From assembly GCA_017860255.1 (NCBI GenBank), contig JAFNAR010000006.1:1-64000 (forward strand): DNA of 64,000 bases, given 5' to 3'. Of this stretch, positions 1 to 64,000 are shown one piece after another. Below the pieces are notes generated by a model. It did not search any database. It saw only the letters and a program-made list of their open reading frames with translations, and was not told the origin of the DNA. This stretch comes from Bacteroidota bacterium (lineage in GTDB: Bacteria > Bacteroidota > Bacteroidia > Bacteroidales > P3). Numbering within the stretch: the first letter of the stretch is position 1; each line of letters begins with the position of its first letter. Made by a program: the position numbers and the translations under genes.

Positions 1-150
1 AATTATGCTACAAAGTTACAATAATTACCTGATATACGCAAGCATATTATTGTATTTCAATGTGTTAAATAATTATAAAATCTTCCTACCGCTCATGATA
101 GAATATCCCTAACTACTAAAAAGCTTTTATAAGGCTGGATAATGAAAGTT

Positions 151-183
151 AAAGGGCAATTAATTTTTACTTAATTGCCCTTT
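151..183 (-). terminator. Probable terminator hairpin after the 62-aa gene
   Basis: A 13-bp perfect inverted repeat (arms 151-163 and 171-183, loop of 7) lies 3 bp beyond the stop codon of the minus-strand gene ending at 187. The T-tract on the minus strand is weak, so it may act as a transcript-end stabiliser or a bidirectional terminator. The rest of bases 1-150 shows no gene or structure that I can support. Confidence 0.6.
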
Positions 184-186
184 CGT

Positions 187-375
187 TTACTTGTTAGCTT
201 CTTCAATTTTTTTCAAAACCTCTTCATAGGTTTCCTCTATGCTATAGCCTTGATCATTTCCGGTTAAACAAATAAGTGTTCCATATTTGGGAGTAGATGT
301 AACTCTCATTATATGATTAGTATTAATTAAATGTTTAGAGCCATCTTTTGCTCTTACTTCAATGAAATTTTTCAT
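187..375 (-). CDS. Small conserved-looking 62-aa protein of unknown function
   Basis: A 62-residue acidic/basic mixed protein without signal peptide or membrane segment. It begins 5 bp after the stop of the upstream transglycosylase gene and ends just before a hairpin, so it is probably the last gene of a two-gene transcript. The pattern (charged N-terminus, LINTNHI, a TLICLTG strand, then an E/K-rich helix at 47-61) loosely resembles the small FlbD-like fold, in which a short beta sheet is followed by a helix. That resemblance is my impression and does not imply flagellar function. No catalytic motif is visible. Confidence 0.6.
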   Translation of the reverse strand: MKNFIEVRAKDGSKHLINTNHIMRVTSTPKYGTLICLTGNDQGYSIEETYEEVLKKIEEANK

Positions 376-380
376 AGTCT

Positions 381-2036
381 TTACTTTATTCTAATACTTT
401 GCCCTACTTTGATGACACTTCTCTTACTTAGTTTATTCAGTTTAAAGATTTCATCCATTGGTACATTGTATTTTCTTGAAAGGGCTGCAATGGTTTCGCC
501 TTTCTTTACCTTATGATATGTTTCTTTTTGTTTCTTTTCTTTTTGTTTCTTTTCCTTTGTTGTTTTAGTGTCTTTAGATTTTGGAGTTGTTGTTTCTTTA
601 GCTTTTATTGTAATTGTTTCTTTTGTCTTTGATTTAGTTATTTCTTTAGTTTTCTTAGTTGTTGTTTCTTCGGTAAGGTCATTATTGGTGGTTTCTTCTG
701 TTTGTTCTTGTGATTGAACATCTGCATCATTGCTCACTGCATTTTGTTCAGTGAATGGGCTTTCCTCTTTCTCTTTCTTGGTTACCTCTACTTTTTGATT
801 TTTGTAGATGCTAAGTATCCTTCCTCTTTGGAGTGATTTCTTGTTTCCATTCCAACTTTTCAAATCTCTAACATTTACGCCATAGCGTCTTGCAATGGAG
901 TTCCAATTCTCTCCTTTTCTTACTTTATGTGTTAGTTTTACTTCTTTGGTTATGTATTCTTTTTCTTCTACTGGTTTTCCGAAGTATTTGTCTTTATTGT
1001 ATTCTGCAATGCTGTCTTCAAGGCTTATGAAGTCGTTAACTAAGAGGAATGGGAGTTTGAGGCTGTAGTTGTCTTGTGTTCCAAATATTATGTTTCTTTT
1101 ATATTGTGGATTAAGGTCTTTTATCTGTTCTACTGGTATATTCAACACATTGGCTATTTGTTCAAAATGTATATCCCTTCTAACCATTATGGTGTCGGTG
1201 GCTATTGGCTTGGATAATATGGCTGGATATATATTATGTTCTTTGTAGTAGTTCATCACATAGCTTGCTGCAATAAAGGCTGGAACATATCCTCTTGTTT
1301 CTCTTGGCAAGTAGTTGTATATGCCCCAAAAATCATTTTTACCTGAGCGTCTTATGGCTTTGTTTACATTGCCTGGACCACAGTTGTAAGCTGCTAATGC
1401 CAATTGCCAATCTCCATAAATTCTATATAGGTCTCTAAGGAATCGTGCTGCTGCAACGGTTGCTTTCAATGGGTCTTTTCTATCATCAACATTGGCATTT
1501 ACTCTCAAATCATACATTCTTCCTGTGGAATACATAAACTGCCATAGTCCTGTTGCTCCCACTGGTGACACTGCATTGGGGTTGAGGGCTGATTCAATTA
1601 CAACTAAGTATTTTAGTTCGTGTGGTACGGAATATTGGTCAAGTATGGATTCAAAGATTGGGAAATAGTATTTGCTTAGCCCTATCATCACTCCCACTCT
1701 TGCTCCTCCTTTGTCGATGTAGTATTCTATTATGTTTCTTACTTGTCTGTTATAGGTTAGTTCAATGTTGCTTGGCAAGGCTCTAAGGCGTTTGGCTATA
1801 ATGGAGTCGGAAACATTAGATACTGATGTTGGTTCACATAGATTATCATAAGCTTTGTCGTAGCTCTTTTTAATTACTCTTGTGTTTTGTCTTATGTAGT
1901 AGGAATTAAGCAGTGAATCGAAATTGGTTTCAAAATTTCGAATTACATTTAATTCCGATTCTTTTTGAGAAAATGAAACAAAAGGCAATAAAAGGGTAAT
2001 TATAATTAAGAGAATCAGGCGTTTAGACTTATACAT
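381..2036 (-). CDS. LysM-containing membrane-bound lytic murein transglycosylase (MltD-like)
   Basis: Peptidoglycan-cleaving enzyme predicted in the periplasm. Residues 1-23 form a signal peptide ending at SFSQ. The SLT catalytic domain covers about 130-240, with the candidate catalytic glutamate at E148 in VVIES, followed by the family motifs GLWQFM (163-168) and AAYNCGPGN (215-223). A degenerate LysM-like stretch lies at 288-330, a clear LysM at about 368-412, and a second LysM at 508-551. Between the LysM domains is a long low-complexity Thr/Lys/Glu linker (about 440-505), probably a flexible or wall-spanning segment. The 551-residue length suits the Bacteroidota MltD-like family. It is followed closely by the 62-aa gene. 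Confidence 0.93.
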   Translation of the reverse strand: MYKSKRLILLIIITLLLPFVSFSQKESELNVIRNFETNFDSLLNSYYIRQNTRVIKKSYDKAYDNLCEPTSVSNVSDSIIAKRLRALPSNIELTYNRQVRNIIEYYIDKGGARVGVMIGLSKYYFPIFESILDQYSVPHELKYLVVIESALNPNAVSPVGATGLWQFMYSTGRMYDLRVNANVDDRKDPLKATVAAARFLRDLYRIYGDWQLALAAYNCGPGNVNKAIRRSGKNDFWGIYNYLPRETRGYVPAFIAASYVMNYYKEHNIYPAILSKPIATDTIMVRRDIHFEQIANVLNIPVEQIKDLNPQYKRNIIFGTQDNYSLKLPFLLVNDFISLEDSIAEYNKDKYFGKPVEEKEYITKEVKLTHKVRKGENWNSIARRYGVNVRDLKSWNGNKKSLQRGRILSIYKNQKVEVTKKEKEESPFTEQNAVSNDADVQSQEQTEETTNNDLTEETTTKKTKEITKSKTKETITIKAKETTTPKSKDTKTTKEKKQKEKKQKETYHKVKKGETIAALSRKYNVPMDEIFKLNKLSKRSVIKVGQSIRIK

Positions 2037-2122
2037 TATTCTATTTTGATATTATTTTGAGGGGGTAAAATTACAAAAAAACATTTAGTTAACGCCAATT
2101 CTTCTTGGTTTATTATTTTTTG

Positions 2123-2130
2123 TACTTTTG
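2123..2130 (+). promoter_or_regulatory. Candidate -7 element of the nucleotidyltransferase operon
   Basis: TACTTTTG fits the Bacteroidota TAnnTTTG consensus and lies 43 bp before the ATG at 2174. The nearest upstream TTG (2105-2107) is 15 bp away rather than the usual 19-21, so only the -7 part is convincing. Confidence 0.5.
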
Positions 2131-2173
2131 TACTCTATTATTTATCAAATTAAAAAATTAAGAATTTATAGAT

Positions 2174-3199
2174 ATGAATATAGTTATCCCAATGGCTGGT
2201 ATGGGCAAGAGAATGCGCCCACATACTTTAAGTGTTCCTAAACCTCTAATTAAGGTTGCTGGCAAACCTATTGTTGAACGTTTGTGTGAAGATATTGTTG
2301 AGGTTTGTAATGAAAAAGTTGATGAAATAGGTTTTATTATTGGCGATTTTGGAAAGGAAGTGGAAGAAGGATTGATTGAAATTGCTAACAGGTTAGGTGC
2401 TAAAGGGAAAATATATTATCAGGATGAACCTCTTGGAACTGCTCATGCCATTTTATTTGCTAAGGAAAGTTTGAAAGGAAAGGTTACTGTTGCCTTTGCC
2501 GACACTTTGTTTGATGCTGGCTTTAAGCTAAACACTAATAGAGATGGCGTTATCTGGACACATAAGGTTAAAGATCCTTCTGCTTTTGGTGTTGTGAAGA
2601 AGAATGATGATGGAACAATTGCAGGTTTTGTTGAAAAGCCAAAGATTTTTGTTTCCGATGAGGCTATTATTGGCATTTACTATTTCCTTGACGGTGAGAA
2701 TTTGAGAAATGAATTGCAATATTTAATTGATAACAACATAAACAAACAGGGAGAATATCAACTGACAGATGCTCTTCAAAATATGCTTGACAAGGGTTTG
2801 AAGTTTGTTACTAATGATGTTAAGGAGTGGTTGGATTGTGGAAATAAGAATGCCACTGTTAATACAAATCAAAGAATTCTTGAGCTTAAGAACGATAAGG
2901 AAGAATTGATTGATAAAGGTATTGAACTGGTAAACACTGACATTATCCCCCCTTGCTATATTGCCAAAGGTGTTAAGATTACCAACTCAAAGATTGGTCC
3001 ACATGTTTCAATTGGTGAGAATACAACTGTTAATGATTCAATAATTTCAAATTCAATTATTCAAAACTCATGCCTTATTTCCAACCTCAAGTTTAGTAAT
3101 TCTATGTTAGGGAGCAATGTTAAAGCACAAAGCAACGTTTTAAAATCAACTAAGGAAAATGAATTGAACTTGGGAGATTATTCAGAAATAACACTATGA
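2174..3199 (+). CDS. Sugar-phosphate nucleotidyltransferase with hexapeptide C-terminal region
   Basis: Transfers a nucleotidyl group to a sugar 1-phosphate. The N-terminus carries the signature of the family: AGMGKRMRPHT followed by KPLIKVAGKPI (residues 8-33), which binds the nucleotide phosphates. Residues 1-235 are the Rossmann-like catalytic domain, with DEPLGTAHA near 87-95. Residues 255-330 show spaced isoleucine and valine positions (ITNSKIGPHVSIGENT) typical of a left-handed beta helix. The substrate cannot be read from sequence; glucose-1-phosphate thymidylyl/uridylyltransferase and GlmU-like activities are all possible. Its stop overlaps the start of the TPR lipoprotein gene by 4 bp, so the two are translationally coupled. 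Confidence 0.88.
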   Translation: MNIVIPMAGMGKRMRPHTLSVPKPLIKVAGKPIVERLCEDIVEVCNEKVDEIGFIIGDFGKEVEEGLIEIANRLGAKGKIYYQDEPLGTAHAILFAKESLKGKVTVAFADTLFDAGFKLNTNRDGVIWTHKVKDPSAFGVVKKNDDGTIAGFVEKPKIFVSDEAIIGIYYFLDGENLRNELQYLIDNNINKQGEYQLTDALQNMLDKGLKFVTNDVKEWLDCGNKNATVNTNQRILELKNDKEELIDKGIELVNTDIIPPCYIAKGVKITNSKIGPHVSIGENTTVNDSIISNSIIQNSCLISNLKFSNSMLGSNVKAQSNVLKSTKENELNLGDYSEITL

Positions 3200-4785
3200 A
3201 GAAAATAAAAAATCTATTTTTACTATCTGTTGCCATTCTTTTTTTAGCCTCATGTAGCTCCATGAGTAAATTAGGTAATGAGAACAAAAAGGCTGTTCAA
3301 AAAGAATATACTTCAAGTGAGTTGAAGATTGATGGCTTGTTTTTAGATGCTTGCACCCAAAAGCAATTGGGCAATATGAATAAGGCTGTTGAACTCTTCG
3401 ATCAGGTTATTGCTTTGGATGAAAAGTATGCAGCGGCTTATTTTGAAAAGGCAAGCATACTATTTAACAAAAAAGAAGTGAAGGGTGCTATTGACTTAAC
3501 TCAAAAAGCTATTGACCTTAATCCCAAAAACACTTGGTACAGGATGCAAATGGCAGAGATTTATCTTATTATCTCCGATTATACAAATGCTGCCAAAGTG
3601 CTTGAAGATTTAATTGTTTTGAACCCTGAAGAAAAGGATTATTACATGCAACTGCTTCAAATTTACACTCAAGCCTCAGATGAAAATAACTCTCAAAAAA
3701 CTCTTGAAAGAATTGAGAAGAAATGGAAAAGCGATAAGGAATTAATCTCTATCAAGAAACAATACTATGCAATTTTTGCAGAGAAGAATATGAAGAAAAA
3801 GGATTATGTGAATGCTTTGAAATACTATCAAAAGATTGAGGAGATAGACCCATTGGATCCTTATATTCATGCTTCTTTGGCTAACTATTATCTTATTCAG
3901 GGAGACAGAGCAAAAACCTTTGAAAACCTTGAAAAATCTATTGGCAATAAGGAGCTTGACTATCAAACAAAATTGCAGGTTTTGATTGCTGTTTATGGCA
4001 ATACTGTTGATTCTAATGAAGATGATTTCAATAAATTCTTTACTCTACTATTCAACCTTTCAAAAGAATATCCTAAGGAAAAGACTATTTGGGAACTTCT
4101 TGCAACAGGATATAGCAAAATGGAAAAATACCCTAAATCGGTGGAATGCCTGAAGATTGCTATTGAATTGGGTAATTTGCCAAAAAGCACTCAACCAAAT
4201 GACTACAAAATATATCAAAGTCTTCTCTTTGCAGAAAGCCAAATGGATGCAACGGATAGTTTGATTGTGGATGCAAAGAAAACAATTGAACTTTATCCTG
4301 AACAACCTGTTCCTTATCTTATTCTTGGAACAAATCAGCTAATTAAAAAGGAATTTAATGAAGCATTGAAAACCTTAGAACAAGGAGTTGAATTGGTGGT
4401 AAATGATACTGTTTTGTTGGAAGAATTTTATAGTAATATTGCTCAAGCTCATTACGAACTTAAAGAAGCAGAGAAAGCTTTTATTTATTTTGAAAAGGCT
4501 CTTAAGTTAAATCCTGACAACTATGTTGTTTTGAATAACTATGCTTACTATCTTTCTGTGGAGAATAAGGAATTGGACAAGGCAGCTCAAATGGCTAAGA
4601 AAGTATTTGATAAATTCCCTCAAATGCCTACTTATGTTGACACTTATGCTTGGGTTTTGTACATTAAAAAGGAATATAAAGAGGCTCTTAGTGTTATTCA
4701 AAACATAATCAATCAAAAGAATAAATGGAGTCCAACAATCACTGAACACTATGAACAAATACTTAAAGCTAACGAAAATAAATAA
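3196..4785 (+). CDS. TPR-repeat lipoprotein
   Basis: A 529-residue exported lipoprotein. The signal sequence ends in a lipobox FLASC with the lipidated cysteine near residue 20. The remainder is built of tetratricopeptide repeats: motifs such as AAAYFEKASILFNKK and ALKLNPDNYVVLNNYAYYL recur along the length, so it is probably a protein-protein scaffold facing the periplasm. It overlaps the preceding nucleotidyltransferase by 4 bp and the following ApbE gene by 35 bp, which places all three in one operon. No enzymatic motif is present. TPR lipoproteins are common in this phylum and the specific partner is unknown. Confidence 0.9.
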   Translation: MKKIKNLFLLSVAILFLASCSSMSKLGNENKKAVQKEYTSSELKIDGLFLDACTQKQLGNMNKAVELFDQVIALDEKYAAAYFEKASILFNKKEVKGAIDLTQKAIDLNPKNTWYRMQMAEIYLIISDYTNAAKVLEDLIVLNPEEKDYYMQLLQIYTQASDENNSQKTLERIEKKWKSDKELISIKKQYYAIFAEKNMKKKDYVNALKYYQKIEEIDPLDPYIHASLANYYLIQGDRAKTFENLEKSIGNKELDYQTKLQVLIAVYGNTVDSNEDDFNKFFTLLFNLSKEYPKEKTIWELLATGYSKMEKYPKSVECLKIAIELGNLPKSTQPNDYKIYQSLLFAESQMDATDSLIVDAKKTIELYPEQPVPYLILGTNQLIKKEFNEALKTLEQGVELVVNDTVLLEEFYSNIAQAHYELKEAEKAFIYFEKALKLNPDNYVVLNNYAYYLSVENKELDKAAQMAKKVFDKFPQMPTYVDTYAWVLYIKKEYKEALSVIQNIINQKNKWSPTITEHYEQILKANENK

Positions 4786-5785
4786 TTTATTTTTTGTTTT
4801 AATTGCTCTTAGCTCTTTAGTTTTCACAAGTTGCAATAGCAATACTCCAAAAAAATATACCCTTGATGGTATGACTCAAGGGAGTTATTATCATATTGTT
4901 TACCTTGCAACTGACAAGCAGAATGAAACAGTTAAAGAGGACATTAACAGGCTTTTTTCACAAATTGATAATAGCCTTTCTCTTTGGAATGAAAAGAGTT
5001 TAATTAATAAAATCAATAATAACCAAAACCCAAATCTTGATTCATTATTTATTGATTGCTTTAATTGGAGTCAGAAAATTTCTCAATTTAGTGGTGGATA
5101 TCTTGATTGTACTGTTGGCCTTTTGGTTGAGAAATATGGATTTGCAAAAAAAGAAAAGCAAAATATAAGTCAAGAAACAATTGATTCAATACTTCAATTT
5201 GTGGGTTATAAGAATGTAAGAATTGAGAATAATAAAATCCTTAAAACCTATCCTCAAACAAAAATTGACTTAAATGCAATTGCTCAAGGATATACAACAG
5301 ATAAGATTTCTTGGATGTTAAAAAGCAAGGGAATAAATAATTTTATTATTGATGTTGGAGGAGAAGTTAGAGCAAGTGGCAAAAAAGAAAAGGATAAGAA
5401 TTGGCTTTGTGGTATTGAACAACCAGCAAAGGATAGCGATTCTGAACGTTCCTATAAGACATATCTTGAACTTCAAGACCAATCAATTGTAACCTCTGGA
5501 AGTTATAGAAAATATTATACTGACTCTTTGGGTAATCGTCGTTCTCACGCCATTGATCCATTCACTGGTAAGAGTGTTGAGCATAATTTACTTTCTGTTT
5601 CGGTGGTTGATTCCTCTGCAACGTTTTGTGATGGATTGGCTACTGCCTTTTTGGTTATGGGTTTAGATAAGAGTAAAGAATTCCTATCAAAGCATCCAAA
5701 CCTTAAAGCACATTTTATTTATTTTGAAGACAACCAGTATAAAACATACACTACTCCAAACCTAAAGCTCAAAGATACTGAGTGA
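4751..5785 (+). CDS. apbE: FAD:protein FMN transferase (ApbE), lipoprotein form
   Basis: Uses FAD to attach FMN covalently to threonine residues of target proteins, most notably NqrB and NqrC. The N-terminus is a lipoprotein signal ending in VFTSC, so the enzyme is anchored on the periplasmic side. Family hallmarks are DGMTQGSYYHI near the mature start, LDCTVGLLVEKYGF, the core KIDLNAIAQGYTTDKI, and IDVGGEVRASGKK. The C-terminal HAIDPFTGKSVEH and DGLATAFLVMG motifs, which hold metal-binding positions, are also present. At 344 residues it is a full-length family member. The NQR operon at 37-43 kb encodes its expected substrates. It starts inside the 3' end of the TPR gene. Confidence 0.95.
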   Translation: MNKYLKLTKINNLFFVLIALSSLVFTSCNSNTPKKYTLDGMTQGSYYHIVYLATDKQNETVKEDINRLFSQIDNSLSLWNEKSLINKINNNQNPNLDSLFIDCFNWSQKISQFSGGYLDCTVGLLVEKYGFAKKEKQNISQETIDSILQFVGYKNVRIENNKILKTYPQTKIDLNAIAQGYTTDKISWMLKSKGINNFIIDVGGEVRASGKKEKDKNWLCGIEQPAKDSDSERSYKTYLELQDQSIVTSGSYRKYYTDSLGNRRSHAIDPFTGKSVEHNLLSVSVVDSSATFCDGLATAFLVMGLDKSKEFLSKHPNLKAHFIYFEDNQYKTYTTPNLKLKDTE

Positions 5786-5811
5786 AAAGTGAAGAGTGAA
5801 AAGCGAAAAGG
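5786..5811. repeat. Simple intergenic word repeat
   Basis: Directly after the ApbE stop the word AGTGAAAAG recurs with small changes. Similar word-like repeats in the complementary sense lie at 54693-54721. These look like slippage-type or dispersed intergenic repeats, with no visible coding potential. Confidence 0.45.
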
Positions 5812-5847
5812 ATGACCTTTTACAAATAAGCGTGAAGAAAATTGAAG

Positions 5848-5976
5848 TTTTGACCGTTAAGAAAGTTTATTTGTTTGAGCCGAAGGCGAGTTTATAAACT
5901 TTTAGGTCAAGACTGCGATTTTTAGCTTGTTTGTGAACAGTCTTGATTTTTTGTTTCTTTTGTATCAAGACAAAAG
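5848..5976. repeat. Three successive inverted repeats in a convergent intergenic region
   Basis: Between two converging genes there are three hairpins in a row. The first pairs TTTTGACC (5848-5855) plus AAAGTTTAT (5862-5870) with ATAAACTTT (5894-5902) plus GGTCAA (5905-5910). The second pairs CAAGACTG (5908-5915) with CAGTCTTG (5938-5945). The third pairs CTTTTGT (5957-5963) with ACAAAAG (5970-5976). The first and second overlap and may be alternatives. The block looks like a dispersed palindromic element or a structured 3' region. It encodes nothing I can support. Confidence 0.6.
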
Positions 5977-6053
5977 ATAGTACAAGAGTTAAGTTTAGGT
6001 AAAAGGTAATAAGTAAATATGTAGAGTCGAATCTTGTGTTCGCCCTTATTTTT

Positions 6054-7322
6054 TTATTTCTTTATTGTTTTTATCAGGGTTATAAAGTAATTAAAGTCCT
6101 CTTTCTTTGGGATTAAATCTTTTAGTTTTGCGTTGCTATATTTTCTAAAATAATAGTATTCTATTAGGAAGATTATTGTGTAGGAAAGCGTTGTTGATAT
6201 TGCTGCACCTGCTATTCCATAGCGTGGTATTAATAATAATCCTAATACTAAAGTGGGAATTAATCCTATTGTTGAGGCAATTGTTGCTATATGGAAATTT
6301 CCTTTTGAGGCAAAATATTGGGTAAATGTTGTGGTGGCATTTAGTAAGAGTACTCCTAAGAAAAGTAATTGTATGATTTGTTTAACCTGAGAAAATTCAG
6401 CTCCAAAAACAAAGGTATAGAAACTTTCTGGCAATAGAGATAGGATTAAAAGTGCAAGGAAGGAAAGGAGTATATTCGCCTTTGTTAGAAGTAATGTTAT
6501 TAATTTTGAATAGCCTTCATCTTTGGAATTGGATAAGCGAGAATACTGAACCAAGGCAAGGCTGGAGGAGAATAATAGGGTTGATTCTGTTATACTTATA
6601 CCATTGGAAAAGACTCCAAGAGCTTGACTGGAAGAGTATAGTGCAATTAGATAGAAAGACATTCTTGCGTTTAGTTGTTGTGATAGGTTGCCCAATTGTT
6701 TAATAAATCCCAATGAAAAAAGAGTTTTAAACATATTCAAATTAAAAAATCTATTGAATTGGAGCTCTTTATATTCATATCTTAAAAGATATATTCCACA
6801 AACTAAACTTAGAAAATAACCTATTAAAAGGGAGTTAATGTAGTCAGTAATGGAGGTGAATTGATTTAGGAATATTAGTATAATTATATATAGGATTGAG
6901 GCAGTTGAACTAATAAGTTTAAGGATATTTGATTGTTTGATTCTTTCTTTTCCTATTAATATATTTGTGTTTGTTTCACTAAATGCTGCCATTAAAGTTA
7001 TAAGAAAGAGTTGTTTGGGATAAGTTATAATTGGTATATTCAAAAGCCAAAAAGCAATAAAGAGAATGCCCAAACATGCAACTGTCCAAATGAAAGAAGG
7101 GAAAAATATATCGGAAAACTTATGTCTTGGGGTTAGATAAATTAGAGTTGTGTTGCCAACCAAAGTTGAAATAAGAAGCAAGAGAACTATGTTAAAAAGG
7201 AAAATTGACTGCTCTCCCTTGCCAATTGCACCAAGATATTGACTAACCAAAACTATGGTCAAAAGCCCTATAACGGAAGTTATTATTTTGGCAAATAGTG
7301 TATGTAGTATATTCTTAATCAA
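6054..7322 (-). CDS. Polysaccharide/lipid flippase of the MATE/MVF superfamily (Wzx-like)
   Basis: A 422-residue integral membrane protein with about 12 hydrophobic segments spread evenly along its length, beginning MIKNILHTLFAKIITSVIGL. The arrangement, the early YLGAIGKGEQS loop and the C-terminal paired helices with GIAGAAISTTLSY are typical of polysaccharide biosynthesis export proteins, which move undecaprenyl-linked oligosaccharides across the inner membrane. There are no glycosyltransferase genes beside it, so it is an isolated flippase and its cargo is unknown. It converges on apbE across a hairpin-rich gap and stands back to back with tRNA-His. Confidence 0.8.
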   Translation of the reverse strand: MIKNILHTLFAKIITSVIGLLTIVLVSQYLGAIGKGEQSIFLFNIVLLLLISTLVGNTTLIYLTPRHKFSDIFFPSFIWTVACLGILFIAFWLLNIPIITYPKQLFLITLMAAFSETNTNILIGKERIKQSNILKLISSTASILYIIILIFLNQFTSITDYINSLLIGYFLSLVCGIYLLRYEYKELQFNRFFNLNMFKTLFSLGFIKQLGNLSQQLNARMSFYLIALYSSSQALGVFSNGISITESTLLFSSSLALVQYSRLSNSKDEGYSKLITLLLTKANILLSFLALLILSLLPESFYTFVFGAEFSQVKQIIQLLFLGVLLLNATTTFTQYFASKGNFHIATIASTIGLIPTLVLGLLLIPRYGIAGAAISTTLSYTIIFLIEYYYFRKYSNAKLKDLIPKKEDFNYFITLIKTIKK

Positions 7323-7384
7323 GTTGTATTAGTTTGAAATTATTATTTTACTTGCTTTAAATTTTCTATTTTTTAGTTAAAATA

Positions 7385-7416
7385 TTTTGGTAATAAATAA
7401 AAACTCTTTACCTTTG
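7385..7416 (+). promoter_or_regulatory. Promoter of tRNA-His (TTTTG-N19-TACCTTTG)
   Basis: A complete Bacteroidota-type promoter: -33 element TTTTG at 7385-7389, a 19-bp spacer, and -7 element TACCTTTG at 7409-7416. The predicted start falls about 10 bp before the mature tRNA. This is the cleanest promoter in the window. Confidence 0.8.
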
Positions 7417-7434
7417 CAACCCTAAATAATTCAC

Positions 7435-7512
7435 GGTATGCGTAGCTCAGTTGGTTAGAGTAGTGGTTTGTGGTTCCATTGGTCGTGGGTTCGAGTCCCA
7501 TCGCGTACCCCA
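7435..7512 (+). tRNA. tRNA-His (anticodon GTG), CCA encoded
   Basis: The cloverleaf folds fully. The acceptor stem has 8 bp (GGTATGCG with CGCGTACC), the extra pair being the encoded G-1 opposite C73 that is diagnostic of tRNA-His. The anticodon GTG is at 7470-7472, the T arm is GTGGG-TTCGAGT-CCCAT, and CCA is encoded at 7510-7512. The anticodon stem has a U31-U39 mismatch next to the loop and wobble pairs at 10-25 and 27-43. Confidence 0.97.
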
Positions 7513-7533
7513 AAAGGTTTATAATTGTTTATT

Positions 7534-7572
7534 GAGATTTGCCTATTAATAGTAGTGCAAATCTCTTTTTTT
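7534..7572 (+). terminator. Rho-independent terminator of tRNA-His
   Basis: A perfect 9-bp stem (GAGATTTGC at 7534-7542, GCAAATCTC at 7557-7565) is followed by seven T residues (7566-7572). The T-run overlaps the stop codon of the converging kdsD gene, so it terminates the short tRNA transcript. Confidence 0.85.
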
Positions 7573-8539
7573 ATATAATACCCTCTCTTATCAAATCATG
7601 CAAATGAACTATTCCCTTATATTCTTTCTTTTCGTTTGTAACAATTAATTGAGTTATATGATTTTCTTTCATCACATTTAATGCCTCAACTGCAAACTTA
7701 TTCTCTTCAATTGTTTTTGGGCTTTTACTCATTATATCTTCAGCATTTAGGTCTTGAGATTTGAGATTTTTGCTAATCATCCTTCTAAGGTCACCATCGG
7801 TAATTATCCCTTTAATCATATTGTTTTCAATAACCACAGCACATCCCAATCTCTTAGAAGTCATTTCAATAATTGCTTCTGAAAGAGGAGTATTTGGGCT
7901 TACTTGAGGTTTTTCATTATTTGGATAAAGGTCAGAAACCTTCAAATAAAGTCTTTTTCCTAATGCTCCTCCTGGGTGATATTTTGCAAAATCTTGTGCA
8001 GAAAAACCTCTGCATTCCAACAGACAAACAGCTAACGCATCCCCCATAACCAATTGTGCTGTTGTGGAAGAAGTAGGTGCAAGATTATTAGGACAAGCTT
8101 CTTTATCAACGTGAACATTAAGGAAGTAGTCCGATTGTTTGGCTAAAGCGGATTGACTGTCTCCTGTTATTGCAACTAATTTGTAACCTAAGTTCTTTAT
8201 TAATGGAATTAAAACCTTAATTTCTGGAGTATTTCCACTTTTTGAAATACATATTATTATATCCTCAGGTTGAATTATTCCCAAGTCACCATGAATGGCA
8301 TCGGCAGCGTGCATAAAGATTGAAGGAGTTCCTGTGGAGTTAAAAGTAGAAACTATCTTTGTTGCAATATTGGCACTTTTACCAATTCCAGTTACAACAA
8401 CTCTACCTTTTGAATTATAAATTAGTTCAACAACTTTGGCAAAATCGTCATTTATATAATTCTTTAGTTTCTCTATTGCCAAATATTCTTTTGTAATTGC
8501 CTGTACAGCAATATCTTTTATCTCTTGTTGTGTTTTCAC
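7571..8539 (-). CDS. kdsD: D-arabinose-5-phosphate isomerase (KpsF/GutQ/KdsD family)
   Basis: Interconverts ribulose 5-phosphate and arabinose 5-phosphate, the first step toward Kdo for lipopolysaccharide. Residues about 38-170 form a sugar isomerase (SIS) domain with VVTGIGKSANIA, HAADAIHGDLG and ISKSGNTPE phosphate-binding loops. The catalytic-type histidine lies in AKYHPGGALGKRL near 185-197. Residues about 205-320 contain two CBS domains. The 322-residue length is standard. It converges on tRNA-His and is divergent from recQ, sharing the 8540-8675 promoter region. Confidence 0.95.
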   Translation of the reverse strand: MKTQQEIKDIAVQAITKEYLAIEKLKNYINDDFAKVVELIYNSKGRVVVTGIGKSANIATKIVSTFNSTGTPSIFMHAADAIHGDLGIIQPEDIIICISKSGNTPEIKVLIPLIKNLGYKLVAITGDSQSALAKQSDYFLNVHVDKEACPNNLAPTSSTTAQLVMGDALAVCLLECRGFSAQDFAKYHPGGALGKRLYLKVSDLYPNNEKPQVSPNTPLSEAIIEMTSKRLGCAVVIENNMIKGIITDGDLRRMISKNLKSQDLNAEDIMSKSPKTIEENKFAVEALNVMKENHITQLIVTNEKKEYKGIVHLHDLIREGII

Positions 8540-8560
8540 TATTAAAATATTTTATCTTTG
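8528..8560 (+). promoter_or_regulatory. Candidate recQ promoter
   Basis: TATCTTTG at 8553-8560 matches the TAnnTTTG -7 element, with TTG at 8528-8530 and a 22-bp spacer, slightly longer than usual. It would give a leader of about 110 bases before the recQ ATG at 8676. A reverse-strand TACTTTTG at 8636-8629 could serve kdsD. Confidence 0.5.
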
Positions 8561-8675
8561 TATTGAATTGTATTGAAAAAAGCAGTAATTTAGCATAATG
8601 AAATATGTAAAACTTGAGTTTTCAACGACAAAAGTAAAAAATATTTTTTGATTTTTATAAATTAGAGAGATAAAA

Positions 8676-10889
8676 ATGAGTCAAAAACAAATCAAAACAA
8701 CTAACGTTGACTTATATAAAGAACTAAAAAGAATTTTCGGATTTGATAAATTTAAAGGCAATCAAGAATTAGTGATTAAAAGCTTACTTGAGGGTAATGA
8801 TACTTTTGTTATTATGCCAACAGGAGGAGGAAAGTCTTTATGTTATCAATTACCTGCTTTAATTCTTCCTGGTTGTGCCATTATTGTATCACCTTTGATA
8901 TCTTTAATGAAGAATCAAGTTGATGCTATAAGAAACTTTGGTTCTATGCATGGAGTTGCTCACTTTCTAAACTCTTCTTTATCAAAACAGGAAGTAAAAG
9001 AGGTGAAAGATGATTTAACTAATGGGATTACAAAATTACTTTATGTTGCACCTGAAAGTTTAAACAAGGAAGAAAATGCTGAGTTTTTAAAAGATATTGA
9101 TATTTCCTTTTATGCAATTGACGAGGCACATTGCATTTCTGAATGGGGACACGATTTCCGTCCAGAATACAGAAGGATGAAACCTATAATTGATGCAATT
9201 GGACAGAATGTTCCAATAATTGCACTAACTGCTACTGCTACTCCAAAGGTTCAACAAGATATTATGAAGAACCTTGAAATTAATGATGCAAATGTTTATA
9301 TTTCATCTTTCAATCGTCCAAATCTTTATTACGAAATTCGTCCAAAGCCTAAAAAGGAAGTGGATATGAATAGGGAGATAATTCGTTTTATTAGAGAAAA
9401 CTCTAATAAATCTGGAATTATTTATTGTTTAAGTCGCAAGATGGTTGAGGGATTGGCAGAAACTTTAGTTTTAAATGGAGTTAAAGCTTTGCCTTATCAT
9501 GCTGGATTGGATGCTCAAACAAGAGCAGAAAATCAAGATAAATTCCTTATGGAAGAGGCTGACGTTATTGTTGCTACAATTGCTTTTGGAATGGGAATTG
9601 ACAAGCCAGATGTTAGATTTGTTATTCACTACGATATGCCAAAGAGTCTTGAAGGCTATTATCAAGAAACTGGTCGTGCAGGAAGAGATGATGGCGAAGG
9701 TAAATGTATTGCTTTCTATTCAGAACAGGATATTGTTAAGTTTGAGAAATTTTTAAATGACAAGCCTGTTGCTGAAAGAGAAGTTGCATTGCAATTGATG
9801 GATGAAACAATATCTTATGCTGAAAGTTCTGCTTGTAGGAGGATTAATCTTTTGCACTATTTTGGAGAAGAATATGGTCAAGATAATTGTGGCTCATGCG
9901 ATAATTGTTTAAATCCAAAACCAAGAGTTGATGCAACTGAAGATATAGAAATTGTTCTTGAAACTGTTTTGGAAGCAAAACAAATACTCAAGTCTATTGA
10001 TATTGCCAATATATTGGTTGGTGTTAGCACTGGTCAAACTAAAGCCTTTAAAAACATTTCCAATTGGGCTATTGGAGATGAAAAGAAATTTACTTATTGG
10101 AAGGCAGTTATTCGTCAAGCTTTAATTGAAAACCTTTTAATTAAAGAAATTGAAAATTATGGAGTATTAAAGCTCACTCAAGAAGGATTTAGATTTTTAA
10201 AGAAATCTTATCCTATTTTGGTTGCAGAAGATCATGACTACGAAAATGCTGAAGAAGATATTGAATCAACAATAGTTACTGGAAGTGATGGAGGTGGAGT
10301 TGATATGGTTCTTTTCAGTATTCTCAAAGATATGAGAAAGAAAATTGCAACAAAAGAAAACTTGCCTCCTTATGTAATATTTGAAGACCGTTCGCTTGAA
10401 GATATGACTATTCAATATCCAATTAATATGGAGGAAATGCGTCAAATTATTGGAGTTGGTTTAAGTAAGGCTCAAAAATATGGAGAACCATTTATTCAAA
10501 CTATTAAGAAATATGTTGAAGAAAACGAGATAGAACGTCCTCAGGATTTAATTGTTAAGAGCATTGTGAATAAATCTGGATTAAAGGTTTATATTATTAA
10601 AAGTATTGACAAAAAACTTCCATTGGAGGATATTGCAGTTGCTAAGAATCTTCTTATGGATGATCTATTAAATGAAATAGAAAGTATTGTTGCTTCTGGA
10701 ACAAAACTTGATATACAATATTATATTGATGAAACTGTAGATCCATATCATCAAGAGGATATTTTAGACCTTTTGAGAGAAAGCGAGAATGATAATGTTT
10801 CAGAAATCCTTGAAGAACTTGGAGAAGAAGAATACACAGAGGAAGAAGTTAGACTTATGAGGATTGTTTTCTTTTCTAAATTTGGTTAA
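8676..10889 (+). CDS. recQ: ATP-dependent DNA helicase RecQ
   Basis: A 3'-5' helicase for recombination and replication-fork repair. Helicase motif I is PTGGGKS at residues 48-54 and motif II is DEAH at 149-152, followed by CISEWGHDFRPEY. Motif III-like ALTATAT and motif VI QETGRAGRD are present. A zinc-binding module with cysteines in CRR and CGSCDNC lies near 385-413, then a winged helix, and an HRDC domain at about 545-615. A C-terminal extension of roughly 100 acidic residues ends at 737. The start is preceded by a purine-rich AT leader. The aroB gene begins 5 bp after the stop, so the two are likely cotranscribed. Confidence 0.97.
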   Translation: MSQKQIKTTNVDLYKELKRIFGFDKFKGNQELVIKSLLEGNDTFVIMPTGGGKSLCYQLPALILPGCAIIVSPLISLMKNQVDAIRNFGSMHGVAHFLNSSLSKQEVKEVKDDLTNGITKLLYVAPESLNKEENAEFLKDIDISFYAIDEAHCISEWGHDFRPEYRRMKPIIDAIGQNVPIIALTATATPKVQQDIMKNLEINDANVYISSFNRPNLYYEIRPKPKKEVDMNREIIRFIRENSNKSGIIYCLSRKMVEGLAETLVLNGVKALPYHAGLDAQTRAENQDKFLMEEADVIVATIAFGMGIDKPDVRFVIHYDMPKSLEGYYQETGRAGRDDGEGKCIAFYSEQDIVKFEKFLNDKPVAEREVALQLMDETISYAESSACRRINLLHYFGEEYGQDNCGSCDNCLNPKPRVDATEDIEIVLETVLEAKQILKSIDIANILVGVSTGQTKAFKNISNWAIGDEKKFTYWKAVIRQALIENLLIKEIENYGVLKLTQEGFRFLKKSYPILVAEDHDYENAEEDIESTIVTGSDGGGVDMVLFSILKDMRKKIATKENLPPYVIFEDRSLEDMTIQYPINMEEMRQIIGVGLSKAQKYGEPFIQTIKKYVEENEIERPQDLIVKSIVNKSGLKVYIIKSIDKKLPLEDIAVAKNLLMDDLLNEIESIVASGTKLDIQYYIDETVDPYHQEDILDLLRESENDNVSEILEELGEEEYTEEEVRLMRIVFFSKFG

Positions 10890-10893
10890 TAGT

Positions 10894-11916
10894 ATGAAGA
10901 AACAGAATTTATCATTTCTTCAAGACTTTCTTTCCCAAAAACCTGATTCTAAAAAATTCATCCTTCTGGATGAAAATACCTATACTCATTGCCTTCCTAT
11001 CTTAATTGAAAATGTTGAAGAGCTTTATGGGGCTGAAGTTCTTGAAATTGAATCAGGAGAAAGGAGTAAATCATTAAGCATTGTTGAAAATTTATGCCAG
11101 GCAATGATTGAATCTTCGGCAGATAAAGAAAGTATTTTAATTTCTTTAGGTGGTGGAGTTATTACAGATATTGGTGGTTTTATTGCCTCTATTTTCAAAA
11201 GAGGAATTCAACATATTGCTATTCCTACAACTCTTTTGGCAATGGTAGATGCATCCATTGGAGGGAAAACTGGTGTAAATGTTGGAGAAGTGAAAAATCA
11301 AATTGGAACTTTCAACACCAACACAATTACTTGCATTCATTATGAATTTCTTGATTCTTTGAAAAAGAGACAAGTTCTAAATGGAGCTGCTGAAATGATC
11401 AAAGTCAGTCTTTTGGACGAAAAGCTTTGGGAAAAATTAGACGCAAAGGATAGCCCTTGGAACAATAAAAAGGAAGGATTTGACTATAAATTTATTGAGA
11501 GTTGCATTAAGTTTAAGAAAAGAATTGTGAAAGAGGATATGTATGAAAAAGGAAGAAGAAAGATTCTTAATTTTGGACATAGCCTTGCTCATGCTTTTGA
11601 GAGTGTTGCTCTTTTGAAAAATATTGACCTTTTGCATGGAGAGGCTGTTGCTTCTGGAATGTTCTATGCCATTATGTTATCAGAAACAAAATTATCTTTT
11701 CCAAATGATAAGGCTCAGGAAATTTACAAATTATTAAAGAAGAATTACAAAATTATAGATATTCAAGAGGATATTGATTTGGTTATAAATTATCTTAATG
11801 CTGATAAGAAAAATATAAATAATGAATTTAGATTTATCTTATTGGAAGATATTGGCAAGCCTTACATAAATTTCCATATCATTAAAGATGATTTAATCAA
11901 CTTAAAAACTCCCTGA
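10894..11916 (+). CDS. aroB: 3-dehydroquinate synthase
   Basis: Converts DAHP to 3-dehydroquinate, the second step of the shikimate pathway, using NAD+ and a divalent metal. The NAD loop SLGGGVITDIGGF, the IPTTLLAMVDASIGGKTGVN segment, NGAAEMIK, and the metal ligands in LNFGHSLAHAFE and LLHGEAVASGM are all present. I place the start at the ATG at 10894, which gives 340 residues and begins 5 bp after recQ. An in-frame ATG 30 bp upstream would overlap recQ and adds non-conserved residues. No other aromatic-pathway gene is adjacent. Confidence 0.95.
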   Translation: MKKQNLSFLQDFLSQKPDSKKFILLDENTYTHCLPILIENVEELYGAEVLEIESGERSKSLSIVENLCQAMIESSADKESILISLGGGVITDIGGFIASIFKRGIQHIAIPTTLLAMVDASIGGKTGVNVGEVKNQIGTFNTNTITCIHYEFLDSLKKRQVLNGAAEMIKVSLLDEKLWEKLDAKDSPWNNKKEGFDYKFIESCIKFKKRIVKEDMYEKGRRKILNFGHSLAHAFESVALLKNIDLLHGEAVASGMFYAIMLSETKLSFPNDKAQEIYKLLKKNYKIIDIQEDIDLVINYLNADKKNINNEFRFILLEDIGKPYINFHIIKDDLINLKTP

Positions 11917-11962
11917 TAATCATTAAGTTTTTCACTTGACTTGTATTAGTTTTTTGTTTTTC

Positions 11963-11993
11963 TTGCTTATTGATTTATTATTTTATACATTTG
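11963..11993 (+). promoter_or_regulatory. Promoter of the T9SS cargo gene
   Basis: TTG at 11963-11965, a 20-bp spacer and TACATTTG at 11986-11993 fit the Bacteroidota consensus well. The predicted transcription start near 12000 excludes the upstream in-frame TTG at 11998 as start codon and supports the ATG at 12019. Confidence 0.7.
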
Positions 11994-12018
11994 CAAGTTG
12001 AATAAAACATATTTCATT

Positions 12019-12957
12019 ATGAAAAAATTTATTATATTAGTTTTAACAATTTGGGCTTTTTCAGTTAATGCTCAAAATGTTTTTCAAAATGCAGGTTTTG
12101 AAACTTGGAATGGAACAACCCTAAGTCAATGGAATACTTTATCTGTTATGGGTGTTAATATTTCTGATGTTAGTAAATCTACAGAAGCAAATTCTGGAAG
12201 TTTTGCAGTTAAAATTGCACCTAAACCATTGCCTGCTTCTTTAGCTACAGTGATTGGAGTTGATAATATGATAGTTCCTGGCTTATTAACCAATGCAACT
12301 ATTAATCTAAATTCAATTTTAGGTGCACTTTCTTCTGGTTCTCTTAATTTTGACAATAACACTCTTCTTTCAGTATTTACTGATGGAGTTGAACTAACAG
12401 AAAAACCTACTTCTGTTAATGGGTATGTTAGCTGGAATCCAATTGACCAAGTTAATGAAAACTATCTTTTAGGTGTTTATGTTATCAGCAACCAAACTGG
12501 AACAAGAGAAGTAATTGGAATGGGAACATATTCAAACATTGCTCCTTTTAAAGCAGAGTACATACCTTTTCATGCTTCAATTACTTACCAAGATGAACAA
12601 AAAATTCCTTCTGAATTAATTTTTATTTCATTGGTTAGTTCATTGGATACAAGTGCTACTTCTTTTGGCTATTTATTATTGGATGATGTTTCAATTACAA
12701 CTGAAGTTGGTTTGGAAAGCATATCTCCTATCTCAAAGAAATTACCAATTATTTATCCTAATCCAACAAATGGCGACTTCAAACTAAATGTTAATTCAGA
12801 CGTTGAAGTAAGCGTTTATAACCAATTAGGACAAGTTATTATTCCTGCAAAAGAATATTCTCCTAACAAAACTTTATCAGTAAAAGAAAAAGGAATTTAT
12901 TTTGTTAGAATTAAAGATTCTAAAGGATATAAAACTCAAAAATTAGTAGTCAAATAA
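12019..12957 (+). CDS. Secreted protein with type IX secretion (type A) sorting domain
   Basis: A 312-residue exported protein. The N-terminal signal peptide ends in FSVNAQN. The middle part (FQNAGFETWNGTT, many beta-prone stretches, LLLDDVSITTE) looks like a carbohydrate-binding or jelly-roll fold of the kind often found in T9SS cargo. The last about 75 residues are a Por secretion-system C-terminal sorting domain: IYPNPTNGDFKLNV, VSVYNQLGQV, GIYFVRIKDSKGYKTQKLVVK. This domain sends the protein across the outer membrane by the type IX system and is removed at the surface. The ATG at 12019 is preferred over TTG 11998 because of the promoter position. Ligand unknown. Confidence 0.88.
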   Translation: MKKFIILVLTIWAFSVNAQNVFQNAGFETWNGTTLSQWNTLSVMGVNISDVSKSTEANSGSFAVKIAPKPLPASLATVIGVDNMIVPGLLTNATINLNSILGALSSGSLNFDNNTLLSVFTDGVELTEKPTSVNGYVSWNPIDQVNENYLLGVYVISNQTGTREVIGMGTYSNIAPFKAEYIPFHASITYQDEQKIPSELIFISLVSSLDTSATSFGYLLLDDVSITTEVGLESISPISKKLPIIYPNPTNGDFKLNVNSDVEVSVYNQLGQVIIPAKEYSPNKTLSVKEKGIYFVRIKDSKGYKTQKLVVK

Positions 12958-12989
12958 TATTAATTTATTCTTTTTGACAACGGATTAAA

Positions 12990-13487
12990 TTGAAAAAACT
13001 TTTATTTGCTATAATAGCAGTTATTTTTAGCTCTTGTGTTGGAGGTTATTCTTTCACTGGAGCTTCTATATCTCCAGATTGCAAAACCTTTTTTGTTGAT
13101 CAGTTTATTAATCGTTCAAGCATGGTTAATCCAATGCTTGCTCCAGAACTTACACATGCTCTAACTACAAAAATTTCTTCTGGAACCAATCTCCAATCGG
13201 TAGATGATAATGCTGATATTAGTTTTAAAGGAACAATTGTTAGCTACTACATCACTCCTGTTTCAATTCAAGGAGATGATAAAGCTTCTAAAAATAGATT
13301 GACAATTTCAATTAAAGTTGTTTGCGTTAACAAGAAAGATAAGAAAATGAATTTTGAACAAACTTTTTCAAGATTCAAAGATTATGATAGTGGACTTTCA
13401 TTAAGTGATGTTGAAGAGGCATTAATGAAACAAATTAATGAAGAACTCGTTGAAGATATTTTCAATAAAGCCTTTGTTAATTGGTAA
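12990..13487 (+). CDS. lptE: LPS-assembly lipoprotein LptE-like
   Basis: A 165-residue lipoprotein with lipobox VIFSSC at about residue 16, followed by GGYSFTGASI, the short motif typical of Bacteroidota LptE family proteins. The remaining alpha/beta sequence (FVDQFINRSSMVNP, LTHALTTKIS, FKGTIVSYYITPV) matches the LptE fold, which plugs the LptD barrel for LPS delivery to the outer surface. The start codon is TTG at 12990; the signal peptide starts there directly and no in-frame ATG upstream of the lipobox is available. It lies 32 bp after the T9SS cargo gene and 38 bp before the DUF2723 gene. Confidence 0.85.
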   Translation: MKKLLFAIIAVIFSSCVGGYSFTGASISPDCKTFFVDQFINRSSMVNPMLAPELTHALTTKISSGTNLQSVDDNADISFKGTIVSYYITPVSIQGDDKASKNRLTISIKVVCVNKKDKKMNFEQTFSRFKDYDSGLSLSDVEEALMKQINEELVEDIFNKAFVNW

Positions 13488-13525
13488 AGAAAGAAACATT
13501 CAATATCTATTATTTTAGATAGGAA

Positions 13526-16500
13526 ATGATAAAATACAAGAAAACGGTTAATCATATTGGTTGGATACTTGGAGTTCTAACATCAATACTATATATAATC
13601 TGTGCCGAACCTACTCTTTCGTTTTGGGATAGTGGAGAGTATATTTTAACAAGTTCCAAGCTTCAAGTTGGTCATCCTCCTGGAGCTCCGTTTTATCAAC
13701 TATTGGGTGCATTTTTCTCAATATTCAGTTTTGGCAACCCTAAGCTTATTCCCATTTTAGTAAATTCCCTTTCAGCCATTGCTTCTGGAGCTACAGTTTG
13801 TTTTTTATTTTGGATTATTGTTAGATTAATGTATCGCAATAGTGATAAATTTACAAGTAATATTATTACTGGAGTTATTGGAGCATTAGTTTTTGCTTTT
13901 TCCGACACTTTTTGGAATTCAGCAATTGAAGCAGAGGTTTATTCTGTTTCTATTTTATTCACTGTAATTACCTTTTGGGCAATATTGAAATGGGACGAAA
14001 AACCTCATCCTCGCTGGGTGTTGTTTATTTGTTTAATGGTTGGACTCTCCTTTAATATTCATTTACTTTCCCTTTTGGTTTTGCCTGCAGTTTTCCTGAT
14101 TGTTTACTTCCATTATAAGAAAGGGAATCTTCTTGGAATTATTTCAACGATATTTGTTGCATGCGTAGTTTTGTTCCTTTTGCTTTGGTTTATAATTCCT
14201 GGCATTATAAAACTTATTAGTATTAATCCAAAATGGATAATTATTTCTATTCTGTTTTTGATTGTTCTTTTAACTGGTTTCTCTCTCTGGAAGAAACTCC
14301 CTTTACTTAATACAATCACTCTTTCAGTCCTTTTCTTCCTTATTGGCTTTTCAACTTTCTCCATTGTTGTAATTAGAGCAGATGCTGATACTCCAATAAA
14401 TGAATATAATCCAAGTAATACGAAGAATATAGTTTCATATATTAACCGTGATGCTTATGGACAAGCTCCTTTAATTTATGGTCCCTCCTACACTGCCCTT
14501 CCTCCAAAGGATTTCAAGATGACGGATAATGGCATTAAGCCAATTTTTGAAAGAGAGTTAATGATGTTCTTCCCAAGAATGTGGAACTATAATAATCCAA
14601 GCTATGAACAAGGATATACTGACTGGGTTGGAATGCCTCAAGACACTGTTTTGATTGATGGTGAACTGAGAGCCAAACCAAGTTGGATACAAAATCTTCA
14701 ATACTTTGCCAACTATCAAATTGGATATATGTATGGAAGGTATTTGTTTTGGGACTTTGTTGGAAGGACTAATGATTTGCAAGGCTATGGCGACAATAAC
14801 AAAGGACAATGGCACACTGGTTTATTTGTTGTAGATAAGTTTTTGAATAAGGGCACTAATCTTTCACCTGAGGATAAAAAGAATAAGTCAAATAACATAT
14901 ATTTTGGGATACCTTTTCTTTTGGCAATTATAGGCATGTTTTATCAAATAGGAAGAGATGTAAAGGGCTGGTTCACTCTTAGCACTTTATTTGTTTTCAC
15001 TGGATTGGCAATAAGCATATATCTTAATGATTATGCCTATCAACCACGAGAAAGAGATTATATTTATGTTGGTTCCTTTATGGTATTTAGTATTTGGGTG
15101 GCAATGGGTGCTTTTGCATTAAGCAAATGGCTTCTTGGCATTGTCAGGATAAAGAAACCTAAATATGTTTTACCAAGTTTTCTTTTGGTGCCAGCTCTTT
15201 TGTTTGCTCAAAACTTCAACGATCACAATCGTTCCTATCGCTACACTGCCAACAATTTCGCTTACTCCATTTTGAATAGTTGTGAAGAAAATGCAATACT
15301 TTTTGTTAATGGTGACAACGACACCTACCCTCTTTGGTATTTGCAGGAAGTTGAAGGCATAAGACAAGATGTTAGAGTAATCAACCTTCAATTTCTTAAT
15401 AACGCCGATTATATTGCAAAACTCAAACAAAAAATTCATACCTCTTCTCCTTTAAAATTTATTGCCATAGAATCAGTTTATTCAAGTCCAAACAGAGAGA
15501 TAAGTTTCATTAATCCAAGCAATAATAAAATGGAAATGAATGCTGCACTAAAAGGATTATATAATAATAGCAATGCAATTACTCTCAACAAAACTAAATT
15601 CTATGCTCTTTCAACCAACAAACTATTTATAAATGTTGATAGTGTTAATGTAATTGACTTCTCTATTGAAGGCTCCGAAATAACCAAAAGCACAATGATG
15701 CTTTACGATATAATTGCTAATAATTTTGCTAATAGACCTATTTATTTTTCTTCCTACTCATTAGAAGAAACATTTGGACTTGAGGAATATCTTAGCAATG
15801 AAGGATTTGTTTACAGACTAAGGAAAGAAAAACAAATACCAAATAATACAATTGTAGATTCAAAAATTGGAGGAGTAAATTCAAAAAGGATGTACGAGAA
15901 CCTGATGCATAACTATGAGTGGAAGAATTTTGACAAAAAAGGAATTTACTACGATGAACTACATAGAAGCATAATTGAGCAGTATGCCTCTCAAGCATCC
16001 TTGCTTGCTCACACTTTTATTGCAGAAGGAGAAACTCAAAAAAGTCTTGCTACACTAAATCTTTGTTTGGAGAAATTACCTGTAAAAATTCACTCCTATC
16101 CATTTATTATGTCCGAACTTTCACTTGCTTATGGACAATTGGGAGAGGAAGAAAAATCTGTAAACCTTATGAGTGGAGTTGTGCATAATTTCTCAAAGAA
16201 TATGGATTATTTCCTAAGTCTAAGCCCTCAAGAGCAATCACAAAGAAGACTTGATGCACAAAGAATAATGTTTACTTGGATAAATCTTTGTGAAATATCA
16301 GAACAAATGCAATTGGAATCCCTTAGAGTACTTTTAGCAAACAAACTTTTCAACTATCTTTCTCCCTACTACCTAACTCTTTTTGACCAATTAAACAATT
16401 ACAGCAAAGAACCTCAATATTATTCAGAAGAAATACAGAAAGCAAATGATTTGATAGAAACAATCAAAACCTTTGCAAGCAAATACGAAGAGCCACTACC

Positions 16501-16528
16501 TGAAAAACCTCAACCAATAAACTCTTAA
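13526..16528 (+). CDS. DUF2723 family membrane protein (GT117-like, putative protein O-glycosyltransferase)
   Basis: A 1000-residue membrane protein. The N-terminal half has about 12 transmembrane segments and begins with the family signature LSFWDSGEYI and VGHPPGAPFYQLLG (residues 29-56). That arrangement resembles the first luminal loop of protein O-mannosyltransferases, where the acidic residue is catalytic. The C-terminal about 450 residues are soluble with helical repeat character. The family is common in Bacteroidota and is classed with GT-C glycosyltransferases; a role in protein or surface glycosylation is inference. It follows lptE closely and its 3' flank carries a 21-bp-phased repeat array. 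Confidence 0.88.
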   Translation: MIKYKKTVNHIGWILGVLTSILYIICAEPTLSFWDSGEYILTSSKLQVGHPPGAPFYQLLGAFFSIFSFGNPKLIPILVNSLSAIASGATVCFLFWIIVRLMYRNSDKFTSNIITGVIGALVFAFSDTFWNSAIEAEVYSVSILFTVITFWAILKWDEKPHPRWVLFICLMVGLSFNIHLLSLLVLPAVFLIVYFHYKKGNLLGIISTIFVACVVLFLLLWFIIPGIIKLISINPKWIIISILFLIVLLTGFSLWKKLPLLNTITLSVLFFLIGFSTFSIVVIRADADTPINEYNPSNTKNIVSYINRDAYGQAPLIYGPSYTALPPKDFKMTDNGIKPIFERELMMFFPRMWNYNNPSYEQGYTDWVGMPQDTVLIDGELRAKPSWIQNLQYFANYQIGYMYGRYLFWDFVGRTNDLQGYGDNNKGQWHTGLFVVDKFLNKGTNLSPEDKKNKSNNIYFGIPFLLAIIGMFYQIGRDVKGWFTLSTLFVFTGLAISIYLNDYAYQPRERDYIYVGSFMVFSIWVAMGAFALSKWLLGIVRIKKPKYVLPSFLLVPALLFAQNFNDHNRSYRYTANNFAYSILNSCEENAILFVNGDNDTYPLWYLQEVEGIRQDVRVINLQFLNNADYIAKLKQKIHTSSPLKFIAIESVYSSPNREISFINPSNNKMEMNAALKGLYNNSNAITLNKTKFYALSTNKLFINVDSVNVIDFSIEGSEITKSTMMLYDIIANNFANRPIYFSSYSLEETFGLEEYLSNEGFVYRLRKEKQIPNNTIVDSKIGGVNSKRMYENLMHNYEWKNFDKKGIYYDELHRSIIEQYASQASLLAHTFIAEGETQKSLATLNLCLEKLPVKIHSYPFIMSELSLAYGQLGEEEKSVNLMSGVVHNFSKNMDYFLSLSPQEQSQRRLDAQRIMFTWINLCEISEQMQLESLRVLLANKLFNYLSPYYLTLFDQLNNYSKEPQYYSEEIQKANDLIETIKTFASKYEEPLPEKPQPINS

Positions 16529-16601
16529 AACTCCTTTTCATCCTTTATTTTCATCTTTTTTAAGCAGTAGAATTTTTTATCAATGATATAATTGAATTTA
16601 T

Positions 16602-16740
16602 ATCAAGTAAGAATTTACTGAAATCAAGTAATAATTTATTTAAACAAAGCAAAAATTCAGTAAGGTCGTACGTTACTATCATTATGGTCGTACCTTATTT
16701 AATTAAGGTCGTACCATAGTAGAGTTAAGGTACGACCATA
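16602..16740. repeat. 21-bp-phased intergenic word array (array C)
   Basis: A gap of 400 bp after the DUF2723 gene holds a regular array. ATCAAGTAA occurs at 16602 and 16623, a related unit begins at 16644, and GGTCGTAC follows at 16664, 16686 and 16707, so spacing is 20-22 bp. The inverse word GTACGACC occurs at 16730. Copies 2 and 4 also form a perfect 15-bp inverted repeat (16683-16697 and 16726-16740). Copies 3 and 4 share flanks TTAAGG and CCATAG around inverted cores TCGTA and TACGA. No gene is visible in 16529-16929. Confidence 0.8.
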
Positions 16741-16929
16741 GCAAATTTATTCCTTATCTTTTTAAATTATAATAAGGCTTTTGTACATTTATATAAGGAG
16801 AAAATAAAATTACAAAGTAGATAATATCAAGAATTACAATTTAATTAAGAAATATTAGATTAATTAGAATAATATTTCTAACTTTGACAATTCAAATTCA
16901 TTGAATGGATAAGACAATTTTTTAACCTA

Positions 16930-17100
16930 ATGATTTCAGCTATGATTTCAGATTTAATAATAGCTATAATGGCAATTATATTACTTGTAGCTGTTTTTTA
17001 CATTCCAATTGCATTAGCCAAAAGATTAGGAAGAAATGTTTTGGGCTGGTTAATTTTTGCATTATTCTTTTCCCCATTATTAGCAATAATATTTTATTAG
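16930..17100 (+). CDS. Small hydrophobic membrane protein (56 aa)
   Basis: A short open reading frame of 56 residues with two transmembrane segments: residues 8-29 (LIIAIMAIILLVAVFYIPIA) and about 38-56 (VLGWLIFALFFSPLLAIIF). Between them is a basic loop AKRLGRN, giving a hairpin topology. The LGW...FFSPLLAII ending is a pattern seen in many short unnamed bacterial membrane proteins. A second ATG at codon 5 is equally possible. It lies between the array and the methyltransferase-like gene on the same strand. Function unknown. Confidence 0.6.
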   Translation: MISAMISDLIIAIMAIILLVAVFYIPIALAKRLGRNVLGWLIFALFFSPLLAIIFY

Positions 17101-17196
17101 TATTAAAGAATAGAGAAAATAGGGATTAAAATATAGTAAAAAGAAAGAATTGCTTTTAGACAAAAATATTAATATGAAATCAAAGATAAATAAATT

Positions 17197-17868
17197 ATGA
17201 AATCAAATCTTGTAATCAAAAACATTGTAGGCACTTTATTCTTTTTTGGGATTATTTTTGTTAGTGCAGGTCGTTTAGATTATTGGCAAGGATGGGTTTA
17301 TGTTGTAATTGGTTTAATAATGATATTATTAAATTATACAATCCTAAGAATAAACCCTGAGCTAATGAAAGAGCGTTCAAAACCAGGTGAAAACACAAAG
17401 AAATGGGATAAATTAATTTTAGGTTTATCACTGATAATGACAATAATAATGTATATAGTAGCAGGACTTGACTCTGGAAGATATCATTGGTCAATAGATT
17501 TTAACTGGAGTTTATATTTAATAGGAATAATACTTACAATCTCAGGACAATTATTATTTCTTATTGCACAAAAGCAAAATAAGTTTTTCTCAAGCACAGT
17601 AAGAATACAAAAGGAACGTTCTCATACAGTATGCCAAAATGGTCTTTATAAATTTGTAAGACATCCAGCATATATGGGCTCAATTATTCAGTTAATAGGA
17701 TTCCCTTTATTATTTGGTTCTCTCTGGAGCATAATACCAATAAGCATTTCAATTATTATAACAATAATAAGAACATACTTAGAAGATAAAACTCTAAGAG
17801 AAGAATTAAATGGCTATATTGAATATTCAGGAAAAACTCGTTTTAGACTATTCCCTTATATTTGGTAA
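17197..17868 (+). CDS. Isoprenylcysteine methyltransferase-like / phospholipid methyltransferase family membrane protein
   Basis: A 223-residue protein with five or so membrane segments (about 7-23, 26-45, 72-90, 107-128, 165-190). The C-terminal part carries the family motif GLYKFVRHPAYMGS (about 148-161), in which RHPxYxG forms the S-adenosylmethionine site, and a final conserved acidic region LEDKTLREELNGY. Bacterial members methylate small molecules or lipids, or have no known substrate. It is a single gene without obvious operon partners. Confidence 0.8.
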   Translation: MKSNLVIKNIVGTLFFFGIIFVSAGRLDYWQGWVYVVIGLIMILLNYTILRINPELMKERSKPGENTKKWDKLILGLSLIMTIIMYIVAGLDSGRYHWSIDFNWSLYLIGIILTISGQLLFLIAQKQNKFFSSTVRIQKERSHTVCQNGLYKFVRHPAYMGSIIQLIGFPLLFGSLWSIIPISISIIITIIRTYLEDKTLREELNGYIEYSGKTRFRLFPYIW

Positions 17869-17944
17869 TTAAAAGTTAAGATTATAAATCAATAAAATCA
17901 ATTTGAAGCTTACTATTTTCTTTCAATTTAAAATTTTAGAAAGA

Positions 17945-18154
17945 TTACATTTTTAGAAACTCTAATAATTTATATACTAAGAAAACAGGCCAAACCAAAG
18001 CTTTTAAAAAGCCCACTACTCCAGCTCCAAAGGTTGCAGCATGTGAAATAAAATAGATTGCAGCTCCAATAAATCCTAATCCATAGAAGCCTCCACAACT
18101 TGCAGCATTATTTACCTTACCGCTTTTGTTACATTTTTTTGTTTCTTCATTCAT
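17945..18154 (-). CDS. Small conserved membrane protein (69 aa)
   Basis: A 69-residue protein. Residues 1-18 are hydrophilic with two cysteines. From residue 19 it is hydrophobic, CGGFYGLGFIGAAIYFISHA and GVVGFLKALVWPVFLVYKLLEFL, which I recognise as a pattern of short uncharacterised bacterial membrane proteins. The ordered pattern and glycine placement support a real gene. It stands alone on the minus strand with an AT-rich upstream region and has no known function. Confidence 0.7.
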   Translation of the reverse strand: MNEETKKCNKSGKVNNAASCGGFYGLGFIGAAIYFISHAATFGAGVVGFLKALVWPVFLVYKLLEFLKM

Positions 18155-18341
18155 GATAATAAAATTTTATGCCACAAATATAAATAGAAATATATTCTTA
18201 AGCATCAAAGTAATCAGAATATCTAAGAAACAGATATCTTATAAAACAATCAAAACCCTTTATTTAAAAAGAAAGCTCATTGTTTAATTATTATAATAAA
18301 AAATGTGTTTGTGTATAAATTAGATTGTTTTAAAAGAAGAT

Positions 18342-18379
18342 ATTAATCATTAACCAATAACCATTAATAATTAACTAAT
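18342..18379. repeat. TTAATcATTAACC-type degenerate intergenic repeat
   Basis: Downstream of ychF the words ATTAATCATTAACC, ATAACCATTAAT and AATTAACTAAT follow each other. The reverse-complement version occurs at 54663-54692, and a related version at 56054-56090. These simple word repeats are a dispersed intergenic feature without coding potential. Confidence 0.5.
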
Positions 18380-18393
18380 ACCTTCTTTACATT

Positions 18394-19497
18394 TTAAACA
18401 TTGAAACGGAAGTGCATTATGTCGCCATCTTGAACAACATATTCCTTGCCTTCAACATTCATCTTCCCTGCTTCCTTACATGCTGCTTCATTTTTTAGGG
18501 AAATGAAGTCATCGTATTTTATTACTTCTGCTCTAATAAATCCTTTTTCAAAATCTGTGTGAATTACTCCAGCACATTGTGGTGCTTTCCATCCTTCATG
18601 AAATGTCCAAGCTCTAACCTCATCACTTCCTGCAGTAAGAAATGTCTTAAGTTTTAAAAGTCTATAAGCTTCTTTAATTAAACGATTAACTCCACTTTCT
18701 TCCAATCCAAGTTCACTTAAAAACATTTCTTTTTCTTCGTAAGTTTCAAGCTCTGCAATATCTGATTCAATTTTTGCAGCAACAATAAGTATTCCTGCAC
18801 CTTCCTTTTTAGCAATTTCTTGAACCTTTTGAGTGTAAGCATTACCATCTTTTGCAGATTGTTCATCAACATTACAAACATATAATACTGGCTTGGTTGT
18901 TAAAAGAAATAACTCCTTTGCTGCATTAATTTCTTCTTTTGATTCAAGAACAACTTCTCTTGCATTTTTTCCTTGAACCAAAACATCACGATATTTCTTC
19001 ATTACTTCTAATAAAACCTTAGCTTCTCTATCTCCATTTGTCTTAGCTTGCTTTTCAGTCTTAGAGAATCTTGATTCTATTGTTTCAAGGTCTTTTATTT
19101 GAAGTTCTGTATCAACAATTTCTTTATCTCGAATTGGATTAACTCCATTTTCAACATGAACAATATTATCATTTTCAAAGCAACGAAGAACATGAAGAAT
19201 TGCATCACACTCACGTATATTTCCCAAAAACTTGTTTCCCAATCCTTCTCCTTTTGAAGCTCCTTTAACCAATCCTGCAATATCTACAATATCCACTGTT
19301 GTTGGAATTATCTTTTCAGGATGAACCAATTCTGCCAATTCATTCAGTCTTTTATCCGGCACTGTTATCACTCCCAAATTGGGTTCAATGGTACAGAAAG
19401 GAAAGTTTGCTGATTGTGCTTTTGCACTCGACAAACAATTAAAAAGTGTTGATTTTCCTACATTTGGCAATCCAATAATTCCACATTTTAAAGCCAT
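18394..19497 (-). CDS. ychF: Redox-regulated ribosome-associated ATPase YchF
   Basis: An Obg-family P-loop protein that prefers ATP and binds the ribosome. The Walker A motif is GLPNVGKSTLFN at residues 8-19. Switch region DIAGLVKGASKGEGLGNKFL (about 73-92) is intact, and the usual specificity motif is replaced by VCNVDE, consistent with ATP rather than GTP use. The C-terminal TGS domain contains TFLTAGSDEVRAWTF and ends with QDGDIMHFRFNV, the standard end of the family. At 367 residues it is full length. Minus-strand TAATTTTG at 19548-19541 is a candidate -7 element. Confidence 0.97.
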   Translation of the reverse strand: MALKCGIIGLPNVGKSTLFNCLSSAKAQSANFPFCTIEPNLGVITVPDKRLNELAELVHPEKIIPTTVDIVDIAGLVKGASKGEGLGNKFLGNIRECDAILHVLRCFENDNIVHVENGVNPIRDKEIVDTELQIKDLETIESRFSKTEKQAKTNGDREAKVLLEVMKKYRDVLVQGKNAREVVLESKEEINAAKELFLLTTKPVLYVCNVDEQSAKDGNAYTQKVQEIAKKEGAGILIVAAKIESDIAELETYEEKEMFLSELGLEESGVNRLIKEAYRLLKLKTFLTAGSDEVRAWTFHEGWKAPQCAGVIHTDFEKGFIRAEVIKYDDFISLKNEAACKEAGKMNVEGKEYVVQDGDIMHFRFNV

Positions 19498-19634
19498 ATA
19501 CTTCTATTATTTTGTTTTAGTTAATTCTTATTCAGATTTGCAAAATTAGTAAAATAAGACAAGCAAAACTATTTTATGTTTCCTTGAAGAGCAAATTATT
19601 AGTTGCTATTGCTCGCTTTTGTAGAAAATAATTG

Positions 19635-19642
19635 TATTTTTG
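19635..19642 (+). promoter_or_regulatory. Candidate -7 element directly before the DUF4296 gene
   Basis: TATTTTTG ends only 4 bp before the ATG at 19647. If it is the active -7 element, transcription would start at or next to the start codon, giving a leaderless transcript. TTG at 19609-19611 lies 23 bp upstream, which is slightly too far. Confidence 0.4.
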
Positions 19643-19646
19643 TCAA

Positions 19647-19964
19647 ATGAAAAAAGTTTTGTTAATTATTGTTTTATTTTCATTTCTTTCCTGTTCTAAG
19701 AAAGAAACTACTAATAAGGATATTATCCCTAAGGAAAATCTATCTGAAATTATTGCTGATATTCAAAAAGCTCAAGCTTTGGTTAATTTAAAAAAAGACT
19801 CTAACATGACAGTTAGAAATCTTAGACTTACAGATTACAATAAAGAGATTCTCAAAAAACATAATGTTAGCGAGGATAAATATAATAAAAGCATTGACTT
19901 CTACAGCTCCAATCAAAAGGAATTTTCTATTTTACTGGAGATGGTCTCTAAAAAACTAAAATGA
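19647..19964 (+). CDS. DUF4296 lipoprotein
   Basis: A 105-residue lipoprotein with signal MKKVLLIIVLFSFLSC and the lipidated cysteine at position 16. The pattern IPKENLSEIIADIQKAQ, then YNKEILKKHNVSEDKYNKSIDFYSSN, matches the Bacteroidota DUF4296 family, a small helical domain of unknown function. The ATG at 19647 is chosen because the five upstream codons of the open frame lie in the likely promoter. It is followed by yifB with a 1-bp gap, so the two are cotranscribed. Confidence 0.8.
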   Translation: MKKVLLIIVLFSFLSCSKKETTNKDIIPKENLSEIIADIQKAQALVNLKKDSNMTVRNLRLTDYNKEILKKHNVSEDKYNKSIDFYSSNQKEFSILLEMVSKKLK

Positions 19965-19965
19965 T

Positions 19966-21504
19966 ATGTTAGTAAAAGTTTTTGGAAGTGCCATTAGTGG
20001 CATAACTGCAACAACTGTATGCGTTGAAGTTTCGGTTGAACAGGGTGTTGGCTTTTTCTTGGTAGGACTGCCTGATAATGCTGTAAAGGAAAGTTATCAA
20101 AGAGTTTCTTCTGCTTTGCAGTGTTTTGGATATAAAATCCCTGGCAAAAAGATAATTATTAATATGGCTCCTGCCGATATTCGAAAGGAAGGATCTGCTT
20201 ATGATTTACCAATTGCAATGGGTATTTTGGCTGCTTCAGAACAAATTATTGCCGATTCTTTATCCGATTACTTAATTATGGGTGAGCTTTCTTTAGATGG
20301 TAGTCTTCAACCAATAAAAGGAGCTTTACCAATTGCATTGGAAGCAAAGGAAAAAAGTTTTAAGGGTTTTATTCTTCCCAAAGCAAACGCTCCAGAGGCT
20401 GCAATTGTAAAAGGATTGGACGTTTATGGAGTTGAAAGCATATTGGAAGTAATCAATTTTTTCAATGACACAAAAGCTTTAACTCCAACTGTGGTTGATT
20501 GCGATGAAGTTTTTAATAAGGGATTGGAACTTTATGAATTTGATTTTTCTGATGTAAGAGGTCAGGAGAATATTAAAAGAGGAATGGAAATTGCTGCTGC
20601 AGGAAGTCATAATGTTATTTTAATTGGACCTCCAGGAAGTGGTAAAACAATGTTGGCAAAAAGACTTCCTTCAATACTCCCTCCTCTTTCACTTGAAGAA
20701 TCTCTTGAAACAACAAAGATACATTCCGTTGCTGGGAAAATGTCAAAGAATACACCTTTAATTTCTGTTAGACCTTTCCGCAATCCTCATCATACTATTT
20801 CTGATGTTGCACTTGTTGGTGGTGGAGCCTATCCTCAACCTGGAGAAATATCTCTTTCTCATAATGGAGTTTTGTTTTTGGATGAATTGCCAGAATTTAA
20901 AAGGAATGTTTTGGAGGTTTTGCGTCAGCCAATGGAAGAAAGAGAAATTACAATATCACGTTCCAAACAAGCTGTTCGCTATCCTGCAAGCTTTATGCTG
21001 GTTGCTGCAATGAATCCTTGCCCTTGTGGTTATTACAATCACCCTAATGTTAGTTGCACTTGTGCAGCAGGAAGTGTTTCAAAATATTTAAATAAGATTT
21101 CTGGTCCTTTGTTAGATAGAATTGATATTCAAATTGAAGTTGTTCCAGTTCCTTTCAAAGACCTTTCTGCAATGAGAGATGGAGAACCAAGCAGTGTGAT
21201 TAGAGAAAGAGTTCTTAGAGCAAGGAAAATTCAACAAGAAAGATTTAAAGATAAAGAAACAATTCACTGCAATGCTCAAATGACTCCAAAGATGCTTAAA
21301 GAATATTGTAAATTGGATGAAAATGGAGTTAATCTTTTAAAAAGAGCAATGGAAAAACTTGGACTTTCTGCAAGAGCTTATGATAGAATTTTAAAAGTAT
21401 CAAGAACAATTGCTGACTTGGAAGGAAGTAAAAACATAGAAAACCCTCACTTGGCTGAAGCAATTGGATACAGAAGTCTTGACAGAGAAACTTGGGGTAG
21501 ATAA
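19966..21504 (+). CDS. YifB/ComM family Mg-chelatase-like AAA+ ATPase
   Basis: A 512-residue AAA+ protein; ComM relatives promote branch migration during recombination of incoming DNA. Residues 1-170 form the N-terminal Lon-protease-like domain (GSAISGITATTVCVEV, FLVGLPDNAVKESYQR). The AAA domain follows with Walker A GPPGSGKTMLAKRLP near 223 and Walker B LFLDELPEF near 305. A cysteine cluster NPCPCGYY and CTCAAGS sits near 350-370. The C-terminal ARAYDRILKVSRTIADLEG is the family's last helix. Length and order are typical. Confidence 0.95.
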   Translation: MLVKVFGSAISGITATTVCVEVSVEQGVGFFLVGLPDNAVKESYQRVSSALQCFGYKIPGKKIIINMAPADIRKEGSAYDLPIAMGILAASEQIIADSLSDYLIMGELSLDGSLQPIKGALPIALEAKEKSFKGFILPKANAPEAAIVKGLDVYGVESILEVINFFNDTKALTPTVVDCDEVFNKGLELYEFDFSDVRGQENIKRGMEIAAAGSHNVILIGPPGSGKTMLAKRLPSILPPLSLEESLETTKIHSVAGKMSKNTPLISVRPFRNPHHTISDVALVGGGAYPQPGEISLSHNGVLFLDELPEFKRNVLEVLRQPMEEREITISRSKQAVRYPASFMLVAAMNPCPCGYYNHPNVSCTCAAGSVSKYLNKISGPLLDRIDIQIEVVPVPFKDLSAMRDGEPSSVIRERVLRARKIQQERFKDKETIHCNAQMTPKMLKEYCKLDENGVNLLKRAMEKLGLSARAYDRILKVSRTIADLEGSKNIENPHLAEAIGYRSLDRETWGR

Positions 21505-21523
21505 TTTATAAAATAAAAAAGAT

Positions 21524-22975
21524 ATGAGTTTAAAAAGATTCTTATTCGCTTTCATTATTACATTGGTTGTTTTTCCAATAACTAATACATTTTCTCAAAA
21601 CTCTATAGAAAGAATAAAGAAAGATGTTTATGTTTTAGCATCAGATTCATTAATGGGAAGAGGTGCTGGAACAATATATGGAGATAAAGCTGCTCAATAT
21701 ATTTATGGCCGTTTTGTTGAGAATGGTTTAAAGCCAAATTACCAAATTATTAGAGAAGGGACAACCCAAAAGAATATATATTGTATTATTGAAGGAAGTG
21801 ACTCAATACTTAAAAACGAGTTTATTGTTCTTGGTGCACATTACGATCATTTGGGCTATAAAATTAAAAATGGTGATACAGTAATATATAATGGAGCAGA
21901 CGATAATGCCTCAGGCACTTCTTTAATTCTGGAATTGGGGAAAAAGTTAAATGAAAACAAAGAAAAATTTAAAAGAAGTATTGTTTTGGTAGCATTTGAC
22001 AGTGAAGAAACTGGTTTAAATGGTTCATACTATTTTGCAAACAATCAAGCAAAACATAATGATATATTAATCAGCAATAATACTAAACTAATGATGAGCC
22101 TTGATATGGTTGGATTTCTTAAAACATCAAAGGAATTAAAGATTGTTGGTGTTGGATTAATTGATAATTACTCTCAATATTTCAAAAATTCTTCCTTAAA
22201 TGATAAATATAAAGTTCATTATAAAGCTTTTGATAAAAGCATATTTACTGGTTCTGATCATGATTCTTTTTTAAAAAAGAATATTCCTGCTTTTTATGTT
22301 TCAACTGGATTAAAATCTCCTTATCATAAACCTGAAGATGATGCAGAATTAATAGACTATGAAGGCATAAATGATATTTCTAATTTCTTTTATAAGGCAT
22401 TACTTAACTTTGCTAATGTAGAACAAATAAAACCTTCAGAGAAGAAAGTTAAAAAACCTATTCCTTCAAATTATTGGGGTTTAGAATTAGCAATAGGTAA
22501 TAACCAACACTACTACACAGAAGGAAGGATGACAGGTAAAACTGATTTTGCTTATGGAGCTGGATTTTTTGGCAAATTTAAATTAAACAACTTCTTTTCA
22601 ATTAAAGCTGGTGCTGATTATAATTATTTGGGAGCAAAAAGATATGAAGCGAGTGTAAAGTATCATAGTGTTTCTGTTCCAGCTCTACTTTCATTAAAGT
22701 CAATTAGTCCTGATAATGATTATGAATTTTCTGTATCAATCGGAGGATTTTATAGTTATATTTTTGATAGCAGAGCTAATATTAATGGAATTGAACATAA
22801 GAATTACTTGAATGAAAATGTTTGGGGAATTCAAACTGAAGTAGATTTGAGAATAAGGAAATATATATTTGGCTTTCAATTTCGAAGAAGTCTTTCAAAT
22901 ATTTTAAGAGATCCTATTTCAAATGGAAAGACCTATCAAATTACTAATTTATTTAAAATTGGGTATGTATTCTAA
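21524..22975 (+). CDS. Secreted M28 family zinc peptidase with C-terminal beta-barrel-like domain
   Basis: A 483-residue protein with signal peptide (ends TNTFSQN). Residues about 25-300 are an M28 metallopeptidase: zinc ligands appear in GAHYDHLGY, GADDNASG, FDSEETGLNG, and SDHDSF, followed by the PYHKPEDDAE motif. After about residue 310, LGLELAIG-type alternating strands continue to the end with the final residues GYVF. This resembles an eight-stranded outer-membrane barrel of the PorT/OmpW-like kind, so the peptidase may be anchored in the outer membrane. Its stop overlaps the start of the next gene by 11 bp. Confidence 0.85.
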   Translation: MSLKRFLFAFIITLVVFPITNTFSQNSIERIKKDVYVLASDSLMGRGAGTIYGDKAAQYIYGRFVENGLKPNYQIIREGTTQKNIYCIIEGSDSILKNEFIVLGAHYDHLGYKIKNGDTVIYNGADDNASGTSLILELGKKLNENKEKFKRSIVLVAFDSEETGLNGSYYFANNQAKHNDILISNNTKLMMSLDMVGFLKTSKELKIVGVGLIDNYSQYFKNSSLNDKYKVHYKAFDKSIFTGSDHDSFLKKNIPAFYVSTGLKSPYHKPEDDAELIDYEGINDISNFFYKALLNFANVEQIKPSEKKVKKPIPSNYWGLELAIGNNQHYYTEGRMTGKTDFAYGAGFFGKFKLNNFFSIKAGADYNYLGAKRYEASVKYHSVSVPALLSLKSISPDNDYEFSVSIGGFYSYIFDSRANINGIEHKNYLNENVWGIQTEVDLRIRKYIFGFQFRRSLSNILRDPISNGKTYQITNLFKIGYVF

Positions 22976-24989
22976 GACAAAAAACTTTTCAAATAAATAC
23001 TTATTAGTATTATTTACTTTTTCAGTAATTATTCTTTTTTCAAGCTGTAGAAAAGAAAACACAATACAAGAGTTTAATATTGATTTTTCTAATCTAATTA
23101 TTGATAATAAGGAAAACAAATTAAACAACGATACTCTTTCAATGATAATGGATATGACTAATGCCATTACTGAGGGTATTATTTTCCCTACAATCAATCA
23201 ATCTAATGATGGACTTTTGCATTTCAAAGCTTCTGTAGAAAACAAAGGAAAACTCTTCTATAAGATTTATTATCAAAATGAATCCTATAAATATGAATTG
23301 GGAGAAGAGTTTGATAATGAAAACTTTTATGGCTCTTGGGAAGAAACGGATAAGGAATTTAAAGAAGTTCCCCAAAATGGGATTATAGAAGATGCTATTA
23401 GAATTGTTGGAAATCCAAGAAATGAGAAGATTTACTTTGGAGCAAATCCTGAATATAAGGATATTGAAAAAGAAATCTACAAGGGGATGGAAATGATAAG
23501 AGGTGATAAGAATTGGTTAAAATCAATAGAGGAGAAAGCAGAAACAAATAAAATATCTGTTGATGAACAACTCTATAGGGATATGTGTTGGGTAATGCAA
23601 GGTGATAATCAAAATAAGGAGTTCAATAATAGGTTTAAACGTAATCCAAGAACGGGTGTATATAGTTTTCTTCTGGTTGTGGTAAATCAAGATGCACTTA
23701 ATAAAATTCCTAAAGAAGTAAAAAACATCTCTCTCTTTGATTCAATTAAAGGTTTTACTAATCCATACACCTATTTTATTAAAGGAAATGGCAAAAGCAT
23801 AAATGGAGTAAGCACAAAGATTGCAAAGCAAGCTGTAAAGCTTAAAGCCGTTTTAAATGCAGAGAAAGGAGTTTATGTTGATATTCTTTCCTACCCAAAT
23901 AATAACTTTAAGATATATCCAAATAATGGTAAAGTGGCAAGTGGCAAAGAAAATTATACCTCATCCCTATTTCAACAATACTTCCATAACGTTCCTAAAA
24001 CTTATGCTTTAAAGAATGTACCATTGGTTAAAGATATTCTTGATGACAGTTATACAAGTGATGAATATTTTAAAGACAAGAAAAAATATGCCGATACAAA
24101 CAAGAGAATAATTGACCATCCTTATATTAGTGACTATCCAGGCAAGACTGTTAAAGTTGATAATAATGGGAAATATATAACTCTAATTAACCCTGGCAAT
24201 AAAGATAGAATGTCTAATCCAAGAAAGGAAAGTGTAGGAATTAAAACAAGAGTGGGATTTACTTATGGAAAGTTTAGAGGAAAAATAAAATTCCCTGCAC
24301 AACTAAATAAATCAGGTCTTTGGAGTGGAATAACAAATGCATTTTGGCTAATTTATCAATCAGAACAAGATTGGAACAAAAGAAGAATATGCAATAAAGA
24401 TGGATATGTTAAGTCTGCACTTGATGATGGTACAAAAGCAGAAAGAACCTCTTCTTCCAATTACTCTGAAATAGATATTGAAATAATTAAGACATCCAAA
24501 TATTGGCCTGAAAACTATCAAAAAACTCCAAAAGGCTATAATGCTTTCAATAAAGATGAATGTATTTTAGCTTGTACTAATTGGGATTTAGCTTGTCCAA
24601 GCCCTTCAAACTTTTTTAACGGAGGAAAACATAATTATAAATACATAAACAAGGATTATACTTATGTTCGTTGGTATGATACTTATAGAGCTCTTACTTC
24701 AAGAGAAGCAATTCCAAATAATATTTTTCACAAGGAATATTACTATTACGAAATTGAATGGAAACCAAACGAAATAATTTGGAGAATTGGTGAAAGTCCT
24801 GATAAAATGTATGTTGTAGGTTATATGAATGATGAATTTACTGTTATTCCAAACAACCAAATGCTTACTGTAATTACTCAGGAGTATCACTATTCCGAAT
24901 TTTGGCCTCCAGTTGTATATGATCAAAACTTCCTTCCTTTCCCAATGAATGATATTGAAGGAAGAGTTTATGAAGTTGTTGTAGAATAA
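22965..24989 (+). CDS. Lipoprotein with GH16-like C-terminal domain
   Basis: A 674-residue lipoprotein: signal with lipobox LFSSC about residue 28. The N-terminal about 400 residues are not recognised. The C-terminal region from about 420 has a concanavalin-like pattern: YGKFRGKIKFP, GLWSGITNAFWL, then SEIDIEI with E502, D504 and E506 matching the lichenase-type ExDxE catalytic strand of glycoside hydrolase family 16, and finally YYYEIEWKPNEIIWRIG. It may cleave beta-1,3/1,4-glucan or a related polymer; substrate is unknown. The ATG at 22965 is preferred because the lipoprotein signal begins there. It sits between the M28 gene and the GH29 fucosidase on the same strand. Confidence 0.75.
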   Translation: MYSKTKNFSNKYLLVLFTFSVIILFSSCRKENTIQEFNIDFSNLIIDNKENKLNNDTLSMIMDMTNAITEGIIFPTINQSNDGLLHFKASVENKGKLFYKIYYQNESYKYELGEEFDNENFYGSWEETDKEFKEVPQNGIIEDAIRIVGNPRNEKIYFGANPEYKDIEKEIYKGMEMIRGDKNWLKSIEEKAETNKISVDEQLYRDMCWVMQGDNQNKEFNNRFKRNPRTGVYSFLLVVVNQDALNKIPKEVKNISLFDSIKGFTNPYTYFIKGNGKSINGVSTKIAKQAVKLKAVLNAEKGVYVDILSYPNNNFKIYPNNGKVASGKENYTSSLFQQYFHNVPKTYALKNVPLVKDILDDSYTSDEYFKDKKKYADTNKRIIDHPYISDYPGKTVKVDNNGKYITLINPGNKDRMSNPRKESVGIKTRVGFTYGKFRGKIKFPAQLNKSGLWSGITNAFWLIYQSEQDWNKRRICNKDGYVKSALDDGTKAERTSSSNYSEIDIEIIKTSKYWPENYQKTPKGYNAFNKDECILACTNWDLACPSPSNFFNGGKHNYKYINKDYTYVRWYDTYRALTSREAIPNNIFHKEYYYYEIEWKPNEIIWRIGESPDKMYVVGYMNDEFTVIPNNQMLTVITQEYHYSEFWPPVVYDQNFLPFPMNDIEGRVYEVVVE

Positions 24990-25018
24990 ATTTTTCTTTA
25001 AATCAATACTCAGGAACT

Positions 25019-26758
25019 ATGAAAACAAGTATTAAATCTCTTTTTATTGTTTTAGTTTGCATTCTCTACATTCCTTTTTCAATAAATGCACAGGACAAAA
25101 GACCTGAATCAATTACTCAAAGAGAATATCCACAATGGTTTAAGGATGCAAAACTTGGAATATTTATTCATTTTGGATTGTATTCTGTTCCTTCATGGAG
25201 TGGGAAAGAACAATATGCTGAATGGTTCTATAAGGGATTAATAAGTGGAGATAGTGCAAGAATAGATTTTCAGAAAAGAGTTTTTGGAGAAAATTTCAAA
25301 TACGAAGATTATAAAGATATGTTTAAGGCAGAGCTTTTCGATGCTGAGGCTTGGGCTACACTATTTAAAAGAAGTGGAGCCAAATATGTTATTTTCACAT
25401 CCAAACATCATGATGGTTATTGCATGTGGGATTCAAAATATGCAAAGAATTGGAATAGCATGGAAACCGCTCCTAAAAGAGATTTCTGTCAAGAGCTAAG
25501 TGATGCAATTCGTAAAAAAGGTATGGAAATGGGATTGTATTACTCTCTTACCGAATGGACAAATCCTCTTTACAGATGGACAATTGACACAAACAAATCT
25601 ATTGAAAACTATACACAAAAACATCTTATTCCTCAATTCAAAGAATTGGTTGATAAGTTTAAGCCTACAATAATATTTGCAGATGGAGATTGGGATCACA
25701 CTTACAAGGAATTGCACTCTGATGAATTGGTGGATTACTATTATAACGTGGTTGGAGAAAAGGCAATTGTTAATGATAGATTTGGAAAAGGGTTTAATCA
25801 TGGTTTTCTTACTCCTGAATATAGTGCTGGTATTATTGAATCCAATCTTCCATGGGCTGAATGCAGGGGAATTGGCAGAAGCTTTGGTTTAAATAGAAAT
25901 GAAGACTTGGATAGCTATAAAACCTCAGAAGAAATTATTCAACATTTTGTTCAATTAGTTGCAGGTGGTGGAGGTTTAACTCTTAATGTTGGACCAAGTG
26001 CTGATGGTCAAATTCCACTTTTGCAACAAGAAAGACTTTTAGGTTTAGGCAAATGGTTATCTCAAAATGGAGAAGCAATATATGGAACAAAGCCTTATAA
26101 AAAACCTTATGATGAATCAATGGTATCAGTGCCTGGATTAATTGACAGTGTTATTAATTTCGATTGGGTAAGAAATTCTCCTTTTAAAATAATTTCAGAA
26201 GATAATTTTAATGTTACCTGGTTTGGAATTATTAAGCCAAAGTTTTCCGAGAAATATACAATCAGTTGTAAAGCGGATGATTATGCTTTAGTGTATTTAA
26301 ACAATAAACTAATTATTGACACAAAGAATAATATTAATTCCTGTGAAGTAGAACTTAATAAAGGTGAGGAATATAAAATTTATGTTGAGTATGTTGAAAA
26401 AAATCTTGAAGCTTCAATCAGTTTAAAATGGAAAAGCAAATCTCAAGAAGAAGAAGCAATAAAAACAAAATGGAAATCTGAATACAGATGCAGTAAACCT
26501 TATGTTTGCTACACCACAAAAAATAATGACCTTTATGCAATTGCATTTTCAATTCCAGAAGATAAACTTGTATTAAAACTTGATAAAGCTCCCAAGGATG
26601 ATATGACAATTTATTTCTTTGATAAAATTAAATATCCAGTAATTCCATGGACTTATAAAGATGGTGAATTAATTATCAATACCTCATCAATCAAGTTTTC
26701 AGATGTAAGATCAAAATATGCATGGGTATTTCAACTTTCTGATTATTTAAAAGAGTAA
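25019..26758 (+). CDS. Exported alpha-L-fucosidase (GH29) with PA14-like insert
   Basis: A 579-residue protein with signal peptide ending INAQD. Residues 30-345 form the GH29 barrel: WFKDAKLGIFIHFGLYSVPSW at the start, AKYVIFTSKHHDGYCMWDS, and the candidate nucleophile D222 in IIFADGDWD. The segment about 380-480 (WVRNSPFKI, FNVTWFGIIKPKFSEKYTIS, ADDYALVYLNNKLIIDT, LKWKS) has the features of a PA14 carbohydrate-binding domain inserted before the final beta domain. The enzyme should remove fucose from host or plant glycans in the periplasm or at the surface. No SusCD pair lies nearby. Confidence 0.93.
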   Translation: MKTSIKSLFIVLVCILYIPFSINAQDKRPESITQREYPQWFKDAKLGIFIHFGLYSVPSWSGKEQYAEWFYKGLISGDSARIDFQKRVFGENFKYEDYKDMFKAELFDAEAWATLFKRSGAKYVIFTSKHHDGYCMWDSKYAKNWNSMETAPKRDFCQELSDAIRKKGMEMGLYYSLTEWTNPLYRWTIDTNKSIENYTQKHLIPQFKELVDKFKPTIIFADGDWDHTYKELHSDELVDYYYNVVGEKAIVNDRFGKGFNHGFLTPEYSAGIIESNLPWAECRGIGRSFGLNRNEDLDSYKTSEEIIQHFVQLVAGGGGLTLNVGPSADGQIPLLQQERLLGLGKWLSQNGEAIYGTKPYKKPYDESMVSVPGLIDSVINFDWVRNSPFKIISEDNFNVTWFGIIKPKFSEKYTISCKADDYALVYLNNKLIIDTKNNINSCEVELNKGEEYKIYVEYVEKNLEASISLKWKSKSQEEEAIKTKWKSEYRCSKPYVCYTTKNNDLYAIAFSIPEDKLVLKLDKAPKDDMTIYFFDKIKYPVIPWTYKDGELIINTSSIKFSDVRSKYAWVFQLSDYLKE

Positions 26759-26779
26759 GTACAATATCCAAAAATATAT

Positions 26780-27056
26780 CAATCATAATTAAAAATAAGT
26801 CCCTTATATTTGGAAATATGTCCATCATATTTTCATTTATGTCCCTTATATTTTTATTTATGAAGGACTTATTTTTCATTATGATTGAGTTTTTTGTTTG
26901 GGAACTAAGTGACTTGGTAACTAAGTAACTTGGTTCTTTACTAACTCTTTGTTTTAATTTACTGAAACGCTGTTTTAATTTTTTCTTTCTTTACTTTAAT
27001 TTTTTCTTTCTTTGTTTTATTTTACTGAAATAAGGTTTTATTTTATTGTGATAAAT
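26780..27056. repeat. Intergenic 21-bp-phased repeat with 23-bp inverted arms (array A)
   Basis: The 354-bp gap between the converging GH29 and etf genes holds this element. Inverted arms 26780-26802 and 26865-26887 match in 22 of 23 positions. Between them GTCC recurs at 26799, 26820 and 26841, exactly 21 bp apart. Downstream the box TTTAAT/TTTATT recurs at 26953, 26974, 26995, 27016 and 27037, again exactly 21 bp apart. ACTAAGT and ACTTGG are duplicated at 16 bp in the centre. A diverged copy lies at 36816-37040. Confidence 0.85.
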
Positions 27057-27088
27057 AAAAAAGCAGCCAAGAGGTTTTCAAGGCTGCT
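27057..27088 (-). terminator. Terminator of the etf operon
   Basis: On the minus strand AGCAGCC and GGCTGCT (27088-27082 and 27068-27062) form a 7-bp GC-rich stem followed by six T residues, starting 25 bp after the etf stop codon. Confidence 0.8.
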
Positions 27089-27112
27089 ATTAATATTTAA
27101 GTCTTTATTGAA

Positions 27113-29053
27113 TTACTTGTGAACTTCTACTCCAAATGTAAATCCTTTTTGTACTCTATCTATTAGTTCAGGAACTATATCTTGATATTCTCCTACTATA
27201 CCAAAATCTGCATTATGGAATATAGATGCTTTTGGATTATGATCAATTGCAATTACTTTGCCTGATTCTTTAATACCTGAGATATGTTGAATTGCTCCAG
27301 AAATACCAACTGCTACATATACTTTTGGACGAACTGTCTTTCCTGTTTGTCCTATTTGACGAGCATATTCAGCAAAACCTTCATCTACAACAACACGACT
27401 ACAAGCCCATTCAGCTTTTACTCCTTGTTCTTTTAATGCTTCTGCTAATTTCTTTATCAATTCTAGACCATCGTCAGTGGTTCCTCTACCTCCAGCAACA
27501 ATAACTTCTGCTTCAAATAAGCCTTGTAAGCCACCTTCTCCACGAACTGTTTCTAGAATACTTGCTCTAAAATCATCTTCAGATAAAGTAGGTTCAAACT
27601 TAGAAATTATACCTTGACGACCTTCTTCTCTTACTGGAACTTGGAAAGTTCCTGCACGAGCAGTGGAAATTTGAGGGAAAACAAATCCTAAAATTGTAGC
27701 TAATTTACTTTCACCATAAGTTGGACGACGAGAATGAAGAATAGGATAAATAATCATTTCCTTTTTCTTGTTTATGTATTCTCCTATTTCAAGTCCAGTA
27801 CAGTCAGCAGTTACACCACTACCTGTTTTAGAACCAATACGAGGTGCCAATTCACGTCCAGCTGTTGTTGCAGCAAATAATGCAATTTCAGGTTTTCTTA
27901 CATTTATTATTTGAGTAATAATATCAGAGAAAGGAAGTACTAAGTATTCTTCCAATTTTTCGTTTTCAACAATGATTACTTCATCTGAACCATGTTCAAT
28001 AAGAGTTGGAGCTAAATGTTCAACATTCTTCCCTATTATTACAGTTGTGATTTTAGTATCATTTCCTAATTCATTTGCTAATTTACGAGCAGGAGTAAGT
28101 AATTCTAATGATGGACGAGCTATTTTACCATTTGTAATTTCAGCCCAAGTAAGAATTCCTTTTGCACCTTCTCTTATATCAACAACAGGGAAATCTGGTC
28201 TTTCAACAACTTTCTTTTCTTTTGCTTCTTTTTTAACAAGAACATTTCCTCCTCTTTTGATATCTGCAATTAAGTTATCAACTAAAGTAGATTCATTATG
28301 TCCTTCAGCTAAAACAATAGGAGGACGTTCGCTTACAATATTTTCTACATGTGCAACAATTGTAGGAGATCCACTAATTCCTATTTTTGGTGAAGTAAGA
28401 TTAATATCATCAACACTTAAAACAGTTATTTTAGAATTTCTTGCTTTTATTGCTCCAACTAAAGAAGGTTTTCTTGGAGGAATACCTGTTGGTGTAAGTG
28501 AAACTAATAAAGGCATAGGTAATTGAAGCATTTGATAACCACCTTCAATTATTCTTCTTGCAATTACATTACCTTTACCATCTGGTTTTATTGTTTCAAC
28601 GAATGTTGCTTGAGGAATACCTAAATTTTCAGCAACTTGAGAAGGAACGTGAGCTGTATCACCATCACTTGTTTGACGTCCTGCTAAAACTACAAAAGGT
28701 TCTTTTGAATCTTTTGAGAATCCTAAATGTTTTAGCATTGTTGCTATTGCCATTCCTGTTGCAAAGGTATCTGAACCTCCTAATTTACGGTCAGATAATA
28801 AATATGCTTCATCATAACCCATTGAAATAGCTGTTCTCAATGCTACTTCAAATGATTGAGGTCCCATTGAACAAGCAATCATTCTTGCATCTGGATATTG
28901 TTTCTTTAGTTGTAATCCAGCTTCAAGTCCGAATTGACAATCTATATTTATTATTGATTTAGCTTTAGTTCTGTCCATTAAACCATCTTCCCCCATTCTC
29001 ATTTCTGTTGGAAGTGGTACTTGTTTTATTAAACTTATTATAGTAAGTGCCAT
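27113..29053 (-). CDS. Fused electron transfer flavoprotein, EtfB-EtfA
   Basis: A 646-residue fusion. Residues 1-265 are the beta subunit: IISLIKQVPLPTEMRM, the QLKKQYPDARMIACSMGP segment and GRQTSDGDTAHVPSQVAENLG. A charged linker (KKEAKEKKVVERPDFP) joins to the alpha subunit from about 300. Its FAD-binding C-terminal domain shows VIVAGGRGT, ACSRVVVDEG, GQTGKTVRPKVYVAVGISGA and IDHNPKASIFHNADFGIVG. ETF carries electrons from acyl-CoA dehydrogenases or similar enzymes to ETF:quinone oxidoreductase, encoded immediately upstream in the same operon. The order beta then alpha matches the usual gene order, so the fusion probably arose by loss of a stop codon. Confidence 0.95.
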   Translation of the reverse strand: MALTIISLIKQVPLPTEMRMGEDGLMDRTKAKSIINIDCQFGLEAGLQLKKQYPDARMIACSMGPQSFEVALRTAISMGYDEAYLLSDRKLGGSDTFATGMAIATMLKHLGFSKDSKEPFVVLAGRQTSDGDTAHVPSQVAENLGIPQATFVETIKPDGKGNVIARRIIEGGYQMLQLPMPLLVSLTPTGIPPRKPSLVGAIKARNSKITVLSVDDINLTSPKIGISGSPTIVAHVENIVSERPPIVLAEGHNESTLVDNLIADIKRGGNVLVKKEAKEKKVVERPDFPVVDIREGAKGILTWAEITNGKIARPSLELLTPARKLANELGNDTKITTVIIGKNVEHLAPTLIEHGSDEVIIVENEKLEEYLVLPFSDIITQIINVRKPEIALFAATTAGRELAPRIGSKTGSGVTADCTGLEIGEYINKKKEMIIYPILHSRRPTYGESKLATILGFVFPQISTARAGTFQVPVREEGRQGIISKFEPTLSEDDFRASILETVRGEGGLQGLFEAEVIVAGGRGTTDDGLELIKKLAEALKEQGVKAEWACSRVVVDEGFAEYARQIGQTGKTVRPKVYVAVGISGAIQHISGIKESGKVIAIDHNPKASIFHNADFGIVGEYQDIVPELIDRVQKGFTFGVEVHK

Positions 29054-29071
29054 TTTTGCGTTTTTATTTAA

Positions 29072-30733
29072 TTACATATTTTGAAATTCTGGTCCGTTTC
29101 CTCCATTAGGAACATTCCAAGTAATACCATCGCCTACTTCTTTAATGTCGCAAGTTTTACAATGCAAACAGTTTTCAGCGTGAATCCTTAATTCTTGATG
29201 TCCATTCTTGTCAGTATGGATTTCGTATACTTCTGAAGAGCAGAAATATTGACTTGGAGCACCATATTCTTTAATGTTAATAGGACCATAAGTATCAGGA
29301 TTGTTTATATGTAAATGAGGGACTTGATGTTCATCATGATTAACTCCAGAATAATATACATCTGTAGGTTTATCAAATGTAAGCACCTTGTCGAATTCCA
29401 ATTTTCCTTTAAATCTTTCTTTAAATGGTTTTCTCTTATATTGAGCGAGAGTTTTTGTTGCTGCACTATCTGTTTCAACCTTAAGTCTTCCACAAAAACC
29501 AGCTCCTGAAGTAATTAATTGAGTACCGAAGTGAATACCTCCACAAATAAGTCCTTTTGCAAAACCTTGGCGGAAATTTCTAACTGGGTACATTTCTTTG
29601 TAAATAGAACTATTATTTACTTTTGTTTCATATTCTTTAAGAATGGCTTCAGAGAAATCGTTTTTGCTTAATGCAAGAAATGCTGTTTGAGCTGCAAGCA
29701 TTCCTGAACGCATAGCTAAGTGAATACCTTTTAAGGCTGGCATAGTAAGGAATCCTGCACTATCTCCAACAATAAGAGCATTGTCAGTATATAATTTTGG
29801 AAGAGCATAATAACCACCTTCAGGAAGTGTTTTTGCACCATATTCTACAAGCTTACCTCCTTTTAGAATCTTAGCAATAAATGGATTAGTTTTCCATATT
29901 TGCATTGCATCGTGAACATCAAAAGTTGGATCTTGGTAGTCTAGTCCTACAACCAATCCTACTGCGACTTTATTATCATTTAATCCATAAACAAAGCCAC
30001 CACCAAATTCATGTAAATCTAATGGATAACCTAATGAATGATAAATTTCACCTGGTTTAATATTTCCTTCAGGTACTGACCATAATTCTTTACAACCTAA
30101 TGAATACATTTGATTATTCTTTCCTTTTGAAAGATCAAATTTTTCAATTAGTTGTTTTGTTAAGCTTCCTCTAGAACCTTCAGCAAAAATAGTTAGTTTT
30201 GCTTCAATTCTATTTCCTGCTTGGAAATTTTCAAGTTTATTTCCATGATGATCAACTCCAGTATCTATTGTTTTAGCACCAATTACTTTTCCTTTTTCAT
30301 TATAAAGTATTTCACTTACTGCAAATCCTGGATATATCTCAACACCTTTTTCTTCAGCTTTTGTTGCCAAATAACGACAAACTTGTCCTAAAGAAGCAGT
30401 GTAGCAACCTGCATTACCCATATAAGGTGCATGAAAAGGAATTTTCAAAACTCCATTTTCACTCAACATAAGGGTTGTACTTTTAGTTACTTTTGCATTA
30501 AATGGTATTTCATTAAAGTCAACATCTGGTAATAATTCTTTAAAAATATCTGCTTTAATAATAGCACCAGATAAAATATGGCTTCCTACAGAACTTCCTT
30601 TTTCAATAAGTAAAATTCTATGATTTAAACCATTTTTTTTGAGAGTATCAGCAAGGTGAATAGCTGTTGCTAATCCAGAAGGACCACCTCCAATGATTAA
30701 TATATCCGTTGAAACGGTATCGACATTATTCAT
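29072..30733 (-). CDS. Electron transfer flavoprotein:quinone oxidoreductase (FixC-FixX type)
   Basis: A 553-residue FAD enzyme that passes electrons from ETF to the membrane quinone pool. The N-terminal dinucleotide-binding motif is IIGGGPSGLATAIHLA (residues 13-28). GSHILSGAII and IFAEGSRGSL are family motifs, and DSAGFLTMPALKGIHLAM is the second FAD contact. The C-terminus carries the fused 4Fe-4S ferredoxin domain: FCSSEVYE, then CLHCKTCDIK and DGITWNVPNGGNGP. First gene of the minus-strand etf operon, 18 bp before EtfBA. Together with NQR it indicates quinone-based electron transport. Confidence 0.96.
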   Translation of the reverse strand: MNNVDTVSTDILIIGGGPSGLATAIHLADTLKKNGLNHRILLIEKGSSVGSHILSGAIIKADIFKELLPDVDFNEIPFNAKVTKSTTLMLSENGVLKIPFHAPYMGNAGCYTASLGQVCRYLATKAEEKGVEIYPGFAVSEILYNEKGKVIGAKTIDTGVDHHGNKLENFQAGNRIEAKLTIFAEGSRGSLTKQLIEKFDLSKGKNNQMYSLGCKELWSVPEGNIKPGEIYHSLGYPLDLHEFGGGFVYGLNDNKVAVGLVVGLDYQDPTFDVHDAMQIWKTNPFIAKILKGGKLVEYGAKTLPEGGYYALPKLYTDNALIVGDSAGFLTMPALKGIHLAMRSGMLAAQTAFLALSKNDFSEAILKEYETKVNNSSIYKEMYPVRNFRQGFAKGLICGGIHFGTQLITSGAGFCGRLKVETDSAATKTLAQYKRKPFKERFKGKLEFDKVLTFDKPTDVYYSGVNHDEHQVPHLHINNPDTYGPINIKEYGAPSQYFCSSEVYEIHTDKNGHQELRIHAENCLHCKTCDIKEVGDGITWNVPNGGNGPEFQNM

Positions 30734-31397
30734 AGTTTTTCTTTTTTAGAAGAGTAATTATTCTATGATTAAAAGGACTTCGGTTAATTATTATTTGTTA
30801 TTGTAATATTTTCAAAACATGAAGTCCACTAATGTCTCTAAATACTACTTTAAGATTAAAAATTCTTGCTACAAATCTTTTCTTCTATCAATACATATCA
30901 ATGCATTTAACTTATAATGAGTTCACAAAGGCATTTTTATGCGGCGACAAAAGTACATTTTTACTCGAGAAAAATAAGAAAAAAGTGAAGAAAAATAATA
31001 TTACTATTTCAAAAAAACTCAAAATCATTTATATACTAAATCAAAGAAAAGAGATATATATTATTTTTAAGAGCAAGATTATAAAATACTAATTTATCAT
31101 TTTTTGTCCGACGTTATATATAAACTCTTTTCTTTCAAAAATAGTATTTCATTTTTTCTGGGGAAAAATATTTTAAATTCCACCAAATATTAAATTAAGA
31201 AAAAAAATACGCACCGTAATTTCATATTCAAATAATTATATATGTGCATATTACAAATTATGAAAATGAGATTAAATGAAAAAAATGATGCGAAATAAAA
31301 ATAATTTTGGGGTAAAATAAAATAAACAATTTTTTTTTGAGTTTTATCTGTCGTTAAATGAAAAAATTGAAAAAACAATCAAAAAAAATTGAAAAAA
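30734..31397. other. AT-rich divergent intergenic region between the etf and exbB operons
   Basis: A 660-bp gap between divergent operons. A minus-strand TACTTTTG (30955-30948) is a weak -7 candidate for the etf operon, and TAATTTTG at 31302-31309 is a weak candidate for exbB. Neither has a convincing -33 element. The last 60 bases before exbB are a run of TTGAAAAAA-like words. I see no gene or stable structure. Confidence 0.5.
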
Positions 31398-32195
31398 ATG
31401 GAAAAAACATCATCTAACAGAATATTTAATTCTGCAGCTTTTGTTATTTTGGGTTGCTTTATAGTTGCAATCCTAATCTTTAAATTAGTACTTGGTGATC
31501 CTTCTAACTTTATGAATAATGATCCTAATAATGCTCCTTTGCCAGGAAATATGTTAGGTACAGTTTACAAAGGTGGATTTGTGGTTCCTATGATTTTAAC
31601 CCTATTACTTACTGTTTTAGTTCTTAGCGTCGAACGTTGGATAGCAATCAGCAAAGCAAATGGTAAAAAGAATCTTACAAAATTTGTTGCAGAAATTAAG
31701 GCTCTTTTAGACAAAGGTCAAATTAAAGAAGCTCAAGCTATTTGCGAAAAACAAAAAGGTTCTGTTGCAAGTGTTATTTTCTCTTCTTTGAATAAATATT
31801 TAGAAATGGAACAAAACACAGAACTTTCAAAAGAACAAAAGCTTGCTGCAATTCAAAAAGAACTTGAAGAAGCTACTTCATTGGAAGTTCCTACATTGGA
31901 ACAAAACCTTCCTGTTCTTGCAACATTAACAACACTTGGAACTTTAATGGGATTATTTGGAACAGTACTTGGTATGATTCGTTCATTTGCTTCTCTTTCA
32001 TCTGCTGGTGGAACTGACTCAATGGCACTTTCTACAGGTATTTCTGAAGCGTTAGTTAATACTGCTTTTGGTATTGCAACAGGTGCTTGTGCTCTTATTG
32101 CATATAACTATTATACAAGCAGAATTGACAAACTAACATTTTGTATTGACGAAGTAGGATTCTCAATAGTACAATCTTATGCTGCAACACACTAA
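31398..32195 (+). CDS. exbB: MotA/TolQ/ExbB proton channel family protein
   Basis: A 265-residue inner-membrane protein that forms the proton channel powering TonB. Membrane segments lie near residues 14-32, 62-80, 178-200 and 215-235. The C-terminal signature QNLPVLATLTTLGTLMGLFGTVLGMIRSF and the LVNTAFGIATGACALIAYNYY helix define the family. The start is the ATG at 31398 rather than a TTG 9 bp earlier. First gene of a seven-gene operon. Confidence 0.94.
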   Translation: MEKTSSNRIFNSAAFVILGCFIVAILIFKLVLGDPSNFMNNDPNNAPLPGNMLGTVYKGGFVVPMILTLLLTVLVLSVERWIAISKANGKKNLTKFVAEIKALLDKGQIKEAQAICEKQKGSVASVIFSSLNKYLEMEQNTELSKEQKLAAIQKELEEATSLEVPTLEQNLPVLATLTTLGTLMGLFGTVLGMIRSFASLSSAGGTDSMALSTGISEALVNTAFGIATGACALIAYNYYTSRIDKLTFCIDEVGFSIVQSYAATH

Positions 32196-32223
32196 TTATT
32201 GAATAAAAAATAATTAATGTAAT

Positions 32224-32832
32224 ATGGCAAGAGTAAAATTAAAAAGACAACACCCTGTCATTGATATGACAGCAATGAGTGATGTTACTGTCCTTTTGCT
32301 TACTTTTTTTATGCTTACTTCAACATTTATTCAGAAAGAACCAGTACAAGTTAATACACCAGCTTCTGTGTCTGAAATAAAAATTCCTGAAACAAATGTA
32401 TTGCAAATTCTTGTTGATCCAAATGGAAAGATTTTTCTTGGATTAGACAAACAAGATGATAGAATTCAAGTATTAAAAACTGTTGGTGATAAATATGGAA
32501 TTAACTTCACAAAAGAAGAGATAAATAAATTTAAGCTATTAAATTCTTTTGGCGTTCCTATTAAACAAATGAAAGCTTTCTTAGCTTTAGAAATAAAAGA
32601 ACAAGATAAAGTTTTGAAAGATTATGGAATTCCTTGTGATAGCACAAACAATGAATTTAAAGTTTGGGTTAGTGCAGCAAGAGAACAAAACCAAGATTTA
32701 AGAATAGCTATTAAAGCCGACCAAAAAACAGCTTATCCTAAGATAAAAGGGGTAATGAACTCTCTTCAAGATTTGAATGAAAACAGATATAATTTGATTA
32801 CTTCACTTAAGGAAGTCGCTTCCGAAATATAA
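32224..32832 (+). CDS. exbD: ExbD/TolR family protein 1
   Basis: A 202-residue single-pass membrane protein. The N-terminal pattern is characteristic: VIDMTAMSDVTVLLLTFFMLTSTF, with the conserved acidic residue Asp in AMSD (about residue 19) inside the channel helix. The periplasmic part is longer than in the enterobacterial ExbD. It works in the ExbB channel and its paralogue follows 6 bp downstream. Confidence 0.93.
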   Translation: MARVKLKRQHPVIDMTAMSDVTVLLLTFFMLTSTFIQKEPVQVNTPASVSEIKIPETNVLQILVDPNGKIFLGLDKQDDRIQVLKTVGDKYGINFTKEEINKFKLLNSFGVPIKQMKAFLALEIKEQDKVLKDYGIPCDSTNNEFKVWVSAAREQNQDLRIAIKADQKTAYPKIKGVMNSLQDLNENRYNLITSLKEVASEI

Positions 32833-32838
32833 AAGAAT

Positions 32839-33459
32839 ATGGCTGAAATTCAAGAAAAATCACAAGGAAAGAAAGGTGGAAGTAAACAAAAGAAAATGAG
32901 TACTCGTATTGACTTTACTCCAATGGTTGATATGAACATGCTTTTAATTACTTTCTTTATGCTTTGCACATCGCTTAGCAAACCTCAAACTATGGAAATT
33001 AGTATGCCTACTAACGATAAGGTAAGTGAAGCTGAACAAAATAAGGTTAAAGCCTCTAAAGCAGTTACTGTTATTTTAGGAAAAGACAATGCTGTTTATT
33101 ACTACCTTGGACAACCAAATTACAGCGATGCTAATACTCTTAAAAAGAGTTCTTTTAAACCAGATGGCTTAAGAGCTATGCTTATTGGAAAGAACGCTAA
33201 AGTTACAGCAGAAATGAATAAATTGAAGAAGGATAAACTCAATTTGAAAATCTCCGACGAACAATTTAAAGAAAAAGCTGCTAAAATTAAGAGCGATAGA
33301 AGTGCACCTGTTGTAATAATTAAGGCATCAGATGAGTCTAATTATACAAATTTAATTGATGCTTTAGATGAAATGCAAATATGTAACATAAGCAAATATG
33401 CTATTGTTGATATAACTCCTGAAGATGTTGAACTGGTAAAAAGCTTTGAAAAATTATGA
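32839..33459 (+). CDS. exbD: ExbD/TolR family protein 2
   Basis: The second ExbD paralogue, 206 residues, with basic N-terminus (GKKGGSKQKK) and channel helix TRIDFTPMVDMNMLLITFFMLCTSL containing the conserved aspartate. The periplasmic domain contains a lysine-rich helical insert (about 115-155). Bacteroidota operons commonly have two different ExbD genes, probably forming a heteromeric channel. It overlaps tonB by 4 bp. Confidence 0.93.
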   Translation: MAEIQEKSQGKKGGSKQKKMSTRIDFTPMVDMNMLLITFFMLCTSLSKPQTMEISMPTNDKVSEAEQNKVKASKAVTVILGKDNAVYYYLGQPNYSDANTLKKSSFKPDGLRAMLIGKNAKVTAEMNKLKKDKLNLKISDEQFKEKAAKIKSDRSAPVVIIKASDESNYTNLIDALDEMQICNISKYAIVDITPEDVELVKSFEKL

Positions 33460-34271
33460 GTAAAATAGATTTAACCTCCAGCGAGTGGTGTAATTTAGTT
33501 TTTGAGGGAAAAAATAAAAATTTTGGAGCTTATGTAATGAGGCAATCATCTCCTTCCAGACATAGAAAGGCTATGATAATTATTACAATAATCGCCATTA
33601 TTGCATTTAGTGTTCCTACATTAATTAAAATTATTACACCAAAAAAAGACGATGTAAAAATAACTGAAGTTACAGCTCTATCAAAACTTCCTCCTGCTGA
33701 AAAAAAGGATGATAATGTTGTTAAGAAATTAGACACTCCTCCTCCTGCTTTGAAAAGCTCCATTAAATTTACTGCTCCAGTAATCAAAAAAGACTCTGAA
33801 GTAAGTGAAGAAGATGAAATTAAATCACAGGATGAATTAATTAAAAACACTGCTGCAATTTCAATTGCTGATATCAAAGGTACAGACGAATTAAATGGAA
33901 AAGACATTGCTGACATACAAGCTATTTCAAATGAGCCTTCAAAAGAAGAACCTGAAAAAGTCTTTACATATGTTGAACAACCACCTGCATTTCCTGGAGG
34001 AGAAGCAGAACTGGCTAAATATTTAAAAGAAAACATTAAATACCCTCAAGAAGCCAGAGAAGTTGGAATTCAAGGTAAGGTTTATGTATCTTTTATTGTT
34101 GGTAGAGATGGAAACATTACTGACATAAAGGTTATTCGTCCTTTACATTATGCATGTGATAAAGAAGCTTTGAGAGTTGTTAAAACAATGCCAAGATGGA
34201 CTCCTGGAAAACAAAATGGTAATAATGTTACTGTTCAATTTACACTACCTATTTCATTCCAATTAAGATAA
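33456..34271 (+). CDS. tonB: Energy transducer TonB
   Basis: A 271-residue protein: cytoplasmic N-terminus with EWCNLVFEGKNKNFGAY, one membrane helix at about 39-58, a periplasmic Lys/Pro-rich linker, and the C-terminal TonB domain from about 180 (PAFPGGEAELAKYLKENI, YPQEAREVGIQGKVYVSF, LPISFQLR). It contacts TonB-dependent receptors in the outer membrane. The N-terminal 30 residues with the ENFGAY-like motif are characteristic of the Bacteroidota TonB type. Confidence 0.95.
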   Translation: MSKIDLTSSEWCNLVFEGKNKNFGAYVMRQSSPSRHRKAMIIITIIAIIAFSVPTLIKIITPKKDDVKITEVTALSKLPPAEKKDDNVVKKLDTPPPALKSSIKFTAPVIKKDSEVSEEDEIKSQDELIKNTAAISIADIKGTDELNGKDIADIQAISNEPSKEEPEKVFTYVEQPPAFPGGEAELAKYLKENIKYPQEAREVGIQGKVYVSFIVGRDGNITDIKVIRPLHYACDKEALRVVKTMPRWTPGKQNGNNVTVQFTLPISFQLR

Positions 34272-34273
34272 TC

Positions 34274-34480
34274 ATGGAAACAGAAGAAAAACCAAAATCA
34301 CCAAAACCGAAGTTTATATATAATATTGTTGTTTCATCGTTATATATTGTAATGTCTTGCTTCTTTATATTTTCAACTAAATTTGCAAATAATACTGTAG
34401 CATACAGAGTTTTTGGTTTTGCACTTCTGCTCTATGGTATTTTTAGAATATACAGGACATTTAAACAACAAAAAAATTAA
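34274..34480 (+). CDS. Small two-helix membrane protein in the tonB operon (68 aa)
   Basis: A 68-residue protein 2 bp after tonB. After a charged Lys/Pro N-terminus it has two membrane segments (about 15-33 and 41-58) and a basic C-terminus (RTFKQQKN). I recognise it as the small unnamed gene that often lies between tonB and the phosphate-binding-like gene in this operon type. Function unknown. Confidence 0.75.
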   Translation: METEEKPKSPKPKFIYNIVVSSLYIVMSCFFIFSTKFANNTVAYRVFGFALLLYGIFRIYRTFKQQKN

Positions 34481-34488
34481 TAAATTAA

Positions 34489-35427
34489 ATGATAAAATAC
34501 CTTCAAATATTTGTAATAGTAGTTTTATTATTTGGTTGTAATAAAAAACAAGCAGATAGATTTAATGACACTCCAACAACTGGCGTAATAAAATTTGGTG
34601 CAGACCAATGTTTTGAGCCTCTTATTGAGCAAGAAATACAAGTATTTGAAGGTATTTATCCTTTAGCTTCTCTTATCCCAATTTATGATAATGAAGTTGA
34701 CTTAATTAATCTTCTATTGAAAGACAGTATTCGATTAGCAATTACTACTCGAAAACTAACCGAAAAAGAAATGAATTATCTTAAGTCTCAAAAATTCTAT
34801 CCTCAAGAAATTAAAATAGCAACTGATGCTATTGCGTTTATTATTAACAAAAAAAATACTGACTCAATAATCTGTGTAAAAGATTTGCAAAAAATATTAA
34901 CTGGCGAAATAAAAACTTGGAATCAATTAAAACCAGGCAGTAATTTAGGTAATATTCAATTAGTTTTTGATAACCCTAATTCAAGCACAGTTAGATATGC
35001 AATTGATTCTATTTGTAATGGCAACCCACTTTCAAAAGAATTGAAAGCTCAGAAAACTAATTCAGAAGTAATAAATTATGTTGCTTCAACTCCAAATGCA
35101 ATTGGTGTAATTGGGGCAAATTGGATTGGTAATAAAGCAGACACAACTGGTTTGTCTTTCAATGAAAGTATTACTGTTATGTCAGTTAGTATTGAAGATA
35201 TTGCAACTGTTGAAAACAGCTATAAACCTTATCAAGCATATATCGCTTTAAGAAATTATCCTCTTTGTAGAGATATATATGCAATATTAAATGATCCAAG
35301 ACGTGGTTTAGCATCTGGATTTATTGCTTTTGTAAACTCTTACAGAGGTCAAAAAATTATTCTGAAAACAGGTATTGTTCCAGCAACTCAACCTGTTAGA
35401 ATTGTCAATGTAAACGAAAACTTATAA
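34489..35427 (+). CDS. PstS-like phosphate-binding lipoprotein
   Basis: A 312-residue lipoprotein (lipobox LLFGC). The fold is a periplasmic binding protein of the PstS type: GVIKFGADQCFEPLIEQE, the IRLAITTRKLTEKE segment, IAFIINKKNTDSIICVKDLQKILTGEIKTWNQL, and a late RGLASGFIAFVNSYRGQKIILKTG. PstS-type proteins bind phosphate, but here it is in a TonB operon without pstCAB, so its actual ligand is unclear. It may be a partner protein rather than a transporter subunit. Confidence 0.85.
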   Translation: MIKYLQIFVIVVLLFGCNKKQADRFNDTPTTGVIKFGADQCFEPLIEQEIQVFEGIYPLASLIPIYDNEVDLINLLLKDSIRLAITTRKLTEKEMNYLKSQKFYPQEIKIATDAIAFIINKKNTDSIICVKDLQKILTGEIKTWNQLKPGSNLGNIQLVFDNPNSSTVRYAIDSICNGNPLSKELKAQKTNSEVINYVASTPNAIGVIGANWIGNKADTTGLSFNESITVMSVSIEDIATVENSYKPYQAYIALRNYPLCRDIYAILNDPRRGLASGFIAFVNSYRGQKIILKTGIVPATQPVRIVNVNENL

Positions 35428-35444
35428 TAAAAACATAAACATCA

Positions 35445-36698
35445 ATGAAAATTTCAAAAAGATTCGCTCTTCTATCTTTTTTGATTATTATTCCTTTTAT
35501 TTCATATTGCGATAATAAGAAAAAGGATGATAAAAAAAGTAAAGAATTTGTTGTAGATACAGTTCGTAGTAATTCCTTTGTATTGCAGGGTGATTCCTTA
35601 GCATTACTTAAGGATTACGGAAACGCATCATCAATGTACGAACAAGCAATTTACTTTAACCCAAAAAATCAAAATGCATATTTTAAGTATGCAAAATTAT
35701 ATTCTACAATAAATCCTCAGTCTTCAATTGAAACTCTTCAAAAACTTTTAGTTGTTGATTCCACTGCATCTATTGCAAACAAAGAAATTGCAGAGTTATA
35801 TTATAATATGCAAGATATTCCAAATGCAACAAAATATTATGCTCTTTATGTTGAATCATCAAATCCAAATTCAGACGATATTGCACGTTACTCAACAATA
35901 CTTTTCTCAAACAAAAACTATGAAAAGTCACTTCAATATGTAAGAACTTATTTAGAAAAAGATGCAAATCACTTTGTGTTAAGAAGATTGAGAATGTATA
36001 ACGAATTTGAATTGAAAGATACAAACTCATATAATAGTGCTGAAAAATTTATGAACGAAAGTGATACTTCTAAGTATATATTTTATGATTATGTATATTA
36101 CTCAAAGATTCTTACTGATAAAAAAGATTATGCAAAATCTATCATTTCATTAGAAAAAGCATTAAAACTTGACAGCAACTCAGTTGATTTATACAAAAAC
36201 GTTGCAAGTAATTATGAAAGCCTTAATAACTATGAAAAAGCAATTGATAACTATTTAATGTTTTTCCAAAAAGGTAAAATACAATTATCTGATTATTTAA
36301 TTTTAGGTCAAGCATATTACTTTGCAGGTAACAATGTTCCTGTTCAACAAGACTCAATAAAGAGAATTGGTTATTTACAAAAAGCTGATAGTATGTTTGC
36401 AATTATAGTTGAAAAAATACCAAATAATGCAATAGGTTATTTTTGGAGAGCAAGAGCAAACTCATCAATAGATATTGAAACAACATTAGGACTTGCAAAA
36501 CCTCATTATGAAGCAGCACTTGCTATTTTGGAACAAGACAAAAAAGATAAAAAGAAAATTATAGAAAGCTATAGTTACTTGGGCTATTATTATTTCGTAA
36601 AGAATGAAATGGCAACATCTAAAGAATACTGGAATAAGATTCTTGAAATTGATCCAACTAACGAAACTGCAACAAAAGCTTTAAAAGGAATAAAATAA
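35445..36698 (+). CDS. TPR-repeat exported protein, last gene of the tonB operon
   Basis: A 417-residue protein with a signal peptide at the N-terminus (cleavage near ISYC, possibly a lipoprotein). Tetratricopeptide repeats run through the whole length: DYGNASSMYEQAIYFNPKNQNAY, DYAKSIISLEKALKLD and a final KEYWNKILEIDPTNETA. It closes the operon and is followed by a strong terminator. The exbB-exbD-exbD-tonB-PstS-TPR arrangement suggests a scaffold for the energising complex, which is inference. Confidence 0.85.
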   Translation: MKISKRFALLSFLIIIPFISYCDNKKKDDKKSKEFVVDTVRSNSFVLQGDSLALLKDYGNASSMYEQAIYFNPKNQNAYFKYAKLYSTINPQSSIETLQKLLVVDSTASIANKEIAELYYNMQDIPNATKYYALYVESSNPNSDDIARYSTILFSNKNYEKSLQYVRTYLEKDANHFVLRRLRMYNEFELKDTNSYNSAEKFMNESDTSKYIFYDYVYYSKILTDKKDYAKSIISLEKALKLDSNSVDLYKNVASNYESLNNYEKAIDNYLMFFQKGKIQLSDYLILGQAYYFAGNNVPVQQDSIKRIGYLQKADSMFAIIVEKIPNNAIGYFWRARANSSIDIETTLGLAKPHYEAALAILEQDKKDKKKIIESYSYLGYYYFVKNEMATSKEYWNKILEIDPTNETATKALKGIK

Positions 36699-36745
36699 AA
36701 TTTCCTTTTTTAGATTAGCACATACTTTTCAAATAACTATATACA

Positions 36746-36780
36746 AGGGAGTTGATAAAATATTCAACTCCCTATTTTTT
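36746..36780 (+). terminator. Terminator of the tonB operon
   Basis: AGGGAGTTGA (36746-36755) pairs with TCAACTCCCT (36764-36773), a perfect 10-bp stem with 8-base loop. A T-rich tract of at least 7 follows. It lies 48 bp after the TPR stop. Confidence 0.9.
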
Positions 36781-36815
36781 TATTATGCAAAACATAAACC
36801 ATTTTCAAAAAACAT

Positions 36816-37040
36816 CAATCATAGTTGAAAATAAGTCCATCATATTTTAATTTATGTCCATTATATTTTTATTTATAAGGGACTTATTTTTCATTATGAT
36901 TGAGTTTTTGTTTGGTTATTCAGGAACTCGTTAACTAAGTAACTCTGTTCTTTACTAACTCTTTGTTTTAATTTACTGAAACAAGGTTTTATTTTTCTCT
37001 TTCTTTACCTTATTTTACTGAAACAAGGTTTTATTTTCAA
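36816..37040. repeat. Intergenic 21-bp-phased repeat, second copy (array B)
   Basis: A diverged copy of the element at 26780-27056, also in a convergent gap (tonB operon versus nqr operon). The arms at 36816-36838 and 36880-36902 are inverted; the right arm is identical to that of copy A over 23 bases. GTCC lies at 36835 and 36856. The TTTAAT/TTTATT/CTTATT box recurs at 36967, 36988, 37009 and 37030, all 21 bp apart. A 35-base stretch (36948-36982) is identical to 26934-26968. Confidence 0.85.
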
Positions 37041-37073
37041 CTCTCGAAATTATATACATTTTAATTCACACCA

Positions 37074-37102
37074 TAAAAAAAGGGAGCAAATAATTACTCC
37101 CT
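37074..37102 (-). terminator. Terminator of the nqr operon
   Basis: On the minus strand AGGGAG and CTCCCT (37102-37097, 37086-37081) form a stem, followed by seven T residues (37081-37075). It begins about 38 bp after the nqrF stop. Confidence 0.8.
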
Positions 37103-37139
37103 ACATTTTTGGTTGTATGTAAATTATACTTCTTTAATT

Positions 37140-38378
37140 TTAATTACCGAAATCATCAAACATGATATTTTCGGGTGGAACTCCTAAAGCATCCAACATC
37201 TTAATTATTGCATCAGTCATTAGTTTTGGACCGCAAAGATAGTATTCAATTTCTTCAGGTTCTGGATGATTTTTAAGGTAATTGTCAAAGATTACTTGAT
37301 GGATAAATCCAACATAACCTTCCCAATTATCTTCTTTCTTTGGTTCGCTTAAAGCAATGTTGAAAGAGAAATTAGAGTTTTCTTTTTCAATTTGTTTAAA
37401 GTCGTCAATGTAGAACAATTCTCTTAGTGAACGACCACCATACCAGAAGGTTGCTTTACGAGAGGTGTGTTTAGTTTTGAACTGGTCAAAGATATGAGAA
37501 CGCATTGGTGCCATTCCTGCTCCTCCTCCTATAAACATCATTTCCTTTTGGGTGTCTTTAATAAAGAATTCACCATAAGGTCCTGAGATTGTTACCTTGT
37601 CGCCTGGTTTTAGTGACCAAATGTAAGATGAACAAATACCTGGATTAACATGTTTAAACTCTCCATTTTTTCTATCCCAAGGTGGTGTTGCAATACGAAT
37701 GTTCAGCATTATTATATTTCCTTCAGCAGGGTGGTTGGCCATTGAATAGGCTCTATATACCAATTCGGAATTTTTCATCTTCAAATCCCAAATTTTCATT
37801 TTGTCCCAATCTTCATGGAATTCTGGTTGAACATCTATTGATTTGTAATTAACTTCACATTTAGGTACATCAATTTGAATATAACCTCCTGAACGGAAAT
37901 TAAGACTTTCACCTTCTGGAAGTTTAACAACAAACTCTTTAATAAATGTTGCTACATTATTATTAGATACCACTTCACATTCCCATTTCTTAATTCCAAA
38001 TATTTCTTCTGGAACCTCAATTTTCATATCTTGACGAACTTTGGATTGGCAACCTAAGTGATAATTATCCAATTGTTCTTTTCTGCTTAGATGTGGCTTT
38101 TCAGTAGGCAACACTTCTCCACCTCCATCAGTAATCTTACACTTACACATTCCGCAAGTACCACCTCCACCACACGCAGAAGGCAGAAAGATTTTGTTTT
38201 CAGCAAGTGTTGAAAGTACTGTTGATCCTGGCTGAACGGTTAGCTCTTTTTCGTTGTTAATGGTTAGTTTAACCTCTCCTTGTGGTAGGAGTTTTTTTCT
38301 TGCAAAGAGTAATACCCATACTAACAAGAGTATTATAAACAAAAACACTACCACACTTATTATTAATATTTTTATCAT
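37140..38378 (-). CDS. nqrF: Na+-translocating NADH:quinone reductase subunit F
   Basis: The NADH-oxidising subunit of the sodium pump. Residues 5-25 are the N-terminal membrane anchor. The 2Fe-2S ferredoxin domain has Cys ligands C69, C75, C78 and C110 in the expected spacing ([14 protein letters not shown] and YHLGC). The FAD-binding domain carries RAYSMANHP, and the NADH-binding domain [14 protein letters not shown] and YLCGPKLM. It has the expected end VMFDDFGN-like. At 412 residues it is full length. Last gene of the operon. Confidence 0.98.
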
Positions 38379-38402
38379 TTCTTTTAAAGATTGGATTTAG
38401 TT

Positions 38403-39020
38403 CTACAATTTTATTCCTAAGAAGCTCATAAAGGCAATTGCCATAAGTCCTGTTATTATGAAAGTTATACCTAAACCTTTCAAAGGAGTTGGAATTTGAG
38501 AGTAACGCAATTTTTCTCTAATTGCTGCAATACCAACAATTGCCAGTAGCCAGCCAATACCTGAGCCAAGTGCAAATGCAGTTACTTCTCCAACATTATT
38601 GTATTGTCTTTCTTGCATAAAAAGTGAAGCTCCAAGTATTGCACAGTTAACAGCAATAAGTGGAAGGAATATTCCAAGTTGTGCATAAAGAACGGGTGAA
38701 GTTTTTTCAACAAACATTTCTACCAATTGAACCATTGCTGCAATAACTGCAATAAAGATAATAAAGCTCAAGTAGCTCAGGTCTATTGTTGCAAACTTAG
38801 GACTAATCCAGGCAAGGGCTCCTTCTTTAAGAAGGTAATTATCTATAATGTAGTTTAGAGGAACGGTAATTAGGAGAACAAATACAACTGCAATACCTAA
38901 TCCCATTGAGGTTTTAACAGTTTTTGATACTGCCAGATAGGAACACATTCCTAAGAAGAAGGCAAATATCATATTGTCAATAAAGATTGACTTAACGAAT
39001 ATATTAATTATCTCTTGCAT
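38403..39020 (-). CDS. nqrE: Na+-translocating NADH:quinone reductase subunit E
   Basis: A 205-residue membrane subunit with six membrane helices and the family start [22 protein letters not shown]. The pair NqrD/NqrE is homologous and forms an inverted pseudo-dimer that holds an iron-sulfur centre between the two subunits. CSYLAVSK near residue 26 includes the conserved cysteine, and [11 protein letters not shown] near 124-134 the second. It overlaps no neighbour; the gap to nqrD is 26 bp and to nqrF 24 bp. Confidence 0.97.
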
Positions 39021-39046
39021 AATTTCTCTTATTTCTTAATGTGTTA

Positions 39047-39667
39047 CTATTTCTCGCAAAGGTCTTTATTTCTTGCTCTATGTACCCAAATAATTATTCC
39101 AACAAGAATTAGAGCCATTGGAGGCATTATCATCAAACTATTGTTTTGGTATCCCATTTCATAGAAAGAATCTGGAATAATTTGATAGCCCCAAAGTGAA
39201 CCACTTCCAAATAATTCCCTAACAACTCCAAGAGTAATTAAGATAACAGCATATCCAAGTCCATTGCCAATTCCGTCAAGGAAAGAATCAAAAGGTTTAT
39301 TGCTCATTGCAAAAGCTTCCAAACGTCCCATAACAATGCAATTAGTAATAATCAAACCAACAAATACCGACAGCTGCTTACTTACATCATAAACAAAAGC
39401 TTTCAGAACTTGGTCAACCAAAATTACTAATAGAGATACAATTACTAATTGAACAATAATTCTAATTCTTGGTGGTATGGTATTTCTCAAATAGGAAATA
39501 ATAAGATTTGAAAATGCAACAACAACGGTAACACTTATTGCCATAACAACTGCTGGTTGCAACTTAGCAGTTACTGCTAATGCAGAACAAATTCCCAAAA
39601 CTTGAACCGTGATTGGGTTCTCTTTAGAAAGAGGATTTTTTATCAGTTTAAAATTAAATCCAGCCAT
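39047..39667 (-). CDS. nqrD: Na+-translocating NADH:quinone reductase subunit D
   Basis: A 206-residue membrane subunit, six helices. NPITVQVLGICSALAVTAKLQPA carries the conserved cysteine near 27, and ITNCIVMGRLEAFAM the second near 110-115; these coordinate the membrane iron centre together with NqrE. Its ATG follows the nqrC stop with a 4-bp gap. Length and motifs are those of the family. Confidence 0.97.
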   Translation of the reverse strand: MAGFNFKLIKNPLSKENPITVQVLGICSALAVTAKLQPAVVMAISVTVVVAFSNLIISYLRNTIPPRIRIIVQLVIVSLLVILVDQVLKAFVYDVSKQLSVFVGLIITNCIVMGRLEAFAMSNKPFDSFLDGIGNGLGYAVILITLGVVRELFGSGSLWGYQIIPDSFYEMGYQNNSLMIMPPMALILVGIIIWVHRARNKDLCEK

Positions 39668-39671
39668 AATA

Positions 39672-40400
39672 CTATTTTTTTAAAGAGTTAAAGTAAGGAA
39701 TATAGAACTGCAAGCAGCTTTTAAGCATTTCAGAAACTCCATTTGAGGTAATTGTTCCTCCCGATACTGCATCAACTTGATGAGGATTTGCTTTATCGGC
39801 TCTTTTCATCACCTTAATAGAAGTGAAGTTATCGTTATCAAATATTTGTTTTCCCTTAAATTGATTTTGAAAATCAAGAGTAGCAATTTCAGCTCCTAAC
39901 CCTGGAGTTTCACCTTTGTGGTCGAAGTTTACTCCTACAATTGTATTCAAATCTTCAGAGAAAGCTAAATTACCCCAAATTGGACCCCAAAGTCCATTTC
40001 CCATAACAGGAACAACATAAGATTTCTTCCCGTCTTTCATACATATATATATAGGTAAAGAGGCAGAAGCATCATTTGCTTTGTATAGGGCTAACTGTTT
40101 TTTTGTATCTAAACCAAATGGAGATATTGTACCTGCGGTTTGTTTTCCATTAACTATGCTTGCTACAATTTCTCCCTTAGCATTTACAGCGTGTTGCTCA
40201 ACAAAGTATTTTTGAAAAAGTTCTTCAGCATCTTTTGGAGTGGACTGAATTCCCACTGCACCCAAAAGTTGTTGCATTTTTTCTACCCTTATATTTTTGT
40301 CCTGATAGGGTTTTAATCCAACAGAGGCAAGGGTTAGAATTGCCGCAGAAACAATAACTAAGACTGTGGCATAAATAAAAATATATCTATTACTAAACAT
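39672..40400 (-). CDS. nqrC: Na+-translocating NADH:quinone reductase subunit C (covalent FMN)
   Basis: A 242-residue subunit with one N-terminal membrane helix (8-27). The periplasmic FMN-binding domain has the motif DAVSGGTITS with candidate flavin acceptor T216. The usual motif is SGAT, so the third position is Gly rather than Ala; this remains compatible with the ApbE consensus. GLWGPIWGNLAF and HKGETPGLGAE match the family. The start overlaps nqrB by 8 bp. Confidence 0.96.
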   Translation of the reverse strand: MFSNRYIFIYATVLVIVSAAILTLASVGLKPYQDKNIRVEKMQQLLGAVGIQSTPKDAEELFQKYFVEQHAVNAKGEIVASIVNGKQTAGTISPFGLDTKKQLALYKANDASASLPIYICMKDGKKSYVVPVMGNGLWGPIWGNLAFSEDLNTIVGVNFDHKGETPGLGAEIATLDFQNQFKGKQIFDNDNFTSIKVMKRADKANPHQVDAVSGGTITSNGVSEMLKSCLQFYIPYFNSLKK

Positions 40401-41559
40401 TTTGTCCTCCTTTTATTTTCCAACGTTTCACTCTTTTACGAATATTTGCATCAACAACATAGTAGTCAATTAGTGGTGCAAATACATTAAGTAATAATAT
40501 TGCTAACATCATTCCTTCTGGATAAGCTGGATTTACAACACGAATCAGCACTGCCATAGCACCAATCAATATTCCATAAATCCATTTTCCTCTATTTGTT
40601 TGTGCTGCAGTTACTGGGTCGGTTGCCATAAATACTGCTCCAAACATAAATCCTCCCATTACATAATGATAGTAGAAAGGAATTTGAGTGTAAGGATTTG
40701 AGCCAAAAAGATTAAAGGTTAGTCCCATAAGAGCTCCTCCAATAAACACTGAAAGCGTAATTCTCCATGAACCAATACCTGTAATTAGTAAAAAGGCTGC
40801 TCCAAGCAATATTGCAATTGAAGAAGTTTCTCCAATACTTCCTGGCATTATTCCTAAAAACATATCCCAAAAAGAAGTTGAAGGAAGATTTGCTCCTACC
40901 ATCATTTCAGCAAGTGGAGTTGCTCCTGAGAATGCATCTGCCTTTTCTGCAATCCAAACATTATCTCCTGACATTGAACTTGGAAAAGCAAAAAACAAAA
41001 AGGCACGAGCTAAAAGAGCTGGATTAAGGAAATTCATTCCCGTTCCTCCAAAAACTTCTTTACCTATAACTACTGCAAAAGCAGTTGCTAAAGCAACTTG
41101 CCAAAGAGGAACATCTGGTGGCATTACCATAGGGATAAGCATTCCAGTTACCAAGAATCCTTCATTAACATCGTGCTTACGCCATTGTGCAAATCCAAAC
41201 TCAATGGATAGACCAACAACATAAGAAACAACAATGATTGGAAGTATTTTAATTACTCCATACCATAAATTATCCCAAAAGCCTTCAAAGAAAGAAAGCT
41301 CTGGATTTATGCTGTGGAAATGTTGAAATCCTATATTGTATGTTCCAAACAATAGTGCAGGCATAAGAGCCAAAATAACCATTGTCATTGTTCTCTTCAT
41401 ATCCAAAGCATCTCTGAAATGAGCTCCAGAAGTTGTTGTGGTTTTTGGAACAAAGGCAAAAGTTTCAAAGGCATCAAAGGTTGAGTGAAGCCAAGGGAAT
41501 TTTCCTCCCTTTTGAAAGTTTGGCTTCATATTATCTAATAAATTTCTAACCCATTTCAT
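40393..41559 (-). CDS. nqrB: Na+-translocating NADH:quinone reductase subunit B (covalent FMN, Na+ channel)
   Basis: A 388-residue membrane subunit with about ten helices; it carries the second covalent FMN, the riboflavin site and the sodium path. The ApbE recognition motif DAFSGATPL places the FMN on T214. NEGFLVTGMLIPMVMPPDVPLWQVALATAFAVVIGKEVFGG is a family signature in short pieces (for example IGKEVFGGTGMN). The N-terminal cytoplasmic helix LLDNMKPNFQKGGK is typical. It overlaps nqrA by 4 bp. Confidence 0.97.
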   Translation of the reverse strand: MKWVRNLLDNMKPNFQKGGKFPWLHSTFDAFETFAFVPKTTTTSGAHFRDALDMKRTMTMVILALMPALLFGTYNIGFQHFHSINPELSFFEGFWDNLWYGVIKILPIIVVSYVVGLSIEFGFAQWRKHDVNEGFLVTGMLIPMVMPPDVPLWQVALATAFAVVIGKEVFGGTGMNFLNPALLARAFLFFAFPSSMSGDNVWIAEKADAFSGATPLAEMMVGANLPSTSFWDMFLGIMPGSIGETSSIAILLGAAFLLITGIGSWRITLSVFIGGALMGLTFNLFGSNPYTQIPFYYHYVMGGFMFGAVFMATDPVTAAQTNRGKWIYGILIGAMAVLIRVVNPAYPEGMMLAILLLNVFAPLIDYYVVDANIRKRVKRWKIKGGQNV

Positions 41560-42929
41560 TCTCCCATCTCCTTTCTAATTAGTTCAAGACCATTACGAAT
41601 TATTTGTTGAATATCTGTTTTTGAAACATCAATTACTTCGCAAAGTGCGAAATCTTCTGCATCAACCTCATAAATACCCAATTGTTCCATAAGGTCAATA
41701 TCTTCAATTATACAAGCTTTTATTAATTGCATTGGATAGATGTCTAAAGGCAAAACCTTTTCAAACTCTCCTGTCAGAACCAAAGCACGTTTTCCTCCAT
41801 GCAAATTGGTGTCTATTTGAGAAGGCTTTCTTAACTTTGAAGGTAAAAGATTGCAAAATCCAGAAAGGAATGTTCTTGATAGACTGAATTTCTTTATGCC
41901 AGGAGTTATCCATCCTAAAAACTCATAATAATCTCCTTCCTCAATAACGGAAATTAAATTATCATATGTTCCAAGATATCCATTTGCAGATATTGACATT
42001 CCTGTAAGAATGTTTCCACTAATATATCTTAGGTTTTTATCTGTATTTACATTGTTTTCAATAATTGAAGAAACACAAGCTCCAAACCTAACATTAAAGT
42101 ATTGTGGATTCTTAACCTCAGGTCCAACTAAAGCTATTGTCTTTTGCATTTCAAGTTTTCCAGATGCAAATAATTTTCCAATAATTGCCAAATCTTGAGC
42201 ATCAATATACCAAATAATATCTCCCTTATTAATAGGGTCAATATTTGCTATTTGAACGCTTACATTACCTGATGGATGAGGTCCTTCGAAACGATTTATT
42301 TGGACATTCTCCAATTTCAAAAGTTCATCGCAAGTGGTTTGTGTGGCACTTACGTTCACATGTATTTTTCCAGAAGTAAGTTTCCTTAAAACATCAACTC
42401 CCAATTGCAAATCAGCTCCTTTCCCCTTAAGAAGGAAATTGTAATCTGCTCCAAGTGGAGAAGAATCGAAACCCTTAACTATAATACATTTTGGTTGAAC
42501 TTCAGGATTTGGAATTGTTGAATATGGCCTTTGTCTAATTAAAGTCCATAGTCCCGATTTAAGGAGTTTTTCAACAACGTTTTCTCTTTGCATTGAAGCA
42601 AGAGAATCTGTTCCAAAGTCTTCGTATTCTTGTGTGCTATCAGCCAGAATGATAATTTCTTCGATAGCTCTTTTATCTCCTCTTTTTATGGATTCTATTG
42701 TCCCACTTACTGAAGAAGTGAAGAGGATTTTTTCATTTAGTTTTGAATAGAAAACAGGACTACCTGCCTTAACTCTATCACCTTCTTTAACTAAAAGCTT
42801 TGGCTTTATGCCAATATAGTCAGTAGGTTTAAGTGCATAGGAGGAAACTAATGGAGAAGAAACCTTCTCTATTGCTTTGCCTGAAATCTTAATGTCAAAA
42901 CCTTTGTTAATTTTAATTATATCAGACAT
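41556..42929 (-). CDS. nqrA: Na+-translocating NADH:quinone reductase subunit A
   Basis: A 457-residue peripheral subunit near the quinone site. It opens with IKINKGFDIKISGKA, and has YIGIKPKLLVKEGDRVKAGSPVFYSK (a lipoyl-like barrel), KSGLWTLIRQRPYSTIPNP, VGPEVKNPQYFNVRFGAC and GALVLTGEFEKVLPLDIYPMQLIKA-like motifs. First gene of the nqrABCDEF operon. A minus-strand TATTTTTG at 42986-42979, 50 bp before the start, is a candidate -7 element, without a good -33 partner. Confidence 0.97.
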   Translation of the reverse strand: MSDIIKINKGFDIKISGKAIEKVSSPLVSSYALKPTDYIGIKPKLLVKEGDRVKAGSPVFYSKLNEKILFTSSVSGTIESIKRGDKRAIEEIIILADSTQEYEDFGTDSLASMQRENVVEKLLKSGLWTLIRQRPYSTIPNPEVQPKCIIVKGFDSSPLGADYNFLLKGKGADLQLGVDVLRKLTSGKIHVNVSATQTTCDELLKLENVQINRFEGPHPSGNVSVQIANIDPINKGDIIWYIDAQDLAIIGKLFASGKLEMQKTIALVGPEVKNPQYFNVRFGACVSSIIENNVNTDKNLRYISGNILTGMSISANGYLGTYDNLISVIEEGDYYEFLGWITPGIKKFSLSRTFLSGFCNLLPSKLRKPSQIDTNLHGGKRALVLTGEFEKVLPLDIYPMQLIKACIIEDIDLMEQLGIYEVDAEDFALCEVIDVSKTDIQQIIRNGLELIRKEMGE

Positions 42930-43203
42930 AAAATTATTATATCAGTTTTTAAATAGAATTTTGATCTAAAATAATCTACAAAAATACATCTAAACTGCTG
43001 AATAAAAAAATAAAAAACAAATATAATTTTCAATTGAAAACTAAACGAATTTTTTAATACAAATAATTGAATATAAACTCTAAGAAGAGAAAATAAAGAT
43101 TAATGAGAGATAATGAAATTAAAAATGATTTTTTCGAAATAAAGAGGGGGCTTTCTTGATTTGTATTTTGGTAAATATTCCTTGATATTCTGCTTGAAAG
43201 TAT

Positions 43204-44118
43204 TTATTTTTTCTCTTCCAATAGTTTTATTTGTTCTTTGGAGTATTCTACAGCTTCCTGATCTCCATACTCTATAGTCAACTTATAGTATTTTATGGCA
43301 TTTTGGACATCACCTTTCAATTCATAAGCATGTGCTATATTGTAAAGAACTATAAAATCCTTTGGATTGATTTTATATGCTTCTAATAGATAATCAATAG
43401 CTTTGTCATATTGTTTATAAATAGTATAGACAATTGAGAGATTTGATAAACTTTCAATATGGTCTGGATAGTATTTTAATATTCTTTCTGCAATTTGCTT
43501 CATATTGTTGAGCAAACTATCGTTTTCTGTTTTATATAATTGAATTTGATAATCTTGAATTGAACCTAAGAACATTTTCTTAGCATCTTCAACTGGTTTA
43601 TTCTCTGACCAAGTCCAATTATTCTTATTCTTTGATGAGTAGTCAATAGTTTTTAATATTTCTTTTGTGAAATTATCATAATCTTCAAGTTGACCATAGA
43701 TATATATTTTACCAAATCTCATATCCAATCTATTTGGATGTTTTTCAATTCCCTTATTTATCCATTCAAACCCCTTGCTTAGAATATTTTGTTCGTAGTA
43801 GTTTCCTCCATATAAGAATCCTACTGGTTCTTTTTGGGATGAGTCTTGATCCATTATTTGATAAACAGCTTCTCCTTGAGGATCCTGACCAAGAGTAATG
43901 GTTTCTTGATGACTCTTATTTACATAATAATTAAAGTAAGCAACATAGAGTTCAGGGTCATTAATATCAAACTTTTCCCAATTATCCAAAATTTGCTGTT
44001 GTCCAATTGTATCATTTACTTCAATTAAATAATCAAATTTTTCTTTGAAACTCTGAGAAAAACTATTATTAAGACTAAAAATTAGACTAAGGCTTAAAAT
44101 TAAAATTCTTTTATACAT
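43204..44118 (-). CDS. Exported TPR protein
   Basis: A 304-residue protein with signal peptide ending NNSFSQS. The C-terminal half has tetratricopeptide repeats: ILKYYPDHIESLSNLSIVYTIYKQYDKAIDYLLEAYKINPKDF, read in short helices, then AYELKGDVQNAIKYYKLTIEYG. The N-terminal half (DYLIEVNDTIGQQQILDNWEKF, ELYVAYFNYYVNKS) is helical but not a recognisable domain. It is the last of three exported proteins whose genes are packed with a 1-bp overlap and an 8-bp gap. Function unknown. Confidence 0.75.
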   Translation of the reverse strand: MYKRILILSLSLIFSLNNSFSQSFKEKFDYLIEVNDTIGQQQILDNWEKFDINDPELYVAYFNYYVNKSHQETITLGQDPQGEAVYQIMDQDSSQKEPVGFLYGGNYYEQNILSKGFEWINKGIEKHPNRLDMRFGKIYIYGQLEDYDNFTKEILKTIDYSSKNKNNWTWSENKPVEDAKKMFLGSIQDYQIQLYKTENDSLLNNMKQIAERILKYYPDHIESLSNLSIVYTIYKQYDKAIDYLLEAYKINPKDFIVLYNIAHAYELKGDVQNAIKYYKLTIEYGDQEAVEYSKEQIKLLEEKK

Positions 44119-44696
44119 TATCGGTTCTTATTATTTAGTAGAATAATATCACTATAATAATTTAATTGAACCCATTCCACAAACTCATACTTTTTAAAAA
44201 TACTTTCCCATAATCTTTCTTCACCTTCTGGAACATGAAAATATATTATACAACCTGCGGTTTGGCTTATTGTGTCTTCTTTTAATTTTAATACCTTCAT
44301 AGAATTCAACCAATCTTCCTGATAAGTAGTGTTTTTAATATTAAATAGTCTGGGGAATATTGTTATCTGATTTGTTTGATAATGCAAATATCCATTAACA
44401 AACCATACATTTCCATCATTAGTATAAGGTTTTGCATTAAGATAATCTAAAACATATTGCAAACTATCTGGAGATAAACTTGATGTGAATTTAAGAGAAT
44501 TAATATTTTCGACCTCATGGTCAAAACTATTTATAAATTTAAAAACCTTATCAATAGTGTAACCTCCTTTAATTTTAACAAAAACATCTGTTGGTACAAA
44601 TCTGTTTTCTTCATTTGTTGGTTGGTCATCTATTTCCTTTTCACAACTTATAAATGATAAAGAAAATAATAACAAGATTAATTTTAAAGTTTTCAT
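44118..44696 (-). CDS. Lipoprotein of unknown function (192 aa)
   Basis: A 192-residue lipoprotein, lipobox SFISC at residue 18. The sequence FVKIKGGYTIDKVFKFINSFDHEVE, SSLSPDSLQYVLDYLNAKPYT and FHVPEGEERLWESIFKKYEFVEWVQLNYY looks like two alternating alpha/beta units, the last of which reads like a domain that compares two strands. I do not recognise a named family. The stop overlaps the next gene's start as TAATG, so translation is coupled. Unknown role. Confidence 0.7.
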   Translation of the reverse strand: MKTLKLILLLFSLSFISCEKEIDDQPTNEENRFVPTDVFVKIKGGYTIDKVFKFINSFDHEVENINSLKFTSSLSPDSLQYVLDYLNAKPYTNDGNVWFVNGYLHYQTNQITIFPRLFNIKNTTYQEDWLNSMKVLKLKEDTISQTAGCIIYFHVPEGEERLWESIFKKYEFVEWVQLNYYSDIILLNNKNR

Positions 44697-44704
44697 AATA
44701 TATT

Positions 44705-45565
44705 TTATAATTTAATTTCTATTTTACTATTTTGTGTATCTTTTGATCTAACTCTTCTTGTGTCAGGTTGAATATCCTTTTTCACTATTTGAATCACATC
44801 ATTATGTAATTTTTCAAAATCAATATCTTCTTTGTAAATAAATGAATACATTGTTCCTTCTATCTCCTCTGTTTCAGTTTCAAATCTTTTGTCCATTACA
44901 TAATCAAAGTTTCCATTTTTACCATGAAACATTAAAACATGCAATCTATATAATTGATCCTTATCACTACCATCAGGATTTGTGCTATATACATAATAAA
45001 CTATTTTGGTAAAACTTGTAGAAAATCTATCTTTCGGTAATTCTTCAAACCATTCGTATCCCCATATATTTTTGTCGTCTACTTTAAAAAAGTCAAAATT
45101 AAAATACTCATTAATTCCTTCTGGTAGAGTCTTATGCTTATAAGCTTTATAGAGTAAATCTTTATATTTTTTTGCTTTTTTGTAATCTTTAAGTCCAGAA
45201 TATGAAACAGCTATATTCTTAATCATATATGGTTTTCGTTCTGCAAACTCTTTATTAAAACGTTTATTCTCTTTTTTTAATAAATCTAATGCCTCTAATC
45301 CGTATTCTAAAGACTTACTAAAATCTTCATTCAAACGACTATTATTTTCTAAGTAAGAAATTACATCTATCAAATAGAATTTTGTGTAATCATATAAAGT
45401 ATCTGATTTGGGAATTGTTTTCTCTAAGTTTTTTAATTGTGAATAGGCTAATTCTATTTGATTATTTTGAATTAAACTATCAGCACAAACTAATTCATTA
45501 AAATAATCTTTCTGTCCTAATGAGATAAACGGAATAAACAAAAGTATAAACAATAATTTTCGCAT
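44705..45565 (-). CDS. Exported protein of unknown function (286 aa)
   Basis: A 286-residue secreted protein with signal MRKLLFILLFIPFISLGQ. The first 130 residues are helical with TPR-like spacing (ELAYSQLKNLEKTIPKSD, SLEYGLEALDLLKKENK, SYSGLKDYKKAKKYKDLLY). The rest is mixed with YVYSTNPDGSDKDQLYRL and a basic tail RRVRSKDTQNSK. First gene of the three-gene cluster of unknown exported proteins. No catalytic motif. Confidence 0.65.
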   Translation of the reverse strand: MRKLLFILLFIPFISLGQKDYFNELVCADSLIQNNQIELAYSQLKNLEKTIPKSDTLYDYTKFYLIDVISYLENNSRLNEDFSKSLEYGLEALDLLKKENKRFNKEFAERKPYMIKNIAVSYSGLKDYKKAKKYKDLLYKAYKHKTLPEGINEYFNFDFFKVDDKNIWGYEWFEELPKDRFSTSFTKIVYYVYSTNPDGSDKDQLYRLHVLMFHGKNGNFDYVMDKRFETETEEIEGTMYSFIYKEDIDFEKLHNDVIQIVKKDIQPDTRRVRSKDTQNSKIEIKL

Positions 45566-45677
45566 GAGATTTGTATTAATTAAGATTCAACAAATACATC
45601 TTTGAATAAAAAGGTTCAAAGATTCATACGTCCAAAGGTACAAATAACTTTAATCTAATAGATTAATTTATATAAAC

Positions 45678-45736
45678 AAAAAAACCAATAACCTTATAGA
45701 CTATTAATATTTAAGAGATTAATAGGGTTATTAGTT
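45678..45736 (-). terminator. Terminator after pyrC at the end of the long minus-strand operon
   Basis: On the minus strand AACTAATAACC (45736-45726) pairs with GGTTATTGGTT (45693-45683), 11 bp with one G-T wobble and a large loop, then seven T residues (45684-45678). It lies 12 bp after the pyrC stop. Confidence 0.75.
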
Positions 45737-45748
45737 TTTGTTATTAAA

Positions 45749-47053
45749 TTACTTATCTGAATTTTGATAGACAATATCACCATTTACAAAGGTTGAAACT
45801 ATCTTTGAGTTGAATGTTTCTCCTTCAAAAGGAGACCAATTGCATTTTGATAAAATTGTGTCTTTACTTACTTGGGTTTTTCCATTCAAATCAACCAAAA
45901 CCAAATCAGCATAATAGCCTTCCTTAATATATCCTCTTTTTTCTAATTGGAAATAGTTGGCTGGATTATGGCACATTTTTTCTTGAAGCTGAGAAAGAGA
46001 CAACTCTCCTTGCTTAACCAATTCAAGCATTATATTTAATGAAAACTGAATTGAGGGAATGCCTGATGGAGATTGAAAATATGGTTTTTCTTTTTCTTCA
46101 ATTAAATGAGGTGCATGGTCAGTTGCCACAAAATCTATTTTATCCTCACGTAAGGCTTTTCGTAGAGCTTCTCTATCTGTTTTGCTCTTAACGGAAGGAT
46201 TACATTTTATTTTATTACCCAAGCGTTCAAAATCCTTTTCTTCAAACCATAGATGAATTGGAGAAACTTCTGCAGTAATATTTTTGGAGTCAATCTTCCC
46301 TTTTTGAAGTAATGATAATTCTTTTTCAGTGGTAATATGAGCAATATTTAGTTTAGTTTTCTCTTTAGCCATATCTATTGCAAACTTTGTTGACAAATAG
46401 CAAGCCTCTGCATCTCTTACTAATGGATGAATTGAAGATGGAGCATCATTGTTAGGATATAATTCTTTGTATTTGGCAGTGTTTGCTCTAATTCTTTTTC
46501 CGTCTTCACAATGTGCGGTAATAATCATTTTGCTATTTTCAAACAATCCTTCAATTGCTTGAGCCTTATCAACCAACATATCTCCTGTTGATGAGCCAAG
46601 GTAAATTTTATAGCCACAAATTAGATTAGGATCAATACTTAAAGCTTCTTCCAAATTATTATTAGTTATGCCAAGATAGAACTTGTAGTTGCATAACATT
46701 TTTTCTTCTGCAAGTTTAATTTTTTCAGTTAAGGCTTGGAGGTTAGTTGTTGGAGGAATTGTGTTTGGCATATCAAAAACAGTGGTTATTCCTCCAGCAA
46801 CAGCAGCTCTTGACTCAGAAAGCATATCTGCTTTACTTTCTAATCCTGGCTCACGAAAATGTACGTGTATATCAATAATTCCAGGAAGCAAAACTAAACC
46901 CTTAGCCTCTATAATTTCTGTTTGAGAAGGCAAAGCATTGATTTCATTTTCAGAAATCTTAATTATTTTTTCATCCTCAATCAGAACATTTACTGCTTTT
47001 AAACTAAGTCCTTCAGCAATTTGAGCTAAGTGAATATATTTATAATTGGGCAT
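45749..47053 (-). CDS. pyrC: Dihydroorotase
   Basis: Closes the ring of carbamoyl-aspartate in pyrimidine synthesis. Type I dihydroorotase, 434 residues: the metal motif GIIDIHVHFREPG near 57-69, SRAAVAGGITTVFDMPNTIPP, the candidate carbamylated lysine in CGYKIYLGSS, further histidines in AHCEDGKRI and NIAHITTEKE, and the late DHAPHLIEEK. The start overlaps the previous gene by 1 bp. No other pyrimidine gene lies in this operon. Confidence 0.95.
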   Translation of the reverse strand: MPNYKYIHLAQIAEGLSLKAVNVLIEDEKIIKISENEINALPSQTEIIEAKGLVLLPGIIDIHVHFREPGLESKADMLSESRAAVAGGITTVFDMPNTIPPTTNLQALTEKIKLAEEKMLCNYKFYLGITNNNLEEALSIDPNLICGYKIYLGSSTGDMLVDKAQAIEGLFENSKMIITAHCEDGKRIRANTAKYKELYPNNDAPSSIHPLVRDAEACYLSTKFAIDMAKEKTKLNIAHITTEKELSLLQKGKIDSKNITAEVSPIHLWFEEKDFERLGNKIKCNPSVKSKTDREALRKALREDKIDFVATDHAPHLIEEKEKPYFQSPSGIPSIQFSLNIMLELVKQGELSLSQLQEKMCHNPANYFQLEKRGYIKEGYYADLVLVDLNGKTQVSKDTILSKCNWSPFEGETFNSKIVSTFVNGDIVYQNSDK

Positions 47054-47865
47054 TATGCTTGCTCTACTTCTGCAACAATAGCTTGGTCAACCAAGATTCT
47101 TCCACAGTATTCGCAAACAATAACTTTTTTGTGCATTCTAATATCCATTTGTCTTTGGTGAGGAATTTTGTTGAAACATCCACCACAAGCATCTCTATCA
47201 ACTTCAACAACTGCCAAACCATTTCTTGAATTAGCTCTTATTTTTTGATAAGCTGTTAAATATCTATCTTCAATTAATTTCTCATTTTCCTTACTTTCTT
47301 CCAACAATACTCTTTCCTTTTCTTGAGTTTCAGCAATAATCTCGTCTAATTCAGATTTCTTAATTTCAAGGTCTTTCCTCTTATCTTCCAAAATGGTCTT
47401 AATTCTTTCCATTTCTTGCTTTTGGCGTTCTATTTCAGCATTAGATTCCTTAATTTTCTTTTCGCAAAGTTGGATTTCTAAGTTTTGGAATTCAATTTCT
47501 TTGGTTAGAGATTCGTATTCACGATTATTTCTAACGTTATTTTGTTGTGTTGTGTACTTCTTAATTAAAGCATTACAGTCAGCAATCATTGTTTTTTTAT
47601 CAAGATTCTTTTGATTTAAAGCAACTTCTTCAGCTTTAAATTTTTCAATTCTTGTTTCCAATCCTGCAATTTCGTCTTCAAGGTCTTGAACCTCTAAAGG
47701 CAACTCTCCTCTAATTATTCTAATACGGTCTATTTGAGAATCAATTTGCTGTAATTTATACATAGCAACCAATCTCTTTTCAACTGTAATGTCTGCTTCA
47801 TCGCTCTTAATGAATTGAGTAACCTTTGCTTCTTCTTTTGTTTTTGCTGTAACTTTCTTTGCCAT
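47053..47865 (-). CDS. Zinc-ribbon coiled-coil protein (C4-type, DUF164 family)
   Basis: A 270-residue protein. Residues 30-205 form a long antiparallel coiled coil (IRGELPLEVQDLEDEIAGLETRIEKFKAEEV, read in heptads). The C-terminus has four zinc cysteines in CGGCFNKIP and CEYCGRIL. The family binds nucleic acid or ribosome-associated factors, but the biological role is unclear. It lies between a Nif3-like gene and pyrC, the usual neighbourhood of nif3 and this family in Bacteroidota. Confidence 0.9.
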   Translation of the reverse strand: MAKKVTAKTKEEAKVTQFIKSDEADITVEKRLVAMYKLQQIDSQIDRIRIIRGELPLEVQDLEDEIAGLETRIEKFKAEEVALNQKNLDKKTMIADCNALIKKYTTQQNNVRNNREYESLTKEIEFQNLEIQLCEKKIKESNAEIERQKQEMERIKTILEDKRKDLEIKKSELDEIIAETQEKERVLLEESKENEKLIEDRYLTAYQKIRANSRNGLAVVEVDRDACGGCFNKIPHQRQMDIRMHKKVIVCEYCGRILVDQAIVAEVEQA

Positions 47866-47874
47866 TATGATTTA

Positions 47875-48678
47875 TTATTTAATATATTTTACTCTATTTG
47901 CGGTCTTATCGGAAATTAAGGGCACAAAATTACAAAACTTTTCATAAAGAACTGCAATAATCCTTTCTTTTATAAATTGTTCGCTTTCAAAATGTCCTAT
48001 CTCTGCAAGTAATATTACGTTATCGTTATCAATTAAATCATGATATTTTATTTCTCCAGTAATGAAAACATCTGCCTTATTTTTAACTGCTTCATCAATC
48101 AAAAAACTACCACTTCCTCCACAAATTGCAACTTTTTTTATTTGTTTTTGTTTATGGGAATTAAATTTTATTTGACTTAGGTTAAGGTTTGTTTTTAACA
48201 TTTGAAGAAAATCTTCAGTATCCATTATTTCTTTTAATTCTCCAATTCCTCCTGCTCCTAAATAATTATCATTATTAAATATTAAGTCAGAACTTAGTGG
48301 TTTAAATTTTTGAAGTCCTATTTTCTCTGCCAATATTCCATTTACTCCATTAAAAGCATTATCAAGATTTGTGTGAGCAGAATAAATTGAAATATCATTT
48401 TTAATTGCTTTAATTATTATTTTACCTAAGGTTGAATAATAATCTATTTTCTTTATTCCACTGAAAATTATTGGATGATGAGAAACTATTAAATTACATT
48501 TGTTTTCAATTGCTTTTTCTACTACCTCTAAAGATAAGTCTAAGCAAACATAAACTCCACTGCATTCATTATTAATATCCCCTAAAGTCAATCCTGAATT
48601 ATCGTAATCTTCCTGCCATTCTAAAGGAGCAAAGCTCTCAAGAGTTTCAATAATGTCTTTAATTAATACTTTCTTCAT
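47875..48678 (-). CDS. Nif3-like dinuclear metal centre protein (DUF34)
   Basis: A 267-residue Nif3 family protein. Metal ligands are visible in CNLIVSHHPIIF, AHTNLDNAFNGVNG and LLAEIGHFESEQF. The length is that of the short form, without the PII-like central insertion found in longer Bacteroidota members. The family forms hexameric toroids; suggested roles include GTP cyclohydrolase-like or general damage control, none certain. The stop overlaps the zinc-ribbon region by none, the gap being 9 bp. Its start overlaps the PNP stop by 1 bp. Confidence 0.92.
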   Translation of the reverse strand: MKKVLIKDIIETLESFAPLEWQEDYDNSGLTLGDINNECSGVYVCLDLSLEVVEKAIENKCNLIVSHHPIIFSGIKKIDYYSTLGKIIIKAIKNDISIYSAHTNLDNAFNGVNGILAEKIGLQKFKPLSSDLIFNNDNYLGAGGIGELKEIMDTEDFLQMLKTNLNLSQIKFNSHKQKQIKKVAICGGSGSFLIDEAVKNKADVFITGEIKYHDLIDNDNVILLAEIGHFESEQFIKERIIAVLYEKFCNFVPLISDKTANRVKYIK

Positions 48679-49490
48679 TATAATCTTTCAATTAGTTTTT
48701 CCACTAATAACATCATTTTTTCTTCTGCATTCTTTCCTGCCTGAAGAACCTCATCGTGAGTTGGATCTTCAATTGCATCTTCATTAAATACGTTTGACAC
48801 AAGACTCATTGCAAAAACATCCATTTGCGAATGAGCTGCAACAATAACTTCTGGAGTTGTACTCATACCAACACAATCAGCTCCAACCTTATGATAAAAC
48901 TTATATTCAGAAGGAGTTTCAAAGCTTGGTCCTGAATTGCCTAAATAAACTCCTTGCTTTATTTCAATATTATTTTCTTTTGCAATTTCTTTTGCTTTTT
49001 CAATTAAACTTGGAGTATAAGCTCTGCTCATTGAAGGGAAACGAAGTCCTAATCTATCATCATTCTTTCCAATCAAAGGATTTGGTAAAAGATTTATGTG
49101 ATCTTCAATTATCATTATATCTCCAACTTTAAAAGTTGGATTAACTCCTCCTGCTGCATTTGTTAATATTAATGTTTGGACTCCCAATTCTTTCATTACT
49201 CTTATTGGAAAAGTAACTTCTTGCATTGAATAACCTTCATAGTAATGGAAACGTCCTTGCATTGCAATAATTTCTTTTCCTGCAAGAGTTCCAAAAACTA
49301 ATTTACTTTTATGACCTGTGGCTGTTGAAATAGCAAAATTTGGTATAGAAGAATAATCTAACACCTTTTCTGTTTGAATTATATTAACAATATTTGCCAA
49401 ACCACTTCCACAAACAATTCCAATCTTTGGCATTGTTTTAACATTGTCTTTAATATAATTTGCTGTAGCTTTTATTTTTTCTAACATCAT
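48678..49490 (-). CDS. Purine-nucleoside phosphorylase
   Basis: Splits purine nucleosides with phosphate for salvage. The 270-residue protein has IGIVCGSGL, MQGRFHYYEGYSMQEVTFPIRVMK, LILTNAAGGVN, GVYLGNSGPSFETPSEYKF and GMSTTPEVIVA-type motifs, in the order of trimeric PNPs (inosine/guanosine type). The start has two adjacent ATG codons (49490 and 49487); either way it overlaps the 3' end of lpxK by about 40 bp, so expression is coupled. Confidence 0.95.
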   Translation of the reverse strand: MMLEKIKATANYIKDNVKTMPKIGIVCGSGLANIVNIIQTEKVLDYSSIPNFAISTATGHKSKLVFGTLAGKEIIAMQGRFHYYEGYSMQEVTFPIRVMKELGVQTLILTNAAGGVNPTFKVGDIMIIEDHINLLPNPLIGKNDDRLGLRFPSMSRAYTPSLIEKAKEIAKENNIEIKQGVYLGNSGPSFETPSEYKFYHKVGADCVGMSTTPEVIVAAHSQMDVFAMSLVSNVFNEDAIEDPTHDEVLQAGKNAEEKMMLLVEKLIERL

Positions 49491-50520
49491 CTAAAATTAT
49501 TTCTCTAAAATTAACAGATTTACTTGCTGAAGAAGTAATTGTAAGTCCAATTGGCAGAACATATATTGGCAAATTTGTTAATTGCTCAAAGTTTTTAAGT
49601 CGCATTGAGTCTTTCTCTGTTGTAATTATAATAGTATTCTCTTGTCTCTTGGAATTATAAAGGTTTATAAGTTTTTCAATATCCTTATTTGTAAAATTAT
49701 AATGATCAGAAAACTCCAATTTATCTATTATTGTAGTTTTTTCTGAGATATAATCTATCATTGGCTTATTGTCTGCAATTCCAGTAATTAAAATTACTGA
49801 ATTGTCTTCTAAACTTAATGTTGATTCCTTATCAAATAAAGCATATAAAGGTTTGTAATCGGTATGACTGAAAAATACCTTTTGATATTTCTTTGGTCTT
49901 AGATTAGATTCAAAATCTACTTTATCTCCCATTGAATAATTTTGTGGAGATTTAGTAATAATTATGTAGTCAGCTCTTTTATATCCATTCTTGTGCTCTC
50001 TTAAAAGTCCAAAAGGAATTATCTTGTCTTTAAAAAACGGATAAGAATAAGAAGTTAATAGAATTGAAAGGTCTAATGATAGTTTCCTATGCTGAAAAGA
50101 ATCATCTAAAATAACTATTTCAAGATTATTTATTTCCTTTTCAAGTCTTTCAATACCCTTATTTCTGTCTTCACAAACTGCAAAAGTAATATTTGAAAAC
50201 TTTGACTTCATTTGCAAAGGTTCATCACCAACCTCTAAAGCTCTGTCATTTAGTTCTACAAACCTAAAACCTTTTGTTTTTCTTCCATAACCCCTACTCA
50301 AAACAGCTACATTATATACTTCCGAAAGAACACTTACCAAATATTCAACATGAGGAGTTTTGCCCGTTCCACCAACTCTCAAATTTCCAACTCCAATTGT
50401 TGTTACTTTATGTTTTTGAGATTTAAACCATTCAAAATCATAGAATCTATTACGAAAATAAATTACTATACCATATAACATGGTTAAAGGGAATAAAAGA
50501 TATGCAAAAAAAGCTCTCAT
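49450..50520 (-). CDS. lpxK: Tetraacyldisaccharide 4'-kinase
   Basis: Phosphorylates the 4' position of lipid A precursor at the inner membrane. The N-terminal hydrophobic anchor is residues 3-20. The Walker A motif is GNLRVGGTGKTPH (46-58), and DSFQHRKLSLD is the catalytic-base region. A late TTEKDSMRLK segment and the length (356) fit the family. Sits between the Rieske-like lipoprotein gene (7-bp gap) and PNP (about 41-bp overlap). Confidence 0.94.
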   Translation of the reverse strand: MRAFFAYLLFPLTMLYGIVIYFRNRFYDFEWFKSQKHKVTTIGVGNLRVGGTGKTPHVEYLVSVLSEVYNVAVLSRGYGRKTKGFRFVELNDRALEVGDEPLQMKSKFSNITFAVCEDRNKGIERLEKEINNLEIVILDDSFQHRKLSLDLSILLTSYSYPFFKDKIIPFGLLREHKNGYKRADYIIITKSPQNYSMGDKVDFESNLRPKKYQKVFFSHTDYKPLYALFDKESTLSLEDNSVILITGIADNKPMIDYISEKTTIIDKLEFSDHYNFTNKDIEKLINLYNSKRQENTIIITTEKDSMRLKNFEQLTNLPIYVLPIGLTITSSASKSVNFREIILDDVRKNKSYSKLY

Positions 50521-50527
50521 TTATATA

Positions 50528-50950
50528 TTAATTACAATTATAAACCCATAAATTACTTCCATCAAAGTAAGAGCAGTAAGTGTATAAACTTCTTTTGGCA
50601 ACACTGTTAGAAGTTGGAGAACCATCAACATAAATAAAATTTGAATGACATTTAGGACAATTGAGGAGCATGTTAGTTACTGTGTCAACTTCTAATCTTC
50701 CATGACAATTTTCAGCAGTACAAGATCTTTCAAAACAAATATATTCTCCATAGTTTATTCTAAAAATAGCTACTCCTCTCATACCTCCTTCAAAATATTC
50801 CCAACCTCTATTTCCTGTATTAAGATTAAAATACTCTGTGCTTTCAGGGTCAATATTAAAATTGACATAACCATAATCATAGGTATCTTCATTGCAACTA
50901 ACAAAGATAACTGCAATTAGTGAAAGAAATATTAGAAGTTTCTTATTCAT
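50528..50950 (-). CDS. Rieske-like lipoprotein with altered metal ligands
   Basis: A 140-residue lipoprotein (lipobox VIFVSC, Cys 19). From about 55 the pattern MRGVAIFRINYGEYICFERSC, LEVDTVTNMLLNCPKCHSNFIYVDGSP and the late LYTY resembles the Rieske fold. In place of the standard CxH and CxxH ligand pairs it has C77-x4-C82-H83 and C98-x2-C101-H102. The site may bind a metal through four cysteines, or be a non-canonical Fe-S centre. In the rbfA-pyrC operon between M28 peptidase and lpxK. Confidence 0.65.
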   Translation of the reverse strand: MNKKLLIFLSLIAVIFVSCNEDTYDYGYVNFNIDPESTEYFNLNTGNRGWEYFEGGMRGVAIFRINYGEYICFERSCTAENCHGRLEVDTVTNMLLNCPKCHSNFIYVDGSPTSNSVAKRSLYTYCSYFDGSNLWVYNCN

Positions 50951-50962
50951 AATAATGAAACG

Positions 50963-51952
50963 TTAAGAAGCACTATATATTGCAACTAAACAAACATCCC
51001 CAACAGCCTTTAATGTATTTTTACTTATGCAGGTAATATCGTCTTTAACAGTATGCCAATAAGGGAAGAAACTTCCAGTAGGGTCATGTTGAACAATATC
51101 TATCATTGGTATTTTTGCGTCTTTATTTACCCAAATATGATCATCCATAACTCCTCCTATTTGCTCATCAGAAAACATATTGCCATATCCTTTATCCTTT
51201 GCAATTTGCCATACCTTATTCATAATTGAAGGTGCATAGTACATTGATTGAGATTCTTTAACAAACAATGGATTGGAATAACCAACCATATCTAAAAGAA
51301 TACCATATTTTGCTTGATAGAAAGGTATATGAAGATTTTTTGCCCAATATTGAGAACCCAAGCACCAATCAGATTGGTCTTCTATGTCAGTTTTATCCCA
51401 TTCTGGACAACCTTGATCTTCTACATCAAATAAAACTATATCAACTCCTACAGAGGTTGGCTTAGCTTTCAAACATCTTGCTATTTCCATTAAAACACCT
51501 ACTCCTGAAGCTCCATCATTTGCACCAATAATTGGAGTTTTATGATTCTTTTCATCTGCGTCGTTATCTGCCCAAGCACGAGAATCCCAATGTGCTGAAA
51601 AAAGAGCTCTATCTGTTGAAGCAAGATTAAAACTAACAATTATATTTCTTCCTTTTACTTCTTTGCCATTGTAAAGCTTGGACGTGAAATTCTGTTCAAT
51701 AACAGTATCAGCATATTGTTTGAAAAAAGAAACCAAATAATCTCCACAAGCTTTGTGAGCCTTAGACTCTGGAACTCTTGGACCAAAATCACATTGATTC
51801 TTTACATAAGCAAAAGCACTATCTGCATTAAATGCTGGAATTTCAACACTTGCATAGTTAAAGTCCTTTTCTGCCTCTTTTTGTTTTTTATCTTTGCATG
51901 ATGCAAAAACAATCACTGATACAGCTAAAAATATTAAACTTAATTTCTTCAT
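50963..51952 (-). CDS. M28 family zinc peptidase lipoprotein (glutaminyl cyclase-like)
   Basis: A 329-residue lipoprotein (lipobox VIVFASC). The catalytic core has FSAHWDSRAWAD, GANDGASGVGVLMEIARCL, VDIVLFDVEDQG and a late DIVQHDPTGSFFPYWHTVKDD. The metal ligands in these motifs, plus a C-terminal aromatic, resemble bacterial glutaminyl-peptide cyclotransferases, which cyclise N-terminal glutamine and are related to T9SS cargo maturation. Activity as peptidase or cyclase cannot be decided here. The ATG at 51952 is preferred to an upstream start that would run into cysS. Confidence 0.9.
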   Translation of the reverse strand: MKKLSLIFLAVSVIVFASCKDKKQKEAEKDFNYASVEIPAFNADSAFAYVKNQCDFGPRVPESKAHKACGDYLVSFFKQYADTVIEQNFTSKLYNGKEVKGRNIIVSFNLASTDRALFSAHWDSRAWADNDADEKNHKTPIIGANDGASGVGVLMEIARCLKAKPTSVGVDIVLFDVEDQGCPEWDKTDIEDQSDWCLGSQYWAKNLHIPFYQAKYGILLDMVGYSNPLFVKESQSMYYAPSIMNKVWQIAKDKGYGNMFSDEQIGGVMDDHIWVNKDAKIPMIDIVQHDPTGSFFPYWHTVKDDITCISKNTLKAVGDVCLVAIYSAS

Positions 51953-51960
51953 TTTATTTT

Positions 51961-53427
51961 CTAATCTAATGACCAACTTACTCCATCTTTTGAATCCTTT
52001 ATCTTAACTCCAATTTCAGCTAACTTATCTCTAAGCTGATCACTCTTTGCCCAATCCTTATTCATTCTTGCCTCTTGACGCACATCCAAAATCATCTTAA
52101 CCAAACCTTCAATTGTTGGCATCATATTTGAAGTTTGTTCATCTTTTATTCCTAAAATATCTACAAGATAATTATTAAACAAAGCCTTTAAGTCTTCTAA
52201 GCCCTCTGAATTAATTTTTTCTTTTCCATCAATAATTTTATTGATAATTGAAGCTGCTTCAAACAAATTAGAGATAACAATTGGAGTGTTAAAATCGTCA
52301 TCCATTGCTTCTTTGCAATTATTAATTAGAGCTTTAATATCTAATTCTGCTGCATTATTGGAAGGAGTAATATTATTTATATTTCTTTGAGCCTCAAGTA
52401 AACGTTTAAGTCCTTTTTCTGCAGCTGTTAGTGCTTCATTAGAAAAATCCAATGTTGAACGATAGTGTGCTTGAAGAATAAAGAAACGTATTGTCATTGG
52501 AGAATAGGCTTTTTCCAATAGTTTATGAGTTCCATTAAACAACTCTTCCAAAGTAATAAAGTTTCCTAAACTCTTTCCCATCTTTTGACCAGCAATTGTA
52601 ATCATATTGTTATGTATCCAATAGTTGGTTGGTTCGTGTCCAAATGCACAAACAGACTGTGCAATTTCAGATTCGTGATGTGGGAAAAGAAGGTCAAGTC
52701 CTCCTCCATGAATATCAAATTTATCTCCAAGATATTTTGCACTCATTGCTGTACATTCTAAATGCCAACCAGGAAAACCATCACTCCAGGGAGAAGGCCA
52801 ACGCATTATGTGTTCGGGTTCAGCTTTCTTCCAAAGAGCAAAATCTGCAGGATTGTGTTTTTCTTTTTGACCATCAAGTTCTCTTGTGGTTTGAAGCATA
52901 TCCTCAATAACTCTATTTGAAAGAATTCCATATTTATGAGTATCATTATGATATTTCAAAACATCAAAATAAACATTTCCTCCAGAAACATAAGCATAAC
53001 CAGCATCTAATATCTTTTTAACAATATCAATCTGTTCAATAATATGTCCTGAGGCTGAAGGTTGAATGCTTGGACGAAGAACATTTAAAAGATCCATTGC
53101 ATCAAGATAGCGTTTAGTGTAAAATTGTGCTATCTCCATTGGTTCAACTTGTTCAAGACGTGCTTTCTTTGCTATTTTATCTTCTCCTTCATCAGCATCA
53201 TTTTCCAAATGTCCAACATCAGTAATATTTCTCACGTATCTAACCTTGTAACCTAAGAATTTAAGGTAACGAAAAACTATATCAAAAGTAATCCCAGGAC
53301 GAGCATGTCCTAAGTGAGCATCCCCATAAACTGTTGGTCCGCAAACATACATTCCAACATGTGGAGGATTAATTGGTTTAAATATTTCTTTCTTTCTTGT
53401 TAGTGTATTATAAACCTGAAGTTCCAT
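51961..53427 (-). CDS. cysS: Cysteinyl-tRNA synthetase
   Basis: A 488-residue class I synthetase. The HIGH-type motif is HLGHARPG and the KMSKS-type motif [20 protein letters not shown] near 29 and GWHLECTAM near 226 contain zinc ligands that recognise cysteine. The C-terminal anticodon-binding domain ([22 protein letters not shown]) is present. The gene follows the FtsX-like gene with a 1-bp gap, so it is in the same operon. Confidence 0.97.
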
Positions 53428-53428
53428 A

Positions 53429-54658
53429 TTATTGATTTAAATTATTATCAAACTTAATTCTACTTACCATTATTGCAACTGAAATTATTCCAATTGACAA
53501 AACTAATAAAAATATTGATATTATATCCATTAACTTAAGGACTATTGGGAAAGCGTCAACAATTAAATTATCTCCACCCATCTTTATTAGTCCAAAATGT
53601 TGTTGAATTAAACAAAAACCTATTCCTAAAAGAAGTCCAACTAAAGCTCCAATAAAGGAAAGCATCAATCCATTAAAGAAATATATCTTTCTAACAACAG
53701 ACAAACTTGCTCCCATTGAACGTAAAATTTGAATATCTTTTTTCTTATCCAATATCAAAAGAGACAAAGATCCCATTACATTAAAAGTTGCCACAAAAAT
53801 TATAAACGCAAGAATGGCATAAACTCCCAAACGCTCTGCCTTAACTACTTTTTGATATAATGGATCTTGTTCCAAAATATCCTTAACAGAATAGTCCTTG
53901 CCTGCAATTTGCTGAATTTCTTCCTTAAGTTTTGGAATATCTTTATTCTCCTTTGCACTAACGTAAATTGCACTAACTTCATTGTTTTCATACTCCAAAA
54001 GATTTCTGGCAAAGCTAATTGGCAAAAAAACATCAGTTTCATCCATTGTGGAATTCATCATAAAACTTCCACAATAGTTAATCTCTCCAACATTAAAAGT
54101 TTCTTCTGCAATTGGAGAAATTCTCCCACTTCTTTTTGGAACAGCAAGCTTAATTACAGCACCCATTACATCAGCATTATTATTTAAGCCTAAACTTCCC
54201 ATAAGTCCAATACCCAAAACACAAGCATCTTTACCAAAGCGTTTTAGTTGAAACCTTCCATAAACTATTGAAGTGTCAATTCTATTTAATGCATAATAGG
54301 AAGGTTCAATCCCTTTCATCCTAACCAATGCCTGAGAAGAGCCAAAGGTTGCCAAAGCATTTTCTGCTAATACAGGTGTTGAAACAGAAATATCCTTCAA
54401 AGAAGAAATCTTTTTATAGTTAATAGAATCCAAAGAAAACACCTTTCCCTTATTGGCTTGAATAATTAGTGGAGGATTTGATAATGATAGTATTTTTTCT
54501 CCTACATCAGTAAATCCGTTAAAAACAGAAAGAACAATTAAAAGAGCCGATGTTGTAATAGCAATTCCAATCATTGAAATCATTGAGATTATATTAATAA
54601 CCTTCAATTTTTTCTTTGAAAAGAAATAACGAAAAGCAACAAAGAGTGGAAGATTCAT
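53429..54658 (-). CDS. FtsX/LolC-like ABC transporter permease
   Basis: A 409-residue membrane protein with one N-terminal helix (about 20-42), a large periplasmic domain (43-270) and three C-terminal helices (about 280-400). The motif [30 protein letters not shown] and the later [31 protein letters not shown] are typical of LolC/LolE lipoprotein-releasing permeases. The matching ATPase is not in this window. A role in moving lipoproteins from the inner membrane is the likeliest. Confidence 0.92.
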
Positions 54659-54662
54659 ATTT

Positions 54663-54721
54663 AGTGGTTAATGATTAATGGTTAGTGGTTAACTTTTATT
54701 TTTCACTTTTACCTTTTACCT
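54663..54721. repeat. TTAATGATTAATGG / AAAGGTAAAAG word repeats
   Basis: Between rbfA and the FtsX-like gene are the simple words TTAATGATTAATGG, GGTTAGTGGTTAAC, then ACTTTTACCTTTTACC. The first resembles 18342-18379 in the other orientation and 56054-56090. The gap contains no gene. Confidence 0.5.
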
Positions 54722-54722
54722 T

Positions 54723-55067
54723 TTAACTCTTAAGAAGGTTGTCTATCTTTTCCAAATAATCCAAGCTATCATCAATAAAGAAACTTAATTGAGGAATAAC
54801 TCTTAGTTGATTTCTTACTCTTTGAGCAAGCTTCATCTTTATTAGAGTATTCTTTTCTTCCAATAGTTTGAAGATTTCTTGTGTGGACTTGCCTTTTAAA
54901 GCAAAAATACTAACATACACACGAGCTACCGACAAATCGGCACTTACTCTAACCTTTGTTACAGTAATCATAGCCCCTTCAAATAAAGCCACAGCTTCCA
55001 TTTGCAATATTTCGCCTAAATCTTTTTGAATTAAACGAGCAACTTTTTCTAATCTTTTTGAGTCCAT
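54723..55067 (-). CDS. rbfA: 30S ribosome-binding factor A
   Basis: A 114-residue KH-like domain protein needed for late 16S maturation. The N-terminal SKRLEKVARLIQKDLGEIL helix and VTVTKVRVSADLSVARVYVSIF match the family, followed by RVRNQLRVIPQLSFFIDDSLDYLEKID. The ATG at 55067 is chosen; six further upstream codons lie in the likely promoter. Minus-strand TATTTTTG (55082-55075) ends 7 bp before the ATG, so transcription could start at the ATG. It heads the ten-gene operon through pyrC. Confidence 0.93.
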   Translation of the reverse strand: MDSKRLEKVARLIQKDLGEILQMEAVALFEGAMITVTKVRVSADLSVARVYVSIFALKGKSTQEIFKLLEEKNTLIKMKLAQRVRNQLRVIPQLSFFIDDSLDYLEKIDNLLKS

Positions 55068-55074
55068 AGAAATG

Positions 55075-55082
55075 CAAAAATA
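55075..55082 (-). promoter_or_regulatory. Candidate -7 element for the rbfA-pyrC operon
   Basis: TATTTTTG read on the minus strand, 7 bp before the rbfA ATG. As with the DUF4296 gene, its nearness to the start codon would give a leaderless or nearly leaderless transcript. No CAA (-33 complement) lies at 19-21 bp. Confidence 0.4.
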
Positions 55083-55182
55083 CAATATATTTTACAAAAA
55101 CTCCATTTAACCAACAGAATAATATGATAAAGATAAGAAATACAGAGGAATAAAGAAGAAAAACCAACTTTATTCTTAAAAG

Positions 55183-55276
55183 TTTAGGGAGGAAGTGCAT
55201 TTAGGGAGGCAGTTTTATACCTTTATATATATATTAAGATAGGAAATTGCCTCCCTGCTTCCCTACCTCCCTAAAT
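55183..55276. repeat. Hairpin repeat, left copy (HU/VirE module)
   Basis: TTTAGGGAGG at 55183-55192 is inverted as CCTCCCTAAA at 55266-55275. Inside, AGGGAGGCAGTTT pairs with AAATTGCCTCCCT with one wobble. On the right arm the words CCTCCCT, CTTCCCT and CCTCCCT follow each other. A closely related element in the same orientation lies at 60922-61013. The rest of 55277-55617 has further CTCC words and an AT-rich leader of the HU gene with TATTTTTG at 55451-55458. Confidence 0.85.
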
Positions 55277-55617
55277 CCTCATATTCTCCAAAAAACTCCC
55301 TGATTTTTTACGAAAAAGCTCCATCTTTCTCCAAAAAAAGTTTAGTTTTTTAAACATTATCTTTAGCTAAAGAAATTTCTCTGAACTTAATGTAAAACGT
55401 TGTTTAAATGAATAATAGGTAAAACAGTAAAAATAGTTAGGAAATCAACGTATTTTTGTTTAGAATGTCAAATAAAAGGGTTTAAAAGTTTGGTAAATAG
55501 CATAATATGTTGTATCTCTGTAATAGATAAAATGAAAAAAATAGAAGTTTTCATTTTAATTTTAAACCAAATTAAAAAACCTCGCGATAGTGATTTGAAG
55601 GTCAATCGCAAAAAATT

Positions 55618-56049
55618 ATGTTGAATTACACAACAATCAAAAAGAAAATCTCCGTTGGTGCTGCTCCTGGAGAAAAGTACTTGGCTACTATTTCAAGAAA
55701 TGGTATTATGAGTCAAGAACAGTTAATTGAAAGAATTTCCAGCGCTTCTGCATTGGCTGAAAATGACGTTTTGTCTGCTCTTCGTGCTTTGCAAGTTGTT
55801 ATCACTGATGCAACTATGAATGGAATTACAGTTCAATTAGACCAATTAGGTATCTTCACTCCTTACCTTAGTGCCAAAGCTATGCTTACTGCTGAAGAAG
55901 TTGATGCAACAACTATTAGAGGCGTTAGAGTGAATTTCCGCCCTAATGTAAGGTTTAAAAACAAACTCAAAACCACAAATTACGAATATCGTAATCCAAT
56001 GCCTAAAGGTTTGGTTTTGCCTGTGGATGATACTCCTGTTGCACCGTAA
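55618..56049 (+). CDS. HU-like DNA-binding protein (Bacteroidota type)
   Basis: A 143-residue HU/IHF fold protein of the Bacteroidota HU-like group. The sequence MLNYTTIKKKISVGAAPGEKYLATISRNG is the family start; MSQEQLIERISSASALAENDVLSALRAL is the helix bundle, and GITVQLDQLGIFTP followed by RGVRVNFRPNVRFKN is the DNA-binding arm. Such proteins bend DNA. It is commonly found beside VirE-type genes in this phylum, as here. Its transcript ends at a strong hairpin 40 bp downstream. Confidence 0.93.
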   Translation: MLNYTTIKKKISVGAAPGEKYLATISRNGIMSQEQLIERISSASALAENDVLSALRALQVVITDATMNGITVQLDQLGIFTPYLSAKAMLTAEEVDATTIRGVRVNFRPNVRFKNKLKTTNYEYRNPMPKGLVLPVDDTPVAP

Positions 56050-56053
56050 TCCT

Positions 56054-56090
56054 TAGTTAATGATTAATTGTTAACTGTTAAAGGTTAATT
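56054..56090. repeat. TTAATGATTAATTG word repeat
   Basis: A run of TTAATGATTAATTG and AAGGTTAATTG words directly after the HU gene, related to the repeats at 18342 and 54663. Confidence 0.45.
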
Positions 56091-56091
56091 G

Positions 56092-56128
56092 TAAGGGCGA
56101 GCTTAATTATGCTTGCCCTTATTTTTTT
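56092..56128 (+). terminator. Terminator of the HU-like gene
   Basis: TAAGGGCGAGC (56092-56102) pairs with GCTTGCCCTTA (56111-56121) with one G-T pair and an 8-base loop, then seven T residues (56122-56128). Confidence 0.85.
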
Positions 56129-56289
56129 GTATTATTTTTTCTTTGCTTTGCAAAGTGTTTGCTGTGCGGTATATATTATGCCGCACGACAGATTCTATAA
56201 GAAAATACAATTTAAACTTTGTCGTTTTGCATAGTAAAGAAATATAAGCTATTTTTTCAAAAAATGTTTTTAAATTAGGAATAATTATA

Positions 56290-56297
56290 TACATTTG
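56290..56297 (+). promoter_or_regulatory. Candidate -7 element for the transcript containing the structured region
   Basis: TACATTTG matches TAnnTTTG and lies 140 bp upstream of the hairpin region at 56430. A good -33 element is not visible. Confidence 0.4.
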
Positions 56298-56424
56298 CAA
56301 AATAGATAATACACAAAACAAAAAAATATTATATAGAAACAAACAATAGTTATTAACTAGACATATTATAGCGTTTTAGCTTTTCTTTCTGACTAAAAAT
56401 TTGGCGATTAAAAGTAAGAGAAAA

Positions 56425-56533
56425 GATTAAGTTTAGAATGCTCACGCTTACGGCGTGGGCTTAACTTATCTTAGCTCTTACAGGTAGCCAAATACCTTAG
56501 TCAGCGAGATACTTCTAAGTACCACGCTTTTTT
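56425..56533 (+). ncRNA. Candidate structured RNA or attenuator ending in a T-tract
   Basis: A GC-richer island in a 550-bp gap. GCTCACGC and GCGTGGGC form a hairpin with a 5-base loop (about 56440-56460). Outside it AGAT(T)AAGTT pairs with AACTTATCT. Then CTTAG occurs twice and can pair with a single CTAAG in exclusive ways, and AGGTA pairs with TACCT. CCACGC directly before seven T residues (56527-56533) could pair with the GCGTGG of the first hairpin, so a switch between an early hairpin and a terminator is possible. No known RNA family is recognised. The rest of 56129-56424 shows nothing else. Confidence 0.5.
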
Positions 56534-56597
56534 TATGTCAAAAAAATTAAAGAATTATGGAAGAATTTGACACTTTTTTTACCCAAATATCTTAGAA

Positions 56598-57662
56598 ATG
56601 GAAGGGGAAATAGACAGAGATCCATTTACATTTATTGCTGATAACTGCAAAATATGGTATGAAGGTGAATGTATTAAGGAAATAAATAGTAAAATTAATA
56701 TTACTGGAAATATAAACCTATTCAGTAGTGTACTACGAAATAAAATGCAGGTATCAATTGACAATTCGGAAATATCAGATTATATAGCAGATAGACTATT
56801 ATTTAAGGAAATATCAAGATTAAATGATAGGATTCTTTGGAGTAATAATTTTTTAAATGATTACGAAGGTGCAGAATATAAAAATATGTCTTTATTCTTT
56901 AGTTCAGGAGTACTTTCTAGAATTTCTATAAATCGTAGTAATCCTTTGTATATGATTGAATTTAATTCAACTCAACAAGAGGGAAAAATAGATGATGAGG
57001 ATACAATAAACATATTAAATGAAAAAGCTTCTGCTCAAGGTGATAAACAAGGTATGAGTTTAGGTTCTTGGGGAGCTTTAATGGGAGGAATTAATCTTAG
57101 CAATTTTATTTTCAAATCAAATAGCCATCAAAGATATGAGAATAATCAACTTAATGGTCAAATTCAAGAAAATTGTCACCGTTCTATTATTATTAAAGAA
57201 AATATAAATGGCTGTGAAGGTTATATTATTAATAACGGAGAAGGTTATATAGTATCTATAATTAATGATTCTGATAGTAATTTGTACTCAGGAAACAAAA
57301 CAATGTCTCCAAAACCAATGAAAATCATTAGTCAATCAGAAGATAAAATTGTTTTAAGAGGCTATAAATGTAAAGCAGTTACTCCATTTGGAGCTATGGA
57401 TTTTAGTGGAGATGATTATGGAATGACTATTTCGTTAAAAAATAATAAAGTAGATAGTTGCACTTTACATATGCATGACAGGAATATTAATATTAAATAC
57501 ATGGATATAAAGCAAGAAAATAAAGTAATTCACGAAAGTAAACCATTAAATATTCCAGTATATACAAAGAAAGAAAATAATAATAATAATTTTTTAATAG
57601 GTATTACTGTAATTCTTATAATTGCTATAATTCTTATAATAATATTCTTATCGAAGAATTAG
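56598..57662 (+). CDS. Unrecognised 354-aa protein with C-terminal membrane anchor
   Basis: No family recognised. No signal peptide. Residues 1-325 are hydrophilic and rich in Asn, Ile and Lys, with a GMSLGSWGALMGGINLSNF patch near 155-173 and a late YGMTISLKNNKVDSCTLHMHD segment that reads as beta strands. After a run of five asparagines the last 22 residues (FLIGITVILIIAIILIIIF) form a single membrane helix, so it is a tail-anchored protein with the bulk in the cytoplasm. It is more AT-rich and uses more AAT/ATA codons than the core genes around it, in line with transfer. It lies inside the HU/VirE module. Confidence 0.75.
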   Translation: MEGEIDRDPFTFIADNCKIWYEGECIKEINSKINITGNINLFSSVLRNKMQVSIDNSEISDYIADRLLFKEISRLNDRILWSNNFLNDYEGAEYKNMSLFFSSGVLSRISINRSNPLYMIEFNSTQQEGKIDDEDTINILNEKASAQGDKQGMSLGSWGALMGGINLSNFIFKSNSHQRYENNQLNGQIQENCHRSIIIKENINGCEGYIINNGEGYIVSIINDSDSNLYSGNKTMSPKPMKIISQSEDKIVLRGYKCKAVTPFGAMDFSGDDYGMTISLKNNKVDSCTLHMHDRNINIKYMDIKQENKVIHESKPLNIPVYTKKENNNNNFLIGITVILIIAIILIIIFLSKN

Positions 57663-57727
57663 TTTACTATAATTTATCCTTCTCTTTCAAAATAAATTAC
57701 TAATTTAGCCCCATAAAAATAAAAGTT

Positions 57728-58495
57728 ATGGGAATGAAATACTTTGATACTATTGATGAAGAATATTTACGTTTAATACTTAAAGAATATCCATCAATAG
57801 AAGAAAAAGAAGAAACTGCAAGAATCTTAAAAGCAAAAAATAAGAAATATAAAGATTGTGATTTAGACAATTTATATAAAGAATTACCTAATAATGTGTT
57901 ATATGATATTTATGTATATATGATCAATATTCTTGAATTTAAGGATAAAATCTTAATGTATAAATTGTATAAGCAACAATATGAGGATGGTATTGGTATA
58001 AACAAAAGTCAAGATTTCAAACAGTTCTTTAGGGAGTTATCAATTATTATTGATAAAGACGATATAAAGAAATTAAACGATTTCAACCTCTTTGTTGATA
58101 GTAAGCTATCAAATAATAATATTACTCCTACCCAAAATACAACCGCTCAAACTCAATCTGAAATTGATGTAGTAGCCTTAAAAAATTTATTTAAACCTGT
58201 TTATACTTCTGATTCTGTAGATTCTGTTTTTAATCAGCTTATTAGAGATTTAAGTACTGGATTACCTTCCTATAATAAGAGTGATATTACAGCAATTGCC
58301 TATGTTATATATGAAAGTGGAACTCTGCATAATAACACAAGACCTAATACATTCATAGCATTTCTAAGAATATTTTGCTCAATATTAAATATTACAGCTG
58401 TTCCCACAACTAAACGTTGTAAAGTGCAAAATAGAATTGAAAGATTTTCATCAACATTCTATTATTTGAATGCTAATAATGCTAATCTAGCATAG
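57728..58495 (+). CDS. Unrecognised 255-aa protein
   Basis: A 255-residue soluble protein of unknown family. The N-terminal half is charged and helical (EEYLRLILKEYPSIEEKEETARILKAKNKKY). A polar linker (NNNITPTQNTTAQTQSE, about 133-150) leads to a C-terminal helical domain with FNQLIRDLSTGLP, AIAYVIYESGTLHNNTRPNTFIAFLRIFCSILNI and ending ERFSSTFYYL. That ending is reminiscent of small C-terminal domains in Bacteroidota mobile-element proteins, an impression only. Directly downstream of the tail-anchored protein and just before VirE-N. Confidence 0.7.
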   Translation: MGMKYFDTIDEEYLRLILKEYPSIEEKEETARILKAKNKKYKDCDLDNLYKELPNNVLYDIYVYMINILEFKDKILMYKLYKQQYEDGIGINKSQDFKQFFRELSIIIDKDDIKKLNDFNLFVDSKLSNNNITPTQNTTAQTQSEIDVVALKNLFKPVYTSDSVDSVFNQLIRDLSTGLPSYNKSDITAIAYVIYESGTLHNNTRPNTFIAFLRIFCSILNITAVPTTKRCKVQNRIERFSSTFYYLNANNANLA

Positions 58496-58617
58496 ATATT
58501 TCAACTAATCCCCTTAAATTCCCTTTTTACAATCCCCCTTTTTATCCTAATTCATTAATTATCTTTAAGGTGCTGAAATTCAAGAATCCCCATTTTCCGC
58601 ACCCTTTTAGTTTAACA

Positions 58618-58625
58618 TACCTTTG
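58618..58625 (+). promoter_or_regulatory. Candidate -7 element of the virE-N / vapE pair
   Basis: TACCTTTG lies 44 bp before the ATG at 58669 and fits TAnnTTTG. A small hairpin (CTAAGC with GCTTAG) follows at about 58632-58649 in the presumed leader. Confidence 0.5.
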
Positions 58626-58668
58626 CAATCGCTAAGCAATAGGGCTTAGTAAAATTAAATTATCTTCT

Positions 58669-59739
58669 ATGATAGTAAAATCAAAGGAAAGAGTTGCTGC
58701 CTCTTCAACAGCAAGCCAAGAAGAAACCAAGTTTCAACTATGGCAAAACAAGTGTGCTGTTAACTGCTACACTGAAATTACAGCTACTCAATTAGTTGAG
58801 AAACTTAAAACCAATGCAAGCAATCCAAAGTTCTTGGAGATGCGTGAACAGTATAAAACATTCATTGAAAACGGGAGCATTGAAAATAAAGCTAAATATG
58901 ACAAGTTAAAAGGCGAGTTAGAACTATTAACAATTCCTGCAAAAGTGCACCCTCGAAGACAAACAAAGGATATTATTGGAGTAAATAATTTAGTCGTCAT
59001 GGACTTTGATCTAAAAGACAACCCATTTCTATTAACAGAATACGTCACCATTGTTGAAAAACTAAAACTTGACAAGAATGTCTTTATGCTTTTCAAATCA
59101 CCTAATGGTTTATGTCCTAAAGTTTTAGTTAAGGTAAACTTCTCTGAAGGCAGGGAAGAGATGTTGGATGATTTAGCACAATCTCGTGGGAAAACCGAAG
59201 ACAGAATAAATAATATAGAAACTCTTAAATATGAGTATAAAAAAGCACATCATGAAATAAGTCAATATATGAAGGATAACTACAATTTGGCTGCTGACAT
59301 GGCTGCTAACTACATTTTAGGACAAACCTATCTGTCGGCTGATAAAGATCCATACCTTAATGAAGAAAGTTCTTTCTTTGAACTTAAAGGAGTAGAGATG
59401 CCAATAAGAAAAGTAATTCTACCGGAAAATCAAACTTGCAACTCCACATATCAGACCTCAAACTATGAAATATTGTGGGAGATTGAGTGCTTTGTTAGTA
59501 AGTATCGTACGGGTAGGCACAATTTAACAATGCATATCACACTTCAAGCCACTTATTATAATATACCAAAAAATGATATTATTGATTACTGCTATCAGAG
59601 ATTTGGAGCAACAGACCATCCTTTGGCAGAGATCACCAGAACTGTTGATGATTTTTATGGGAAACCTTATCGTGGAACTCAATATACTATAAGGGAAGTA
59701 TATAGAAAGAAAAAATATAACAATTATTATGGATACTAA
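58669..59739 (+). CDS. VirE N-terminal domain protein (BT4734-like)
   Basis: A 356-residue protein with the VirE-N/BT4734-like domain. MDFD is at 111-114 and FKSPNG at 142-147, giving the acidic pair and loop of a primase-like nucleotidyl-transfer fold; the usual SPSGKGLK loop is changed to SPNGLCPK here. The rest (VEMPIRKVI, CFVSKYRTGRHNLTMHITLQA, DDFYGKPYRGTQYTIREVY) is the helical part that usually connects to the ATPase. In many relatives this domain and the ATPase are one protein; here the ATPase is a separate gene overlapping by 11 bp. Confidence 0.85.
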   Translation: MIVKSKERVAASSTASQEETKFQLWQNKCAVNCYTEITATQLVEKLKTNASNPKFLEMREQYKTFIENGSIENKAKYDKLKGELELLTIPAKVHPRRQTKDIIGVNNLVVMDFDLKDNPFLLTEYVTIVEKLKLDKNVFMLFKSPNGLCPKVLVKVNFSEGREEMLDDLAQSRGKTEDRINNIETLKYEYKKAHHEISQYMKDNYNLAADMAANYILGQTYLSADKDPYLNEESSFFELKGVEMPIRKVILPENQTCNSTYQTSNYEILWEIECFVSKYRTGRHNLTMHITLQATYYNIPKNDIIDYCYQRFGATDHPLAEITRTVDDFYGKPYRGTQYTIREVYRKKKYNNYYGY

Positions 59740-60919
59740 TCAAACAACACAACGAACAGAAACGGAGAGTATTCTTCATGTACTTAAATTAAGATTTCAG
59801 GTTAGGTATAATACTCGAACAAATGAGTTTGAGGTATTAGACAGACGCTATGCTCGGAAGGGCTGGAGAACTAGAAACTCCAGGATTGACAACTCTATTT
59901 TTCTACATCTAAAGAACTTAATATCTGACAGACCAGTTAACAAGCAGGATGTTGATATTCTCTTCACAAGCGAAGTAGAAGAATATAATGATATACACCA
60001 ATACTTCCAATCCATATCATGGGACAAGTCGGAAAAAGATTATATCCTAGAGTTGGCTAATACTGTTCAGTGCATAGACCAGGAATATTGGATTAAGGAG
60101 TTTAGAAACTGGTTAGTGCTTATGGTTGGCACTATGCTCAATACTGAGGAAGATATCTCTAATGGAACAACCATTGTCAACTCAACTATTCTAACCTTTA
60201 TTGGTAAGGGAGGAATTGGAAAAACCTATTGGTTTAACAAACTACTACCTCCTGTATTGCGAAAATATTTGAAGAATGGGTTAACAGACATTCGACATAA
60301 AGATGCAAATATTGCTTTGTCGAGGTATGCACTTATCAAGATTGATGAAATAGACACACTTAGCAAACAAGAAAAGGAGAAACTTGCTAAGATGGTTACA
60401 GATTACTCTATTGAGGAGAGGTTGGCTTATGAGAGATATGACTCCAAACTTGTTCGTATAGCTTCATTTTGTGCTACAACAAATAATGACGATTTTCTGC
60501 TGTCAGGAGCTCAAAGCAACAGAAGATACTCTATTCATGTTGTTAAATCATTGAATGCAGAGCATGGAATTGATTTAGACAAAGTGTTTGCACAAGCATA
60601 CTATCTATTCACAACTGGGCAATATGTTAATTCTCAGGAATATCACAAACAAAGATATGATTTGGTGAAGGAATACGAGCAAACTGATTTGGATTTCGAA
60701 ATTCTTTGCACGCATTTTGTTGAATGTGATGAATCTAATACTGAAAATTGGCTTTCAGCTTCAGAAGTATATCATCAGCTAAGAAGTAAAGGATATACTC
60801 TAAGCAAAGATAGTACTTCTTCAATAGGCAGATTACTAACAAGGCTACTAAAAGATACTAAAAACAAAAAGAAAAGCAATGGGGTGGTAAAATATAATAT
60901 TAGATTTGTTAACAAATAA
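59729..60919 (+). CDS. VapE/VirE family P-loop ATPase
   Basis: A 396-residue protein with a VirE-family (VapE-like) P-loop domain. Walker A is GKGGIGKT at 159-166, Walker B is KIDEID with D206/E207, and a sensor-like CATTNNDDFL follows, with NRRYSIHVV after it. This is the helicase-type domain of satellite and plasmid replication proteins, so together with the VirE-N primase-like protein it would form a primase-helicase. The N-terminal about 130 residues are the typical DRRYARKGWRTRNSR region. Ends 3 bp before the right hairpin repeat. Confidence 0.87.
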   Translation: MDTNQTTQRTETESILHVLKLRFQVRYNTRTNEFEVLDRRYARKGWRTRNSRIDNSIFLHLKNLISDRPVNKQDVDILFTSEVEEYNDIHQYFQSISWDKSEKDYILELANTVQCIDQEYWIKEFRNWLVLMVGTMLNTEEDISNGTTIVNSTILTFIGKGGIGKTYWFNKLLPPVLRKYLKNGLTDIRHKDANIALSRYALIKIDEIDTLSKQEKEKLAKMVTDYSIEERLAYERYDSKLVRIASFCATTNNDDFLLSGAQSNRRYSIHVVKSLNAEHGIDLDKVFAQAYYLFTTGQYVNSQEYHKQRYDLVKEYEQTDLDFEILCTHFVECDESNTENWLSASEVYHQLRSKGYTLSKDSTSSIGRLLTRLLKDTKNKKKSNGVVKYNIRFVNK

Positions 60920-60921
60920 TA

Positions 60922-61013
60922 TTTAGGGAAGATCTTTGTTTAGGGAAGCACTTTTATATCTTTATATATATTAAGGTATATAAGTGCTTCCCTACCTCCC
61001 TGCTTCCCTAAAT
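60922..61013. repeat. Hairpin repeat, right copy (HU/VirE module)
   Basis: TTTAGGGAAG at 60922-60931 is inverted as CTTCCCTAAA at 61003-61012. The inner TAGGGAAGCACTT pairs perfectly with AAGTGCTTCCCTA, extended by TATATCTT with AAGGTATA. Same order as the left copy at 55183-55276. Where the left copy has GGAGG/CCTCC this copy has GGAAG/CTTCC, so both arms changed together. Confidence 0.85.
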
Positions 61014-61046
61014 TTGTTAGGAAATTATCCCTCTTTTAAATCCTAA

Positions 61047-61140
61047 AACTCCTTCTTTTCCAAAAAAGTCACCGAATAAAATAAAAAAGTCGGCACTTAT
61101 TTTGAAAAAGTCGGTGTTTAATTTTAGAAAATAGAGACTT
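61047..61140. repeat. 21-bp-phased word array before uppS (array D)
   Basis: GTC in the context AAAAAAGTC recurs at 61068, 61089 and 61110, exactly 21 bp apart, followed by the inverse GAC at 61136. The first unit also forms TCACCG with CGGTG of the third. An earlier AAAACTCC unit fits the phase near 61047. It lies between the right hairpin repeat and the uppS promoter. Confidence 0.7.
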
Positions 61141-61167
61141 AATTTCTTATTCTTTTTTACAAAGATA

Positions 61168-61196
61168 TTGCCATAAAGTATTTTTATGTATCTTTG
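61168..61196 (+). promoter_or_regulatory. Candidate uppS promoter
   Basis: TTG at 61168-61170, an 18-bp spacer, and TATCTTTG at 61189-61196, close to the Bacteroidota consensus. Transcription would begin near 61203, so the in-frame start at 61194 is excluded and the ATG at 61224 is preferred. Confidence 0.6.
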
Positions 61197-61223
61197 TCAG
61201 TTCAAAAACTTTTGATATGTTAT

Positions 61224-61964
61224 ATGAGTTTAAAAGATAAGATTATTCCTTCTCGAATACCAAAACATGTTGCTATTATTATGGATGGCAATGGACGTTG
61301 GGCAAAACAAAAAGGAGAAGAAAGACTTTTTGGACATCAACACGGAGCAGATAGTGTAAGACAAATTACTGAGGCTGCTGTAGAGGTAGGAATTGGCTTC
61401 ATGACCCTTTATGCTTTTTCAACAGAGAATTGGAATCGTCCTCAAGATGAAATTGATGGAATTATGTTGTTGTTTATGCAATCAATGGAGAATGAAACTC
61501 CAACCATGATGAAGAATAATGTTCGTTTTAGAGTAATTGGAGAAATTGAAAAACTTAATGAACAAACTCAAGAAACAATAAGAAAGATTACTGATATAAC
61601 AAGCAAAAACACTGGTTTAACTCTTATCATTGCTTTAAGTTATAGTTCTCGTTGGGAAATTACAAATATGACAAAAATCATAGCTCAAAAGGTTAAGGAT
61701 AATTTGTTAAAGATTGAAGACATTGACCAAAATACCATAACCAATAACCTTGCCACTAAAGATTTCCCTGACCCCGATTTACTTATTCGCACCTCTGGAG
61801 AATTTAGAATAAGCAATTTCTTAATGTGGCAAATTTCTTATAGCGAGCTTTACTTTACAGATACTCTTTGGCCTGATTTCAAAAAAGAAGAGTTTTATAA
61901 AGCTATTCTTGATTACCAAACACGAGAAAGACGCTTTGGGAAAACCAGCGAACAATTAAAATAG
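61224..61964 (+). CDS. uppS: Isoprenyl transferase (undecaprenyl diphosphate synthase)
   Basis: Makes the C55 lipid carrier for peptidoglycan and polysaccharide by adding isopentenyl units to farnesyl diphosphate. The 246-residue protein has HVAIIMDGNGRWAKQKG with the catalytic aspartate, HQHGADSVRQITEAA, LYAFSTENWNRP, PDLLIRTSGEFRISNF and the ending SYSELYFTDTLWPDF, in the family order. The start at 61224 fits the promoter position. bamA follows 64 bp downstream, the usual pair in Bacteroidota. Confidence 0.97.
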   Translation: MSLKDKIIPSRIPKHVAIIMDGNGRWAKQKGEERLFGHQHGADSVRQITEAAVEVGIGFMTLYAFSTENWNRPQDEIDGIMLLFMQSMENETPTMMKNNVRFRVIGEIEKLNEQTQETIRKITDITSKNTGLTLIIALSYSSRWEITNMTKIIAQKVKDNLLKIEDIDQNTITNNLATKDFPDPDLLIRTSGEFRISNFLMWQISYSELYFTDTLWPDFKKEEFYKAILDYQTRERRFGKTSEQLK

Positions 61965-62028
61965 ATAGATAATAAAATTAATTACGAATATTTGCGTTAA
62001 AGTAGCATTATATTATAAAGATAGACTA

Positions 62029-64000
62029 ATGAATATTTTGAAAACCTTACTTGTTTTTGTCTTTGGAGCGTTTTTACCGCTTTTTGTTTTAGCTCAACAA
62101 GACTCCATTAAAGATAAAAACAATTCTATTGAACTTGATTATTTTTCTCCCAAAGAATATGAAATTGGGAATATAATTGTAACTGGAGCCGATCATTTGG
62201 ATCATCCTTCAATTATACTTATTTCAGGATTGAGTGTTGGAGATAAAATTTTGGTTCCAAGCGACAAGATTACTGATGCTATTGACAAATTGTGGAAGCA
62301 AAACATATTTGATGATGTTCAGATTTTGGTTGACAGAATTGAAGGAAGAACATTGTTCCTAAATTTTGCATTAAAAACCAAGCCTCGTATGGCAAGTTAT
62401 AAGTTTGACGGGAAAAATATTAAACGTTCTGATGGAGACAAAATCAAAGAAGAACTTAATATTATGAGGGGAGATATAGTAACTGAAAATATGAAGATGA
62501 ATTGTATTAACATCATTAAGGATTACTATTTTGATAAGGGTTTCTATAATACAGAAGTAAGTGTTGAAGAAATTAAGGATACATCAACAACTCGTAATGA
62601 TGTTAACCTTATTTTCAATATTTCAAGAGGAGAAAAGATTAAAATTAAGGATGTTATTGTTAGAGGGAGTCATTCTTTGAAAGAAAGCTGGTGGAAATTT
62701 AACGGTACAAATGCAGAAAGCGTTGTTAGGAGTCAAATGAAGGACACTAAAAGATATCGTTGGTGGAGGGTTTGGAAGAGTTCTCGTTTCCAAGAAAAAG
62801 ATTTTACAGAAGACAAGAAGGCAATTATTAAGAAATATAATGATGAAGGATTTCGTAATGCAAGAATTCTTTCCGATAGTGTTTACTTAGTAAAGAATAA
62901 AAAGGGGAAACAAAGTCTTATTGTTGAATTAAATATTGAAGAAGGTAAAAAATTCTTTTTTAGAAATATAACTTGGGTTGGAAATACTAAATATACATCT
63001 GAAGATTTAAGCAAACGTCTAAGAATTAAGAAAGGCGACCCATATAATAGAACATTATTGGAAACAAATGTTAACTATGACCCAACTGGAGCAGATATTT
63101 CAGCTATTTATCAAGATGATGGATATTTGTTCTTCCAAGTAATACCTGTTGAAGTAAATATTCAAAACGATTCAATTGATATTGAAATGAGAGTGCATGA
63201 AGGTAAACAAGCCAGAATAGGAAAAGTTTCTATTTCAGGAAACTCTCGCACCAACGACCATGTTATTATGCGTGAATTAAAAACACTTCCTGGTCAATTA
63301 TTTTCTCGTGATGCCGTTATTCGTTCACTTAGAGAGTTACAACAACTACAATATTTTGATCAAGAAAACTTAAACTACGATATTCAACCAGATCAAGAAA
63401 ACGGATTAGTTAATATTGAATATAAATTAAAAGAGATAAATTCCGATAAGTTTGAAATCTCTGGAGGATGGGGAGCTGGAATGGTTATTGGAACAGTTGG
63501 TGTTACTTTCACTAATTTCTCTACCAAAAACTTCTTTAAGAAAGATGCTTGGAGACCACTTCCTTCTGGCGATGGACAACATCTTTCTCTTAGAGCTCAA
63601 ACAAATGGTACTTACTATTATTCATTGAGTGCTTCCTTTACTGAACCTTGGCTTGGGGGTAAGAAACCTAATGCTTTAAGTGGATCTGTTTTCTATTCCT
63701 ATCAAGATGATGGATATTGGAACAATTCAGGAAGTCCTTCTTATTGGTTAAGTATTTTTGGAGCTTCACTTTCTTTGGGCAAGCGTTTGCAATGGCCTGA
63801 TGATTATTTCACATTTGTTCAAGGAATTTCATTCCAACAATACAACGTTAAGAACTATCCTGCTTTTAGTTTGTTTACAAATGGTCGTTCAAACAATCTA
63901 AATTATAACTTTACCATTGCTCGTAGTTCTTCTGACTCTCCTATATATCCAAGAACAGGTTCAGATATTTCATTTACAACTCAACTTACTTTCCCTTACT
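62029..64000 (+). CDS. bamA: Outer-membrane protein assembly factor BamA, partial at 3' end
   Basis: Translated from the ATG at 62029 the open frame runs to the window end without a stop, so the gene is cut off. Residues 1-22 are a signal peptide ending in FVLAQ. POTRA domains follow: YEIGNIIVTGADHLD, PRMASYKFDGKNIKRSD, KIKIKDVIVRGSHSLK, KFFFRNITWVGNTKYTSEDL and GKVSISGNSRTNDHVIMREL, so five POTRA units up to about residue 470. The barrel starts near FEISGGWGAGMVIGTVGVTFTNFS. BamA inserts barrels in the outer membrane. Its C-terminus lies outside this window. Confidence 0.95.
   Translation, partial: MNILKTLLVFVFGAFLPLFVLAQQDSIKDKNNSIELDYFSPKEYEIGNIIVTGADHLDHPSIILISGLSVGDKILVPSDKITDAIDKLWKQNIFDDVQILVDRIEGRTLFLNFALKTKPRMASYKFDGKNIKRSDGDKIKEELNIMRGDIVTENMKMNCINIIKDYYFDKGFYNTEVSVEEIKDTSTTRNDVNLIFNISRGEKIKIKDVIVRGSHSLKESWWKFNGTNAESVVRSQMKDTKRYRWWRVWKSSRFQEKDFTEDKKAIIKKYNDEGFRNARILSDSVYLVKNKKGKQSLIVELNIEEGKKFFFRNITWVGNTKYTSEDLSKRLRIKKGDPYNRTLLETNVNYDPTGADISAIYQDDGYLFFQVIPVEVNIQNDSIDIEMRVHEGKQARIGKVSISGNSRTNDHVIMRELKTLPGQLFSRDAVIRSLRELQQLQYFDQENLNYDIQPDQENGLVNIEYKLKEINSDKFEISGGWGAGMVIGTVGVTFTNFSTKNFFKKDAWRPLPSGDGQHLSLRAQTNGTYYYSLSASFTEPWLGGKKPNALSGSVFYSYQDDGYWNNSGSPSYWLSIFGASLSLGKRLQWPDDYFTFVQGISFQQYNVKNYPAFSLFTNGRSNNLNYNFTIARSSSDSPIYPRTGSDISFTTQLTFPY

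Follow-up and report, generated by a model that had tools for sequence, protein, structure and literature searches.

The window, a stretch of 64,000 nucleotides from the source genome (G000, Bacteroidales), carries a module that we regard as probably a small integrated replicon, in which a primase-helicase (pri-rep) gene pair is followed by a hairpin acting as its origin; it may have joined the chromosome without an integrase. The module has the anatomy of such a replicon, VapE genes are associated with inverted iterons, the module lies at different sites in three species, and a module-free version of its junction exists in congeners. Its features are as follows.

55164..61137, no strand: stretch in which G000 departs from the rbfA-uppS junction that G396 and G394 have without the module; extends about 20 bp beyond the left hairpin and about 125 bp beyond the right one
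55183..55276, no strand: left iteron hairpin, with two units set 7 bp apart, an AT-rich core and three adjoining inverted units
55618..56049, + strand: HU-HIG family DNA-binding protein, 143 aa (PF18291, E=7.3e-23; TIGR01201, E=1.1e-24)
56370..56545, + strand: candidate structured RNA, limits approximate; four copies found in the genus
56598..57662, + strand: orphan gene, 354 aa, putative cargo; hydrophobic C-terminal stretch, no family over cut-off
57728..58495, + strand: orphan gene, 255 aa, no family found
58669..59739, + strand: BT4734-like (VirE_N) primase of archaeo-eukaryotic type, 356 aa (PF08800, E=1.3e-7)
59729..60919, + strand: VapE-like helicase of 396 aa, putative initiator of replication (PF05272, E=5.5e-22)
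60922..61013, no strand: right iteron hairpin, proposed origin, 2 bp 3' of the vapE stop; inverted iterons around an AT-rich core

Genes and hairpins of the module

The gene content given in the initial annotation was confirmed by profile searches, as was its statement that integrase, transposase and relaxase are missing: none was found in the five main ORFs, which were the ones searched, the other 12 listed ORFs of at least 40 aa being no longer than 102 aa. The reading frames are intact. The HU-HIG protein (81.4 bits against PF18291, cut-off 26.2) is one of 23 such matches in the source genome, some of them cut by contig ends. VapE scores 78.7 bits against PF05272 (cut-off 25) and has the P-loop GKGGIGKT in its translation; its family profile, A2, matches PDB 7pds (E=2e-30), an entry named 'Similar to D. 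nodosus vapE' which we take to be a SaPI protein. AlphaFold gave no usable model from the VapE sequence alone (mean pLDDT 42). The primase scores 32.3 bits against PF08800 (curated cut-off 22.4); with the catalytic motifs as defined in an excerpt of PMC5862659, motif I was read as VVMDFD, and motifs II and III were not clear by eye in the module copy. No similarity was found between the 255-aa orphan and its positional counterparts in two sister modules, and for the structured-RNA candidate no credible Rfam match was found and the RNAalifold structure was weak.

The two hairpins are 92-94 bp long and, as had been described, are direct copies flanking the module. They are identical in 73 of 94 alignment columns (78%), with a local score of 82 against a maximum of 27 among 2970 random 95-mers of the window. 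The left copy is separated from the HU ATG by 341 bases, and the right copy from the vapE stop by two. One long stem dominates the predicted fold of each (-41.6 and -42.3 kcal/mol, RNA parameters). At the right hairpin, two Rfam matches (MIR1888 and StyR-143) were far under the gathering score and were dismissed. The left hairpin scores 106 bits with our hairpin model R2, into the building of which it had itself gone.

The outer arms have indeed changed together, as noted previously, but the conclusion drawn from this, conservation of the hairpin rather than of its sequence, is not supported in that form. The arms are repeats of an 8-bp unit, (T/C)AGGGA(A/G)G, and one such unit recurs as direct copies inside a single arm, whereas pairing alone needs no direct copies. 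A conserved unit explains the co-varying arms as well as pairing does, and we propose that a shared initiator, which every unit has to fit, makes the arms change in step. VapE would bind the two sets of units, the AT-rich core that separates them would melt and the primase would then prime synthesis. The right hairpin is most likely a replication origin.

Inverted iterons behind VapE genes

The suggestion in the initial annotation that the repeats could be origins is supported by a comparison across Bacteroidia. A strict test, which asked for a non-palindromic 7-mer with two or more copies per strand no further than 300 bp from the stop codon, was passed by 20 of 46 VapE genes and by 10 of 304 control ORF ends from the same loci (the earlier totals, 47 and 307, were reduced when the overlapping locus L212 was dropped). 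The passes came from inside the genus (7/11) and from outside it (13/35). Of the ten controls that passed, four come from PF08800 primase loci, and without these the control count is 6/300 (Fisher p=6e-15). The 26 VapE genes that failed include that of the G393 sister module, where the units vary. By a looser first score, 27 of 47 VapE ends and 49 of 307 controls were positive, and the strict test was preferred. VapE genes often have short inverted units flanking an AT-rich core behind them, and the word differs from family to family, for example GTTGCAGAT, GGTGAGGGA, GGGGGAAGA, GGTTATATC or CAACGGGA. Iterons behind all BT4734 genes were ruled out: among PF08800 loci that lack a recognised VapE only 4 of 32 passed, and inverted iterons therefore follow VapE-type partners and are not universal. 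A second cluster, with one word per locus, was seen in two modules, those of the window and of G393, but not in the nine other loci examined; in those nine, all of other families, the word clusters only behind vapE.

PF08800 primase genes were present in 46 of the 295 Bacteroidia genomes searched. Bacteroides genes of the BT4734/BF3469 family share the primase domain of the module and often encode it together with a helicase in a single long ORF. The strict test was passed behind a BT4734-type gene in a Bacteroides finegoldii record (L236) and in a faecal contig (L231). The latter belongs to a group of four short 'phage' records from faeces that have distant VapE genes, and no inverted iteron set was seen by eye in the other three; no relative of the module VapE was found in viral_contigs. 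In a circular 9.3 kb plasmid record, the VapE gene is followed, 300-390 bp behind it, by three ATGACACCT units and inverted copies. Related elements have a gene of 61-67 aa, and HTH_17 was over cut-off in one of the four that were run (L091). The source genome holds a second pri-rep locus (L228, on contig C27) encoding a PF08800 primase and a D5_N helicase; the helicase matches PDB 7ola/7om0, named 'DNA primase' and presumably also SaPI proteins. Visual inspection showed, after this helicase gene, units of AGTTAC type and inverted AAGTAACTT units that surround an AT-rich core; beyond them lies the terminal part of an opposite-strand HU gene, with 87% identity over 30 aa to the window HU. This is a single-origin order, rep-ori-HU, with units too degenerate for the strict test.

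Chromosomal sites and alternative readings

The initial annotation had pointed to an empty rbfA-uppS junction in relatives, and it was found in two congeners, G396 and G394. Against both, the non-matching sequence runs about 20 and 125 bp further out than the hairpins, which are thus not exact edges; the terminal repeats at the very ends of inserted DNA that mark a transposon were not found in either comparison, and the extra mismatch may stem from later change in the flanks. No target duplication was apparent by eye. Sister modules in two other species (G393 and G394) occupy other loci, so that the module is at different chromosomal sites in three species, and in each of the two a hairpin lies 3' of vapE. 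Species with VapE proteins of 69-75% identity share a conserved hairpin core. The hairpin pair is direct in G000 and inverted in G393, and for this reason one simple crossover cannot explain both. In G393 the two outer arms are alike and the two inner arms are alike (by eye), and the flanks have recombined, the TonB-type neighbour being closest to G395 and relA closest to G000 and G396. G395 itself has a degraded solo hairpin in the relA-side flank, the one in which the module lies in G393. In G394, pri, rep and the hairpin behind vapE are present and no hairpin was seen at the other side, the contig starting about 35 bases outside the vapE-side hairpin; the genes were thus seen with a repeat at one end only, which is in part what the initial annotation had held would count against its reading.

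Within the genus (best 150 candidates per genome scored), the hairpin is found at nine places in 11 genomes. Four of these have no vapE nearby, and the hairpin is thus not limited to the ends of modules. HU-plus-hairpin copies without vapE also exist. The widespread occurrence without the module that would have spoken against the earlier reading was not seen: when the best 26 candidates per genome were scored in 150 related genomes, matches at E<=0.001 came from six, all of the same genus, and a widely dispersed repeat was ruled out. Intergenic regions of the genus do hold palindrome arrays. A strict scan for palindrome arrays gave six and a looser one ten, one of them counted twice because of two overlapping loci. 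Such arrays were seen upstream of HU genes, but this is only an enrichment, and the idea that they are specific to HU was dropped when related arrays were found without HU genes.

The earlier proposal of a replication or mobile unit is borne out in part, as a recombinase-less replication module at different sites in three species. In one rival reading, a recombinase supplied in trans acts on the hairpins as on transposon ends or att sites, with the primase-helicase as cargo of a non-autonomous mobile unit. The two bracketing copies in G000 and G393, the like outer and like inner arms of G393, the module-free junction and the solo hairpins would all fit. We nevertheless consider it unlikely, as the G394 hairpin was seen only behind vapE, the word clusters only there in the nine other-family loci, and the changed sequence extends past the hairpins with no visible target duplication.

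The position directly after a stop codon and the stable stems, of about -42 kcal/mol, could also suggest strong terminators or processing stems that act in RNA, with the place behind vapE being simply a gene end. This is the least probable reading: a terminator needs neither direct unit repetition within an arm nor an AT-rich core, other gene ends in the same loci were rarely positive, and the left copy sits upstream of HU. Only slightly less improbable is a decaying or domesticated remnant whose hairpin is an intergenic repeat without activity, comparable to the genus's palindrome arrays. Those arrays, the weak primase match (E=1e-7) and the HU-plus-hairpin copies would be in keeping with decay, but the frames are intact, the hairpin core has been kept between species and strong hairpin matches are few.

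We prefer an integrated replicon, in which the BT4734-type primase and the VapE helicase would act as pri and rep and would start replication at the hairpin that follows vapE directly. The circular form would have one origin, between rep and HU. If the chromosome carries the same palindrome, the circle may join it there by way of this origin, with no need of an integrase. A circle ordered rep-ori-HU that joins through its origin would give hairpin-HU-cargo-pri-rep-hairpin, the order seen. Entry through the origin is put forward tentatively, as less likely than not.

Comparison with known replicons

The alpha primase-helicase of phage P4 binds short iterons and has two cis regions (ori/crr). 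The module is similar in having short iterons that a primase-helicase pair would use and two putative cis regions, but its proteins differ, its genes are split and no integrase or phage functions were found. An excerpt of PMC6092414, which also mentions P4 alpha and its cognate site, reports the order pri-rep-ori for phage-inducible islands (SaPIs and E. coli PICIs) and plasmid replication driven by such origin segments. The likeness to PICIs is one of anatomy only, with pri and rep followed by an ori-like pair of iteron sets around an AT-rich core. In contrast to PICIs, the module has a BT4734-family primase, an HU-HIG gene and a second origin-like copy at its other end, and no packaging or capsid gene was found. 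The five main ORFs lack the integrase that, with attachment sites, defines PICIs, and we do not class the module as a phage satellite. No divergent regulator pair or AlpA-like regulator was seen among these five ORFs. The excerpts of the literature naming BT4734 or BF3469 describe no origin; no description of such an element in Bacteroidota was found in the literature searched, nor was a described role for PF08800 primase genes.

Perhaps the Bacteroidota harbour widespread, undescribed integrase-less small replicons that enter by recombination inside their own iteron origin, the integrated copy being bracketed by origins, a lost copy leaving a solo origin and HU-HIG forming part of the system; this generalization is more speculative still than entry of the one module. 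Chromosomal entry by an element that has no integrase is a question the module poses. Origin-like inverted iterons behind VapE, each with their own word, would give the PF08800 primase genes a testable function, in small replicons of PICI/P4 type. The iteron reading predicts the binding word of each initiator from sequence alone, and the iteron elements are candidate origins for Bacteroides vectors.

The module and its two hairpins

In the 2.58 Mb genome G000, whose contig C63 carries the window and whose genus includes Bacteroidales bacterium UBA4893, the rbfA-uppS interval holds an HU-HIG gene (HU), two orphan genes, a BT4734-type primase gene and a VapE helicase gene, with the following elements:

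55183-55276, left hairpin, 94 bp, ending 341 bp upstream of HU
56370-56545 (+), candidate structured RNA, about 180 nt
60922-61013, right hairpin, 92 bp, beginning 2 bp behind the vapE stop

The initial annotation described paired hairpins around this HU/primase/VapE module, and these were confirmed: aligned as direct copies they match in 73 of 94 columns (score 82, against a maximum of 27 in a background of 2970 random 95-mers), and each has a folding energy of about -42 kcal/mol. An AT-rich core separates two unit-bearing arms in each. In arm 1 a 7-bp spacer separates two units (TTTAGGGAGG-N7-TTTAGGGAGG in the left hairpin, TTTAGGGAAG-N7-TTTAGGGAAG in the right one); in arm 2 of both copies an 8-bp unit, (T/C)AGGGA(A/G)G, occurs three times without a gap. 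The view that the hairpin is conserved and not the sequence is not supported as stated, as the 8-bp unit recurs within one arm, where pairing does not need it. The hairpins are therefore more than plain stems.

The candidate RNA, with the core ATGCTCACG..CGTGGGC, is present in four copies, three in G000 and one in G396 of the same genus (the window, L237, L238 and L239). By eye its inner stems vary between copies with pairing kept, and the computed consensus is weak; an Rfam search gave no credible match. In L237-L239 it lies upstream of genes with signal-peptide-like starts.

Hairpins, sister modules and palindrome arrays in the genus

A hairpin model built on six copies (R2) was used to score the best 150 candidates per genome in 11 genomes of the genus, giving nine places at E<0.01. 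Five are at vapE modules, two are upstream of HU without vapE (G000:C38 and G396:C14, both beside the same gene, which looks KilA-N-like), and a weaker pair had neither gene in sight (G395:C16, 36.6 bits; G398:C91, 40.5 bits); the hits in G000:C9 (E=0.088) and G398:C29 (E=0.07) were too weak to be counted. Among 150 relatives, matches at E<=0.001 were confined to this genus (best 26 candidates per genome), so the hairpin is not widespread, but four of the nine places lack vapE. Across 42 loci around other VapE genes, R2 matched L063, of another family and again behind vapE (E=0.0016; other strand 0.12), with two further weak matches (E=0.1 and 0.56).

The empty junction that the initial annotation proposed to look for is present in relatives: in G396 and G394, whose RbfA is 99-100% identical to that of the window, rbfA adjoins uppS, and the intergenic region contains a palindrome array but not the module. 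Identity with the window stops near 55163 and returns near 61138, so that the differing sequence also takes in about 20 bp beyond the left hairpin and 125 bp beyond the right one. A sister module in G393 (L089; also L009), with a VapE 75% identical to that of the window, occupies a different chromosomal site, flanked by a TonB-type gene and relA/spoT (named from their translations), and has HU, primase and helicase genes with one hairpin at either end. In G394 the VapE of a third copy is 78% identical over the aligned part, its gene being broken by a run of N; a hairpin lies directly 3' of vapE, no left hairpin was seen, and the HU gene close by belongs to another type and diverges from a small HTH gene. 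A hairpin was seen at both module ends in G393 and at the vapE end only in G394.

In G393 (L009) the TonB-type gene next to the module is 92% identical to that of G395 (L153) and 75-76% to those of G396, G000 and G394; relA has the reverse order, 88% to G395 against 95%. These opposite orders point to recombination, with a breakpoint close to the module. The hairpin of G395 adjoins the relA-side flank, the same flank as that of the module in G393, and may represent either a landing site or a scar.

G000 has 23 matches to HU-HIG (PF18291), some at contig ends. By eye, about 12 of 18 HU-HIG genes (loci L031-L047) are preceded by an array of short palindromes spaced by about 22 bp, each gene with an array having a palindrome of its own. 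Examples are:

L034:9661-9770, array upstream of HU-HIG
L035:9974-10031, array upstream of HU-HIG
L039:8181-8258, array upstream of HU-HIG
L047:9295-9372, array upstream of HU-HIG

A mechanical count, overlaps removed, found arrays within 450 bp of 6/18 HU genes and 3/308 other ORFs (p=9e-7), all nine intergenic; related arrays occur without HU in L111, L115 and L123. One family, AAAGATGCACATCTTT, is found upstream of uppS in G394 (L111) and G396 (L157) and upstream of HU in G000 (L035). It looks as if arrays were exchanged between intergenic sites of different species. In elements of the genus a gene of 61-67 aa with a helix-turn-helix-like look lies between HU and the primase-helicase genes, at L090, L091, L092, L093, L094, L095 and L098; L091 alone of four run passed a Pfam cut-off (HTH_17).

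Inverted iterons behind VapE genes and the class of the element

The 520 bp after the stop were read by eye for 17 VapE genes of this genus and other Bacteroidales. In 11 a short word occurs both as direct repeats and in inverted copies, together with an AT-rich stretch, and each family has a different word; L104 had direct copies only, L096 and L106 were doubtful, and in L095, L102 and L103 no such repeats were seen in this stretch. A strict test, which asked for two or more copies per strand of some non-palindromic 7-mer no further than 300 bp from the stop, was passed by 20/47 VapE ORFs and, among the ends of other ORFs at these loci, by 10/307 (p=6e-13), or 20/46 and 10/304 without one overlapping locus; the VapE genes divide into 7/11 within the genus and 13/35 outside. 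Four of the ten passing controls lie in primase loci (L204, L209, L215, L218), without which 6/300 remain. The vapE of the window's family in G394 was omitted because of the run of N, and the G393 module fails because its units vary. Neighbouring units are mostly spaced by 8-10 bp. PF08800 (primase) loci without a recognized VapE passed in 4/32 cases. A plasmid record, circular and 9.3 kb long, carries a VapE gene and, 300-390 bp behind that gene, ATGACACCT units in either orientation.

A second primase-helicase locus in G000, on C27 (L228), has a PF08800 primase (E=2.4e-14) and a D5_N/DUF5906 helicase (E=5.6e-19). Directly 3' of the helicase we read by eye AGTTAC-type units, an AT-rich core and inverted AAGTAACTT units; beyond these, on the opposite strand, lies the last part of an HU gene truncated by the contig end; over 30 aa it is 87% identical to the HU of the window. 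If this reading is right, the helicase would have been exchanged and the primase, origin-like element and HU retained. The C27 units fail the strict test, which slightly lowers our confidence in the explanation favoured below.

The hairpin lies behind vapE in the window, G393 and G394, and upstream of a window-like HU (73-97% identical) in the window, G393, G000:C38 and G396:C14. In a circular form both places would be a single hairpin between helicase and HU, in the order seen on C27, and a circle joining the chromosome through it would yield the bracketed form with a hairpin at each end. However, the pair in G000 scores higher as direct copies (82 against 68) and that in G393 as inverted ones (138 against 46), which is against a simple version of such entry, although both orientations may be open to a palindrome.

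The order of primase, helicase and origin is the one reported for phage-inducible chromosomal islands (PMC6092414). Among solved structures the VapE family profile hits one, 7pds (E=2e-30), and the C27 D5 helicase matches 7ola/7om0 (E=1.5e-10), all of which we take to be SaPI proteins. With no integrase found among the five main ORFs of the module, the element is not filed as a phage-inducible chromosomal island or a P4 element. Origins of this type behind VapE/BT4734 genes of Bacteroidota were not found described in the open-access literature. The right hairpin is most likely a replication origin, at which replication itself would be expected, and the module as a whole is probably a small integrated replicon with this hairpin as its origin. 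The element works, we infer, like a replicon of primase, helicase and origin.
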